Assembly (NCBI GenBank): GCA_034620365.1
Contig: JAQGEQ010000380.1
Location: 372,001 to 436,000, forward strand
Direction of reading: 5' to 3'
Length of the DNA stretch: 64,000 nt
Source: Pegea sp. RAD2-039
Taxonomy: Eukaryota; Chordata; Thaliacea; Salpida; Salpidae
A program made the position numbers and the translations under genes. The notes beneath the pieces are model-generated. The model was given only the letters and a program-made list of their open reading frames with translations. It searched no databases and had not been told where the DNA came from. Below, piece by piece: positions 1-64,000 of the stretch; positions within the stretch are counted from its first letter, which is position 1; every line of letters begins with the position of its first letter.

Positions 1-250
1 TGGTTTGCTCCCAGAATGAAAAATATGCAAAAAAATTAGTGAAGCTATTCAGAGAACAACAAATACTAAAATGTTTTTGGTTAGTTCAAATACTTTCATT
101 GCATTGATCATGAATGTTGTAATTTGTTCTTCCAGTCACATTGGTTCAAACAAGTTTCGGTTTATGAATTAAAAAATGTGAAATAAAACCTACCAATGCG
201 GGTAAAAAATATAGTACAAAATAAATAATTATCATTTCATTTTGTTTGAA

Positions 251-1219
251 GGGCTGTCACCCTAAATCAACCAGTACCACCAATTGGTAAAATTGATATC
301 CCTTTAATCATAAAAAGCATCCCAAAAACCAATAGAAATCCTTTGTTTTCAAAAGTTCGATGTTCCCCTTATACAAGGTAAGTTGCTTTAGAAGAAAAAT
401 CAACTTTAAAAGATGTCTTTATGTTCAGATTCGATGAAAATCTCCATAAGGAAGTCCCATATAAATCTTGGAAAGGAACACCTTCAACAACCTATTATCG
501 AACTTTGAGTACTAACGGTCATGTCTCCTTAATTGAGTTTCAACCCAAATCAAGTAAGCTATTCAAATTGTAAATTAAAGATATAAACAGTGACTGTTTG
601 ATACACTCGTAGACTTCAAGCATCAGGTTCGTGTTCATAGTGCAGAAGGCTTATCATGTCCCATTCTTGGTGATCATAAATACTCCCATTCAGATACGCT
701 TCGCCCCCAATTATTATCTAAGTATATATTAGATCGTTTAAAAATTCCACAAACTAAATCTAGATATATGCCGATGCATCTTCATCTACGGAAGATATTG
801 ATACCTTGTGAGTTGATTTTTCACTTTTATTCTTCGAAATTTTTGATGCTACATCAAAATGAAAAGTTGAAAATTTTAGATGATTTGAAAAGTACTGAAT
901 TGATTTTGATTTAATCTTTTAATTACTAGATGCAAATGACAGAAAGGACCGGCCTCATTTGTGCATCATCGCCAAAGTTCCCCCTGTCTTTGACCGAACA
1001 TTGAAAGTGTTACAACTCAACCAAAATACTTTTAGGCTTCCAGATAAATGGTTTGAAAAAGATCAAATTGATCAGAAAAATCTTGCACCTCCTGCTAAAA
1101 CTGATCCTCACTTTCAAGAGCTTTATTCCGATCCTACCCAAAAACCACCAGCCTCGAAAAAAGAAGAAAACTTTGTGGTGGTATATAAACCACAAAACTA
1201 TATCAAATACGATACTTAG
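251..1219 (+). CDS. unrecognised protein, 3' exons only
   Basis: Four exons join in phase: about 251-377, 429-553, 613-807 and 930-1219, ending in TAG. Each intron is 51-122 bp with GT/AG ends. The readable protein is about 245 residues, basic and rich in Pro, Lys and Tyr, with no signal peptide, membrane segment or domain that I recognise. An in-frame TGA lies just before position 251, next to an AG, so the first exon seen here is internal and the start lies upstream, possibly outside the window. The style (short basic segments, many Tyr and Pro, no fold signature) resembles ciliary or microtubule-inner proteins. That is only an impression; the neighbouring sperm channel gene is no proof of shared function. 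The exon chain is fairly sure, the function unknown. Confidence 0.55.
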
Positions 1220-1794
1220 ATATCAGATTGGTGGTTTTGCAGGATCCCTTGTTTTCAATTGACTTCCAATCTCAGTTTCTCAAATCCAACCTTGATTTCT
1301 TTGCGAACTTTAATAAATATTAAATCATCTTTTGAATTTTTTTGTCAGATATAAAAATTTTAATATTTTAAAGTCTTATTGAAATAAAATTGAAAATCAT
1401 TTATCAGATTTAAATATTATAAGCCAAATTTTCAAAAAATCACAATTGATAAATTGAAAATAGTTAAATTAAAATTTATTTAACTATAATTCAACAATAA
1501 TTTCCATTTATTTCAAATTAAATATAAAAAAAACACTTCTTGAAAAAATATTAAATTTATGAAAAATGCTTCCGACAATTTCCTTCAACTTGTATGCTTC
1601 CATGTCTGAAGACCTTTATTCAAATTTCAATAATAAAATTGCAACAATTATGATAAAATAATAAAGTCTAATTCAGATGAAAAAGCCATCGTTGCTAGGG
1701 AGACCTCACACTTTGACAAAATTCATTGTTTTAAAAGATCTGATTTTGTTGATCTATATTTTGAAGAAAATATCTTCCTAATAATCTGATTATA

Positions 1795-4700
1795 ATGGAT
1801 AACATCCAATCGGTAAACGATTAAATTTTTTCTCGATTAATTTGCTTCAGGTTAATCTTAGAGCTGTTATACTAGATACTTAAAACATCAGATGAAAATA
1901 CTTAATAAAAAGTTACTGAAAATTATTTATAAAACTGATAAAAAAGCTTTCTAGCTATTTTATGGGCAAAACTATTTAAAATTAGAAAATTCTAAAAAAT
2001 AAAACGCATATGCTGAAAATGGTATCAGTAAATAAAATTACTTTGTTTTTTTTTGTAATATTTCATAGTTGTAACTTTTTTGACTCAACAGAACCTTCTA
2101 ACAGATGATATTGCTTCAAATACATTCTTTAATCGAGACTACACCAACTTTGAAAGGTTCATTTTTAATTATCTGTATTCAGTTATGATTGATGTAATAC
2201 ATTTCTCTTCTGAAGTTTTAAAAGTAGATATAGTTTGATTGCAGAAGAAGTTGAATTTTAAATAGATTTGTTCAGTTTATTTTCCTATTTGAGAAAACAA
2301 ACCAAGACTGATAAAAACTTTTGAAAGGTTGAGAATTCTGTTGATAAAGGAATTCAGTATCAACGTTGATACCTACCATCAAGACACTGTTCAAGCCCAT
2401 TTTGTTGTTTCTGATATTGCAAACAGCGCTAAATTCCGCGCTATTTTACAAGACTATCCCCATGCGTTAATTGATATCACAGTTCAAAATTATACTCAAG
2501 TAAATTAACAAGACCTTAAATGTATTTAAAAATTAATCACGTTAAAAACAAATAAATTGTAAAATTAGTTACTTCATTCTTTTATAAATACTTAGTTTGT
2601 CATGATAAGTTAATTGTGAGGGTTATTAATGTGTTACATTTAGAAATCTAAAGAAAAAGATGATATTTTTAACTGGCGAACTGTAGAGTACCGGGAAGCA
2701 GCCAGTCCTCGAGCTAAAGTTTGGGCTAAATGGCTATTAAATCAATCTTTATTCAATACTTTTATGCTCATCATAGTTCTAATAGGCGTGCTAAGCACTA
2801 TTATACAAAGCCAAATCAAGGTTTCAACCTCATCTGAGAACACACAGGTTTTTGTGAATATTTATAGAAATAAATATACTTCTAAATTTTATGTTTAATA
2901 TCACTCGAAGCAAACATTACTTTTCAACTGAATGGTACTCATTAGTTTTGTGTCAAATATTTATCAAAGCAATGTAGAAATAGTTTCTTAAATGCTGTAA
3001 TTATATCAGCGCATATTGGACCTGGTCATTTTCGCCTGCATCTGGTTCTTCCATCTTGAAATTGTTATTAAATGGCTTAGTGGGTTTAGAGAGTACTGGA
3101 ATGATCCTTGGAATGAACTAGACTTTTTTGCAACTATTCTCCCGGATATCTATGTTATTCCGAAGGTTTGTCTAAAGCATCTGGTATAGAAATTATTCAT
3201 AATATTTTCAGTCTTCACGAAATAGTGCTTAGATATTTTCTAATTTAAATTTTAAGTTAATAATCTGAAGACTAATATTTTTACTTTTATTTTTTTAGTT
3301 GCTTCATTACCGCGCTTCTGCCACTCGCCTATTTAATCTATTTCATATATTTCGGCTTTTAAGAACAGTAAGCAAGAATTTCTTTCACAAATTCCAATAA
3401 AATAAGTTATATGTTGAAAAAATAATTTTAATACTAAACTTTAAATAAATGATGTTTCATAAATTGACAATTGTTCTAATGCAGGTTACCAAATTCAAGG
3501 AAGGAAAGATTATTATGAAGGCTCTTGGTAAGGCTTTTCGAACCGTCTCAACAATTTTCATCTTGCTTGCTATATTTATGTGGGCGTTTGCAATGGCAGG
3601 GAGAATTCTTTTTCGAAAGTATAAAAACCAAAAAGTATATAAAAGGATTTAATTATTTCCTTGATGCTTTTAGATACACGGAATTTGATGTCGAAACTGA
3701 AAAAGTTGCTTTGAATAACCAACAAGCATTTTCCAGTACGGCTTGGTCTTTCGCAACACTCTTTCAAATTTTAACTTTAGACCGATGGCTACTAATTCTA
3801 TCAGTAAATATATTTATTTTTGGTGAAAACTAAACTTTATTTTTGTTGTATTTTTAAATCTCGTCAAAGCTTTAAAATGTAATATGAAAACTTCAAATTA
3901 GCTTTGATAGCAATATTTTTTTCGAAATAATATTAAGTAATTTTGAGCTGAAGTAAAACAACTGCTTTTATTTTCTTTAATTTTCATTTGATTTTCATGG
4001 CAGGAACTTTTGGTGGTTATGAATACACGTTTAGAGTCTAGTTTAACTTCCATTTTTGTGCTAGCCTGGATATGGATTGCTTCGTTTGTATTTCAAAACA
4101 TTTTTGCTGGAGTCATGGTGAACAATTTTCACAATATTCGCAGTGAAATGTATTTGAAAGAAGATAATTCTAAATTTGATCAGCAAGTAATTCACAGTTG
4201 AAATATTATGACTATAAAGCAAATAAAATCTAGCTTTTTGCAATTTCAAAATTAATATAGAATCTTATAAATAGAAATTGTCATGTAAACAAATCTAAGA
4301 TATCTAATCTAAGATTAACTAGACCATATTTGTGAAATTTTAGATGAAAAATATCAAGATAGAATTAACAAGAAATATAGATCTTAAGGGTAAATATTTA
4401 AACTCAGTTTCCAGTACAGTTATTTGAGTTATGATCTAAATGTTATCTTTTAATATGAACAGATTCTCGTCAGAGTTTGAAAACTGGAAGTGTAAGTTTT
4501 TTTATCAATTTGTTAAAACTTATTTTAGCAAAATCCAAGTTTTTAAATATATCGATCTTAATATTGTCCATTAACTATTAGTTTTATAGTACTAAAAATG
4601 TATTTAACTTTTTGTGTCAAATTAAACTATCCGTCTGTACGACGATTTTTAAAATAATTTGATCAGTTTTTTTAATCTGTAAGGTAGTTAAATACAGAGT

Positions 4701-5471
4701 TTAAAGGATTTGGGGGATTTCTCTTGATGTATGCAAGAGAGAAGCTGGAAAAGAATTTTTACCTGGCTTTTAAAATATCATTAAAAATTTAGGCTTAGAA
4801 TTAGTAATGGGTCTGTTTCGGGGATTAAGGGTTTAATTGTAAATAAATGATTTTAACGCTTTTAATATATCTTTCACCATATACCAAAGTTAAAATCGAC
4901 TAAATTTGATGTCAAGCTGCAAATGAGAATAAATACAATTCTAAAATAAAAGCCAGACTAGAATAATTTCAAAAAGGATGATAAAAAAAATGCGGAAAGT
5001 ATTAAATAACATTTGCTAAAAAACAACAAAATGACTTTTACTGCATTTCATAGAATATAAAATATACAAAATAAAAAATATGTATAAAAACTAAATGGTT
5101 TTCAGAGTTTTAACTCAAAAGATTCGAACAATACTCAAGATGGTGATTTTACTGAAGAAGAACCATCTGAAAACAATACATTTGTAAGTATTTGTAAGCT
5201 TGTATAGTTAGTATTAAACCAATTTTCGATACTTTTTTAACTGACAAAAATACAGAAAAATAAAGCTGAAGAAAATCTAGCAAATTGGAGAAATACAATA
5301 CAAACTCACTTAAATTTGATAGATACAAATGTAACTGAAGTTATATGGCCTTCTACCATTTTATTGGATTACTATTGTGCAATGATACAGCTTCAAGATA
5401 ACTTAATTGCTCAAAAAACGATCCTAGAACTGATGAATATAACTATTTTGCAAATGCTTGAAGAAAATTAA
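1795..5471 (+). CDS. CATSPER2: CatSper2-like sperm calcium channel pore subunit
   Basis: Predicted exons: 1795-1812, 2092-2156, 2328-2499, 2644-2847, 3010-3165, 3299-3367, 3485-3618, 3674-3803, 4004-4186, 4344-4389, 4463-4491, 5106-5183 and 5256-5471. One six-helix voltage-gated domain is visible. S1 lies in the exon at 2644; S2/S3 in the exon at 3010, including a WLSGFREYWNDPWNELDFF stretch; S4 is at 3299-3367 with Arg-rich IFRLLRT; S5 is at 3485; the pore is at 3674-3803 with TLDRW; S6 is at 4004 with FAGVMVNNFHNIR. The TxDxW pore is the CatSper selectivity signature. The last exon (NWRNTIQTHLN to LEEN) resembles the conserved C-terminal end of CatSper2, which separates it from CatSper1, 3 and 4. 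CatSper2 forms one of four pore subunits of the alkaline-activated calcium channel of the sperm flagellum. The tiny first exon and the small exons 10 and 11 are the least certain parts. Confidence 0.85.
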
Positions 5472-7837
5472 AGTCGAAATATATCAATAAAATGATTTGT
5501 AAATTATTTTATTATGTTGTAAAGGTGTTTCGGTAAAATTAAAATCTTTTGTAATCAATAATCTATAAAGCTGTTTGCTAGCAAAATGTTAAATAAATAG
5601 TTTAAATATTGATGATAAGTTTGGGCAGTACTCAAGAATAATTAAATTTGGTACTTTAATTTTTGTATTAGACAAACACTAAATTATAAACAATTATATC
5701 GTGAAAATTTAGAGTGGATAGAAAAAAGGAATAGAATATAAGTTTTTTATTCTAAAAACTAAAAGTAATGTATTTCCAACTCTTTAAACATTTCAAACAC
5801 TAGTAATGTCTTATTACGATTATAACAGACTTAATGTTTACTGTATTTGTTGGTTGTCTATAAATTTAAAATTTAATTACATTTTTATTAATAAAATTCA
5901 GTTATTATAACAATTTCATGATTTTCAAAATAGTTGATTAAAGAAATTTATGTGAGGTTAGATAACTTGCATCATACAGCTCAATCATGTTGAGTTGACT
6001 TAAGCTTTAACTAAGCAATCGATAACGTGTTTCTTTTAAGCAAGTAGTAAGTTAGTTCACATAAAAACTAATTAAATCTAACAATCACTACTTCGTGCTT
6101 ATTTTTAAAGTTTCTATAAGAAAGTGATTTCTATTTAATGAAAAATATGTTCTCTTAAATTAAATTTTCTTTTTAAACTTCATTAATTTTCCAATTTTTT
6201 AGTTTTTTGGTACTTGATGCTTTGAAAGACTTGACTTCTACAGAACGGAAAGCCCAAACTTTTAAGTATCAGAGTGATTCTTTAAGCATCATTTGTATGG
6301 TTCTATGGTTCAACAGAAGCAACAGATATATTCCGTAAACTTCAGAATACTTTTTTAGAAGCAAACAGTCTTCTTTCGAGACTGTTTGCAATTGTATTAG
6401 AATTATATTTGTCTTTCTATGTTGAGGCCTAACTTCAGCAATCAGTTTATATGGTGAAAAAATAGTCCAAGAAAATTGCTAAGACTCTGGACAAGCTAAA
6501 TGCGTCTAAAATTATAATTTCAGTTAATTTATTCAAAACTTATTGATACTGAATGATGATCTGGTACATGACAGGTTCTGATGTTACTCAATTAGGATTG
6601 TTAAATGTTATTTAACTTGACTTGGTAACAAACTTGGTGCTAAAAGAATTAGAACGAATAGATTTAACATTGAATAGCGATATGACTTCATTACAATTGA
6701 TCTTCAAGTATAAAGGCATAAATAAATTATTGGAATACACGAAACAAACTTTGTATCTCTGTTTCATTTAATTTTTTAATATTATTATTATGTTAAAGGT
6801 AAAATACTAAGCTAAAAGTTTCTGGTTTAAATATCCCAATTGGATTGCAAACTTTCAAAAGAATTCTTTCCTTACTTGCTTCAAAAAAAAGTTTGTGAAG
6901 AATTTCTTGTAATAACGAATCAACATCTCAACCGGCTAATATTTCAAGTAGCTTTTGCTAACCGCATTCTCAAGAATTACATCACTCTTGAGATGATTAG
7001 AAATATAATATTAAACATTAAAACGACTTTCCAGAAACTTTTTTAATATTTTAAAATATTTACATGACAAAATGATTTCCAGTAAATCTACTTTATTTTC
7101 TCGACTTTGGTAATTTTTGTTGATGTCTTGTTTATTGCTCTAAACTACTTTGAAGTTTAAAAATTAGATCTATATTATAAAACAAAACATAATTTTCTGA
7201 ACTTTCGAAATAAAAAACAATTTCTTATCGAAAATGATTAGATATTTATCAACATAGTTAATAGCTTTAAAACATTATTTACAAAATTATCAATTAAAAT
7301 GCTTATCGATATATATCCGTTTAGTTGCAACATGTAATTAAATCTTGTTTTTTATTTGATATTTATTTCTTAAAGTCATTAATTAGTTTTGTTCAAAACA
7401 TGATTTCCGCCAAAGTATCTAATAAATAACTTTAAACTAAGTAATGACATTTTAGATATTAAAAGAGTTTAAAACAGTTATATGAAAACAGAAATTAACA
7501 AAATATTTTACTATTATGAAGTTTCAACTGCTGATAAAATATCCTTTTTAATATTTAATATTTTTTCCTTAAGGTTTTTTTAAAAACGTTAAATGTCTAT
7601 TTACCTGGTTTTATTTTTTTTAATATTTTTATTTTATAAAGTTATTTTAATAAATTTACTTTGTAATGATTCTTATCAATATATAAATATTATAGTAATA
7701 TCCTTACTTAATAAATATTATCTTAAATAACTAGACATAGATTATTAATATCAAAAATAATTTGCATTAAACCAATACTCTTATTTTAGAACAACTTTAA
7801 TCTCATCTCAAATTGATTTCAAAGTTGATCTAGTTGT
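5472..7837. other. A+T-rich intergenic stretch, no gene supported
   Basis: Very A+T rich. Two short open stretches (about 6205-6335 and 6840-7046, + strand) are slightly less A+T rich than their surroundings. They resemble no protein I know and lack partners with convincing splice sites. They may be remnants of a repeat or of a decayed gene. Confidence 0.4.
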
Positions 7838-8851
7838 TTGGCAATGGTACAGGAAAGAAACTTATTAAATTTGACAAACAATCGTTTCCTTGAAGGGCCG
7901 ACTTATTACAAATATAGTTGGATCTTAGCTCAAATTGTTTCAGCTATCATTCTAATTTTTTCTATATGGATAACTTTTTCGCTGATAATCTCTGGAAGAA
8001 AAAGTAAGAAATGGAAATTGAGAAATATGGACAAAGCTTCTATTTTAAGAACTATAGGTGTATTTTGTCCTATCACACTTATTATTAGAGCTTTGTCAAC
8101 TCAGGCGTTAGTCTTTATTGAAAAATTTGAACCTAATGATGAAAGAGGAGATCGTATGTGCGAAATGGTCGTTGATGCTTCATTTTTTTTCTTTGCAGTC
8201 GTTATATTTCCTACTTATGTCTTTCTGTGGTACAGGCTAAAGATGCTTTACTCTCGACCGACGTTGCAAAGTATGAATAACAAAGTTGTACGATTTTTTA
8301 GTTTTTTGTATGTGATTTGTTTAATTTTGGGTGGTGGTTCGTCAGCTTTCCTAGTTACTATTCCCAGAAGTTTTCAAATGTCAAATTTTGGTTGCGTTTA
8401 TTTGGCTGTACAACCAGTAGATAGAAAAGCAAATATTGTTACTGCTGCCACCTTAGTGTTTTCGCAAGTAATATTACTTGGGTTGTTCTGTTATCCTTTC
8501 ATAAGACATAGAAAAGAAAGTAAGAATTTAACAAATAGTAGTAGAAATGCAAAACCTGATAAAGCAATGTTTAAAGCGATTCGATCAGCAACTATTTCAA
8601 CTATTATTTGTGTTATATCAGATATTGTTTCAATTATTTTAGTAGGTATTTTAGGCAATCGTGGGGCTCCTTTAACTTTAACAAGACCTATATATGATGT
8701 AAGCTTGTTTATTAATGTAATTTCAGTCTTGTTTTCCTTTGATAAGTTTAAAACTATTTTCTTTGGATTTTGTACATCAAATGTAGAAACCAACCCCACA
8801 TCAACTAATCTACAAAGCCTACGTTCAATTAACACTACAACTTCTTGTTAA
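7838..8851 (+). CDS. atypical 7TM receptor-like protein, paralogue A
   Basis: Intronless, 337 residues, ATG start. Seven hydrophobic helices are visible at roughly residues 27-52, 70-95, 113-132, 150-172, 200-222, 250-275 and 285-308. A Cys at the start of helix 3 (CEMVVDAS) and one in the following extracellular loop (MSNFGC) would form the usual GPCR disulfide. Instead of DRY, the end of helix 3 carries the family signature PTYxFLWYRxxMLYxxP, which is also present in the two paralogues downstream. The loop between helices 5 and 6 is Lys/Arg rich, as expected for a cytoplasmic loop. N-terminal NLT is a possible glycosylation site. This is the first of three head-to-tail copies. Ligand and coupling are unknown; I do not recognise it as rhodopsin, adhesion, frizzled or glutamate class. 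Confidence 0.8.
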   Translation: MAMVQERNLLNLTNNRFLEGPTYYKYSWILAQIVSAIILIFSIWITFSLIISGRKSKKWKLRNMDKASILRTIGVFCPITLIIRALSTQALVFIEKFEPNDERGDRMCEMVVDASFFFFAVVIFPTYVFLWYRLKMLYSRPTLQSMNNKVVRFFSFLYVICLILGGGSSAFLVTIPRSFQMSNFGCVYLAVQPVDRKANIVTAATLVFSQVILLGLFCYPFIRHRKESKNLTNSSRNAKPDKAMFKAIRSATISTIICVISDIVSIILVGILGNRGAPLTLTRPIYDVSLFINVISVLFSFDKFKTIFFGFCTSNVETNPTSTNLQSLRSINTTTSC

Positions 8852-10978
8852 AATAACAAATTACAAACATATTAACGGACATAACATATTATTAATAACA
8901 AATTACGAATGTAAAATACGGATATCAATTAAAGCCTTATACATCAGAAAAATGGTATAAACAAGTATACTTTTCTTTAATTAATTCAATTAAACGATAT
9001 GATTACATCCTATTTAACAATGAGTTATATTATTTGTTTTTATGTTTTTCTTACGTGTGTTCTTATAGATTCACTTCACGAAATACTGAAAAGGCTCGCA
9101 AAAATATCTACTTTTCAAATACACAAAATGCTCTTACTGTAGTAAATAGACTGATCATTAAATTTGTCAAGTTTTTGAATTGCTTTATAAAGTTTCTTTA
9201 CTTTACTCTTCTATACTTTTAACATGAGATTATTGTTTCTTTTTTAATCGTTTTTGTTCAATAATCTTTGTTTACACCATTAAAAAATTCCACTCTTTAT
9301 CAAATAACATTTCAATGTTTTAAAGAAAGCGTCAAGTAATTCAGATATCCAAAGTAGCTATGATTTATTCAATTTTATTTACGTTTTACAATATTTTATA
9401 TAGCAAGTAACTTAAAGAGAATTGTTAAATTGGACTAGATGAATCAACTCATAAAAAATCTCTAGAGTATGAATCTGCATTTTACGATGTGCTAATTATA
9501 TCAGAAACAAATCGATGATTTATATCATGAGCCAAAATAGTTTAAGAGAGGTATTCGTGGCTCTAATCATATGAAAAAATAACCTGACCTCAAATTATTG
9601 TCTATAAGATGAGCATTTTTCATAAATACCATGCTTTTAACATGTTACATTTGATTTTAGAAAAATAAAAATATTTTTATGCTTTTATAATAAGACATAA
9701 GTCCTTTCTCCGTAAAAAGTACAGAATTACTAAAGCTTATAAGTATAAATAAAACTAAAATATATAGTGTTGACTAAAGGGATTGACAAATTGTTTGATA
9801 ATGCTTATAAAACAAAGATTATGAAAAAAGCATACTTAAAATCTGTATCAATGAACTGAGTTGGTTAAAAACTGTTTACCAAAGTAACAAATGTTATATC
9901 GAATATTTTAAAACTATCTTTTTATTTATCTATTTTCAAAACTTTTTTTGATTTACTTCTATTTGGAAAATTATTATGATAATTAATTATTATAATTATG
10001 ATATATTAAAGTTGATATGCAAAAGTATACTTTGAAAGTGAAAATTTATTCGGAAGCAAATTAAAGAACTTTGGACACTTTAAACAAAAGTAAAACAAAT
10101 AATTTTTCAAATAATAATATTACAAATTAGTAATTCAAATCACAAGTGTACATTCTCAACTCATGTAGCTACTTCTATTTAAATGTACTTACGGTAATTT
10201 AACTTGTAGACCCTTGTCAATTTCATACAATTTTAGCATTCTTTGACTATTGACGTTTTACTAAACTCTTATAAAATAAACTTTTAGAGATATTTTAAAA
10301 TCTTTAGCATCTAAAAATTTACCAGAAACTTCATTAGATTTATAAAGCTTTATTAATATGTTACTGATAAACTTCGATTAAACGGACCTGGCAAATAAGT
10401 CAATAGGATAAAATAAATTTAGTCCTAATACTATATCTTCAAATAGTTTTCCATATATACAATTTGTTTATAAAATTGGGAGAAAGGCCTTGTTAGTCAG
10501 TTTTACGACAACACATATGAGAAACGCAAAATTCCAAATTTAAATCCGGAGTTGGAATCTTGTAGGCAGTTTGTCATTGTACTCATTGACATACTAATTT
10601 ACTCTATCATTAATTTACTTTTTTAGCCCAACAATCTTTTAAAAACATAGCTTGCTTGATAAAATAAAGCATATGACTAAAGTTTCATAACTTGGTCTGA
10701 GTCACGTTATATAAAATTTATTACACTTAAACATACTTGTTAGCCTGTGTGCTCACTTAAGATCTGCTAGCTTTTTATTCCTTGTAACTTTTTAGCATGT
10801 CAAGGAGCTTATATAAAATTATATATATCAGTGTATCTTTCAAATTTAATCAAACTGAGTTTGCTACATTTTTCACGTCTAGTAAGATTGAAACAGCATG
10901 TGACAAAGTTGTAAGTTGTTTTACTCATATAGAAAAAGTAGTCATTTTGATGTGTTGAGATTAATAGATGAAATTCTG
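8852..10978. other. intergenic stretch between 7TM paralogues A and B
   Basis: A+T-rich DNA with no supported gene. No further receptor copy is visible in any frame. It contains a short fragment of the GC-rich repeat family at about 10527-10590. A SINE follows at 10979. Confidence 0.4.
10527..10590 (+). repeat. fragment of GC-rich repeat family R
   Basis: The segment reads TTTAAATCCGGAGTTGGAAT followed by CTTGTAGGCAGTTTGT. It matches the start of the longer copy at 52483 and, on the opposite strand, the copy ending near 38155. Only about 60 bp can be aligned. Confidence 0.55.
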
Positions 10979-11190
10979 TTTTTTTTTTTTTTTTTTATTA
11001 TATATATAAATGCGAAGGAGGGTGCCTAAAGAGAGCACATCTCACTAACACACATTCTCGGGAGTTTTTTATGGTTTTTCTCAGGAGTTTTATATGTCTC
11101 CACCTGGGGTCGAACCCGGTACTTCCTAGCTAGATGTACCTTGTAGCTAGGTGTAGTAACCGCTTCGCCACCAAGCAGGACAAATTTTTT
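10979..11190 (-). mobile_element. tRNA-headed SINE with LINE-type hairpin tail
   Basis: Read on the minus strand, the element begins near 11182 with a tRNA-like head. The A-box-like TGGCGAAGCGG is at 11160-11170 and the B-box-like GGGTTCGACCCCAG at 11104-11117, at a spacing typical of an internal pol III promoter. A linker holding two AAACTCC(T/C)GAGAA units follows. Next comes the tail GAATGTGTGTTAG, an imperfect hairpin with arms near 11018-11046, and CGCATTTATATATATAATA running into a long A tract (T tract at 10979-10997 on +). The same tail, without the tRNA head, occurs at five other places in the window. The head is divergent enough from a working tRNA that I do not call a tRNA gene. 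Confidence 0.8.
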
Positions 11191-11910
11191 TTTTTTGAGT
11201 AAATAGTTTTAATTTTCAAATAATATTTGATATTATTCTTTAAAGGTTGACAGAGAATTGATTTTAAAAAATCATTATTTCATAAAATATACTTGCTTTT
11301 TATGATAATTTTTTTAATCTGCTTTTAGAATAAATTTTTAATTTTTCAAAACATTTTGCTTCGTTTTTGGTTTAGTATGCAAATTTTTATTTACAAAAAG
11401 TGACATAGTTTTAGATTGAATTAAATTCTTAAATGGTATTACAACACTTTAACTTATATGTAAATTCTTATATGTAAAATATGTAAATTCCCTGTTTTTT
11501 CTCTGAAACCTATTTTTAATAATTTATCTCATCTTAAATATATGGTTATACAAGTAATGATAAAGTCAGAAAGGTGGGTATTTTATTATAACTCATTCTG
11601 TCTTCCATTTCTTTTGGCATGTAAACATATACTTAATAATACTTGTAGCAATACAACAAAATTATAGTTATTTATATTTCTACTAAATAATTTACAGCAA
11701 AATCTTATGATTACTTTATAAGCTTTGCTTTTAACTTAAGTTAAAAAATTTAGTTATTCATTATATCGTTATTATTATTTAGTTAGTAAGTTAGTTATTT
11801 CATTTTTTTTAATGAATGATAGTTTAAAAGTTTCTAAGAAAATGTTTACACTATCAAAGTATCTTTAGAGCAATGTAAGTTACAAAGAGACGTATTTGAT
11901 ATATAAATGT

Positions 11911-12921
11911 ATGATGAGTACAAATACTACAGAAGCAAGACACAATAACAAAGAAGGACTTAAGACTTAAGACTACATAAAACATTTGTGGATCTTTTCT
12001 CAAGTAGCAAACAGTTTTATATTTTTAACAACAATTTGGATTTTAATATCTTTTATCAGATATACTCAAAAATTAAGGAGCTCTAATCCAAACCGTAGCA
12101 GTAATCGACGGAAACATTTCATTGCCTTATGGTTTATTTTTTGCTCTGTGGTTTTAATCTTGCGACTTATAACAACGCAAGTATTATTAGTTTTGAATGA
12201 ATTGAGTAATTCTGACTTAGTTGGTTACGTAAGCTGTGAGAAAATAATGGATTTGTCTTTAATACTATTTCCGGTGGCAACACTACCTACGTACATGTTT
12301 CTATGGTATCGGCAACGAATGTTGTATGAGCAACCTTCACTGAAACATCTAAAAGGAACTAAAGTAAAAATATTTAGTCATAGCGTAATTGCTATTTTAT
12401 TTACGTTAGGAACGGTTTCTACCCTTACAAGTACAATCCCCAAAAGTTATCAAATGTCAAATATCGGCTGCATTCAGCGATTAGATCAAAGTCCTAATTT
12501 CTTAGCAAATTATTTAAACGCTTTAACATTAGTCTCATCACAAACTATTTTACTCGGACTCTTCTGTTACCCTCTTTTCATGCACTACAAGACAAATAAG
12601 TCCATCAGATCACTGTATATTAGAACTCAGAGAGAAAACTTTACAAATTTTACTAATAAAGCCATAAAATCGGCGATTCTTTCGATGACAATTTGTATTT
12701 CAACTGATATAGTTGCAATGATACTTTCTACTGTTGTTCTTGATAGGAAAACACCATTGTATGTTTCAAGAACTATATATGATTTTAGTTTGTTGATAAA
12801 TATGATGTCTGTGATGTTTTCTTTTATCAAAGTCAAACAATTCATGCTTACGTATTGCTTTATATTTACATCTATTGAAAAGACAACAGACTGCAGAGAA
12901 TCTACTGTGTTTGATATTTAG
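11911..12921 (+). CDS. atypical 7TM receptor-like protein, paralogue B, with in-frame TAA near the N terminus
   Basis: The body from about 11971 to 12921 is open and encodes all seven helices, the helix-3 Cys (SCEKIMDLS), the loop Cys (MSNIGC) and the signature PTYMFLWYRQRMLYEQP. No ATG lies between the stop and helix 1. The only suitable ATG is at 11911, exactly in frame; it gives 19 residues (MMSTNTTEARHNNKEGLKT), then TAA at 11968-11970, then DYIKHLWIFSQ. Length and composition of this N terminus match paralogues A and C, so the TAA looks like a recent nonsense change. The next in-frame Met lies at the start of helix 3 and would lose two helices. The gene may be a young pseudogene, a readthrough gene, or contain a sequencing error or allelic variant. 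Confidence 0.7.
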
Positions 12922-13999
12922 ATTTTTTTGGTAGCATACATCCATCAACGTATTTATTTTCTACGTGCAAATACTAACTTTTATCAAGAAGATTTTCCTG
13001 CAACGCCAGTATTTTTTTTCTCATCGATATTTATCTGACAGCCTCTTTTACACTTTATAATGTTAAGTTTGCCAATCTATTTGTATCTTTAATGTTTTAT
13101 CACGAAGGCTTTTTCTTTACTTTTATTTCTGTAGTAATATTATTTTTTCTCTGAAGACACATAAATAAAATTCAATTTATTTTAGTTTTATGACTCAAAT
13201 CAAAAGAACAATTAGTATTAGAAGCAGTATTCAGTTTCTTAGATATTAAAAGTATCTTCATAAAAATCTTATAAACTGTACAACTACAAAGCTAAGATTA
13301 CAAAGTGATTCACTTCCTTTTACTTAATCGAACAAAATACTTTTTAGCTACAATAGTAGATAACAATTTCTAGCTGTTCATAAACTATTTATTACAATTC
13401 TTATGACTTTTAGACAGTTTTTTGAGTTCCTTATCGTGTTTGACAGTCAGCAACTGTTTTTAGAAATAATATAGGGTATGAATTCAGCAACAAAGTAATC
13501 TATTCAAAGTTTATCAATAAAGATTTAATTATGGAATCAACTTTTGATGAAAGTAATAATAGTAATGCTTAATTTGAGTAGAAAAAATTGATTATAAATA
13601 AGTAATTGAAAACGATAACTAAACTTTAATGATTATATTTATATAAAAGTTGATGTAATTTGGAATATGATTTTAATATAGAGTTTAGGATTCATTTTCA
13701 GTGAAAATCTGATTAAAAGTTAGAAACGTAGAAATATAAAAACACAGCATGAAGAAAATAATCCAAAGGTGTGTTTCAAAACTGTTTTCATAAATCATAG
13801 CAGTTAAGCCATTAAAAGATTTTTCATTTAAAACATAAATTAAGCTAAGATGAAAAAGTTCACTCTTCGTTTATTTGCTAGATTTATTAACTTATTTTTA
13901 TTTCCCAAGCTTTAAAAGAAATTACTTAAAATAAAAAATAGGAAATTTGTGAAGCTCAGAATACAAATGTTAATATGTTGATGATCTAAAAGCTAGAAA
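12922..13999. other. intergenic stretch between 7TM paralogues B and C
   Basis: About 1.1 kb of A+T-rich DNA. I see no gene, repeat copy or clear regulatory motif in it. Confidence 0.4.
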
Positions 14000-14992
14000 A
14001 TGACGCTAAACACAACTGATTTAAATAATAGCAGTTTGAAAGATGGATCTGATTTTCAAAATTTCTGGGTAATATCTCAAACCTTGACTGCAATTGTATA
14101 TTTGGGTTCAATTTGGTTCATATGCTCTTTGATTTACTATGGAAAGGTCACAAATAAATGGAAAAAAGATAAATTAGGTCAGTACAAAAGTTTATGGATG
14201 ATGTCATTGGCAGTGGGGAGTCCAACTGCTGCCATTATGCGAGCTTTGTGCACACAAGTAGTTTTAATCGTTGGTGAAAGCAATAATTACTTTAAAGATG
14301 GAGACTATGCTTGCGAAATTTCTATGGATGTTTCTATTATACTTTACGGAGTAGCCCTTGCACCAACTTATTTCTTTTTATGGTATCGGCAAAAAATGCT
14401 GTACACCGAACCTGTAATGAAACACTTAAATACGAAATTAGTGAAAGTTCTTAGTAGTTGTTTTGTGGCTCTTTCTGTAGCTGCTTCGTTGTCCTGTACT
14501 ATAATTGCTACATACCCGAAGTCATATATTTTATTGGAAACAGGTTGTTGTTTAAAGGACGACGCAACTAGTTTCCTTGCCAACTATCTTGCTGGTGGAG
14601 CTTTAGTACTTTCACAAGTTATACTTTTTGGCTTATTTATAAATGTTCTTTTGTCCCAGGTGAAGAGAACCAATTTAATGAAGAATCAAACTAGTTCAAA
14701 AAAAGAGAAAACCAAAAAAGCCATATTACTAGCTGTAAAGAAGGCCGCTATCAGCATGGTTATTTGTTCAGCATCAGACATATTAGCCTTGGTTATAGTA
14801 TCTACTGTATTACCTCGTCAAACTCCAAGATGTCTAACGAATGCAGTTTATGATTTAGGACTTTTTTTCAACTCAATGTCGGTCATGATTTGCCTTGTGG
14901 ATATAAAATCTTTTATTTGTGGAACAAAAAACTTAAACTCTGCATCAAAACGATCTAAGTCTATTGAAATGACTTCATTTGCCTGTCCTTAA
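14000..14992 (+). CDS. atypical 7TM receptor-like protein, paralogue C
   Basis: Intronless, 330 residues, ATG start with possible N-glycosylation sites (NTT, NNSS) in a short outer N terminus. Seven hydrophobic helices are visible. The helix-3 Cys is in ACEISMDVS and the loop Cys in LLETGCC. The family signature PTYFFLWYRQKMLYTEP closes helix 3. The helix 5-6 loop is strongly basic (SSKKEKTKKA). Helix 7 region DLGLFFNSMSVM parallels DVSLFINVISVL of paralogue A and DFSLLINMMSVM of paralogue B. The reading frame is intact. It is the most diverged of the three copies in the loops, which fits ligand diversification, but function is unknown. Confidence 0.8.
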   Translation: MTLNTTDLNNSSLKDGSDFQNFWVISQTLTAIVYLGSIWFICSLIYYGKVTNKWKKDKLGQYKSLWMMSLAVGSPTAAIMRALCTQVVLIVGESNNYFKDGDYACEISMDVSIILYGVALAPTYFFLWYRQKMLYTEPVMKHLNTKLVKVLSSCFVALSVAASLSCTIIATYPKSYILLETGCCLKDDATSFLANYLAGGALVLSQVILFGLFINVLLSQVKRTNLMKNQTSSKKEKTKKAILLAVKKAAISMVICSASDILALVIVSTVLPRQTPRCLTNAVYDLGLFFNSMSVMICLVDIKSFICGTKNLNSASKRSKSIEMTSFACP

Positions 14993-15993
14993 GCATTTAT
15001 TCATTATATTCAGGATATTTAAAAAATCAGTGTGATATATTTGAATTATTTATCAGAAGAGTATTTTACCGAGTGATTCTGATATGAAATATCTGATGGC
15101 AGCTGGTTCCAAGTAATAACTATTAAACTATTTAATCATTTCTGCTAAAGATGTTTATGTTGTTACTGAATAGGCTTTATTCAAACATAAAGCTTCTTTT
15201 TGAATTATCGTTCGACAATGAAATTATAGAAATAAGATTTAAAACATTATTATCATAATTAAGACATTATTTTTAGCAGATTTTTAAATCATGACTCGAT
15301 AATCAAAAATGAAACTAAATTGTATCAAAGATTATCAACAACCTTAATTTGTAATTATCTAAATACTATAAAATGCTGGTAGCTATGTTATTTTACTAAA
15401 GTTTAAACAATGAAATAAATTGAAGTACTCTAAAAGCTCTTTAAATATGCGCTTAAATGTATAATTCCATTTTGTTTAAATATTTGTTTACAACTAATTT
15501 ATGGTATAACTAATTCAGATGAACTTAGTATTTGTAGTAATAATAAATTTTTATGATATTTGCTTTCAAAAATATATTTTATAAAATTAATATCTGTAAA
15601 ATTAATATAATGTGTTATTGTTATAAAGCAACTCTAGAAACCAAAAAAATATTGTTAACCATATGTGTAAAATATTTTGTTGCAGTAAGTAATTAGAATA
15701 TACTTAAAGCATATAACTTTTTTTAATGAAATTATTTTAAGTATATTGATGCTTTAATATGATTTTATTATTGCTTCAAACTTGAAAAGGAGTCACCAAC
15801 AAATTAACTACAGAACCTAGAATATTTAGTTATAAAATTATATGTCTTTATTTTTAAGGTACAAAATAATAATTCTGATAAAGAATAATGTTATTTCAGA
15901 TCAAAACTTTTATTTTTATATTTATTTTTTTAACTATCATTATTGGCTTCATGAGTAATAATAAGAAGATTGTTTTGATTTCAGATTCTCATA
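14993..15993. other. intergenic stretch with LINE fragment
   Basis: A+T-rich spacer before MAIP1. The only recognisable content is the short antisense LINE fragment at 15065-15125. A pyrimidine-rich tract ending in TTTCAG lies about 9 bp before the MAIP1 ATG and could be a 5' UTR splice acceptor. Confidence 0.4.
15065..15125 (-). mobile_element. fragment of CR1/L2-like LINE ORF2 C terminus
   Basis: On the minus strand the segment resembles the WN-LP-x-IV-x-SESL region typical of the extreme C terminus of CR1/L2-like LINE polyproteins. It aligns with the better preserved copy on the plus strand at about 47160-47215, sharing GAGTGATTCTGA and CTGATGGCAGCT on the complementary strand. The rest of the element is gone. 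Confidence 0.55.
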
Positions 15994-16695
15994 ATGAATT
16001 TACGTTATTTTCTTGATTCTAACAAAATTATAAAATCATTTTTTTCTCTTTCAACTAATAGAAGAACTTTTGCTTCTATAAATAATAATGAAGAAAGAAA
16101 AATCATCAAATTTGTTGTTAGTGATCCAATTAGTAAAATAAGAAATTATATATGGGGTCATTTAATCAGAGGATATTTTAAACAAGATTTTCAATTAAAG
16201 GATTTCTTAGAAGCATGTCCTTATGCTATGACTCAAGTTGTCGATATTCTTAAAAGTAAACAATTGGATTTGCTTGATGATATTTCTAGTCCAGAGTGTA
16301 AAAAAAGTATAGTAAATTCCTGGAATAAAATAGATATTATACAAAAAAGATCACTAGAGAATTTGAAAATTACTGATTTTTCATTCATAAAACCACAAAT
16401 ACGCATGAGAATGCCAAAAAGGGGAAATGAGGATGCAGAAATACCAGCTTTTTTGAATATTAAGATGTTAATGATAATTGGAGTTGATTGTTTAGCATGG
16501 AATGAATACTTAGAAGGAACTGGTTCAGAGAATGCGCAAAACAAGTTTGTCTTTGCACAAAGTAATATTATAAGAATTAGTAGCAGTCGTTGTATTCTTA
16601 TTTTTCCAGCGGTTTTTGAACGTGAGGTTACTCGCTATAAAGAAGATACTTGGAAAATAGAAGATCTTGGAAGCTGGCCTATTCCTTTAAGATAA
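15994..16695 (+). CDS. MAIP1: MAIP1-like mitochondrial m-AAA protease-interacting protein
   Basis: Intronless coding part of 233 residues. The first ~28 residues are rich in Arg, Ser and hydrophobic residues and poor in acid, as in a mitochondrial presequence. The following Tim44-like region matches MAIP1 in pattern: VVSDPISKIRNYIWGHLIRG then FKQDFQLKDFLEACPYAM, QLDLLDDI, and later FEREVTRYKEDTWKIEDLG near the end. MAIP1 works in the mitochondrial matrix with the m-AAA protease and helps EMRE maturation for the calcium uniporter. Length is a little shorter than vertebrate MAIP1, mostly at the N terminus. A TTTCAG just before the ATG suggests a spliced leader or an upstream noncoding exon. Confidence 0.75.
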   Translation: MNLRYFLDSNKIIKSFFSLSTNRRTFASINNNEERKIIKFVVSDPISKIRNYIWGHLIRGYFKQDFQLKDFLEACPYAMTQVVDILKSKQLDLLDDISSPECKKSIVNSWNKIDIIQKRSLENLKITDFSFIKPQIRMRMPKRGNEDAEIPAFLNIKMLMIIGVDCLAWNEYLEGTGSENAQNKFVFAQSNIIRISSSRCILIFPAVFEREVTRYKEDTWKIEDLGSWPIPLR

Positions 16696-17300
16696 TTATT
16701 AATATATTAACTATAATACATTATAATTATAAATACTTAAAGTATATTTAAAAAGCAATTGAGTTTCATGTTCAGTTTTGACAATTTTATAATGTTAATA
16801 AAATTTAATGAAACTAAATTGGTAAAATTAGTTTTATGATAAATAACTAAAGTGGCCTCATAAAGTTTATATAGAATGCTTTTTTAGATTATATAATCAG
16901 AGTAATTTTATATTTTTATCACTTTGAGACTAATGAGAATCTGCTCTTCTGATAACAATTTATGTGAGATAAGATTTTTTGAATAAAAAACTATAAAAGC
17001 ACAACAAACTAGTAGAAGTGAGTTCAGGTCAATTTAATGTTCAAATTTTTTTCTCAGAAAAAAAGGGTATGCATTTTGTCTTCAAATCTTTCATTTAAAG
17101 TCTATAACTGCGCGTATAAAATCATATATCTTAAGAGTTAAATTAAACAAGCTAGCAAAAATTACTATAAAATATTTTTTTATACATTTAATAGTCAATT
17201 TTAATAAACTAGTAACTCTATTAGCTTGTAAAGATTGTTTAATATTAATAAAAGGTGGATAAAAGTTACCAACCACAAAATGACAAATAAAACTTGCAGA
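16696..17300. other. convergent intergenic gap
   Basis: About 600 bp between the 3' ends of MAIP1 (+) and the METTL25-like gene (-). It is A+T rich and presumably holds both 3' UTRs. No other feature was seen. Confidence 0.4.
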
Positions 17301-19125
17301 TCAATGTTTACAACCGAGTTCAGATAAACACTGCTTTAAAGCTACAAAAGCATAACAACGTGGTGATAGAGATCTATTAAAGATTTCAACAAGAAAAGAT
17401 CTGTGAATTTTCTTTTCAGCTTCTTTTAAGTAACAAAATTTATCTAAAACTATTAAACTTTCGACAGCAGGAGCATACAGTTGCCTCAGCACATTAAAAG
17501 CAATCAAAGATTTTAACTTTGGTTTGTAGGTGTGAAGGTAGAAGTCGATTTCTTTATCTGTAAGCAGATCTTCTTTCAAATTTAATTTTTTTAAGCTTTT
17601 TCTGATGTAATCCACAAAGCTTTTGCTTTTTGAGAAAACTTTTCCGATTCTTAGATTTTTATCACTTGGGTTCAAATGAAACTTGTCTTGAAGAATTACC
17701 GAAAGTAATGCTCGGTAAAACAAAGATCTGTTTAAAAATATATATAGTTGAAACTTAAACTCTTCAAGCAATTTCAAACAAATTAAATTTATTTCTCTAG
17801 AAACTCTTATTCTTGTTTGAACGTTTGAATATTAAATCAAAAATATTATGTTATGAAATAAATCTTGAAATAAGAAGAACTTTAAATTTGAATTATTTTA
17901 TATTGATGAATCTAATCTAAGTTAGCTTGATTTAAAAAGAATATTTTTTGGCATTAAAACAGTTATTAAAAAAATACTTTTCGGATGATGTTTCCATATC
18001 TTTTTCTATCTCGTCAGTTTGACGCTGAAATGCTTGCATAGAAATCATTCTGTTGTTTCTACCAAGTTGAAATCCCTTTTTCTGTATAAAGTCTGATAAA
18101 GGAAATCCAAAGTCGTTCACCTCTAAACAAAACCGTTTTTATTACATTTAGATAACATATTTAAAAAATTATAATAAAAGAAATGTCATCAAATTAAAAA
18201 CTGAAGTTTTTATCTTTTAAATAAACTCACTTTGGTCTTTCGAATCACTAGATTCAGTTAAATGATGGTAACAACATCCAACAACACATAACCCTAACAG
18301 TTTTGGTTCTTTTAGAAATAGAGAAATTGCATTTCCACAAAGATCTCCACATGTATGTAACCCACATATCACAAAATTCTCTTCAGTTTTGTCAAAATCA
18401 TCTAGCTTTGTTGCTTCATCAACTTTTGCTGTAACTGGTTTAAACCTCATGTCTAAATTGGCCGAATCCATATTAAACTTATTTCCTAAATGTTTCTGCC
18501 AATATTGATGGAATTTATCTGCTCTAAATAAGGCACCACTTGAATTATGGCTGTTAAAATCAATTCCAATCACTTTCAGTTGATAGCAAAGTGAAAGATA
18601 TGAGCTAAGATAACCTTTACCAGAGCCAACATCAATAATTGAATTTGAATTACAAATAGAACACATTAAATTAATTAAAGGAGAAATCTGTTCAATTTCA
18701 TGAGATTTTTTCTGGTTCATATATTCTTTGGTAGTAACAAAACTACTAAGATCATTATTCCTTGATAGATGATCATGTTCCGAAAATTTTTCTCTAATTT
18801 CTTCAACCTTGCATAAAACATTCAAATTTTGAAGATGTGTTTTTGAAGCCCATTGTTTAAAATTGTATAAGTTTCCTACAACTTGTAAATCATTATCATT
18901 TTCAGTTACACATGTGTTTATATCAATGGAACAATCAACAACTTTTCTGATATTTGATATTGTTTTATTGATTAAGATTTTTTGAGTTTCAGAAGATACC
19001 AAGTTTTCAAAATGAGATTTTGTGAAAAATTCCACCATATGAACTTCACCTAAAAATCTATATCTTTCAATGAAGTCAATCAGAAAGTCAATTTTTTCAA
19101 ATAATTCTTCAATAGATATATCCAT
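17301..19125 (-). CDS. METTL25: METTL25-family methyltransferase-like protein
   Basis: Three exons on the minus strand: 19125-18231, 18122-17978 and 17796-17301. The start is ATG at 19125 (MDISIEELF); the open frame extends upstream without another ATG. The protein is about 510 residues. Near residue 190 lies the SAM-binding motif IIDVGSGKGYLSSYLSL, preceded by the family block MNQKKSHEIEQISPLI and followed by VIGIDFNSHNSSGA. Later blocks are VICGLHTCGDLCGNAI and VGCCYHHLTE, all typical of METTL25/METTL25B (RRNAD1). The C terminus has LIVLDKFCYLKEA and LSPRCYAFVALKQC. The substrate is not well known for this family. I cannot separate METTL25 from METTL25B with confidence. Confidence 0.82.
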
Positions 19126-22100
19126 TAAACACAATGTAATGCAAAATTTAAAAAAAATCTGTACAAATTAAAAAATTGATAAAAAGTAGCAGACAATATT
19201 ATTTAAACAAAAGTATCTAAAAATATCTATATAAGTTTAAATAAAATAAATTAAAGTCAATTTTAAAGTTTAATCTCTAATATCTAAACCAAACACCAGT
19301 ATAATATAATTACATTTATATTTATAAAAATTCTACAAAAAACAACTTGATAATAAATGTGTGAAATACCATGTGTTACATCTTTTACTTTTTATATTTT
19401 TTGCTAAATAGATATTATTTGTGAGAATGTGTGTTAGCGAGAGGTACTCTTTTCAGGTACCCTCCTTCGCATTTATTGAAATAAATAAATAAAGTTTTAC
19501 AAAGAATAGACTAACTATAAATGTTGCTAGATGAGTAAAACAGTGAAATTATTCTAACATTTATTTACTACATTTATTTAAACATACAATTTTTTACTTG
19601 TGGCAAGATAAATAATATATAATTAAGTAGTATATTAAAGTAAATTTAGTTTTTATATCTACAAAGTAGTAATTAAATATTAATCGAAATTTTTTGCTAC
19701 AAACACTTAAAGTATATATTTAAATTATAAGAACTACAAAAGTATCTTTTAAAAATAAATAAATACTTGTCAGTTAAATCATGTAATTGAATGGAATGAT
19801 TGAGCATGAGAATTATAATATAAATTTTAATCACTATTTAATTCTTATTAATATTATAAGAGTAATTTCAAAACAATGCTTATTATTTAAACATTTATGA
19901 CTAAATTTAAAGAAGATTAACCCAAAGTTCAAATCATAATACTAGATCTAGTATTTTAACATTTTTGATTAATTAAAATTTGTTTTTTTTTAATTTTAGG
20001 TAAACTATCAACTAATAAACATATGCAATTAACTGTAAAAATGAAATCTTTTGTTAATTTTTTAATAAAAATCGTGTTGAACCCGTGCAATAGTTTCGTT
20101 GAAGGGAGTTTTATTTTCAATAATTTAGCTTTTGCCGAAAATGGATGCTCTGCTGCAAATCGAACTTTATAACTTTTTTATATCAAAATTTTTATATCAT
20201 CTTTCAATTACCAAACAATAGCTGGTGTACTTTTACCTCAGATATTACGTAAGACTCAAGTTATTACTAAGAAAATTAGACACTAAATTACAAGTCAAGT
20301 TACCAAATCAATGCAGCTAAATTTTGTTGCAAATTTTAGAATAACTACTCGATGACTATTGTTACATTAATAAATATCATAATTAAGTTATTTCAGCAAA
20401 CAGATTATATTTTGTTATTTACTACCGATGTAAAACAATTAAATGACTTGTTAAATATAAATTTCAAACGATCAAAAATTCTTTTCATATTAAAAGTTTG
20501 AAGTATCGAATTTGAAACCAACATTTTTAAACATATTTATTCTAAGCTAATTGAGAACTTTTAAGATAAAAGACCGTTTATGGGTCCTATGTTAACTCAT
20601 AAATTTAAGTATAAATCACACATGTACAGCTAGAGTAAAATGCATTAAAATCTAGTCAAAAAAAAGATTATAAGTATTTTTTGCAGTACCAAAAACAAAA
20701 TTAATGATAAAAAATTTTTAAGAAATTATCACCCGGTTGTTTGTAGACCAAATAATGATCAACACGAGTAAGAAAGTACAGTTGTAATAAGGTTTAATAA
20801 CAAGTCTTTTTTTTAAAGAACATAGTTTTAATTACATTTGAGATGTTTATGTAAAATCTACTATTAAAATTTTACAAAGCATCAATGAAAAATTTTCAGG
20901 TTACTTCCTGACTATTCAAAATTTCTGCAAGCTGAGCATAAAAAGAATGATTCTAGAAAAATAAAGCTAAAAATCAAATTTGCAACAAAAGATCACACTG
21001 TAAAGGATTTGATAAAGTGCTTTCAGAGTATTTTATCATCTTTAAATTCTCAAGCATAACTAACAACGGATAAATCATCGCAGCTGATATTTTGCTGTAG
21101 TTTACAAAAAAGCATTTTCTTTTAGTTAGCAAATCAAAAATACTCCTTTGGAAAACTGCCACTTTACAATTGTTAAATTTCAGGTAAAAACTTTAAAAAT
21201 TAAACAAATTATACACAGTTTAACTAAAATAAAAACACTGATAAGATATTCTTTTTTAGATTAATAAAGTGTGACGAACTAAAAACACCTTCACTTAAAA
21301 TGATATATGCACTGAAAAGATACAACTGTGTCTAATTCTTCGTGTTTTATTACTTTTTTTCTCAGTGAAAAATAGAGATCATATTATTTTTAAAAAGTGT
21401 AAGAATCATTAAAAAAATTTTCTCAATAAAGTTTTCATAATTTGGTTTTTTAATTAAATATAGTTTAAAACTTACAATCTACAATATATTCTTGAATATA
21501 TATTATTTATAAAGCCAAATTTAATTATCATATTTTTTGGAGTAAATAAAATTATATTTATAATTGTATCATTTTCTCCTACTTGATTTTAATAAAATAT
21601 GTTTTTGATTAGGTTCTTTACCCAAACTTACATTTTTATTTGTTAATTTTGTTTTTGGCTCACAGCTTTTTTATTTGTTATTGATGAGTTCTTATTTTTA
21701 TCTATGTAATTAAGAGTTTTAGAAAAATATAGTTTCGTTCAATTTTTTATTTCCTAATATTATCTATTAATTCTAATGCTGTATTAGAATACTCTATCAT
21801 TTTCTACTTAAAGTATTTTAAACAAGAATAATAAAACATTTTAATATTTTAAAATAAATTTGGATGTTTTATATTATAAAATATAGATAAAATATTTTTA
21901 TAAAGAACCTTTTATATATTAGCTATTACTTTAATATAATAACTTATTCTGCCCAAAATGACTTGAAATTTATATAAAACTTTAGGAAAATTGTAAGGTA
22001 TAAAGTTTTTGTAAAAAAACAATACAAATTTGAAATATTAGTATATATTACTATTACTTGCAAAATATAAGTTTTATTAAAAAGTTAAGTTTTAATAACT

Positions 22101-22292
22101 CAATAAGGTTGTTAGCAATCCAAATTGTTATCTTCTAAACATCAACTTAAAATTTGAATTTTTAACCAATTTTTATAAATAGTTCTTTTATGATTATGCA
22201 AAATACTTAAATACAAATTAGAAACTATTTTAAACTAATGTATTTGTTTAGTGAAAAGATTTGGTTTATCTAAATATAATTTAAGTGTAGTT
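19126..22292. other. A+T-rich intergenic stretch
   Basis: Over 3 kb without a supported gene. It holds one LINE/SINE tail copy at 19362-19495. A 23-base string around 20970-20993 recurs near 25102-25124, which may mark an old dispersed repeat. Otherwise nothing recognisable. Confidence 0.4.
19362..19495 (+). mobile_element. 5'-truncated LINE copy: 3' UTR end and hairpin tail
   Basis: Begins with CCATGTGTTACATCTTTT, the same string found beside the LINE C terminus at 47320. After an A+T spacer comes GAGAATGTGTGTTAGCGAG. The hairpin has arms GCGAGAGGTAC and GTACCCTCCTTCGC, and the copy ends with ATTTATTGAAATAAATAAAT. It carries no tRNA-like head, so I read it as a LINE 3' end rather than a SINE. 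Confidence 0.7.
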
Positions 22293-23671
22293 ATGTCAAA
22301 TAAGTGGCTAGATGAAGATGATGGTTGGCAGGAAGATGATGTTGAAGAATTTGATCCTGACAAAGATTACTTTACTCAAAAAATTCAAAAGAAAGAAAAT
22401 AATATGTTAGAAAGCACTGAGCGATCTTTAAGAATCTTGGAAGAAGCTGAAAATGTTGGAGCTTCAACTGCTGTGGTAATTTAATCTTTTAGTACCAATT
22501 AACTTAAAATGATTTCTTTTGTGAAACAATTATTTGTTCACTATTTCAAATTAGTAATTAGCAAAACAATAAAAATTGTTTTTTATTCATAATAAGAATT
22601 ATTCTTTTGTTTCTTGATAATTATAATTTAATTTTTATAACTGGTTTCCAAAAACTTTAAATTTTCTTTGAAAATTCAGTTTCTGTTTGAATAAATTTGC
22701 TCAGCTAATGAAATATCAAAGATAATGACTTATAAGGTTTGAAATCTTATTATAAAATTGTTTATTTGAGTTAATTGTTAAAATTTAGTCAATTCTGATT
22801 AAGATTTTATGTTAAGAATTGCATAGACAATTTTATAGCTGGTTTTCAGTGAAAAACTTTAACTTTTCTAGGAATTGCATAGACAAGGTGAAGTTTTAAG
22901 ACATGCTGAACAACATGTTGATAAGATTCAACAAGATCTGAAACAAAGTGACAGACATTTACGGAGTATTAAAAGCCTGTGGGGAGCGTTCATGAATAAG
23001 TTTAGTAAAGAGCCGGAACCAACAAAAGAAGTGCCAAAAGAAGAAACTGTTTCTAAGACTATTAGGTTATTTTTTTTATTCAATTCTTTTTTAGTTTAAA
23101 AATTTGTTCATTAAACAGTTTTTATGTAAAGTTTTCACATTTCTATCAAGTTAAACTCTCATTTACTTTCCTATCTTTAGTTATTAGTGAATACAAATTG
23201 AAATATTTTCAGATCTGATAATTGCCAACCTCTCCAAAATGAAAAACCTGTTTCTGGTTACTCTTATGATCAAGCCAATGTAATTAACCAAAACTCAAGT
23301 TCTGGAGTTAATTATGGTTCTTCTTCAAGTAAATTATCAGCTGTGGATAATAATCTAGGTGTGTTATTATTGAAAATACTTTTGAAAAATATTTTAGTTT
23401 TTATTGTTTTATCAACTTTAAGACAGTAATTATTATTTTTCATACAAAACTAGCAACTTGCTTCAATTTTTGTTGTAAATCTATTTTATCTTTACTAATC
23501 GTAGATCTAATGGGGAACAGTCTTTCTCGACTTAAGAACTTAGGTCTTGATCTTCAACAAGAATTAGATGCTCAAGATCCAATCATTGACCGTCTCCATA
23601 CCAAAGTTGGTAACATTGATGAAAAGATGCATAAAACTAACAAAGAAATGTTGAAAATATACCACAGCTAG
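22293..23671 (+). CDS. SNAP29: SNAP29-like Qbc SNARE
   Basis: Four exons: 22293-22475, 22872-23065, 23213-23358 and 23505-23671. The start ATG (MSNKWLDEDDGW) is chosen because the frame further upstream has no ATG. The protein is about 230 residues, all soluble. The Qb SNARE helix runs from ESTERSLRILEEAE through HRQGEVLRHAEQHVDKI to LRSIKSLWGAF. A polar linker rich in Ser, Asn and Gln follows. The Qc helix is LMGNSLSRLKNLGLDLQ then ELDAQDPIIDRLHTKV, with Gln at the central layer. There is no Cys-rich palmitoylation stretch, which separates SNAP29 from SNAP25/23. The Asp/Glu-rich N terminus sits where SNAP29 has its NPF motif, but no NPF is seen. Role: endomembrane fusion, including autophagosome-lysosome fusion with syntaxin 17. 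Confidence 0.9.
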
Positions 23672-26095
23672 TTCCTTCTTTCTATTTCACTACAGTTCCT
23701 CTGACTCGCTACTACTCAATGTTTACGGAAATAAAATGCATTAAACGGTTTTTAATTCCTTATTTATATTCTTATTCCAAATGTTCATTTGTCTTCACGT
23801 CCTTCTAAGCTTGCATTGTAATAATATAATAAAGAATATAAGATCTTCTACTGATATAAACTCACTATTAAGTGTTGAAATGAATAACATAAGCAGTTAA
23901 GCTAACTATAATTTTTCTTCTTTTATTTTCTTAAACATAATTATTTGATATTGATGAAAAATAGTAAACAAATGTTTATTCAAGTAAATTTCAAAAACTA
24001 AGTTCTTATGCAAAGTATTTTCTTGGTGTTGAAAGTAATCAGATTTATTGAGAGAAATGAAAAAAAGTAAAAATGAAAGTTGTTTACAAGTTACAAAGAG
24101 AAAGGTTATCATCGTGATTGCTTTATCTGCCAATTTTCATTACTTATATAAATTATAAATTCTGTCTTAAGCTTTTAAAAGTTTTGCTCAATTGTTTCGA
24201 TTTCATTATAACAAGAAAAATAATTACTTTATACCGGAAGACACATCTTAAATCTGATAAAGTAAAAGATAAATCCAATCAATTATGAAATTGATAAGAA
24301 AATAGAATATGTAAGTTCTGTTTGCAAATTTTTATTCTCTAAATTAATCTCTTCTGCAAATTTATTTTCTGAGTTACAATTATTGATCTAGTTTAATCCA
24401 TTATTTTAGTAAAAAAGATTATTTTAGCTTTTAGAGTTACCTTTAAGAAAAAGCATTTTATAGGTGATTAGTCAAACAATTTGGGGTAATTGTAAGTAAA
24501 TACCAACTCTATTAGAATATTATTTCAAAGACATAAGCTTACTTATTAATTATAATAAGAATTTGAAGTCGTCTGACTATTGGTGATATGCAAGTGTGTT
24601 AGGCTTATAAGCTTGAATCTTTTTAGATCAGAGAATAGAGGAAAGAACCGACGTTTTGGGAAAGCAAAGACCTTCTTTGTCGCAAAACTGAGAAATGGTC
24701 TGGAGATACGTGAAAAACGTCCCAAACGAAAAAGGTGAACCCTTAAATGATATCCCATAGATACTTCTAGTTTCAATATTTCAAGTTTAACACTTTTAAA
24801 TTAAAACTAACTTAAAAGTTCTTTTTCAAATTTACCAAAATTGGAGCCACATCGTTAACTAACAAAGTCATAATCTGTCAAAAATCCAATTTTAAGCTAA
24901 ATTTAAATCACGTAATTGTAGTTTGATTTTTATCAAACCCAACAAATTTACTTCTTTAAATTTACATCAATATTAGAAAGACAGTATAAAACTGATTTGC
25001 TGCAGCTCGATTAGAACATTAAAAACTATTCAACCTTCGTTACAAAGACTTCGTTCATCTAAAAGCTACTGCAACATAGAACTACTGGAATAAGTGGATT
25101 TAAAATCAAATTTGCAACAAAAGAAAAGTATTTTTATACACAGCCTACAAAAGTGCTGCTTGAAAAACGATTTCATTTAAAGACTAAAATAGAAAATTTC
25201 AGTTCAAGCAAAAAATTTTTTAATTTTCGTGTTAAAGATAAATGATAAAGTAACGAGACGTAGACTGATATTTCAATTAAATTAGTAACAGTATATAGAA
25301 AAGTTTACAAAAGCAAAAATAAACACAGAAATATCAATGATTTCAGCAGCTCATCACATTAATTAAAGATTTTTAACTTGTAAAATTAAACTCTTAAAAT
25401 TTAAAATGGTTTAAAAATATCTAAATATTCAAAAAATTGATGCAATGGAATTCGAAAAACAAACTAAATATTTAGTAAATACATCCTCTAGTATAAATCA
25501 ATTAAATCCTAAATAGTAATTTATTGAGTAAGCAAATATGCTGAAACTTTTTAACCAAAGTACAATCCAAAATTAAAGCATACATTGCACTTTTTTGAAA
25601 ATAATTTTGCCATTATACAATTACAAACAGGAACAAATCACGAGTAGCAATATTTGCCAATTATTTTTTAAGTTTAATTTCAAGATGAGACTTTGTTCAA
25701 ATGAAAGTAAGAGGAGAAAGTAAGACGAATGATGACATTAAGTTGGATTTAGTGTGGCAAAAAAGATAAAAACCATTTCTTTTCAAAGTCGAATTATAAA
25801 TAACTGAAAATAATTTGATAAAAAAACTGAATGAAACACGAAAAGTACTTTGTTGTCATTGAAGCTAATTTGACTAAAACACCAAAATTGGTACATCATA
25901 AATTTCGCAAAGTTTTACAAAAAGTTTCTGAAAAAGGTCTTCAAATTTCTTTGTGAGAAGGAAATAGTCTCCAGAAGACATCGAAAACAGCAACAGCGAT
26001 GGTGATGATTTTTAGCTTGTTGCAACTCTTACGTCAGTTTGAACTCCGAAATTGTAGATAATTTTTGACTAAACATCAACTTGTTTGATGTTGTA
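23672..26095. other. convergent intergenic stretch
   Basis: 2.4 kb between the 3' ends of SNAP29 (+) and the TBC gene (-). It is mostly A+T rich. A patch at about 24560-24775 has more G+C and a 76-codon minus-strand frame (24776-24546) with many Arg, Phe and Leu. It resembles nothing I know and I do not call it a gene. The segment just before 26095 may be the 3' UTR of the TBC gene. Confidence 0.4.
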
Positions 26096-29000
26096 CTAGG
26101 AGATGGACTCTTCTTTGTTATGTAGTAAAGCAAGGACATCTTTCCATTTACGATTACCCCTTGAAACCATATTAAGATGAAGAATTTGATCAAATAATTG
26201 CTGGCCATCTATCGCATCAACTGGTAATTTTATCAGAAATTGAGCTGCATGAATAAACTCCATTTTAAGAAGAATATTTTGATGAAGCTTTAAGATACCT
26301 AAACAAAAACATTTCTATTTCAGTTATTTAAAAAGTCTACAGCAAAAATTAACAAAGTTTTTTTATTCTAAAATGATTTCATAAAAATATCAGATTTGAT
26401 AAAAAATTTGTTTAATGTTGTCACCGATTGCAGTTTTAAAGATGAATTCTTCACCATCTCGACAAAAGATGTCCCAAACTCTACAAGCAGAATCTAAGCT
26501 CAGTGCCTTGCTGAACATTGTAAAAACCCTGCAAAATATTCCCAGTTTTCAAATCGATGAATAATTTCTCATATCACAACAAAATAGAAATTTTATAAAA
26601 GTCAAAATTGGTCATATTGAATCATAAATAGATTAAAAAGTAAACCATTCAATTTTCCAATAAGACTATTTTATATAAATATAGTTTTACTTCAGATAAA
26701 GTATGGAATCAAATATTAATAAATTATTTAACTAAAAGCTATCATGAAGAAACAACTAACCAATCGATCAAGTACATGTCTGGTGTTAGGTTACTCTGCT
26801 TGAAATGAACAAACAAGCGTGGCAAATTTTCTTCAAAAAAAACTTCAAATGCAGCAAAATAAGTCTTCATCTAAAAGAAAAACGGGAAACTTGAATAGAA
26901 ACTTAAATCCCAAATAATTAACAAAACTATCTACAGCTGTTTAAAAATAGTTTCAAACTGTAGCTTAAGTTTATCTCCTTTTAACAGTTTTGAGATATAT
27001 GTATAAAACAGTAGCCACAAGGCAGTGTAATGTGTCAAGAGCTAACCATGCCTTCATTCAAGCGATAAAATGCAATCTGGCAGGGCTTGTTCAGCAAGTT
27101 TGCAAAAGTTAAAAAAACTTCAGATGGTTCCATGTTTAAAAGTAACATTGCAGCGATAAAAGACATCCCTTGTACCTATGTGAAGAAATAATCATTCAAT
27201 ATTTTCTATTTAAATATTCATTTGTTTATTATAAATCAAACAAAAGACGGTTGTTATTAAGAACTATTTAAGTGAATAAATTATTAAATTCATTTATAAA
27301 TAATTCTTCAAAAATGAAGAAAGCAACTTACATAACCAACATCAGGTCGATAGCAGACATAAGCGCCCAAAATATCATGTAAGATGTCATGGTAGGGTCC
27401 ACCCTATCAGAAAATAATGAAATTAATCAAATTTTAACAACATATCAGCAATTAATCATAAAATTTTGTAAGTTTAAGATGAAAAATATTTGTTTACAGT
27501 TTGAAAGATGCAAAGTTTAGGAAATGTTCGCGAGATATCCAAACGAATGAGTTCAACTGTGTCTTCTCGGTCAACTGTGAGAGATTCCTGGTCTAAAAAA
27601 GCATCCATTTAAATTCAAATAAGAAAAAATAGTAATAAAAAATACGAAAAGAAAGTCACCTTCAGTTCCTGACTCATTCATTGAGCGGAGCTTCTCATGA
27701 GCTCGTGAAACCATTATATCGTACAAATCTAGAAAGAAGTTAGCTAACAAGGTGAATGATTGGCTGAAAATTTACCTTGAGTTAAATTGAGTTCATTTCC
27801 AATCGCAAGTTTCCATACCTTACCTCGGACATTAGGCGGAAGACCATTCCACCAAAGTTGACGGACTCTTGAGGTTTGATACCTGTGACAAAGATTCAAT
27901 TGAAGAAGAAAGAATTTTGGTAAGGAAGAATTGAAAATAACTAACAGAAGATTCCAGTTAGGGAGTATTTCATGTTGCCACTGTGCCCCTATATTAGCAA
28001 TACTTTCTTCATGTTCTAGTCTCTTTATTAATTGTCTTTGGCGAATTTCATGTTTTTTTGCTTCTGTAATTTCATAGATATTTAGATACTGAATGCTATG
28101 ACACAAATCAAACCATTTTTTCGAGCTTTTTCCACCATCTTTTTATATTCAAGACGATGCTTCTGACTTTCCGCAAGAGATTTTCTTGGCAAATTTCTAA
28201 AATTCAACTGATTTACATTTGAATAATCTTTTTTATCTAATATAGACCTAGGCCTGTCTTCAAGTATCAATGCTGTGGTTGAAAGTGGTTCGATGGGCTT
28301 ATCTCGAAAGAAAATCATTTTATTTCTGTGAAAATAAGGTATAAAAGAATTGAATCACAGAAATAAGAATCAACATTTTGTAATAACAAGCTTACTGTAA
28401 AGAATTATAAATAATATTAGATAAGTGTTTCTATGAACGCTTGAAATATATGAAAAGCTAGAAGATACTTTGAGAGACTTGATTTAGAACAATTAGGAAC
28501 ACCAGATGAACATTTAGGTGATACAGCTTGAGACTGATGTGATACAATCTTATTCTTAGGTGAAGAATTCGACGGAATGACCCTGAAAAACAAACTATAT
28601 TAATCATCTATATATTTTCTTGAACACATCAGACTGTAGATAACAAATTATACAGGCCTTATAGCGAACAACAACTAAATAATTGCAGAAAAATAATGAA
28701 AAACTCTCAAGTACAATATTTTGACATAAACAATGTATAAACAATCAGAATGCTGCAGATATATATAAGTTATAAATGTAGTACACATAGATAAGTGGAA
28801 AAAGATGGAAGTATTAGGAAATCACTTAAATCATATTTTCTTTACAAAATTGTAAAAAGGTGATAGAATTTGATATAGTGGTAGAATAGGAAAGAATTCT
28901 ACATCTTGGGTACCTTAGAATTAAATCGAGGAAGAATTATATAATGAAAAGAGTATGCCACATTTAAAGAAAGCTTTCCTAGTAAACAATCTTTAAACAG

Positions 29001-29863
29001 ATTAAAGCTCAAGAATATTTTATAAATTTTCAATCATTTACTTTTCAAATCTGTATCAAATACTTTAACAACTTGTCTTATATAATTTAAAGACATCATC
29101 AGGTTAGGTTCATTAACTTTTCACAAGCACTCTCATATGATAAGTGCAATATTTTCCTTTTACTAGTTATTTACTGATTTTTTAAAGTTCAAAGTACTAA
29201 ATTAACTTTTTATAAAAAATTTGGTACTCACAAAAACTATAGACTAGATTAACTAATACTATAAATGAAACTTTATTATACTAACCAATCCAAGATTGAA
29301 TCTAATACTCCATTTTTAGAGCTTTGAACTTTAGATATTTCATTAACTGAGCATTGGTTTTCTTCTTCTGATTCGTCTTCATTTAAAGATATATCAGTAA
29401 ATTCAAGTTTATCTGATGAAGAATTTAATTCACTATCATCTTGAAAATATCCATCTAAAGTACTACTTTCAGATGACTGGTCAGAAAAACTTAAATTTTC
29501 AGTAAAAACAAAATCACATTGATTATATGAAGATTTTCTCATCAATTTTGTGGTTAAAGAAGTTTCAACAGAAGTTTGTAGATCTCCAGTTGTTTTAGAT
29601 AAAGCTTTTAGTGATGATATATCTTCAAATTGAACTTTTTTTGGATTATTTAAAGAAAGTTTAGAATGAAAACTTTTAACAGGAACATCTATATCTTCAG
29701 AAGTAATATCAAGAGTAGCTATTTGTGGCTGTAAGTCTTCAACATAGGAACATAAATCTGGTAATGATCTACTTATTGTTGTAGAACATTGAACTGAATT
29801 AACTGAAGTATATGAAGTTTCATGATTTTCACTGTCAAAATTAATCATTGCAGAATTTGTCAT
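26096..29863 (-). CDS. TBC1D12/TBC1D14-like Rab GTPase-activating protein
   Basis: Multi-exon minus-strand gene with ATG at 29863 and stop at 26096-26098. The first exon (29863-29276) encodes a Ser/Asp/Glu-rich disordered region. Further exons lie near 28585-28480, 28325-28125, 28076-27965 ([19 protein letters not shown] coiled stretch, ILPNWN) and 27885-27780. The exon at 27885 opens the TBC domain with [20 protein letters not shown]. Then come the arginine-finger block [12 protein letters not shown] near 27540, the glutamine-finger block [18 protein letters not shown] near 27350-27130, and the C-terminal half ([20 protein letters not shown]) near 26500. Both catalytic fingers are present, so GAP activity is likely. 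The [17 protein letters not shown] lead-in is the TBC1D12/14 hallmark; these act on Rab11-type recycling membranes and in autophagy. Which paralogue cannot be decided; exon borders are approximate. Confidence 0.85.
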
Positions 29864-31994
29864 AATTAGAATAAAAAGAGGTCAAGGTTCCATCACTAAC
29901 ACTGGAAATAAACTTATATATAAAAAGAGAAAAACAAATACATTCAATTAAGGTAAAATATTTTATGTTCAACTAAAATATACTCAGTAAAATATTAACT
30001 TTTAATCATAAGTATAAAGATCATAGTTTAACTTTCATAGCTTAACTTACTTTAGCTTTAGCATTTAATTCTAAATACAAACTTCATTAGATTATTAAGA
30101 AAATCAAAAATAAAAAGCCTTATAAATTAATCAAAAAACTACTAGATAGAAAAGATATATTTTCTACAATAATAAAATTATATTTATTCTTAAGTTAAAA
30201 GCAATTTTTCTACTCTACTCAAAATTATCATAAATTAAAAAAAACTATTGTATTCACAACTTTACCTAACATTTAGAAATACTCGGAGTTTATTTTTAAA
30301 GCAGTTACATAATTCTCATCCTTTTTAAATTAGCAAAATAAGATTGAAATAATTAAAGCAATAATTTTAATAATGGATAAATTGCTTCTAATACAATCTT
30401 TTTAAAAAATTACAATAAAATTATATTTATTTGTGTTTAAAATCATAAATAAAAAGCAAACTAAAAGTAAACAAAATAATAAAGAAGCAATATACTGAAA
30501 GTCATTACAGCTTCTTTTATAAATTCTACATTATATTTACATTTATTGGGAACGCCTTTACTAAGTTCAAGTACAAAAAAATATAAATGATAACAAATTT
30601 GAAATAAACAAGTTTAAGTATTTGGGTACTAAGTGAAACGGCGCAGGCCAAGTTAGTATCAGACCATAATGATAATTATTATATACAGCTTTTGTGGAAA
30701 AAACGCTGTTTCTATTTTATTATCATCATATTTCTTGTGGCTGAGTCTTAAATCTTCTACAAATAAGTATTCAAAAATTGAAAGACTTCAGCAAATTGAA
30801 AGTGCTAAAATTATTAAAAGTTTTTATTAACTATAATTTTTCGTTTTTTTTTTATAAAAATAAAATTTGCATTTAATTTATTATATTCTTATTTTTTAAC
30901 GCAAACTAAACGAATTGGTGACTGATGATGAAAATAACTTTTCTATTTTAAAGTTTTTAAGATCCAAAGATTCTGAATAGCTATTTTATTTTATTTATTA
31001 CAATATTCAATCTTTAAATCTTACAAAAAACAAATTTTAATGGTTCTGATAAACTTTTATAATAATTGTCATTTACTTTAGATAAATATATAGCTTGAAA
31101 TTTTGAATATTTTGGCTTTTCATCTGGCCATATAATAGAGTAAGATTAATTTTTTTAAGTAAGAATTAGCTACATAAACAATAAGGTGCTTAATTAAATA
31201 AGCACTTAAATCCTTACGCAAAAAAATCATAAAAGATCTTTGTAGTATTTATTTTATCACTTTATAAATAATTTTATAATTTATAGAAATAAATTTTTAA
31301 AATAAAATTTTAGCGACAACTCGGGCGAAAGTTTTTTAAGTTCATTATTTTTGGTAGCAGAGCGACCACATTAACAAAAACTCTTACGTCTGGTGTCGTT
31401 ATTTTATTATTAAGATTAATTTTGTTTGAGCTTTAGTCCTAAGAAATTTAAAATTTATATATGTATTTAAAATCGATCTATACTTGTACAATAATTGTTT
31501 CTAAAAGATTTTTATTAATTCTTATTCCAACAAATTAAAAATTAAATTTATATCTTACTTAATTTGCTGTTTTGCAAAGGTTTATTAACTGTTTTTATTT
31601 GATAATATAAATTAGCTTTTTATTTATTTATTTATTTCAATAAATGTGAAGCAGGGTACATGAAAAAAGTACCTCTCGCTAACACACATTCTCACAAATA
31701 GATTTATAAATAATTAATGATGTCATATACTACTTAAGATAAAATAAAAGTTATTTCTCAGTTATAATTATTTTAGATAAAGCTATTTTATGTTTTTTCA
31801 GTGATTTCAGTAATGACTAGTTTTCATACCTAACTTCAGTTAGGAGTTGATTTGATTTTTATGAAAAAATTTAGAAGGAATTTAATGAAAAAAATTTTTT
31901 AAATCTTAACAATTTTTATAAAATTTTGATGATAATTTTTATAAGTTGATTAACTAAATAGTTCAATTAAAATTTCCCTTTCTGACCTAATGAA
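29864..31994. other. divergent intergenic stretch, likely two promoters
   Basis: 2.1 kb between the 5' ends of the TBC gene (-) and the CENP-V-like gene (+), so promoters of both should lie here. Composition is very A+T rich. One LINE/SINE tail copy is at 31619-31700. No TATA box or factor site stands out from the background. Confidence 0.4.
31619..31700 (-). mobile_element. LINE/SINE 3' hairpin tail
   Basis: Minus-strand copy of the tail: GAGAATGTGTGTTAGCGAG, hairpin GCGAGAGGTAC against GTACCCTGCTTCAC, then ATTTATTGAAATAAATAAAT. It is truncated close to the hairpin, so I cannot tell whether the parent was the LINE or the SINE. Confidence 0.65.
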
Positions 31995-32532
31995 ATGAGT
32001 GATGAAGATAGTTTAGTTACTCATTATGGTGGGTGTCATTGTAAAAAAGTTCAATTTCAAGTAAAGGCTCCAAAAAACTTACATGTATACAATTGCAAGT
32101 ATGTTATAAATCTTTTTTATATATTTATTGTAGATATTTTTATGAAATTTATTTTTATCAGTTGCAGTATTTGTTTCATGAAACAAAACTTACATTTTGT
32201 TGTTCCCTCACGATCGTTTAAGCTACTAAGTGGTAATGAAAGTTTGAGTAGTTATACATTTAATACTCATCAAGCTAAACACTTGTTTTGTTCCATTTGT
32301 GGTGTACAAAGCTTTTATATACCAAGATCAAATCCCAATGGCTACGGTAAATGTTTTGTTTTAACTTTTTAAAGTAAATAATAACCAAATGATTTCAGGT
32401 GTTAATCCAAATTGTTTAAATAAAGAAACAATTGCCTCGATCACTGTTGAAAACTTTAATGGCCTAGAATGGGAAGCCTCTATTGAAAAAGAACTTACAA
32501 AACCCATATCTATTCAATCTAGATCAACTTAG
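31995..32532 (+). CDS. CENP-V/GFA-domain zinc protein
   Basis: Three exons: 31995-32098, 32162-32346 and 32399-32532; about 140 residues. The GFA fold zinc ligands are all present: GGCHCKKVQF, then YNCNCSIC formed across the first splice, then FCSICGVQSFY followed by PRSNPNGYGVNPNCL. This order and the block SYTFNTHQAKHLFC match centromere protein V and its short relatives. The protein is only the GFA domain and lacks the basic Pro-rich N terminus of vertebrate CENP-V, so a centromere role should not be assumed. Related GFA proteins include glutathione-dependent formaldehyde-activating enzymes. The gene ends 254 bp before the next gene on the same strand. Confidence 0.85.
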
Positions 32533-32786
32533 CTATTTTAAAACAGTTTTTTACTATGATATGATTTGATGTTTTATGTTCTTAATGATGCAAATAATTT
32601 TGTTGGGTGTGCTTTTTGAAAAATCAAAAGCTTTATGCTTTTTATGATATTGTTATTATGATTAGCAAGCTTGTATACCATATGTAAACTTTAAACTAAA
32701 TATTTGTTGGCATATATTTACCAAAATCTTGTCTCATCTCATAGGTTGTTTATTTTTGTTCACTTTTTTTAAATTTTTATAAATAC

Positions 32787-35700
32787 ATGCCTCCGATTCC
32801 AATTTCGAAAGTGATCTACAAATCCTCAGAGGTATAGTGGTATTTTGTTGATATTTTCTTTTATTGTAACTTAGTTTATTATTTAGGACTCTAAGAATGT
32901 AGCAGATAACTTAATCAAAGGCTTCAAATGGAGAACTGACCCTCAAGTTTATGCAGAAGAAGCATCTGTTATCATCCAGTTAGAAAAAGCAATTAAAATC
33001 AAATATATTGACATTGGTAAATACCAAGTTTTCTACTGACATATTTATTTTAATATTTTCTCAATTCATAGTATATGAAAATATTGCAATACTGGAAATT
33101 TTTGTTCTAAACTCAAATTGGAAAGAAGAGCAACTGCCGGTTAAATTGATAACTTCAACTGAACTCCTTACTGAGAGTGAATGTAGAACAGGAATTAGAA
33201 AAGTTGGATGCAAAATGTTTTCTGAAAAAGGTTTGTTGTTGGATCTACTTTATTTTCACTTTAAGCAGAAAAAGCTTTGTGGAAACGACTCTAGTTTAAA
33301 ACCGTTGCAGCTCTAGTAATTAAAGAATATATAAATGTAAATATTTCTACCAATATAATATCATTGATCATCATAATTATATATATAATATAATTCTTTA
33401 TCTTTTTAATCTATCTGAATGAATAAAAAATTTGTATTTTGTGAAGGTCCGTTTTGTACTCATGACTTTGTATTTTAAAAACATAATTATTTTGATTCAA
33501 ATTTACATGAATCTTTTATTGGTTATAGTTTTATTCACTCGTTGTTTTTATTCTGCAGAAAACTTCTTATTAGAAGCAACTCATGAAAAATGGGACCAAA
33601 TTAAGTTTGTTCTCAAGCAGCCATACTCAAGAAATAAGCAAATGGGTTTTGATATGTTGCGTTTTGTAGAGATCTCTGTACCTGATAAAAAAGTAGGCTC
33701 AAGCACCAATAGAGAAAATTGTTTATATTTCTATATGATATTTTTTCATTCTTATAGATCACGCCACCGTTAGTAAAAGTAACTTCAAGACCTTTGAACA
33801 AGTCACCAAATCCTTCACAAGTTGTGTGAGTTTAACTTAATTAGTTTTATAAAACACAATAATGTAGTAACTTTTTTGATATCTTTTTGGCAGCTTCAAA
33901 TTGCCAGTTTCTTTACATGATAGATCGAATATTCTTAACTCAAGTATTAAACAAAAAGTAGGTTCATTTGTCTACCTCAATTCTCATTAATCAACTGTTT
34001 TATGATAATAATCAGGTTGACTCCTCAAAAGAAGCTGAAAAATTGAAGCCCCCACAAAAACGCAAGTTAGACTGTAATAAGTCTTATTTATCCCCAAAAT
34101 TATCCAAAGTCAAGCCAAATAAGCCCAAAAATAGTCTCCCTTCATCAGTAAGACACCAATTTGGAACTGAAAGCAGTTTCTTTTCTCGTGATGAAGATCA
34201 AGTGAAAAAATTAACTCAAGTTATCAAAACCTTCTTGAATGATATAGATCTTAAAGAGCTGGATACTAGTGATGTTAGGGTTATTGGTGAGTTTGTATTT
34301 TAGAAATGGTTTTATTTTTTAGCTATATTTTGTATTTTTTAGATTTGCGTACGAAATTTCATGAGCGATACAATTTTGTTTTGAACGAAGAAGGAAAGAC
34401 TCAATTCAATAAAGTCATTCAAAACTATTTACCGATGCTGTACAGATATAAGTTTGGAAAGAAAATAGTTTTAACCAACTGCAATCCAACTTGTGAAAAA
34501 GTAGAAAAGTCAGCAATTGTTTATCTTAAAATCACTTCAAACATAGTTTTGTTATGAAAAGAACAAAACTAATATTGTCTTTTAATATAGTTGATGTTTA
34601 TCACTTGAAAAGTCCTTTATCAGCAAGATAATTTTTCATTTGCAGTTATATCGCTCACATTTAAACTTCTAAAATCAAATTTTCAGCAACCTCAAATTAT
34701 TCTGTTTAAAATGCCATCTCAACTCTTTCAGAACTTCTTCATCTAAAGTTGTAAACTCCACTCAAACTATAATTCTAAATGATTATGAACCAAGAGCATC
34801 TACATCTGCTGCATCTTCATCAAGAGCATCTACATCTGCTGCATCTTCATCAAGAGCATCTACATCTGCTGCATCTTCATCAAGAGCATCCACATCTATC
34901 TGTCCAATTTGTCAAAGTATACAACTTTTGATTTTTATAATTTTGGCTAAAATTTAGTCTCATTGGTAAAAAAATTAAAATTATTTCCAAAAGTTTCCCA
35001 AGTTGGATAATTTCCATTTCGCCCCCACCAAACTTAAGGATAAATAGTTCCACTGCTTTCTGTTTGTTCTGGAAAAAGCAAAAAGTATAAGAGTACAACC
35101 AGACAGAAAACCTCTGGGGAACTGTCCCAGCTCACCACTTTAGTTGAAGCCACATGGCATAAAGGAAGCTTCTCTAACAGTCCTATAGCGATAGTGGTAG
35201 AAGGTGTATAACCGGTCTTTGCTGTAGACAGCTAAAAGTGTTATCGACTTGAAGATCTTCTTGTTTTTAGATAAATTTTCAAATGAAGTTATTGAACTAC
35301 ATGCTGCTGAGTGTTCCGACTTCACCTTATCTTCTGAATCAAACAACGATGATGTTCAAGTGAGTACCATGCTCTCTTCTTAAATTTGTTATTTGTGAAG
35401 ATTCGCTTTGTCCAAAGTCAAATATTTAACAAATCAAATTGAAACTTACAGATAATTAGTCAAACTAGTGATGTAATCGATTGTACGGAAAACTCGTGTC
35501 TTAGTAAAGCAGAACAAGAATATTGGAAGCGATACAACTCGTAAGTTTATTAAAGAACTCTTTCATTCCTACTAAATGTTCTATCTTAGGCAACCAAAAG
35601 CGTTTCATGGGCGCATAAATAAAGCTGATTACAAAGGATGTCTACTGAAGAGATGTCCGATTTGCTCTCTAAAATACAAGTGAGTTGAGAATGTTTTGTT

Positions 35701-35856
35701 TATAAAAAACTATTTGGTTTTAACAGAGAATCTGAGATCGAGGAGCATAGTAGAGATTGTGCGCAAAAAGTTTATAGTGGAAAAACAAGGATGGGACTTT
35801 ATCTAGTTGATGACAATAAAAAAGTTTGTAGAATTTCAACTATTCAAGTTTTTTGA
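32787..35856 (+). CDS. XRCC1 N-terminal-domain protein with two UBZ4-type zinc fingers (XNDC1-like)
   Basis: At least twelve exons, starting 32787-32831, 32887-33016, 33072-33230 and 33559-about 33692, and ending in the exon at about 35728-35856. The first four encode an XRCC1 N-terminal fold: MPPIPISKVIYKSSEDSKN, then VIIQLEKAIKIKYIDIG, WKEEQLPVKLITS, RKVGCKMF, and WDQIKFVLKQPYSRNKQMGF. This fold binds DNA polymerase beta in XRCC1. No BRCT domain follows. A basic linker (KPPQKRKLDCNKS) comes next, a helical region at about 34340-34470, a Ser-rich tandem repeat, and a zinc finger CPICQNKFSNEVIELHAAEC split by an intron of about 350 bp. A second finger, CPICSLKYKESEIEEHSRDC, lies near the C terminus, also split by an intron. 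Both have the CxxC-H-C spacing of UBZ4 ubiquitin-binding fingers. Likely a DNA-repair adaptor. Confidence 0.78.
34791..34897 (+). repeat. coding minisatellite, 30-bp unit
   Basis: Three perfect 30-bp units (34791-34820, 34821-34850, 34851-34880) and a partial fourth with one change. The unit length is a multiple of three and encodes RASTSAASSS in the frame that continues into the first zinc finger of the XRCC1-domain protein, so copy-number change would not break the frame. The perfect identity of the units indicates recent expansion. Confidence 0.9.
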
Positions 35857-36147
35857 AAATGACGCCAAAATTTCTACAGAAAAACAAGAAACGAAAGAAA
35901 TACAATGGAGATCGAAGCCGCGACGACGATGACGTCATTGTAATCGATTAATCCAATCAAAAGACTCGCTTTAGAAATAAATTATTGTTTTTCTGATGTT
36001 GGCAATTTGAATAAAAATAATCGAAATTTTAGAAGTGCATTTATTCCGACTTTACAGCGCGCTGCTTCTAATAAATTGTATTGAAAAATAAGAAATTTGT
36101 TCCATCCATCTTCCCGAATCTCCATCTGGAATCTCACTCCTTCCCGA

Positions 36148-37400
36148 TCAAACTTGATCAGAGTAATCCACATCGTCATCATCATTAGCATTATGAAACA
36201 TTGAACTGATGTTATCATGATTGAAGTGTTCCCCCAAACCTGATAAACCATCCTCACGTCTTGTGTAAATACTTTTATCACTTTTCAGTGACTGCCAAAA
36301 TTAGAGAATAGATAAAAATATATTCAGGTAATTTAAAAGTTACAAAAGCCTACATCTCGATAATTCTGTAGGTATACTTTTAAGGGTTCAATATATGGGT
36401 CAAAGCCTAGTGTTGCCATTGCAAACAGCACATCTTCGCCATTGATTGTTTTCCTTTTTTCTTGTGCACAATGTTCTGCAGCTTCTGATGTTATAAAGCT
36501 AATAAATTCTGAGACACATTCTTGAACACATTCCTTTGCCTCTTTTGAAATCTAAAATTAATTTTTCACTTTAAAACTAAAATGGAATAAGTTTTCTTTG
36601 ATAAATAATCAAATAATATTATAGTATTAAAGTAATTAATAAGTTTGATACCAATAAATCATCTACCTTGCCATTTGCAGGAACAGAACTCTTCATAATT
36701 CTTGCCACATTTGCAATTGGCAAATAAATATCTTGCTCTCTGTATGGAAACTTTTGTTGATCGGACTGTGCTCTAAAAATGTCATGTAATTTGATTATTG
36801 ATATTTTCTAATTGTAAGATTAGGCAGCAAGTATTTATGACAAATTTTATAATTTAATTGATGCACATGATCAAGTTTATATATAGATTTTGATAAATGC
36901 TTTATATAAAATCAAAAGATTAAATAAATCAGAAAACAATCTATTTATAAATTTCAAATCATGAAAAGTTTATAAATAAATTTATAGTGGAATTAAATAA
37001 ATGATTTTAAGCACTAGTTTTACCAACAGGAAAAATAAAAATTAAACTTTCAATAATAATAATAAAGATCATTTTAATAATTTTCTAATTTATCTTTTAA
37101 AGAAGTTTATGACAGTAAAAAATACTATATTAAGATGGTGAGAAAGAAATGATTAAAAACAAGATATAACAAATAAAAGTTCAAAAAATTATCCAAGAAG
37201 TTGTTTCAATTGAAATTGCCCTAGGATTTGCATAACAGCAGCTAATAAGAAATAATTATTAACAACTATAGATATTTAAAAAAGTATGTCCCAAAAGCAA
37301 TTTTATAATAACTAAACCACAAAAAAAAAACTTACGGTTTTTCAATAACGTCTTCTTCTTGAACACCAGTAAAACTAGATGAGTCGTTAAAGTTATCCAT
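36148..37400 (-). CDS. NFYB: NF-YB, histone-fold subunit of the CCAAT-binding factor
   Basis: Four exons: 37400-37336, 36772-36667, 36551-36354 and 36291-36148; about 170 residues. The histone fold starts at [20 protein letters not shown] and continues through [40 protein letters not shown], and [20 protein letters not shown], which is almost invariant in animals and plants. NF-YB pairs with NF-YC and the dimer recruits NF-YA to bind CCAAT boxes in promoters. The N-terminal arm is short and acidic, and the tail after the fold is acidic ([13 protein letters not shown]). The gene is convergent with the XRCC1-domain gene; their stops are only about 290 bp apart. Confidence 0.95.
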
Positions 37401-39510
37401 TCTATCCAATTTTTATGCTAATATTCTTAAGTTAAACTTGTAATGTAGAACCTGTGATGTTAACAAATGCAAAATAAAAAGTAGATAAAATGGATTATAT
37501 CATAAAAAGCATTCGATAAAACTCTTCATGGCAAAACCTAACGAGCCACTTTTTGGATTTGACTATTACCATATAGACAAAATTTAGTAATTTTTACTAC
37601 TCAAATAATTTGATCATGATAAAACCTTTTTTCCCTTTTAAGGCCTCAGACGCTTTCTATTAAGTTTGGTATCCTAAGTATCACGATTTTATTAAATTAT
37701 TTGTTACACACTTTTTTTATATTGTTTTTTTGACTAAAAAATTAACTGGTAAAAGTATTAAGTGTTGAGTTCATATGCCAAACAGAGGTCCAAGCCAATC
37801 TTTTTAAAACTGCAAACACACACTAAAATTAGAGTAATCACAAATAGTGATAATAAACGAGAAATTTTAATAAAACATGAAAATTTCTTTAAGCATCACC
37901 TGCTTACTTTTACTGCTATTAAAGCAAAAAAGGGAGAGTTTGTTTTCTTTCTTTTTTTATATGCCTGAGCAGAAGTTTATTGCGACCCAGTCGTTTCTCA
38001 TGCAGCAAGATTCCAATATCCACGTCAGCCAAGTTATGCAGCAGAACAGAAGGACTGCACCCAGCTGGCATCACAGGAGCTGCCAGAATGACACTGAGTG
38101 CAGTCTCCTACGAGGCTCCGACTTCGGTTTTAAATTCGAACTTTTGCTTGAAAAAGTTTCCTAGAAGTGTTATTAACCAGACTCATTTAGACAGAGCCCT
38201 TCTATCTAAGTTTTTATGAAACGTTTTTATAAAATGTTTTTATTGTCTCTCCTGGTAGGCGAGAGTGGTAACTGCAACAATGGCATTTTCATCTACTTAT
38301 GTTAACTTATTTAGTAACCTATTTACCTTCAACATCTATAATAAAAGAAGCTTGCTCAACATTAAAATATTATTTAAAGATACTTATTATAACTTATTTC
38401 GAAACTTATTTGATAGCAGGTATTTTTTACAACAATAACTAAAAACTTGAGATGTCAAGAAAATATTTTAATGAAATTCAAAAATTAAACCAACGTTTAA
38501 TTTGTCTTTTAAAAAAATAATCAATTTCGCATGTCTACCTTTTTACGGAAAAATAATTTACCACATTTAACTTATATAGTGAGTTTTTAGTCATTTATGT
38601 GTTTTAAATAAATGAAATAAGTTGCTCTCTACATCATTAAAAGAATCATAAATAGCATTATTAAATTTTTCGAAGTAATTTTCTTAGAGATTAATCAAAA
38701 CGTCTTTATTGGATGAATACATTTTTCAATATAGATTGTTGAATTATTTGCTTTCTAAGAAAAAGGTTATTCATTAATTATTCAAAAAATATTAAAGACA
38801 AACTCTTAATATGTATCACATTAAAACTAAACTGTCAACTATTTAAAAAAACATTTTTTGATATGACATTTTTTTTTAAAACTGATCTAATGGTGAACTA
38901 TTTTGTACTTTTTTGGCTTTTTGATATACTTTTTCTCCTATCAAGTAAAAACTGCTTTATCATTTCAACTTGTGATTCAGCAGGTTTTATATCATTAATA
39001 GGATTTCCCCTGCTACAAAATATAAAAAAGGTTTATTTTCATAGATTGTACTATTTTGATTATATTTCATAACACTCATGGAAAAATATTATATAAGTAT
39101 TACATAACAAAAATTATATTTAATTTAATATTTTAAAATAGTCTACTTTATGTAAAGTATTTTTTATTTATTATTAATATAGTAATTAAGAGGTTTTATT
39201 AGACTTTATAAAATGTTATTTTGTTCTTATTCTTATTACTATATTAGCTCAGTTATATAATTTTATTAAAAATATATTAATTATCGAAAATGTAATTGCT
39301 ACTTAAATATATTTTATTCAAACCTTAAATTGAATAAATAATTTTTGTTTTGAATATTATTTTTAAACTAGTTAGTATTGATATTTTTCAATTTATTTGT
39401 TTGTATGAAACCAATTAGTCCTTGAAGAATAATTAAAGTATTTTTTTAATATATTAATTTTCTTGGTTTATCAGATAAAGAAAATTAAAAACATTTAACA
39501 AAGAATTAAA
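37401..39510. other. divergent intergenic stretch with GC-rich repeat
   Basis: 2.1 kb between the 5' ends of NF-YB (-) and CIAO3 (+). The central segment at 37965-38155 is a repeat of family R with much higher G+C than its surroundings. The rest is A+T rich. Open frames here (37762-38219) are produced by the repeat and are not called as genes. A TTATCAG about 35 bp before the CIAO3 start may be a 5' UTR splice acceptor. Confidence 0.45.
37965..38155 (-). repeat. GC-rich dispersed repeat, family R
   Basis: On the minus strand this copy runs from AAAACCGAAGTCGGAGCCTC through GCCAGCTGGGTGCAG and CTGCTGCATAACTTGGC to CTTGCTGC. The same blocks occur in the same order, with drift, at 52483-52690 on the plus strand; a short fragment is at 10527-10590. 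The upstream AAAGTTCGAATTTAAAACC is faintly like a pol III B box, but no A box is convincing. Confidence 0.75.
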
Positions 39511-41524
39511 ATGAGTAAATTTAGTTCTACTTTGCAACTAACAGACTTTGATGATTTTATTACACCATCACAAGAATGTGTGAAACCAGTTACATTGAAA
39601 AATCAAAAACAACTTTCAGTTGGTATTAAGGGAAAAACAATGAAAAAAGTTGAAGTAATTTCAATATATTTTGTATATATATTATTATATTTATTTTGTA
39701 TATTGATGATTTTTCATCCAATTTATATTTTTTTATAGATTTGTTATTATTATTATTAAATAAATTCAGCTTCAGATTAAATAAAGTTATAAATTTGATC
39801 ATTATTATAACTACTAGATTAAAAGTTTGTAGAAAGTTTATGAAATTAGTAGCCTTTGTAAGATGATTTATTGATGTTAAAACTGTTTATTTAGATAACT
39901 TTGAATGATTGTTTAGCTTGTAGTGGATGCATCACTAGCGCTGAAACTCTTTTGGTAACTTCACAAAGCCATCAGGAGTTTCTTAGGTTCATTAATTGCT
40001 TGTTTTCAAAGTATTATCATTCAAGTCTTAAAATTCAGTTTTAGAATTTATTTTTTTAATAATTAAAACACTTATTTTTTAGAGTTATAAATGAGATTGA
40101 AAAATCAAATGAGGATGAAAAGAAACTGGTAGTTGTTTCCATTTCACCCCAAGCTAGAGTGTCTTTAGCTGTTGAAGAAGAGATGACTGATCATCAAGTG
40201 TGTCTTTCTCTCTCTAATTTTTTCTTACATTTTGGTGTCAATCATGTCTTGGATACCTCATTTGCTCAAGATTTAGCTCTTATAGAAAGCTGTAAAGAGT
40301 TTATTCAAAGGTGGTTAGTATTTTAAATGATTATTTCACAAACTAATTATTTGAGTAAGTTTTACGATTATTTCTTCGAACAGATATCAGCAAACAAAAA
40401 CTGAGAAAGATGGCAAAGATTTGCCAATAATGACTTCATCGTGTCCAGGTTGGATTTGCTATGCTGAGAAAACTCATGGAAAATTGATAATACCTCATCT
40501 AAGCAAGGTTAAATCTGCACAACAAATTACCGGGAGTATCGTCAAACAAGTTTTATCGTCTCATTATGACATCACACCATCACGTGTGTACCACGTGACG
40601 GTAATGCCTTGCTACGACAAAAAGCTAGAAGCTTCTAGAGAAGACTTCTACAGTGATCTTTATTCGACTAGAGATGTTGATCTTGTTTTAACCTCCGGAG
40701 AAATCCTTACAATGTTGAAAGAGCTAAATAAAAGTCTGAAAGATTTTATGAATGAAGATGAAACCGTAAAAACTTTATACGAGAAAAAGTGATAATCTAA
40801 ACCGCCGTTTTATTTTTATCTCAAATTTTAATCTTACAGATCAAACGGTAGTGAAAATGGAAAAAATCTTCTGCAAACTTCTATGTTAGTTAACAAAGAA
40901 AAGTATTTTCATAAAGGTGGCGGGTCTGGCGGTTATCTGGAATATATATTTAAATCAGCAGCAAAAAAATTATTTAATATCGATGTCAACGAAATCGAGT
41001 ACAAAGCAGTAAGGTCAGCAGTTTGTGACCAGCTTCAATTCCCAAATAATTAAATGTTACTTTTAGAAACAATAAAGATTTCCAGGAAGTGAAACTGAAG
41101 AATGAATGTGGGGATGTTTTGTTGTCGATGGCCGTTGCAAATGGTTTTAGAAGTATCCAAAATCTTGTTCAGAAGTTGAAGAGGAAAAGATGTGGGTATG
41201 ACTACATTGAAGTGATGGCATGTCCTTCGGGTTGTCTTAATGGTGGTGGGCAGGTATGCTTGGTGTGGTTGGATGTTTATGTGTCAACTTTTACAAATTA
41301 ATATTATTTATATAAAGATAAAATCTCAAAGTGGAAATAAAGAGGATCAGAAGAAACTTCTTGAAAAAGTCGAAGATTTTTATAAGCATCTGTCAACTCA
41401 ACCTTATCCTACTCCCTCAAATGAAGCAATTGTGAATAACAATGATGTAAAAAAAACGATTTATTTCACTGAATTTCACGAGATAGAGAAAAATGAAGAT
41501 TTGAATATCAGTGTTAAATGGTAA
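39511..41524 (+). CDS. CIAO3: CIAO3 (NARFL/Nar1) cytosolic iron-sulfur assembly factor
   Basis: Seven exons: 39511-39654, 39895-39986, 40083-40310, 40384-40788, 40840-41013, 41067-41253 and 41318-41524; about 475 residues. The N-terminal cluster ligands are present: Cys in TPSQECVKP and the CLACSGC motif in the second exon. The hydrogenase-like core has [32 protein letters not shown] and [13 protein letters not shown], carrying the cysteines of the second cluster. The protein ends in Trp (SVKW), like the C-terminal tryptophan used as a targeting signal to the CIA machinery. CIAO3 links the early scaffold with the CIAO1-CIAO2-MMS19 targeting complex and loads 4Fe-4S clusters onto nuclear and cytosolic proteins. 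All key cysteines seem intact, so the gene should be functional. Confidence 0.93.
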
Positions 41525-42034
41525 TTTGTATTTTCAGAAATTTCGAAAGTTTCTATTTTATCAAATTCTATTTGAATTTTGATTATAAAAATCTAATTTA
41601 AATAATAAAGAATTCAAAAACTAAAAGAATTTTTTTAAATATTAATCGAGTCAAACTTCTGTTTGAAAAAGATTTGTGAATAAATCAATAAAAATTTAGA
41701 TGATTTTAAGATTGTTTAAAAATATATTTAATTTCATTTTAAAAAGTTTTTTAGTACTTATATTTATTTTATTTGTAATATTCAATAATGTTGTTTATTC
41801 TCCAACACTATCAAGTTTTGGGTATTTATTACCAGCGATGCTTTTAAGGATCTTATGTAGGAATTTTAAAGGAATTTGTGTAAAGCACAATAAATTTAGC
41901 AAAAGGACGTTTGAAGCAAAAACTTTTACAATACAAACTACAAAAATACAATTAACTTACTGGTAACCAGTGAAAGTTTAAATGTAACACAAGAATTTGA
42001 TCGATAATAACTTAAATTGTTGATCGGTTACGAT

Positions 42035-42155
42035 ATTTATTTATTACAATAAACGTGAAGGAGGGTGCCTGAAAAGAGTACCTCTAGCTAGAACATATTC
42101 TCAAATAATATTTCATATAATAAAGTTGAAAATACATAAATAAGAACATGTAGCA
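42035..42155 (-). mobile_element. LINE 3' end with hairpin tail, diverged
   Basis: Minus-strand copy: AACGCCAAATGCTACATGTT, an A+T spacer, GAGAATATGTTCTAGCTAGA, hairpin arm GGCACCCTCCTTCACG, then TTTATTGTAATAAATAAATA. It is more diverged than the neighbouring copy at 42485. Confidence 0.65.
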
Positions 42156-42484
42156 TTTGGCGTTCACCCCATACAATATATTGGTTATTTAATATAGTTG
42201 TTTTGTTAACAAACGATTAAACAAACAAAACATTGATTTTTAATTAAATACGGAAGTAATCTTCTGATCTTTTGTTATCAAATAGTTTTAACTTATTTTA
42301 ACTAAGAAACTCATTATGAGTTTTACAATGAAAACTGGAAAAGTAGTTTTCTGTATGTTTTAACGTCCAAGACAAAAATATTAAGTGAAAAAAAACCTTA
42401 TATTTCAACTTCCGGGTAAATTTGAAAGAATATTGTAATATATATCATCTCAATTACTTCATCTGCAGTTGTTTATAAAATGAA

Positions 42485-42630
42485 ATCAGATATTTATTTA
42501 TTACAATAAATGCGAAGGAGGGTGCCTAAATAGAGCACCTCCCGCTAACACACATTCTCACAAATAACATTTATTAAGTTAGAAATATAGAAAGAAAAAG
42601 ATGTAACACATGGCATTTCGATAGTCCTTA
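42485..42630 (-). mobile_element. LINE 3' end with hairpin tail, well preserved
   Basis: Minus-strand copy: CGAAATGCCATGTGTTACAT, CTTTTTCTTTCTATATTT, then GTGAGAATGTGTGTTAGCGG, hairpin arms GCGGGAGGTGC and GGCACCCTCCTTCGC, and ATTTATTGTAATAAATAAAT. It joins the string found next to the LINE C terminus (47315-47345) with the hairpin tail of the SINE, so it is the key link between the two. Confidence 0.75.
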
Positions 42631-42944
42631 AAGCATATGACAGTGAACAGTTGCATAAAATTATAATAATCTTGAAAAAAAAGAAGAAAAATTCACAGTT
42701 TAGAAATGACAATGTTGGCAATATTATAACGGTTCAACTTCTTTTTGAACAACGCGAGTGTATGCTATTCAAAATCATAAATGAACTCTGTAATCAATAA
42801 GTAATTTTAATTTCGTTAATAAGTGAATCATAATAATGCCAGTCGTTTTTTTCAGCTTATTTTGTACTGTTGAAATGTAACTTATAATTCTTCAGTCTAA
42901 TTTTTTCTATGTCAATTATGCTAACCGTGAAACCAAAGACTTTT

Positions 42945-43055
42945 ATATTTGTCTGCTTATATTGTTCGTATATGCTATAAGAGCTGTATAAGTATGTCAT
43001 CTACTGCATTGCGTTGAACAAACTAGCTAAATAAATAAATCTACCTGTTTCATAT
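42945..43055 (+). mobile_element. second LINE-type 3' tail family
   Basis: The blocks CTGCTTA, TGCTATAAGAGCTGTA, CATTGCGTTGAA and a closing AAATAAATAAAT run occur in the same order at 47755-47860. A tail ending in AATAAAT repeats is typical of CR1/L2-like LINEs. No coding part is visible at this copy. Confidence 0.6.
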
Positions 43056-43272
43056 ATTCAACAAAAAATTGTTGAAACCTTTGTACATTATTTGGTCAGC
43101 AATTTTTAATGTTTATTATAAACTAACTAACAATTAACTATTGTACATTCAATTTAATTATTTTTGTTAAACTTTAGCGATCAAAAATGAGTTTTTTTTT
43201 CTATAAATCTGATGATCAGAAGATGATTCAATCAGATAAGAAAAATTCACTACAGTAATTTTCAGTATATTT

Positions 43273-44604
43273 CTATAATCGCTTCATCATAATCGAAGTT
43301 CTTCGATGTTCGCCGTCAATATGAGAAAACTCAGCTTTGCCAGTAACAGAATCGATATAATCTGAATAATAAATTTCCTTTTCAACGGTGAAACCCATTT
43401 TCAATGCCAAATTCCTGGAATGTTCAGATGTAGCATACAAAGTCAATGCTTCACATTCCAATTCCTTAGCTTTTTCTTCAGTCCTTAATAAACATAAAAC
43501 CCCCTTATTAAAGTTTATTCAGTGAAGTTATTATTTAGTTATTGCTAACATAAATGTTTAAAGAATAAATATTGTGTTATATTGTAAAAAATATTTTAAA
43601 GCAACAACAATAAAAAAAGTAACTTACATCAAAAGCATCTTGTAACTAATTTGTCTTCTTCTGTGGGTTTGTTTGACCACAACAATTTGAGACATTAGAT
43701 AGTTGGAACTACCAACAATTGATGGAATAAAACTCTCAACATAATTGTCAAACTTCAAAAAAACCGTCATTTACAAAACCAAATTAACTATTTATCATTG
43801 AACAGTTAAATTGAAATTTGTGATAAAATCTTTTATGATGTTTAATAATTTGACTTTACTGGATTAAGTTATATCTAAGCTTCCTTAAGTAATATTTTAT
43901 TAAGATAAACAAACTCGTTGGTTGATTTTGAAGTTCACTGATGACTTGCTGCTGTCAGACTCTTCTGTGTCTAAATCATTTCCATGACTATTTATCACCA
44001 TTGCACAAATGTTGCCATCAACAGCCACAATAGATAAGTTCTGTGGAACACTTTTCTAAAAAGACATCAATTGTTAAAGTTTGATTCAGTTTTAGTCATT
44101 TTTAAATCAAAGTTTAATAACGTCGCAAAGCTTATCAGTATTCCTAGAAGATTTTTATTTATAAACAAAAAATTACTTCATGTATTAGTTTGTTAAAAAT
44201 TCTCACATTAGAAGCACCGCCTCAAACAAAATCTTGTTAAAATAACTTCAATAAATTTTAAAAAAAGATAAAAACTTATTTAAATCAATAGAATTTGTCT
44301 TTGTCTGTAAGTTATTTTAAAGTTTAATTAAAAAAATGATTATTTGTTAAACGATTACAATTTTTTCACAAATAAATAAATAAATAAAAACTTCTTGTTT
44401 AATTTTTAAGATTGGTATTTCTAATAAATAAAATTTATTTATCATCAAGGTATATCTAACCGTTGTAAAGTTTTCCTGATATCTTTCTACATCTAGTTTA
44501 GTCAATGAAAGACTTCTTAGGGTAACTTCATCCTGAACGAAAACTTCCATCATTTCACTTATATCATCTTGTACAGACAAAACCCTGAACTGTATTGAAC
44601 TCAT
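43273..44604 (-). CDS. GNAT-type N-acetyltransferase
   Basis: Four exons on the minus strand: about 44604-44461, 44056-43915, about 43753-43628 and about 43484-43273; roughly 205 residues. The first exon gives MSSIQFRVLSVQDDISEMME and FVQDEVTLRSLSLTK, as at the start of small GNAT enzymes. The third exon has IVVVKQTHRRRQISYKMLLM, where the acetyl-CoA pyrophosphate loop (R/Q-x-x-x-S pattern) is expected. The fourth exon has ALTLYATSEHSRNLALKMGF then TVEKEIYYSDYIDS, the typical last strand-helix of the fold. General shape is like arylalkylamine N-acetyltransferase-type genes of invertebrates, but the acceptor cannot be inferred. Part of the intron 3 and exon 3 junction is copied at 46382-46490. 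Confidence 0.75.
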
Positions 44605-44959
44605 AACCGACTAGTTTACCTTTGCCGTCTGGAAATAAAAAACCTAATATCTAACTTTAGAATTTAAATATTGGGTTTAGAAACATGTTAGGGGATTTTT
44701 GTAGACGATCAATTGCTCTAAACAGTTAAAATAATTTCCTTTCTGTGGAGAGGCTACACTGTGCAATTGAATTCTATTTGAATAAGTTTCAAGTTATAGG
44801 TTATATCCTATTTAAATAAGTGTTTATAAGTTATTTTATAAAATTATTTTTAAAAAGTGATTAGCATATTGCTTGTGATAAAATATTCTATCTGAATAAG
44901 AAATCGATTTGAACTATTCTGATTAGTGAAACTAAAAATCTTTCATGAAAGTGAAAACT

Positions 44960-46381
44960 ATGGTGGATCCAAATAAAAGTGGCAAGATCTTACATTCCAG
45001 TATACAGAAAAGTTCTGATAAACCGACTTCATCCAAACAATAAAAGTTGCTTTTATGAGGATCTGGCAATAGAATGTATTAAATGTCTCTCCTGGTTTCA
45101 TCTCACCGGTAGTGTTGTGAGCAAGAAAATTTATGAAATATTTGAAAACAATCAGATGAAGCAAATGGGATTTAAATATTTCTGCATTAAATGTAGAACC
45201 ATGGGCATAACATCGATCTCCTCTAATTCTAATTCAAACTTAATGTCCGACATCAGTAAATCTATATCTGCTGAAATGGCCGAATTTAAATCTAAAATTG
45301 GCAACGATTTCGCCATGATCAACAACAAAAATTCTAGTTTGTCTAAATTAATGGACGAACTGGATGCCTCTACAAAGAAACAAGTCACATGGGCCTCGAT
45401 GGTCGGTGATCCCAGTTCCAACAAAAAATGCTAACATGATGTAGCTTCTTACCAAGAAGGTCACCGACACGCACAAAAATTTACTTTGGACCAGGAAGAC
45501 AAAGAAAACAATGGCAGCATATTTAATGTCTCTGAAACTGATAAAGATAATGACAGTAAGTTTTTAAATCAAATGTGTTCATAAGGCCTTGATTTTATGG
45601 ATGTTCCAAAGGTATTAATGACCAGACATGGAGTATATGTATAAAGACAGGATATCTGTAAAGATGATCGCTTAGAAAATAAATGTCTTCTAAAAGAGGC
45701 GTATAACAGAAACCAGAAGGAACAACCAACTGATTTCAAATACAAAGCTCGAGATCCACCCGTGGGCCTTGAAAATTGTCAAGGTTTTATTTTTAAATGG
45801 AAGTGGCAAATAACCACTGGATCTACATCTACTTTTTCAACTCTCTCCGCACACAATTGTGATTACCCAAGATATCAGTTTACGGAAGCCCATCATCAAA
45901 CCTCACAAGCGTCAAAAAGACAATTCTTTTATCACATTAGGTATGTTCTTCAACGCGCGGTCGATAATTAACAAAATTTTCCAATTGAAAGCTCTTTTGC
46001 ATTCTCAAGATTTCACATTTGTTTTTATTACTGAAACTTGGTTGAAACCGTTTTATCCTGATTCTTTTCTGGTTGACGGTAATCTTTTTTGTGTTTTGCG
46101 TTGTGATAGATTGTATGATAGAGGCGGCAGTGTTTGCGTAATTTACAAAATATCGCTTGCACCCAAGATCTCTAGAATTCAGATCGATGCCATTAATTGT
46201 CCTGGATTTGAGATTATCACTTCTGATTTTTCTTACTCAAAGTTTAAATTTTCCCGTTTTATTTGTACCTACATACCACCCTCAGTCATGCCCTTGTAAG
46301 CTTCCTCAATGCCAATAACCAATCTCAAATGGTTACTTTTCCGACCCAAGTTAGTGGTAATACTTTGGATCCTATTATCAC
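44960..46381 (+). mobile_element. decayed CR1/L2-like LINE: ORF1 zinc finger and endonuclease fragment
   Basis: An ORF1-like frame at about 44979-45434 has Cys/His spacing of a PHD-type finger (CIKCLSWFHLTG then YFCIKC), as in ORF1 of CR1/L2-type elements. After frame breaks, 45859-46299 encodes an APE-type endonuclease piece (FFNARSIINKIFQLKALL, FVFITETWL, GGSVCVIYK). It continues in another frame to about 46380 with VTFPTQVSGNTLDPI, the usual end of that domain. No intact frame spans the element and the reverse transcriptase is missing, so this copy is dead. Confidence 0.8.
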
Positions 46382-46490
46382 ATATTTAGTTATTGCTAAC
46401 ATAATTGTTTAAAGAATAAATATTCTGTTATATTGTAAAAAAATATTTTAAAGTAACCGTAACTTACATCAAAAGCATCTTGTAACAGCA
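46382..46490 (-). repeat. partial duplicate of the acetyltransferase intron 3 and exon 3 junction
   Basis: This segment matches 43533-43645 almost base for base: both share TTTAGTTATTGCTAACATAA, then TGTTTAAAGAATAAATATT, TTATATTGTAAAAAA, and ACATCAAAAGCATCTTGTAA. The copy has a small gap before AACTTACATC. The matching part of the gene includes the splice donor side of exon 3 and its last ~20 coding bases. The copy abuts the broken 3' edge of the LINE endonuclease fragment. Confidence 0.85.
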
Positions 46491-47079
46491 ATATTACAAA
46501 AAAACTTTTAATTAGTATTCTGAGAGACAAAACCTTTTATTTTTTATCTTTATTGTTTTTATTTTATCAAGTTGTAAATATTTGAAATAATGTTCTTAAA
46601 TACGTGTTGAAACTTTTAGTAGAAAATTACTTCAAGAAATTTTCAGATGTAGAATTTAGTTTATTAAAAGTAGATTTAAAGTTTTACAAATTTTGAATAT
46701 ATTTTATCTTAAATAGCTCATTAATATTTGTAAAAAAGATTTGATCATTATTATTTTACAATTATTTTATCAAAGCTTAAATCTAAGCTCTAATGGAAAT
46801 GGGTTACTGATGGTTGTAAATAAGTTTTTGTTTGTGATTATTTATAATACTTGAAGTATTGTAACATTACTGAGAAGTTGCTTTTAAAATATTCTTATAC
46901 CTTCAAGCTTTTGTTTTTTAATCTTTGGATGATTTAAAGAAGTTTCCGATCCATTACAATCATCTGGATCATTTGTTGATCCTTTGAAATAAAATTTTGG
47001 CAAACTTTAATTTTTAAGTTAATTAACTAATCCATTATGTTTATCTATCTCATATCTATCCTATATTACCTTTACGCAA

Positions 47080-47345
47080 CAATCAAACACTACGCCTTAA
47101 TAAGCCCATATCACCTAGTACATTGGTCAGAGCAAACTTTTCTTATACCGCACAATTAGTACTTGGAACTAGCTGCCATCAGACATTGTCATGTCAGAAT
47201 CACTCATGCTGTTCAAGCAGAATTTGAAATGTTTTTAACATTATTTAAACTGTGATTGTTTCTCTATATTACTAACATTCTATGTAAATTTTCACTGTTA
47301 AATGGTTTGCGGATTACTGAAATGCCATGTGTTACATCTTTTGCT
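47080..47345 (+). mobile_element. LINE ORF2 C terminus and 3' UTR fragment
   Basis: Across two frames it reads as the characteristic end of a CR1/L2-like polyprotein: SYRTI-STWN, LPSDIVMSESLMLFK and a short tail FLTLFKL followed by a stop near 47253. About 60 bp on comes GAAATGCCATGTGTTACATC, then TTTTGCTTTCTACATTTT, the string that precedes the hairpin tail at 19362 and 42485. It lies on the same strand and downstream of the endonuclease fragment, so the two may belong to one element with its middle deleted or interrupted. Confidence 0.65.
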
Positions 47346-47754
47346 TTCTACATTTTAATTTAACACATATATTAATATATATTGTATCGTTTTTAATATT
47401 GTATATATTAAATCTGTCTTTTTATTCCACTTATATATAATAGGTTATTAATTAATTGATAATTTTTTTAACTTAATTAGCAATTGTATTGTGCAGTAAC
47501 ATCGTATCTAAGTACTGTCTTGATCGTATATTTCAAATTTTTTAACCTTACGACAATATCTTTTTCTTTACTGATTGATTATTTTGAAAACATTTAGAAA
47601 TAATGAGACGGAAATCAAGTCTATGAATACGAGGCTTAAGCAATTTTATGAATAAATGTTGCTACCTAATAAAAAGATTTTAAACTCATTATTTTTATTT
47701 ACTTATACCTCTGCAGTGTTCCTATTCTTTCTACATTAAATTATGGTACTTAAG

Positions 47755-47860
47755 ACCTTTCATCACTATATTTCTGCTTAAGTTGTTTATTTGCTATGAG
47801 AGCTGTAGAGTTTGGCATATTCAGTCATGCGTTGAATAAAATAAATAAACTTTTCTTCTG
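47755..47860 (+). mobile_element. second LINE-type 3' tail family
   Basis: Copy of the tail at 42945: CTGCTTAAGTTGTT, TGCTATGAGAGCTGTA, CATGCGTTGAATAAA and an AATAAATAAA end. Located in the spacer before the 3' end of LRCH. Confidence 0.6.
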
Positions 47861-48615
47861 CCATCTTAGAAATTGTTATTTGCGTTTTATTCAAGATGAA
47901 ATAAAGTTTAAAATCAGCCCTCATTATCAATAACATTAAAATGAACAGTTATAAAGTTCTAAATATGAAAATACTGGCTCCACTTATAATGAAATTTAAT
48001 TATCAATTTAAATCATCAGGTTTTGGAATGAAGACAAAAATCATATTTTTACATATTTTGAAGTAAAGTATCATTACAAAGTCATCCTAATTCTTCAATT
48101 ATAAAACTCTTTAAAATATTACACATGAAAGTAAAGATTGGACAAAACTTACTTTTTCAAAAATATTTTATGAAACACTTTGTTGAAGTAATAGACATAT
48201 TTGTTTCTTCATAAGTTACTCAAGTAAAAATATTCATATTTTTCTTATTACAAAGAAATTAGAACAAATTGGATACAAAAAGACAAAAGTAATTTGATTT
48301 ATACTTTTGAAATAGTTTTCAGAAATAGAAATTTCTTAAAGTAAACAAATTTTCGAACTTATTATACCGACCAGACACACTTTAAATTGATTACAGATAG
48401 AAATTAATTGTTAAACAACAAGAGATGAAAATTTGGTCAAATGGCATTTATGATTAGAAGTTTTTTTCAAAGTATTTAGTACAAATTACAGCTGGGATAC
48501 GTGATAGCAGCAGAAAGAAAAATAAATGTGTATCTAACTAAAGAGTGCAAGTATATCATAATAAAATTGATAAGCCTAAAAAGACTGTTTATAGCCCTCT
48601 TTTAAAAAGCAAACT

Positions 48616-50553
48616 TCAAGATCTTTTGTTTAAAAGCTGGCTGTGAACAAAAGAAGGAACAACTTTAACAGATGGTGGTTGAGATAAAGAGATTGAACTA
48701 TTTTTGGTTAGGGAGACATTTTTCATGAGAGCATTTACTGTATCAACTACACTTTTTAAGCTTTTTTCATGCATTATATCACTTGAAGTGCATAAATCTT
48801 TTGGTTTAACTCCAAGCCTTGGGCATACTTCAAGAAAGTTCTCAACATTTCTACGAGCTTTTGCTAATGAGAGTGTACGAACAGCAGGAGATGGAATATG
48901 GATGGTTGTAATTGATCTTGGTTTTACATAATTGGCAAGCTGGCAAAGGACTACACCATCAGAAAGAGCTGATTGAAAATCATTTCCCAATCTAATCTTT
49001 AAAGCTTGTTCAATCTTTAAACGTACATTTTCAATCAGCTCAAGCTCTTCATACATCTTTTCAGCTTTTCTTCTTACAGTAAAACCTGGTTCATCACCTA
49101 CATCTGATTTTTGTCGAGATTTCAAGACCTTTCTTGGCTTCACAACGCTTAAAATTTTTGTCTGGTCGCTTGACTTGCTTGCAGGAGGGGCATAACCGGG
49201 AAAAGAAGGACTACTGCTGCTGGTCACTGAGAGTTTTGACTGGGGTAACTTAGTTGATGATGGAATGGGAACTTTGGGTTTATGTGTTCTTGGAGAACTT
49301 TGTGTTTCCCCTGGTGATGAAGTTGATTTCTCAATTCTCTTAGGACTGCTAGCCAATTTCTTCTTCTCTGTCACCTTCACAGGAATCGCACGTTTTTCCA
49401 ATTTTCTGACTTTAATAGGTTTAGGAGGACGTAGTTTAAGAGGAGGAGGGGGTATTGGGGCTTTTGTGGGGAGCTTTGTTGCCGATTTTTTGGGCGATTT
49501 TCCCATTTTTTCTAATGATTCAACTGAAGCTTGTTTTGATTTATTTTTTACAAGACTTGAAGGTTGATTACTTATTGGAATCTTTATAGTTTTGGTAGAT
49601 TCTTCAAGTGTTTCAACACTTTTAACTTCATCTTCCAGTTTTTTAAGATCAGCTTTTAACTCGCTTTCCAGTTTTGTATCTGAGGTCTCTTCAGGAAGAA
49701 TATTATCAAGAAACTGCAGAGTTTCTTCAGGTACAAGAGAAAGTGAGGTCCTCTGATTAATCACACCTTCAAATGATTGATCTTTTTGCTGAAGTTTGCT
49801 TTCAGACTGTTTGGTGATTTGCAGACGAGCAAGATCAGATTCAAGAGCTTTGAAGAAATGAACACGTCCATACTTCAACACATGGAGAGAAGGGATCTTC
49901 AGAGGATTCTCTTTCACGTTGAATTGTCTCAGTGACAAGATATTTTTATAACACAAAGGTATCATCACAATACGATTTGAAGCAGCATTGAAGTAAATAA
50001 GAGGAAGCTGTGAGATATTTTCAGGAAGAATCTCTATTTGATTACGCGAAACATCAAGATGAAACAATGACTGCATCAAACCAATTTCATCTGGTATCTT
50101 TGAAATTTCATTTCCACTTACATCTAATTCCTGACATTTATCCAGCTGACCAATATCATTTGGTAGACTTGAGATTTTGTTGTTTTGTAAGCGCAAAACA
50201 AGAAGGCTTTTCAATGCAGATATTGAAGATGGTATTGTAACAAGAAGATTATTGCTTAAATCTAAAGTATTAAGCAATGAAAAGTTGATAAAGAACTCTG
50301 GTATTGTTCTAATACTATTTCTAGCTAATATGAGATTAACAAGACAAAACCAATCACCCACTTCACATGGAACTTCTTGTAGAGAATTAGATGAAAGATC
50401 TGCATGAGTTACATCTGAAAGGTCATACTTATCATTAGATAAGTAGTAGATGTCTCGAAATTTTCTGCTAGGAATAGTTAATAAACCAGATGATTGTGCT
50501 TCTTCAAGATATTTATCTGAATTTTTGGGATTATGACGTAAAACTGAAACCAT
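48616..50553 (-). CDS. LRCH-type leucine-rich repeat and calponin-homology protein
   Basis: Single uninterrupted frame of 645 residues from ATG at 50553. Residues ~45-220 hold about eight leucine-rich repeats (e.g. LNTLDLSNNLLVTIPSSI, LFHLDVSRNQIEILPENI), preceded by the LRCH lead-in KYDLSDVTHADLSSNSL. Residues ~225-500 are a disordered Lys/Pro/Ser-rich region with a PIPPPPLKLRPPKP stretch. Residues ~505-615 form one calponin-homology domain (FQSALSDGVVLCQLANYVKP, then RNVENFLEVCPRLGVK). LRCH proteins are cortical scaffolds that bind actin- and septin-associated partners and DOCK-family exchange factors. Length and order match the family. The complete lack of introns is odd beside the intron-rich neighbours and may point to a retrocopy origin. 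Which of LRCH1-4 it corresponds to cannot be said. Confidence 0.93.
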   Translation of the reverse strand: MVSVLRHNPKNSDKYLEEAQSSGLLTIPSRKFRDIYYLSNDKYDLSDVTHADLSSNSLQEVPCEVGDWFCLVNLILARNSIRTIPEFFINFSLLNTLDLSNNLLVTIPSSISALKSLLVLRLQNNKISSLPNDIGQLDKCQELDVSGNEISKIPDEIGLMQSLFHLDVSRNQIEILPENISQLPLIYFNAASNRIVMIPLCYKNILSLRQFNVKENPLKIPSLHVLKYGRVHFFKALESDLARLQITKQSESKLQQKDQSFEGVINQRTSLSLVPEETLQFLDNILPEETSDTKLESELKADLKKLEDEVKSVETLEESTKTIKIPISNQPSSLVKNKSKQASVESLEKMGKSPKKSATKLPTKAPIPPPPLKLRPPKPIKVRKLEKRAIPVKVTEKKKLASSPKRIEKSTSSPGETQSSPRTHKPKVPIPSSTKLPQSKLSVTSSSSPSFPGYAPPASKSSDQTKILSVVKPRKVLKSRQKSDVGDEPGFTVRRKAEKMYEELELIENVRLKIEQALKIRLGNDFQSALSDGVVLCQLANYVKPRSITTIHIPSPAVRTLSLAKARRNVENFLEVCPRLGVKPKDLCTSSDIMHEKSLKSVVDTVNALMKNVSLTKNSSISLSQPPSVKVVPSFVHSQLLNKRS

Positions 50554-53134
50554 CTTAATGACTTTATTTAAACTTCTTATTGATTATTACAAAAAATGAC
50601 TGTTCTAAAAAAGAAGATATTGTTTATGTATAATATAATCATGGTATCTTTCAATAAAATTAGTTTTATCACTATTATGTTAAACACAGATTGAAAGAAA
50701 AATTAAAACATAATTACAAAATTTTTTGTGCAATTATAAAACTAATTTTTGACTTTATATTCAAACAACATAAAAGTTAAACAATAGTTAAAAACTTTTT
50801 ATCATTTGCAACAGAACATATATTAAATCCATTAAAAACTCTTCCCCATAATATTTACTTAATTAGTACTAATTTCATTTAGTATTAATCATAACCTGAT
50901 AATAAAAAACAGATTTAAAAAGTTAATCTATCATATACATCAATAAATGTTGTAATTAAAAATGTGTACAAAATCATTCAAAAAACTAAAAATAAAATAA
51001 ACTAAAGGTTTAAAACAGTTGATAATGTAAGTACAAATTTATACAAATAAGATAACATTCAAAAATATTTTTTGAATGTATAAACTTTTATTTCTATAAA
51101 CAAATCAAAAAATTGTTTAGATAATTAACAATCAAGTAAAAATAAAACAATAAATCATTAAAATTATTTAAATTAAACTATAAAAATTAGGATATAAATA
51201 ATTATCACGTTTTAATTTATGTAGTAAAGTTAAAACATAAACTTATCTTATTATATGGCATATTAAAATTATTATATCCAAAATATGTTAAAATTTATCT
51301 AATGAGAATTATTCATAAAAATATTCTATAAAAGTTGATAAATACAAGATGATAAAGAAGTTAACAAAAGATAAATAAATACAAGAGGAAATCACTTCAA
51401 GATTTGATTATCTTTAGTAACATAGTAAACTAAGTATATTATTAGTATAATTTTGCTAATATTTAATTTTATTCACTAATAATTAAACAATCAATCATTT
51501 CATAATTAAGACTAAATTTAATTTAGGAGAACTTGATATCCAGATTATTTACAATTAAAATTATTAAAAATGTTAATATAGTCTTGTTTATTTACACATA
51601 TTAATTTTAACTATCTTTTTTAAGACAATCTTCTTTAGACTTTGGATTTGATAACTGCTAAATCCATATATTTTTTAAAGTTTAAGTATATATTATAATA
51701 TCAAAAACTACTTTTTAAAAATTATAAAAAGTTAACCTACATTTTTAATAACAAATATTTCAAAATTACTTGTTTGATATATTCAAAATTATAAATATAA
51801 TACAGTATTATATTTTAGTATTAAAAGATAAAATTCTTAAAATTTAAGAGGAAATGAGAATAAAATAAATTGAAAAAAGTTGTTAAACTGATATTAAATA
51901 TATACAAAAAAAATAAAAATTTCAATAATATAAATGTATGTGAAAAAATTCAATGATTGAAAATTAAAAAATAATGATAATTTTTAAATATAAAACTATT
52001 AAATTATTATAATAAAAGATGTTTGTTGAAGTATTTAATTTAAAACAAACATATGTTTACATATTGTTTATTTTAAGATAATATGTGAAAATTTTTACGC
52101 CCATGAATAAAATGGAGGCTAAAACAATTTACGTTTAAAAGGAAAATTTTCTCTTTTTTGAGAGTTAAATAAAGCTCAAACTTATTTTTTTCAAAATCTT
52201 TAATAATGTTTTAATAAACTTAAATTTATAAACAGAGTTTATAGAAATCTTTTATAGAATCGTTTATTATACTTTGTATTCTATGAGCTGTCTTTTAAAG
52301 GTTATATAAATAACATAATTCAAGTTTTGATTCATTTTGAATTGTTTAGTGTTTGTTACTTTTTGGCAAGAGTATATTATTATTAACGAGTTTTCTTAAA
52401 TTAATGCTATTAGTACAACAACTGCAAAGGGTACAACAACTACAAAAATTTGCTAATTAGAAAATTAATCCTTCTAAGAGATACAAAACTCCAAGTTTTA
52501 AGCCGGACTTGGAGCCCCGTAGGCAGTTTGTTAGTTAATGCCTTCTGACAGCTCAATAACGCCAGCTGAGTGCAGCTGCATCAGTCTGCCTCTTCCGCTG
52601 CATAAAGTGGCCTGCGTGGAAAGTGAAGTCTTGCTGTTTGGCAACCATTAGATATCCATAATTTCTGCCCAGACCGAAGCGGGCCAAAAAAGTAGTCTTA
52701 TCTGGCTTAGTACAGATCAAGCCTTATCGATTATAAAGTATCACAAAAATAAACAGACACTGTATCTGTAAGCTAAACAGATTATAAGAAGAAATGAGAA
52801 CAAAATTCTTGTCACACTTTTGATAAAAATTTTTTTTAATAAATTAACTTTATTTTATTAAATGACTCTCAGATACTTAACACAAATAACACATATAACG
52901 ACTTTAACTATTTGGTACTTTGGTTTTTAGTCCTTAGTTTTTTCGCTCTTTAACTTTGTGGTCTTTTAATTGTCAGTCAAGGTAAAGATTTTTGATCAGT
53001 TAGTCGAAAAGTAAGTACATTAAAGAACAAGTAAATCGAGAGTCAAAAATTAAAGAACCAGATAATTAAATATATATTTATATAAAATTACTTGATAATT
53101 TAAGTTGCATACAAAAATTGTTTCTAGTTTTTGT
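50554..53134. other. A+T-rich intergenic stretch with one GC-rich repeat
   Basis: 2.6 kb upstream of LRCH and downstream of the dsRBD gene (both minus). The first 1.8 kb is extremely A+T rich. The repeat at 52483-52690 stands out by composition. No gene is supported. Confidence 0.45.
52483..52690 (+). repeat. GC-rich dispersed repeat, family R
   Basis: Blocks AAGCCGGACTTGGAGCCCCG, TAGGCAGTTTGT, GACAGCTCAATAACGCCAGC, TGAGTGCAGCTGCATCAG, GCTGCATAAAGTGGCCTGCG and CTTGCTGTTTGG follow the same order as in the minus-strand copy at 37965-38155. Base composition is far richer in G+C than the flanks. Confidence 0.75.
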
Positions 53135-54972
53135 TCAGCTTATAATATCATCAGGATCTAATCCTAGCATGAAAAATGATTTGCGGGCAGCACTTTCACG
53201 AGCTTCATTTTTACTTTTATAACCTTTTCCATCACACGTTATCGTAAAAGTTTGAAGAGCTTTTTTGAAACTTTTGCTTGTAACGGTACAGTCATATAAA
53301 GGCATCTGAGGAATGATCTAAAAAAATTAAACAAGTTTTAAATTTTTGAGCTAAGTGATTGAACGTATGTTTACATGTGTGTGTCTAAGGTTTGACAAGT
53401 TATTCTATATGATAATAAATATAATCTAATAAATATTATTAAAGTTGAATAATTGCCTTTTCTGTGTGAATTGCCAGGGGGCAACCAGTAGAGCTTGAAT
53501 AATATTTTAGTTTTGCTTTAAATGGATAATTTCCCTTAAACTTTTTATCATCAAAATCAGTATTGAGATAGTTACGTAAAGAGAATAACATCAATTTTGC
53601 AGCAGAATCTTCAGCTTCAGAAGAAGTTCTCATCGGCTATAACATGAAAACTTTACATTTTTATTCAAATAGAAAATGATAGTAAACCTGGATAGAGGTC
53701 GTCTCCAGCATATCAACATTTAAGCAGTTTAAGTTTTTTCCGTTTGTTCCACCGTCTCTCATAACTTTCACGTTTCTGTTTTCATTAGAAAGTTCTTTTT
53801 TTATCAATGAAGTTACAGTAGTACTGTAAAGGTATTTGTTGTAAAATGGAAGAGTACCTCCATTTTTCAAACAAAGTTCATTTAGTGCTTCTGTAATAGT
53901 TCAAAAATAATCAACAAACTCATTAAACTTCCAATTTTTTACCTTTATAGTCTTTATTATCATGTCTATAGTTTGGATGGTCAATTACTGACAGTTTAGC
54001 AGCAAACTGTTCTCTATTAATCTTTTGTGATTCTGCCGATGAAACAGTTGTCTGTTGATGATAAATTTAATTGTAAAAGTTAAAATAACAGCATTCAAAA
54101 GTTTGTCAAATTTAAATTAAAAACCTGTAAATAAATCTTTGTGCTTTTTTTCATTTCGGGGTTAAACATATGAATTGTTGTATTATACAGAACCGCAGGT
54201 GTAAATGAAGCTACATGATAAATAGGAGGGAGGCCAGTTACTTGGCGACAAAATATATCTAAAGTTGTGCATGGGTCACCATGTTTAGAATATAAATTTT
54301 GCTGCAGCAAAGCCTGTTTAAAATGATTTCAAAACTTAGTCAGTTTTCTAAAATGGTAATTTTTTATGTCCTACCTGTTTAGCTGCTGCTTCAATCGCAT
54401 CTTCTTCTGTTAGCCGGGGTTGAGGATTCATTGCAGCGAAAAAGCTTTTAAAAGTCGTTGTTGAAAAGTAAGAACCTTTTTTTTCGTAGGTCTTGTAACT
54501 AACCCAGGTTTCATCTCCACCCTAAATTAACAGCTTAATTTTTATTTATATCATTAATAATTTATATTTTTTACTCAAAGTAATCATAACTTGATTTATT
54601 TTCTTTTTAAAATCAAATTTAAACCTGTTTTTTAAGAAATTCTTTCAGCTTTTGCTGGTAGTAAGAGCCAAAATGGTGTCCATCATCACCACCTCCTCTA
54701 AACCCACCATTGCTTGCTTGACGCTTATAAAGACTATAATCGTCCTGTAAATAATCCATGCTTAAATGTCAGCCTCGTTTTAATCATTAAAAACTCACTA
54801 AAGTTTTTAAAATATTTTTGGACATTTGGAAATCGATAGTTTGTTGATTACCAATAACCTGAGAAGAATTTTGTAAAAATGGAATCCTAGCCGCTAACTT
54901 TTTTTCCTGCTGCGGTCGCATTCGACCCATACAAGAGCGAGTCAATTGAGATAATAATCGGAGCTTACTCAT
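53135..54972 (-). CDS. protein with four dsRNA-binding-domain-like segments
   Basis: Eight or so exons on the minus strand from ATG at 54972 to TGA at 53135, with introns of 50-100 bp; roughly 480 residues. Four segments fit the dsRBD pattern (helix, strands, then Ala-rich second helix). The first ends in EDAIEAAAKQALLQ; the second has VTGLPPIYHVASFTPAVLYN and a later INREQFAAKLSVI; the third has GTLPFYNKYLYS and ends SSEAEDSAAKLMLFSLRNYL; the fourth has MPLYDCTVTSKSFKKALQTF and ends KSKNEARESAARKSFFMLGL. No kinase, deaminase or RNase domain is attached. The N terminus (MSKLRLLSQLTRSCMGRMRP) is basic with no acids and could be a mitochondrial presequence. I cannot match it to a named family; likely an RNA-binding cofactor. 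Confidence 0.7.
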
Positions 54973-55095
54973 CTTGATTGACTAAGTTCTTTTAGAAGAA
55001 TTTTGAATTAAATATGCTGTTCAAAAAATCAGATTCTAAAAAGTATTCAACCTTGCTTGATAGAGAACAATACAAAAATTAACAAAGAGGTCTTA

Positions 55096-55103
55096 TGACG
55101 TCA
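55096..55103. promoter_or_regulatory. palindromic CRE-type site TGACGTCA
   Basis: A perfect TGACGTCA, the CREB/ATF consensus, lies 124 bp upstream of the ATG of the dsRBD gene, within the expected promoter. In such A+T-rich DNA a perfect GC-containing 8-mer is rare by chance, but a second one occurs at 35930 between two convergent 3' ends, so chance is not excluded. Confidence 0.35.
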
Positions 55104-58100
55104 TTATCATCACTCATTATGATATCATTCTATAAGATCGTCGAGTGCTGGATAAATGTTAATCCCCGTATCTTTAAAACATTCTAAAATAACTAAAAAT
55201 ATTTTATCAAAACATTTCATTGTAATTTTGATGGTGACTATGAATTGTTTTAACATCAAAATACTTTTTTGTGTAAATTTTGATAAACCTAAATGATGAC
55301 TACTAAAATATAATGCTTCTAGTTAAAGTGTTTTTTTTAACTACTAGAATTCAAAACATTATCAAAAATACGATTTTGAATTTTAAAATAGTCATTACAA
55401 AGACAATTAAAGAACTTATATTATTATTTTTAAAAATTGAAGATATCTTTCAACAAAATTTTCGAAGTTTATCTTTTAAAAAGATTTAAAAAAATGAAAT
55501 TTTGGCAAATTTGATAAAAGTCAAATTTAAGCCTCTTTTAACAAACTTAAAGATTTTCAATCAACTTAAAAGGCATATCAGCTCATTTTGATTTAATCGC
55601 ATTATAGCGTAATGTCTAAAATTTACCTACATCTCGCGGATGTACTATTTAATTGAGCTTGAAGCTTCAAAAAAACTGCAGCAACACAATTAAAGAAAAG
55701 TTTTTTTAAAGTTGGACATGAGATTAAGATTAAAAGATTTTTTTAAGCTCCTTTAATCTTTAATATAAAGAAAGTTTTATAAAAAGCAATATTTTTTAAG
55801 TAATAAATAAATGATAGTGTTTAATATGAAAAAGTTAATATATTTCTGATAATACTATTAATTATATATTTAATAATATTGTCTAATATGAAGAAGCTTT
55901 TCACCTAATCTATTTCGTCTATTAAAAACATAAAATTTACCCGCATATAGTTTTTCATCAAAACTAATTCATAGAAATGATAATTTTGTGCAAGCTACTA
56001 GACATCAATACATTATTACTACTTTATTATTCTAGCAACAACAGTTTCATTTTTAAAAAGCATTTAGAATATATTTTGAAATAAAGACCTTAATTCTAAC
56101 ATTATCTCGACTTTTGAGAATCAGTTATAAATAATTCTTTAACATTAATCTATTTGATTAACAAAAGAGTTTTGGTAAATTGTTGAGAGTCTGTAAAAAA
56201 TGACTTTAAGACTGGTAAACTAGTTTTAAAAGTTTTTAGAAATCATAATAATCAGTGTTTTGAAAATCATTTAGTAAAATTGTGTAATATATATTATAAA
56301 TATTGAAACAAACTCTCCATATTCAAAATTTTATGTTTAAATAAAGGGGTGTTGTACTTTATTGATTGCACATTAAAAAATTGGCAAAAATATCAGCCCC
56401 TTAAATCAAAATTCTTTCATTGATTATACTACCTGTAAGCTTTTTTAAGCCTGTTGAAATAAATTTGAGTATTTTTGATTTGGTGGTTTCTAAAATAGTA
56501 AACGTGATTTAATATCAATTTGTATACATACAAATAAAATCAAATTTTAGATTATTAATATTTGTTCTAAATGTTAAAAGCAGTTTTATACTGTTTGTTG
56601 TATCAATATTAGAAATTAATCAAATTATGATTCATAATCTGTATCTTTAATTCTTGACTTAAAACTTAGTTACTTTTTTTATGAAGCTAAACCTAAATTA
56701 AAGAACTGGGTAAATATAGTTAGTTATGAATGATGAATTAGCTTTTTTTAACTCAAAAACAGTCAAACTAACGGTGTACATTTTTTAGGACAAAATATTT
56801 TAAATAATTATTTCCAGAAAAAAAAATTAATTTTACTTTATATTTATAAACTAGCTTAAGCCCTAAACAAAGAACTTAATCTACATATGCGCCAAAAACA
56901 CATTTTACCTCATATTTTTACTTGCAACTTTAATATCAAAAACTTTAAATACCAAAATAAACTGTAAGATGTTTACAAAATTGTAAAAAGATTTTTTTAA
57001 CCATTGTGAAAATATAATTTAAAGAATATTTATAAAAGAAAATACACTAAAAGATTTGAAAAACCAGAAAAGATAAAATAATTTGTTTGATGCCAAGTGC
57101 AAATGTCAAAATACCTTTCCTATTATATAGCTAAGACTATAATAAATTGGATACTTACTTGGTAATTTATAAACAGTTTTATCTTAAGCACACAACAAGG
57201 CTCTTAAAATATTAGAAAACTTTTGTCTTCATAAATTATTTCTTTATCACATATTATGAAGAGCTCTTAACAGCGACATGAAATTACAAAGTTTAAAATT
57301 TTGATTCTTAGAAATATAATGTTTGACTGAAAGTTCAGTTTAGACGAACATCAAGCTGAAAAAAACTCTATCTCTTATATTCCTTAAAATAAAAAAGAAA
57401 TAGAATGAAATATGTTTTCTTAAACTGTTATAAAAGGTGTTTCAGTTCTGCTAAAAGAAATAAACAGATCGGTAACATCTTGGCTTACATCTAAAATAAA
57501 TTTGTAGATTTTAAGTTCTTTACTGAGTATAATTCATATATCAGCTAGTATAAAATTTTAACACTTCATTTTTGTTAATATTTTTGCAATCACTATTTCA
57601 AATAACCTGCATTATGTTCATTATAATGAAATTTTAATGTGTAATATTCCATATAAGATTTGAACTAAAATTAGTAATCATTTTTAGATTTTAATGAATT
57701 AAAAATCTGTCATTTACAAAGCTGAGCTGAAGATATTGGAACGTTGTATGTTTAATCTGAAAAAATATATATAAAAGTTAAAGTATAACGAGCTTTGGAT
57801 TATTAAAGAGATGTAATAGGATAAAACTATGATAGAAAATATAATCTTTAAGTTGAGAAAAGTTAGTAAATTAAGTTAGATCTAATTTTTAAATTGTATT
57901 CTTAAAATTCTTGCACAATTTTGTTTGAGGATTAGATAAACTGTTATATCTCCTACTTAATCAGTAAATCCTTTTATTCATGTCAAATTTAATTGAAGCT
58001 TTTTTAAGAATATTTTGATGGCAAAATACTTAAAACTTGTAAGCAACATTTGTTTGCTAACAATCCATTAAATTTGTAAAAAAGACAACGATTATATTTT

Positions 58101-58254
58101 AATGTGTGATAAAAGTATAAAACATAAAGTTTACTAAACATCATGCTTTAAAAGATAGACAGCTATAAAAGCATAAAAAAAGAAATTTAAACTATAAAAA
58201 ATCTTTTGTAAATATGTTTGTTGTTGAGTTAATGTGATCTTAACTGAATAATAG

Positions 58255-58640
58255 AAAAACTGTCGAACAAGACCATGAGGCTTGTGTTTACGCAGCGGCT
58301 TAAGAAAAGCCAATTTTAATGCGAAGCTAAGAACGAGTTTGTAAGCGGCTTCGTTGCTAAGGGAGATAATCCGCACAGATGGTCGCTTTTCGTTGTCGGA
58401 TTTTCTCATCGGATAATCCCCACATTGCTGACACGACAGAAAGAGAAAGAACCACAAAAACGTCGTCGTCTCATCCTTACTTCTTTGTAGGTTTTGGTAG
58501 CGTATTTGGAATTTAATCCTAGCACACCTAACCGTTTTTTCAGAGCTCTCTCTCCTTCTCTCATTTTCCTTAAGCTTCTTTGAGCCTTGAAACACAGCTG
58601 AATCTGACTTTCGGCATATTTAAGTTTATTGCCTACTTTC
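58255..58640. promoter_or_regulatory. CpG-richer island upstream of the BTB gene
   Basis: About 400 bp with many CpG dinucleotides (GCAGCGGC, AAGCGGCTTCG, TTTTCGTTGTCGG, ACGTCGTCGTC) in a window where CpG is scarce. It ends about 215 bp before the BTB start codon. Two overlapping minus-strand frames (58595-58134 and 58642-58406) cross it but resemble nothing known. I favour a promoter or noncoding first exon, possibly bidirectional; an unrecognised gene remains possible. Confidence 0.4.
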
Positions 58641-58855
58641 AAAAATAGCTCAAAAGATATGAGAAAGAAGATGAATTTTTAGTTATATCTAAACTTAATT
58701 CGAGTATTTTCATTTTTGTTTTACTTCAACGAGGATTTATTTGATTAGTTATGTTTTATTATTTTTTACTTTTTTAGAACATTTTATTTCTATTGTTCTT
58801 AGATTTTAATTTTGTAGTACATTATCAATTAGTACATTTATCAATTCCAACTAAA

Positions 58856-61374
58856 ATGGGAACTCATATACTACGAATTAATTACCTGAGCCATATTCTA
58901 GAGAAGTTTAATATTCAACGAGCCAACCGTAAGTTACTTCATCAGCCAAATATAGATTAAAAAAGTCAAGTTAACATGCCTCCAATTACTAAATGTGTGG
59001 GTTTATATGATTAATTTCTAACAAAGTATCCATAAAAAATTTGATAGATTTATTTTGTGATGTGAATCTGATAGTCGACGGAGAATTGTTCAAGCTTCAC
59101 CGTTCAGTTTTGGCTGCCAATAGTGATTATTTTTGGAAACTATTTAGCTCGATAAAAGACCAAAACACTTTTGTGTTACCTGGTGTTCCTTTAGTGGGTA
59201 AGCTAATTATTTAAAAGAAAGATGACAACACATAACAGCTTATATCTAATTTGATTAAAGCACTGAATTTGAAGCTAAAATGTTTTCTTTCTTCAACTCA
59301 GGTTTTCAAACTCTTTTGGATTACATGTATACAGCTAAATGGTCTTTAAACAGACTTAATATTGATGACGTCTATACGGCTTCACTCATTCTAGGTTTCG
59401 AACATATGAAGGTATTTACTAATATGCGCATACTTTTGGCTTTAAAATCGGGTTTAGATTGTTTTTTTTTTAAATTTAAGTATTGTGTTTTTTTTTTATT
59501 GAATTATGTTGAAAGCTTTATAAAAATGATTAAACAAGTTTTTGTGGCAAGAGGTTAAGTTCAAAAATATATTAAGAAATTTCAGTTAATTTAATAACTG
59601 TTAAAAATATACATGATTATTTAAATATTCTAGAGCGGTTTAAAGATAACATTTCTCTATTTTAAAAGTACTATAAACTTGTTAATAAGCCCGCATAATA
59701 AAGTAACTTAAATCGCGCAGAAGAAGATATGATTTTTATCTTATTCTATTTTAATTTTTATCAATAGGCGGCCTGTGAAAAAGTATATCAAGAATTAAAA
59801 TTAACTGAAAAACGAAACTTCAAAACAAATCCATTGAAAGATAAAACTTGCTTTGCTGTAAATAATGAAGAAGAATCAGGTAAGGTACAAATAATAACAG
59901 TCGTCTTTGTTTGATTATAAGCAGTTGAAGCCGTTTGAGCATCTTATATTCCTCTTACAGTAGCTTAACGTTTTACAAACAGACAGCTTGAGCTCAGCTA
60001 ATGAAGATGATTCAACCAGAATTGATCTATCTTTACAATCTAACAGTTCAGAAGAGCTGAAGGAGATTTGTTTTAAAGATGAGCAACTCTCCAGCTTTAA
60101 AGTCAGTGATTTTAAGAACGTTTTTTATTCTTTTCTATGAAATATGTTTAATAAAAAATAGTATTAAAGATTGTTTGAATTTGAACCAGATTCGAATTTA
60201 TTCAATACTTCACTAACTATTATTATAATCCCAGCAAAATTTGAAAATCGAAAAAGAATTTGAGAAATTGGCCAATCTTTTATAATATCTTTATAATAAA
60301 TACTTAAACATATTTTTTTATAACTTTATTGCTCAAATCTATTAATCATCAATATAAATTGAAACTTACAGCAAAATAAAAAGAATGGTCGGAAAAGAAA
60401 GACTGATGATAAAGAAACAGAAATAGAAAGAAAGAAACAGAGAGAAAACTACAGTAAAATGCTTGGTAAGATTATTGTAGCTTATTTATCTTATTCTATG
60501 TAATCCACAAAAAGAAGGCTGTCATTTTAAGAGGTTGCTTTTTTGGCAATGATAATAATTATTCAGTTGACTGCATTCTATAAATTTAACTGATTTTTTG
60601 TTTTTCGAGTTAACTTGTTAAAAAAGCGCACTATACAAACCACTGTTCGTCTAATCTCATCAGATTATCTGCGATAAAATTGCTATGATGTAGTAGAAAT
60701 TAATCAGACTTGTTGACTAGCCATCGCCAACACATAAAAAACCTTGTGATAGGAAGCTGAATTTAACATTCAACTTTTTATTTACATTTTGATACTCGTA
60801 TGAAGTGCTCTTGTGTATTTAGATTTTGGTTTAAAGAGGTAAACCGTTTTAGCAGTCAGCTTTTTCAAAACAAGTAGAACTTGTAACGTTTGATATCTTC
60901 CAAAAATAACATAATTTTTTAAGTTAATATACTTAAGTCTGCTAGAAAAATGAACCGGCCAGCTGCGGTTGGTTAAGCTCTACAAAATGTCTTTTAGCGT
61001 TGTATTGTTCAAGTTTTGCTATAAATAAACTAAAAGAAAAATTTACAGCCTATTTTTATCTTCTAGATGGTCCTTGCATTATGCTTGCTGATGAAGCCTT
61101 AGATCTTTCAACAAAGGTTCTTCAAGAAGAGAAAAATTTATCAGAAAGCACTTTAACAGTTGATAACCATCACAAAATTCACAAAAATGAGTCCCTCTTT
61201 ATTATAAAATATAGTGAAGCTAATGAAAAACAATCCGTCGTAAATAAAAGTCCCACAAGAAAAGAAAGTTCTTCAGAAAGTACAAATGGCTTTGATGATT
61301 GTGGATCAGTGAAAAATTTAACGAATAAGAATAAGCGCAGAGTTTATAAGATACGAAAAGTTACTTCTATTTAG
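58856..61374 (+). CDS. BTB/POZ protein with CtBP-type DLS motifs
   Basis: Seven predicted exons: 58856-about 58929, about 59045-59198, 59302-59412, 59768-59879, about 59984-60098, about 60373-60471 and about 61067-61374; about 315 residues. The BTB domain spans residues ~10-125: FCDVNLIVDGELFKLHRSVL, AANSDYFWKLF, then FQTLLDYMYTAKWSLNRLNI and DDVYTASLILGFEHMKAACE. After it the protein is polar, with a basic patch (KKNGRKRKTDDKE) that may be a nuclear signal. The last exon carries ADEALDLSTKV, which fits the PxDLS-type motif that recruits the CtBP corepressor; an earlier exon has RIDLSLQ. No C2H2 zinc fingers, Kelch or BACK domain are present, so DNA contact would need a partner. Probable nuclear corepressor adaptor; the family is not identified. 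Confidence 0.75.
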
Positions 61375-62967
61375 CTAATGTATTTTGCTTTGGCATTTTA
61401 GCAACTATTGTTACATCGTTTTTGCTCAACATGTATTTATCTGATTTAATTCTATGAATCGCTCATACAAATTATCTTCAAGAAAAGATTTTAAAAGAAA
61501 TAACTTAATTGAGTGGCCAAGGAGTGAAAAAACTCTAATGATTTTCAAATTATTACCTTTCTGAAAATGTTGATTAACCAAAACAAACAAAGAAATGTGT
61601 TCATTCAACATAAATATTCGAATTAAATCTGTTTGTTCAATCAAAAATGTGTTTTCATGCATTATTTATTAATGATAGATGAAAAGATTGAAATACAACT
61701 AAGTTCATTGAACATTTATTTGGCTCCCACTAATAAAGGAAAATTTTTTTTTCCACTAATTATTTAGTCAACAAGTTTTTGCTTTAAACACCTTTTTTAT
61801 TTCGTTACACAAATTTTTTTATGTAATTACTCCTTTCATAATTTTTTATTATCAATTTTCTTTCTTTTATAAGTAAATCAATGTTGACTTGAAATCTGCC
61901 AAATAGATTTTAAAGATAACAAAGTTTTCAATCTACGAGAAAGTTATCTAATAAATACCTTTTATAACACATTTTATATCATATCTGTTTTTTCTATAAA
62001 TCAAATTAGTTTTAATAGCTAAGCAAGCTATTCTTTTCATTTTTTGGGAATAATCCAAATTTCTGTATTTTAAATCTTTTTCTTGTTGAATTCTGAATAT
62101 AAAAATTCTTGATTGTATTTATCATGCTTTAGATCATAGTCAATTATAATTGAATGACGTTTGAAAGTTTATCTTAAAGTAATTCTTATTTTGAAGTTTC
62201 TATTCAATACCAAAACGTTTTTTTCTCAGAACTTGAACCCAGCATTGATAAAACAAAATAGTTAACTTTTGTGCACGAAGTTACTAACAAACACAAATTA
62301 CATTTAGTATAAATATTTGGAAGATAGAATTGAGCTTTTATTGATTGATAAGACAAAAATTTAGATTTAATAGAAGCTGAAATACTAATCGAACTTATTA
62401 GAAGCCAAATCTAAATTTTGTGGCTAATTTTAATTTATGACCAAACTTAATGAACAAGCTATTTTAACTTTTTTTTATAAAACCTTTCGAAATATATTTG
62501 AACATCTATTTTTTTCGGTATTTTTATTTTAATATATTCATAATAATTATATTATTTGTAAGGATGTGTGTTAGCGAGAGGTGTTCTCTTCAAGCACTTT
62601 CCTTCGCATTTATTGTAATAAATATTTGCTACATGGTGAGAAATAATATTAGGATATTGTTAAGTAAGATTTCTTAAAATATATTTAATTATTGACCAAC
62701 ATTTTTATGTAACCAGTATTTAATATAATAAATTTGTAAAAAGGTAAAAATATTCATTTTATGGTAAAAAATGGAAAACTAAAAACACAAGACTGCGAAC
62801 AAAAGGAACTGAAAACATTTCAGCGATGAAAAATATAAAATAAGAAAAGATTTTTTATGATATTTGTAGTAAATCAACTATCAACTTAAAAATTCAGCTT
62901 ATCTCCAAAAAAGTAATTCAAATCACCAATACACATTTGATAATTTCATCTCATTTACAACCAAATT
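61375..62967. other. convergent intergenic stretch
   Basis: 1.6 kb between the 3' ends of the BTB gene (+) and ILKAP (-). It is A+T rich. It holds one LINE/SINE tail copy at 62545-62625. No gene is supported. Confidence 0.4.
62545..62625 (+). mobile_element. LINE/SINE 3' hairpin tail
   Basis: Plus-strand copy: AAGGATGTGTGTTAGCGAGA, hairpin arms GCGAGAGGTGT and AGCACTTTCCTTCGC, then ATTTATTGTAATAAATAT. The second arm carries changes that still allow part of the stem. No tRNA-like head or LINE 3' UTR string is visible upstream. Confidence 0.65.
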
Positions 62968-64000
62968 TTATAGTTTACAAATTGAAACGATAAGAACAGT
63001 TACATTATCAGAGCTTCCACGTCTGACAGCTTCACTTGCTAGCTTGTTGCAAGCTGTTTCAAAGCGGAATGCTTCAACAGATTTAATGCTATCATTAGGT
63101 GGAACCAGTGAACTATCCTATAAAAACGATAACAACATCTTCTCGCCCATATCATTAAAGTAACTAACCTGGATTATTTGTAAAATGAAGTCGATAGCTT
63201 CTTCTGGATTAAAGACTTTCCAAAGACCATCACATGCCATTAATATAAATCTGTCATCATTTCTAAACTGGTATCGTTTCACATCTGGCACGTTGATTAC
63301 CCCGCATCGCTTGTATTGACCATCTCCTATTGAACGAGACACTTCTAGAATTCCAAGTACACGACCATCTCTACAAAACACCATTCAATTTATTAGATTC
63401 TTTGATTTATTTCGTGAAATTGTTGGTTTCGTGAAAATTGAACAAATAAATGATTAGTCGAAGTCTACATTTCGTGAAAGTTCAAAATAACATCTAGAGG
63501 TCTTGAAATATTTTAAAGTTTTGCTTGTATACACTTAGAGATGGCCTTATAACCAAGTTGATTAACAAATTAGATATTTATGAATCTTCTGAAAGTAACT
63601 TGAGAAAGTTGCAAACTTCTTTCTTTATTTTTATTTACAACCAAACACTAGACATATGTACTAGATACGTGTTTAAGTCTCAAGAAATCTACAACTCAAT
63701 GTTTCACTTTTTACGATATCTAATAGCATGGTTTAGGTTTTAATAGCTCACTCTTATCACACATTTTACAAAATGGTCATCAACTTTTTTGGTCTACAAT
63801 TTTCAAGCAATTTCGAATAAGTTTAACTTAAAAAATACTTAACTTTTTAGAATAAATTTTGTATTTGTTATCTAAAAATAAATCAAGAAGCAACCACAAA
63901 ACATTGACATCATTGAATTATTTACAAACCGCACAAAGCCACCAGATTTTTCGATTCTTTTGCGCTCATCATAATTAGAAGGGTTGTGTTCTTGACTCAA
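62968..64000 (-). CDS. ILKAP: ILKAP-like PP2C phosphatase, C-terminal exons
   Basis: Three exons in phase on the minus strand: 64000-63930 (continuing beyond the window), 63370-63169 and 63117-62968. Together they give the C-terminal ~140 residues of a PP2C serine/threonine phosphatase. Key blocks are DERKRIEKSGGFVRDGRVLG, LEVSRSIGDGQYKRCGVINV, and FILMACDGLWKVFNPEEAID, with the metal-binding Asp in MACDG, then RRGSDNVTVLIV, whose Asp is the last metal ligand. The GDGQYKRCGV block is specific to integrin-linked kinase-associated phosphatase, which damps ILK signalling. The N-terminal half lies outside the window. All visible catalytic residues are intact. Confidence 0.92.

Follow-up and report, generated by a model that had tools for sequence, protein, structure and literature searches.

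A tRNA-headed SINE and an endonuclease/reverse transcriptase LINE share a 3′ tail with a predicted hairpin in the Pegea genome

The SINE copy in the window and its tRNA-like head

The window is a 64,000-nucleotide stretch of a contig from the A+T-rich genome of Pegea sp. RAD2-039 (JAQGEQ010000380.1, positions 372,001 to 436,000), with a G+C content of 27%. Sequence reading and BLAST placed a whole copy of a SINE of what we call type II, inclusive of its A-rich 3′ end, at 10980–11181 on the minus strand. Its 5′ end is the G at 11181, and the element starts GTCCTGC. The tRNA-like head contains an A box (TGGCGAAGCGG, 11160–11170, minus strand), read from the sequence by its established motif, and a B box (GGTTCGACCCC, 11106–11116, minus strand), also read from the sequence. 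A short A-rich linker lies between the head and a LINE-derived 54-bp tail with a predicted hairpin (11006–11059, minus strand; BLAST and folding), after which come ATATATAATAAA and an A-run to about 10980. The boxes, linker, and tail that a first-pass annotation had proposed for a minus-strand element are all present at 11181–10980. The tail motif it gave is there as GTGTGTTAGTGAG, with one change from its version, but the element does not end in ATTTATT as had been stated; the actual end is ATTTATATATA running into poly(A). Three adjacent open frames also occur in this part of the window (7829–8851, 11971–12921, and 13997–14992, plus strand); they encode 316–340 aa with 33–39% mutual identity and by eye resemble multi-pass membrane proteins, and Pfam returned no family above the cut-off for any of the three.

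The element is a short, dispersed, high-copy, and non-coding repeat of about 200 bp. A first look at the genome (a 105.7-Mb assembly in 387 contigs) gave 1824 candidate copies, the 40 best of which scored 95–100% identical to the window copy, and a search for exact B box-tail joints returned 168 copies, a lower bound like all our exact-match counts, against 0 for a reversed-pattern control. Many tRNA-headed copies, which the first-pass annotation had named as support for its proposal, thus exist, and recent copies are among them. Judged on these sequences, the window element can be taken as confirmed to be a young tRNA-headed SINE.

We analyzed 49 copies, of which 18 were assigned to type I and 31 to type II. 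Compared with the type I majority, the type II head is 10 bases longer in the anticodon region and carries three substitutions, one of which reflects how the type I rows were selected. Head-tail rows in the type I sample mostly carry CTCGTGAG, and this position is unusable for separating the types. At a threshold of 85%, ARAGORN folded the type I head into a 75-nt cloverleaf of tRNA-Arg(TCT); at 90% or at the default it called no tRNA in either type of head, and with the threshold lowered to 75%, 10 of 500 shuffled versions of the type I head were also called as tRNAs. In individual copies, ARAGORN assigned Arg to four of type I and Cys(aca) to the type II copy of the window. ARAGORN in its bacterial setting found no tRNA in the whole window, and an Rfam scan of seven copies, that of the window included, detected no tRNA, returning only chance-level matches to unrelated families. 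The predicted fold of the type II head is a long rod (−40.3 kcal/mol, vs −26.2 kcal/mol for the type I head).

The shared tail and the probable partner LINE

Five copies of the tail motif, including that of the SINE, are present in the window at up to two mismatches, vs 0.24 expected from shuffles, and none of 100 shuffles reached this number. BLAST with the SINE body found the tail at five other sites in the window (80–93% identity). Two of these sites are 3′ ends of 5′-truncated LINEs. At 19361–19493 (plus strand; BLAST), the 3′ end of a LINE-B copy, a member of an older subfamily marked by a characteristic 3′ UTR string, consists of the string, the tail (19423–19476), and (AATA)n; at 42491–42751 (minus strand), an ORF2 C-terminal remnant is followed by the string, the tail (42559–42506), and (AATA)n. 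The string had been claimed to precede the tail at 19362 and 42485, and we found it there at about 19362 and 42.6 kb. A further tail copy at 31640–31693 (minus strand; BLAST and folding) has a GGTAC/GTACC hairpin and then (AATA)n, another lies at 62560–62613 (plus strand; BLAST 62561–62613), and a diverged one at 42049–42102 (minus strand; BLAST). The string was not found ahead of the tails at 31.7 and 62.6 kb.

An older LINE copy on the plus strand supplies coding sequence. Its 5′ part, with an ORF1 remnant and the start of ORF2, spans 44771–45788; the ORF1 remnant is an open frame at 44955–45434 (plus strand), which a weak match likens to a PHD-like finger. The endonuclease part of ORF2 follows at 45723–46383, with 79–87% DNA identity to LINE-A, a second subfamily described below, and a Pfam match of E 0.15 only. 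Past an internal deletion, the ORF2 C terminus and the 3′ UTR string occupy 47096–47345; the C terminus (47096–47298) is 72.7% identical to LINE-A, and the string sits at about 47320. The annotated juxtaposition of string and ORF2 C terminus at 47320 is therefore real, but the sequence after the string, when examined, lacks the hairpin tail. Because of this, the chain from ORF2 through string to tail is indirect inside the window and closes only genome-wide.

Genome-wide, the exact tail hairpin pattern occurs 1085 times, the LINE-B string joined to the tail 340 times, and the LINE-A 3′ UTR joined to the tail 326 times, with 0 matches for each reversed control; some of the copies found on small contigs may represent duplicated segments. 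That unrelated repeats match through low complexity, by chance or by an assembly artefact, is favored by the base composition of an A+T-rich genome (27% G+C in the window). We rejected a chance match on the 1085 exact tails against 0 reversed, and together with the failure of all 100 shuffles and the presence of copies on many contigs this leaves such an origin a negligible probability.

The LINE locus L071 contains an RT frame, the C terminus, the string with small changes, and then the tail. Its RT gave 1975 first-look candidates genome-wide, and 34 of the 150 scored lie in an open frame of at least 1000 aa. The loci with long open frames belong to LINE-A. The ORF1 of LINE-A runs for at least 329 codons and remains open up to the limit of the sampled stretch; its matches to a PHD-type finger fall below the Pfam cut-off (E 0.014–0.68). 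The LINE-A ORF2 frame, about 1024 aa in length, encodes endonuclease and RT; in L104, this frame matched RVT_1 (5.7e-39) and Exo_endo_phos_2 (2e-11). The tail follows ORF2 and the UTR in five of the five LINE-A copies in which the whole tail is covered (L080–L083 and L104), and ORF2 is open in these copies. The sequence of L108 starts inside the hairpin and that of L107 beyond it, and both show the terminal repeat, which is (AATA)n in all seven LINE-A copies examined.

The link from ORF2 to string to tail, which the first-pass annotation had only inferred, was also evident from coordinates. On contigs C1–C27, with the subfamilies separated by the query position at which the RT match stops, UTR and tail lie 870–951 nt downstream of the RT on the same strand in 28 of 35 LINE-A loci, and string and tail lie 614–945 nt downstream of the RT in 8 of 30 LINE-B loci; the misses (7 LINE-A, 22 LINE-B) include copies outside the exact patterns. 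Upstream placement and LINE-A/LINE-B cross-combinations, counted as controls, both gave 0. We rejected the two outcomes that had been named as contradicting the proposal: the tail is not confined to tRNA heads, as it follows LINE ORF2 and UTR, and LINEs do not end in an unrelated 3′ sequence, as LINE-A copies end in the tail of the SINE. The tail is common to the two elements, and is joined to a tRNA-like head on one side and to LINE 3′ ends on the other.

Two features of the LINE-A loci were noted in passing. L080 and L108 (G000:C249, ~718 kb and ~749 kb) are ~31 kb apart and have the same sequence beyond their 3′ ends. In both cases this flank is the 3′ end of a LINE-B on the opposite strand, so that two LINEs meeting tail to tail look to have been copied together by a segmental duplication. 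At LINE-A 5′ ends (L105 1918–2112 and L106 1846–2141), a stretch ahead of ORF1 is inserted or missing, perhaps reflecting alternative 5′ UTR units.

The match between SINE and LINE covers SINE bases 122–175 alone (54 bp), and BLAST finds no other similarity. The SINE tail is 92.6% identical to that of LINE-A, differing at 4 of 54 positions, and 80–94% identical to other LINE copies. Hence, the 3′ ends are similar as anticipated, but over about 54–56 bp rather than the last 60–80 bp. Many SINE copies of the older type have GT ahead of GAGAATG, as in the LINE (GTGAGAATG), and several have a LINE-like GCGAG; both features fit a SINE tail derived from the LINE. Sequence sharing alone gives no direction, and the LINE could in principle have taken its tail from the SINE, or both from a third source. 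Against such a course, the tail ends two diverged LINE subfamilies with an RT upstream, as well as many truncated LINE copies, and at many junctions in SINEs of the older type the similarity to the LINE continues past the tail; we regard it as very improbable, and infer descent from LINE to SINE. Two tails (C1:3782446 and C3:2918042) combine a SINE-like GAGATGTGC with a LINE-like CACATTTA and are possible intermediates between the two kinds of tail.

The predicted tail hairpin

Folding predicted a common structure, an outer stem GAAUGUG/CRCAUUU with an inner stem-loop, for five of six tails, the SINE included; the sixth, at 62556–62613, has a different best fold. Fold z-scores ranged from −1.65 for the SINE tail to −3.19 for LINE-A. 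The 47 distinct LINE tails give 846 cells, of which 93.4% are paired, compared with 39–60% in slid versions of the structure, a comparison that favors the tested structure since it was taken from one of the 47 tails. The observed pairing percentage was reached by 19 of 500 shuffles, and the covariation score by 17 of 500. Cells changed on both sides numbered 8, vs 3.6 in shuffles (reached by 11 of 500), and two other measures on the same 47 tails did not rise above shuffles: pairs changed on both sides (2; shuffle mean 2.6, reached by 395 of 500) and pair types (17, reached by 386 of 500). Each of the eight inner pairs is intact in 80 to 95 of the 96 tails listed. The inner stem of the SINE has a T where the LINEs have the G of a G-C pair, a replacement that would make the SINE hairpin slightly weaker. 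In the predicted hairpin, then, pairing is conserved and covariation is weak.

Two kinds of SINE 3′ end and traces of insertion

The two SINE types end differently. Among the 18 type I copies, 13 end in (AAAT)n, three in other sequence, and two in an A-run, whereas 27 of the 31 type II copies end in poly(A), two in (AAAT)n, and two otherwise. Exact patterns gave the same division genome-wide, with 43 (AAAT)n and 0 poly(A) ends for type I and 26 poly(A) and 2 (AAAT)n ends for type II, interrupted A-runs not being scored as poly(A). (AAAT)n is the terminal repeat of the LINE in another phase. Type I copies average 95.7% pairwise identity and type II copies 97.9%, figures that give no age ranking because the type II sample consists mostly of best matches to the window copy, which favors high identity.

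These ends bear on another account of the SINE, in which the tail is a passive passenger of old date and the young type II copies are moved by some other LINE of the relaxed, L1-like kind that recognizes poly(A). The 26 poly(A) against 2 (AAAT)n ends of type II, set beside the seven of seven LINE-A ends in (AATA)n, speak for it, as do the 4 of 54 tail positions at which SINE and LINE-A differ. However, the best-scoring copies include type II elements that retain the tail, and the terminal stretch of type II starts as that of type I does (ATATATAAA), so that slippage suffices to explain its poly(A). There is also a parallel in Squam3 of scaled reptiles, a SINE with an L2 partner, for which the excerpted text describes tail repeats that vary from subfamily to subfamily, with (TAAA)n and (CTT)n on record as well as poly(A) in some species (PMC7983390). 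On balance, a passenger tail seems unlikely to us. The type II end most likely goes back to a single source copy in which slippage on the A-rich terminal repeat became fixed. A bolder suggestion, which we consider doubtful, is that type II would retain the hairpin but be primed from its poly(A), and would represent an intermediate between stringent and relaxed recognition within one SINE family of a single genome; as part of this reading of a change in copying, the 10-nt insertion is predicted to rebuild the anticodon region into a long hairpin.

Direct repeats at the ends of 49 SINEs were longer than chance on average (mean common string 5.27 vs 4.60, sd 0.15; 0 of 500 shuffles), and repeats of at least 7 bp flank 10 of the 49, mostly of A/T, vs 4.3 expected. 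Thus the candidate target-site duplications, a check that had been proposed, exceed chance on average, but they are short and do so weakly. At L059, a SINE lies inside a LINE copy; comparison by eye with L071 suggests that its insertion duplicated about 5 bp and left a small number of filler bases. At L006, the tail of a SINE faces that of a LINE on the other strand (1437–1490, plus strand) across a few tens of bases, as if the SINE had inserted at the end of the LINE tail.

A probable stringent SINE/LINE pair and its known relatives

The first-pass annotation had seen in this locus the classical pattern of a SINE mobilized by a LINE through a common 3′ hairpin. Our results support this pattern, from which mobilization itself is inferred, and we put the probability at roughly 0.85 that a tRNA-derived SINE arose by fusion with a LINE tail whose hairpin the LINE ORF2 recognizes in mobilizing the SINE. 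A tRNA-Arg(UCU)-like transcript would have become fused to the last 54–56 nt or so of an endonuclease/RT LINE. The A and B boxes would direct transcription of the SINE by RNA polymerase III; the SINE RNA, recognized through its 3′ hairpin by the LINE ORF2 protein, would then be inserted by target-primed reverse transcription. Type I keeps the (AAAT)n of the LINE and type II ends in poly(A), with the hairpin probably still serving recognition. To the extent that sequence relationships can tell, the SINE very probably uses the copying enzyme of the LINE.

In L2-clade LINEs of fish, ORF2 was shown to recognize a 3′ stem-loop, in the part of the literature excerpted here (PMC4176376), and UnaL2 of eel, with its TGTAA terminal repeat, has been studied in experiments with an eel SINE (PMC3747384, as excerpted). 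The present pair resembles UnaL2 with its SINE, and ZfL2-1/ZfL2-2, in combining an endonuclease and RT LINE, a 3′ hairpin, and a short terminal repeat, but differs from them in having its own tail sequence and its own repeat, (AATA)n. In the interval between endonuclease and RT, where we sought the cTBR residues Pro-Trp .. Glu .. Trp, the L104 ORF2 stretch LPRYLRNLQHLKNLLYKQ has a Pro and neither Trp of the L2 cTBR (by eye, unaligned). The best solved chains for the LINE RT include R2 proteins, a result that is not a clade test. The combination of endonuclease, RT, and a short tandem repeat at the 3′ end is common to L2, CR1, and other LINEs.

Squam3, as described in the excerpt, has part of a CORE central domain (PMC7983390), whereas the present SINE has a short A-rich linker; unlike in Squam3 as excerpted, the split between (AAAT)n and poly(A) occurs here within one genome. 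The change of terminal repeat nevertheless has a near precedent in that family, so far as the excerpt goes (PMC7983390). Persaeus, a SIDE of Lepidoptera described in an excerpted source as depending on the CR1-like LINE Zenon (PMC6740152), is likewise a short non-autonomous element relying on a LINE, but a SIDE is an internally deleted LINE, and the SINE studied here starts with a tRNA-like Pol III head. The stringent SINE/LINE arrangement is already known, and the present pair, a description of which was not found among the matches listed from the open-licence literature, is a new example of it.

What the pair offers is a compact genome that combines a young SINE with a LINE of which many copies are open, and in which both states of the terminal repeat occur side by side. 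With such material one could well test whether a stringent LINE depends, at the RNA 3′ end, on the hairpin, on the last repeat, or on both.
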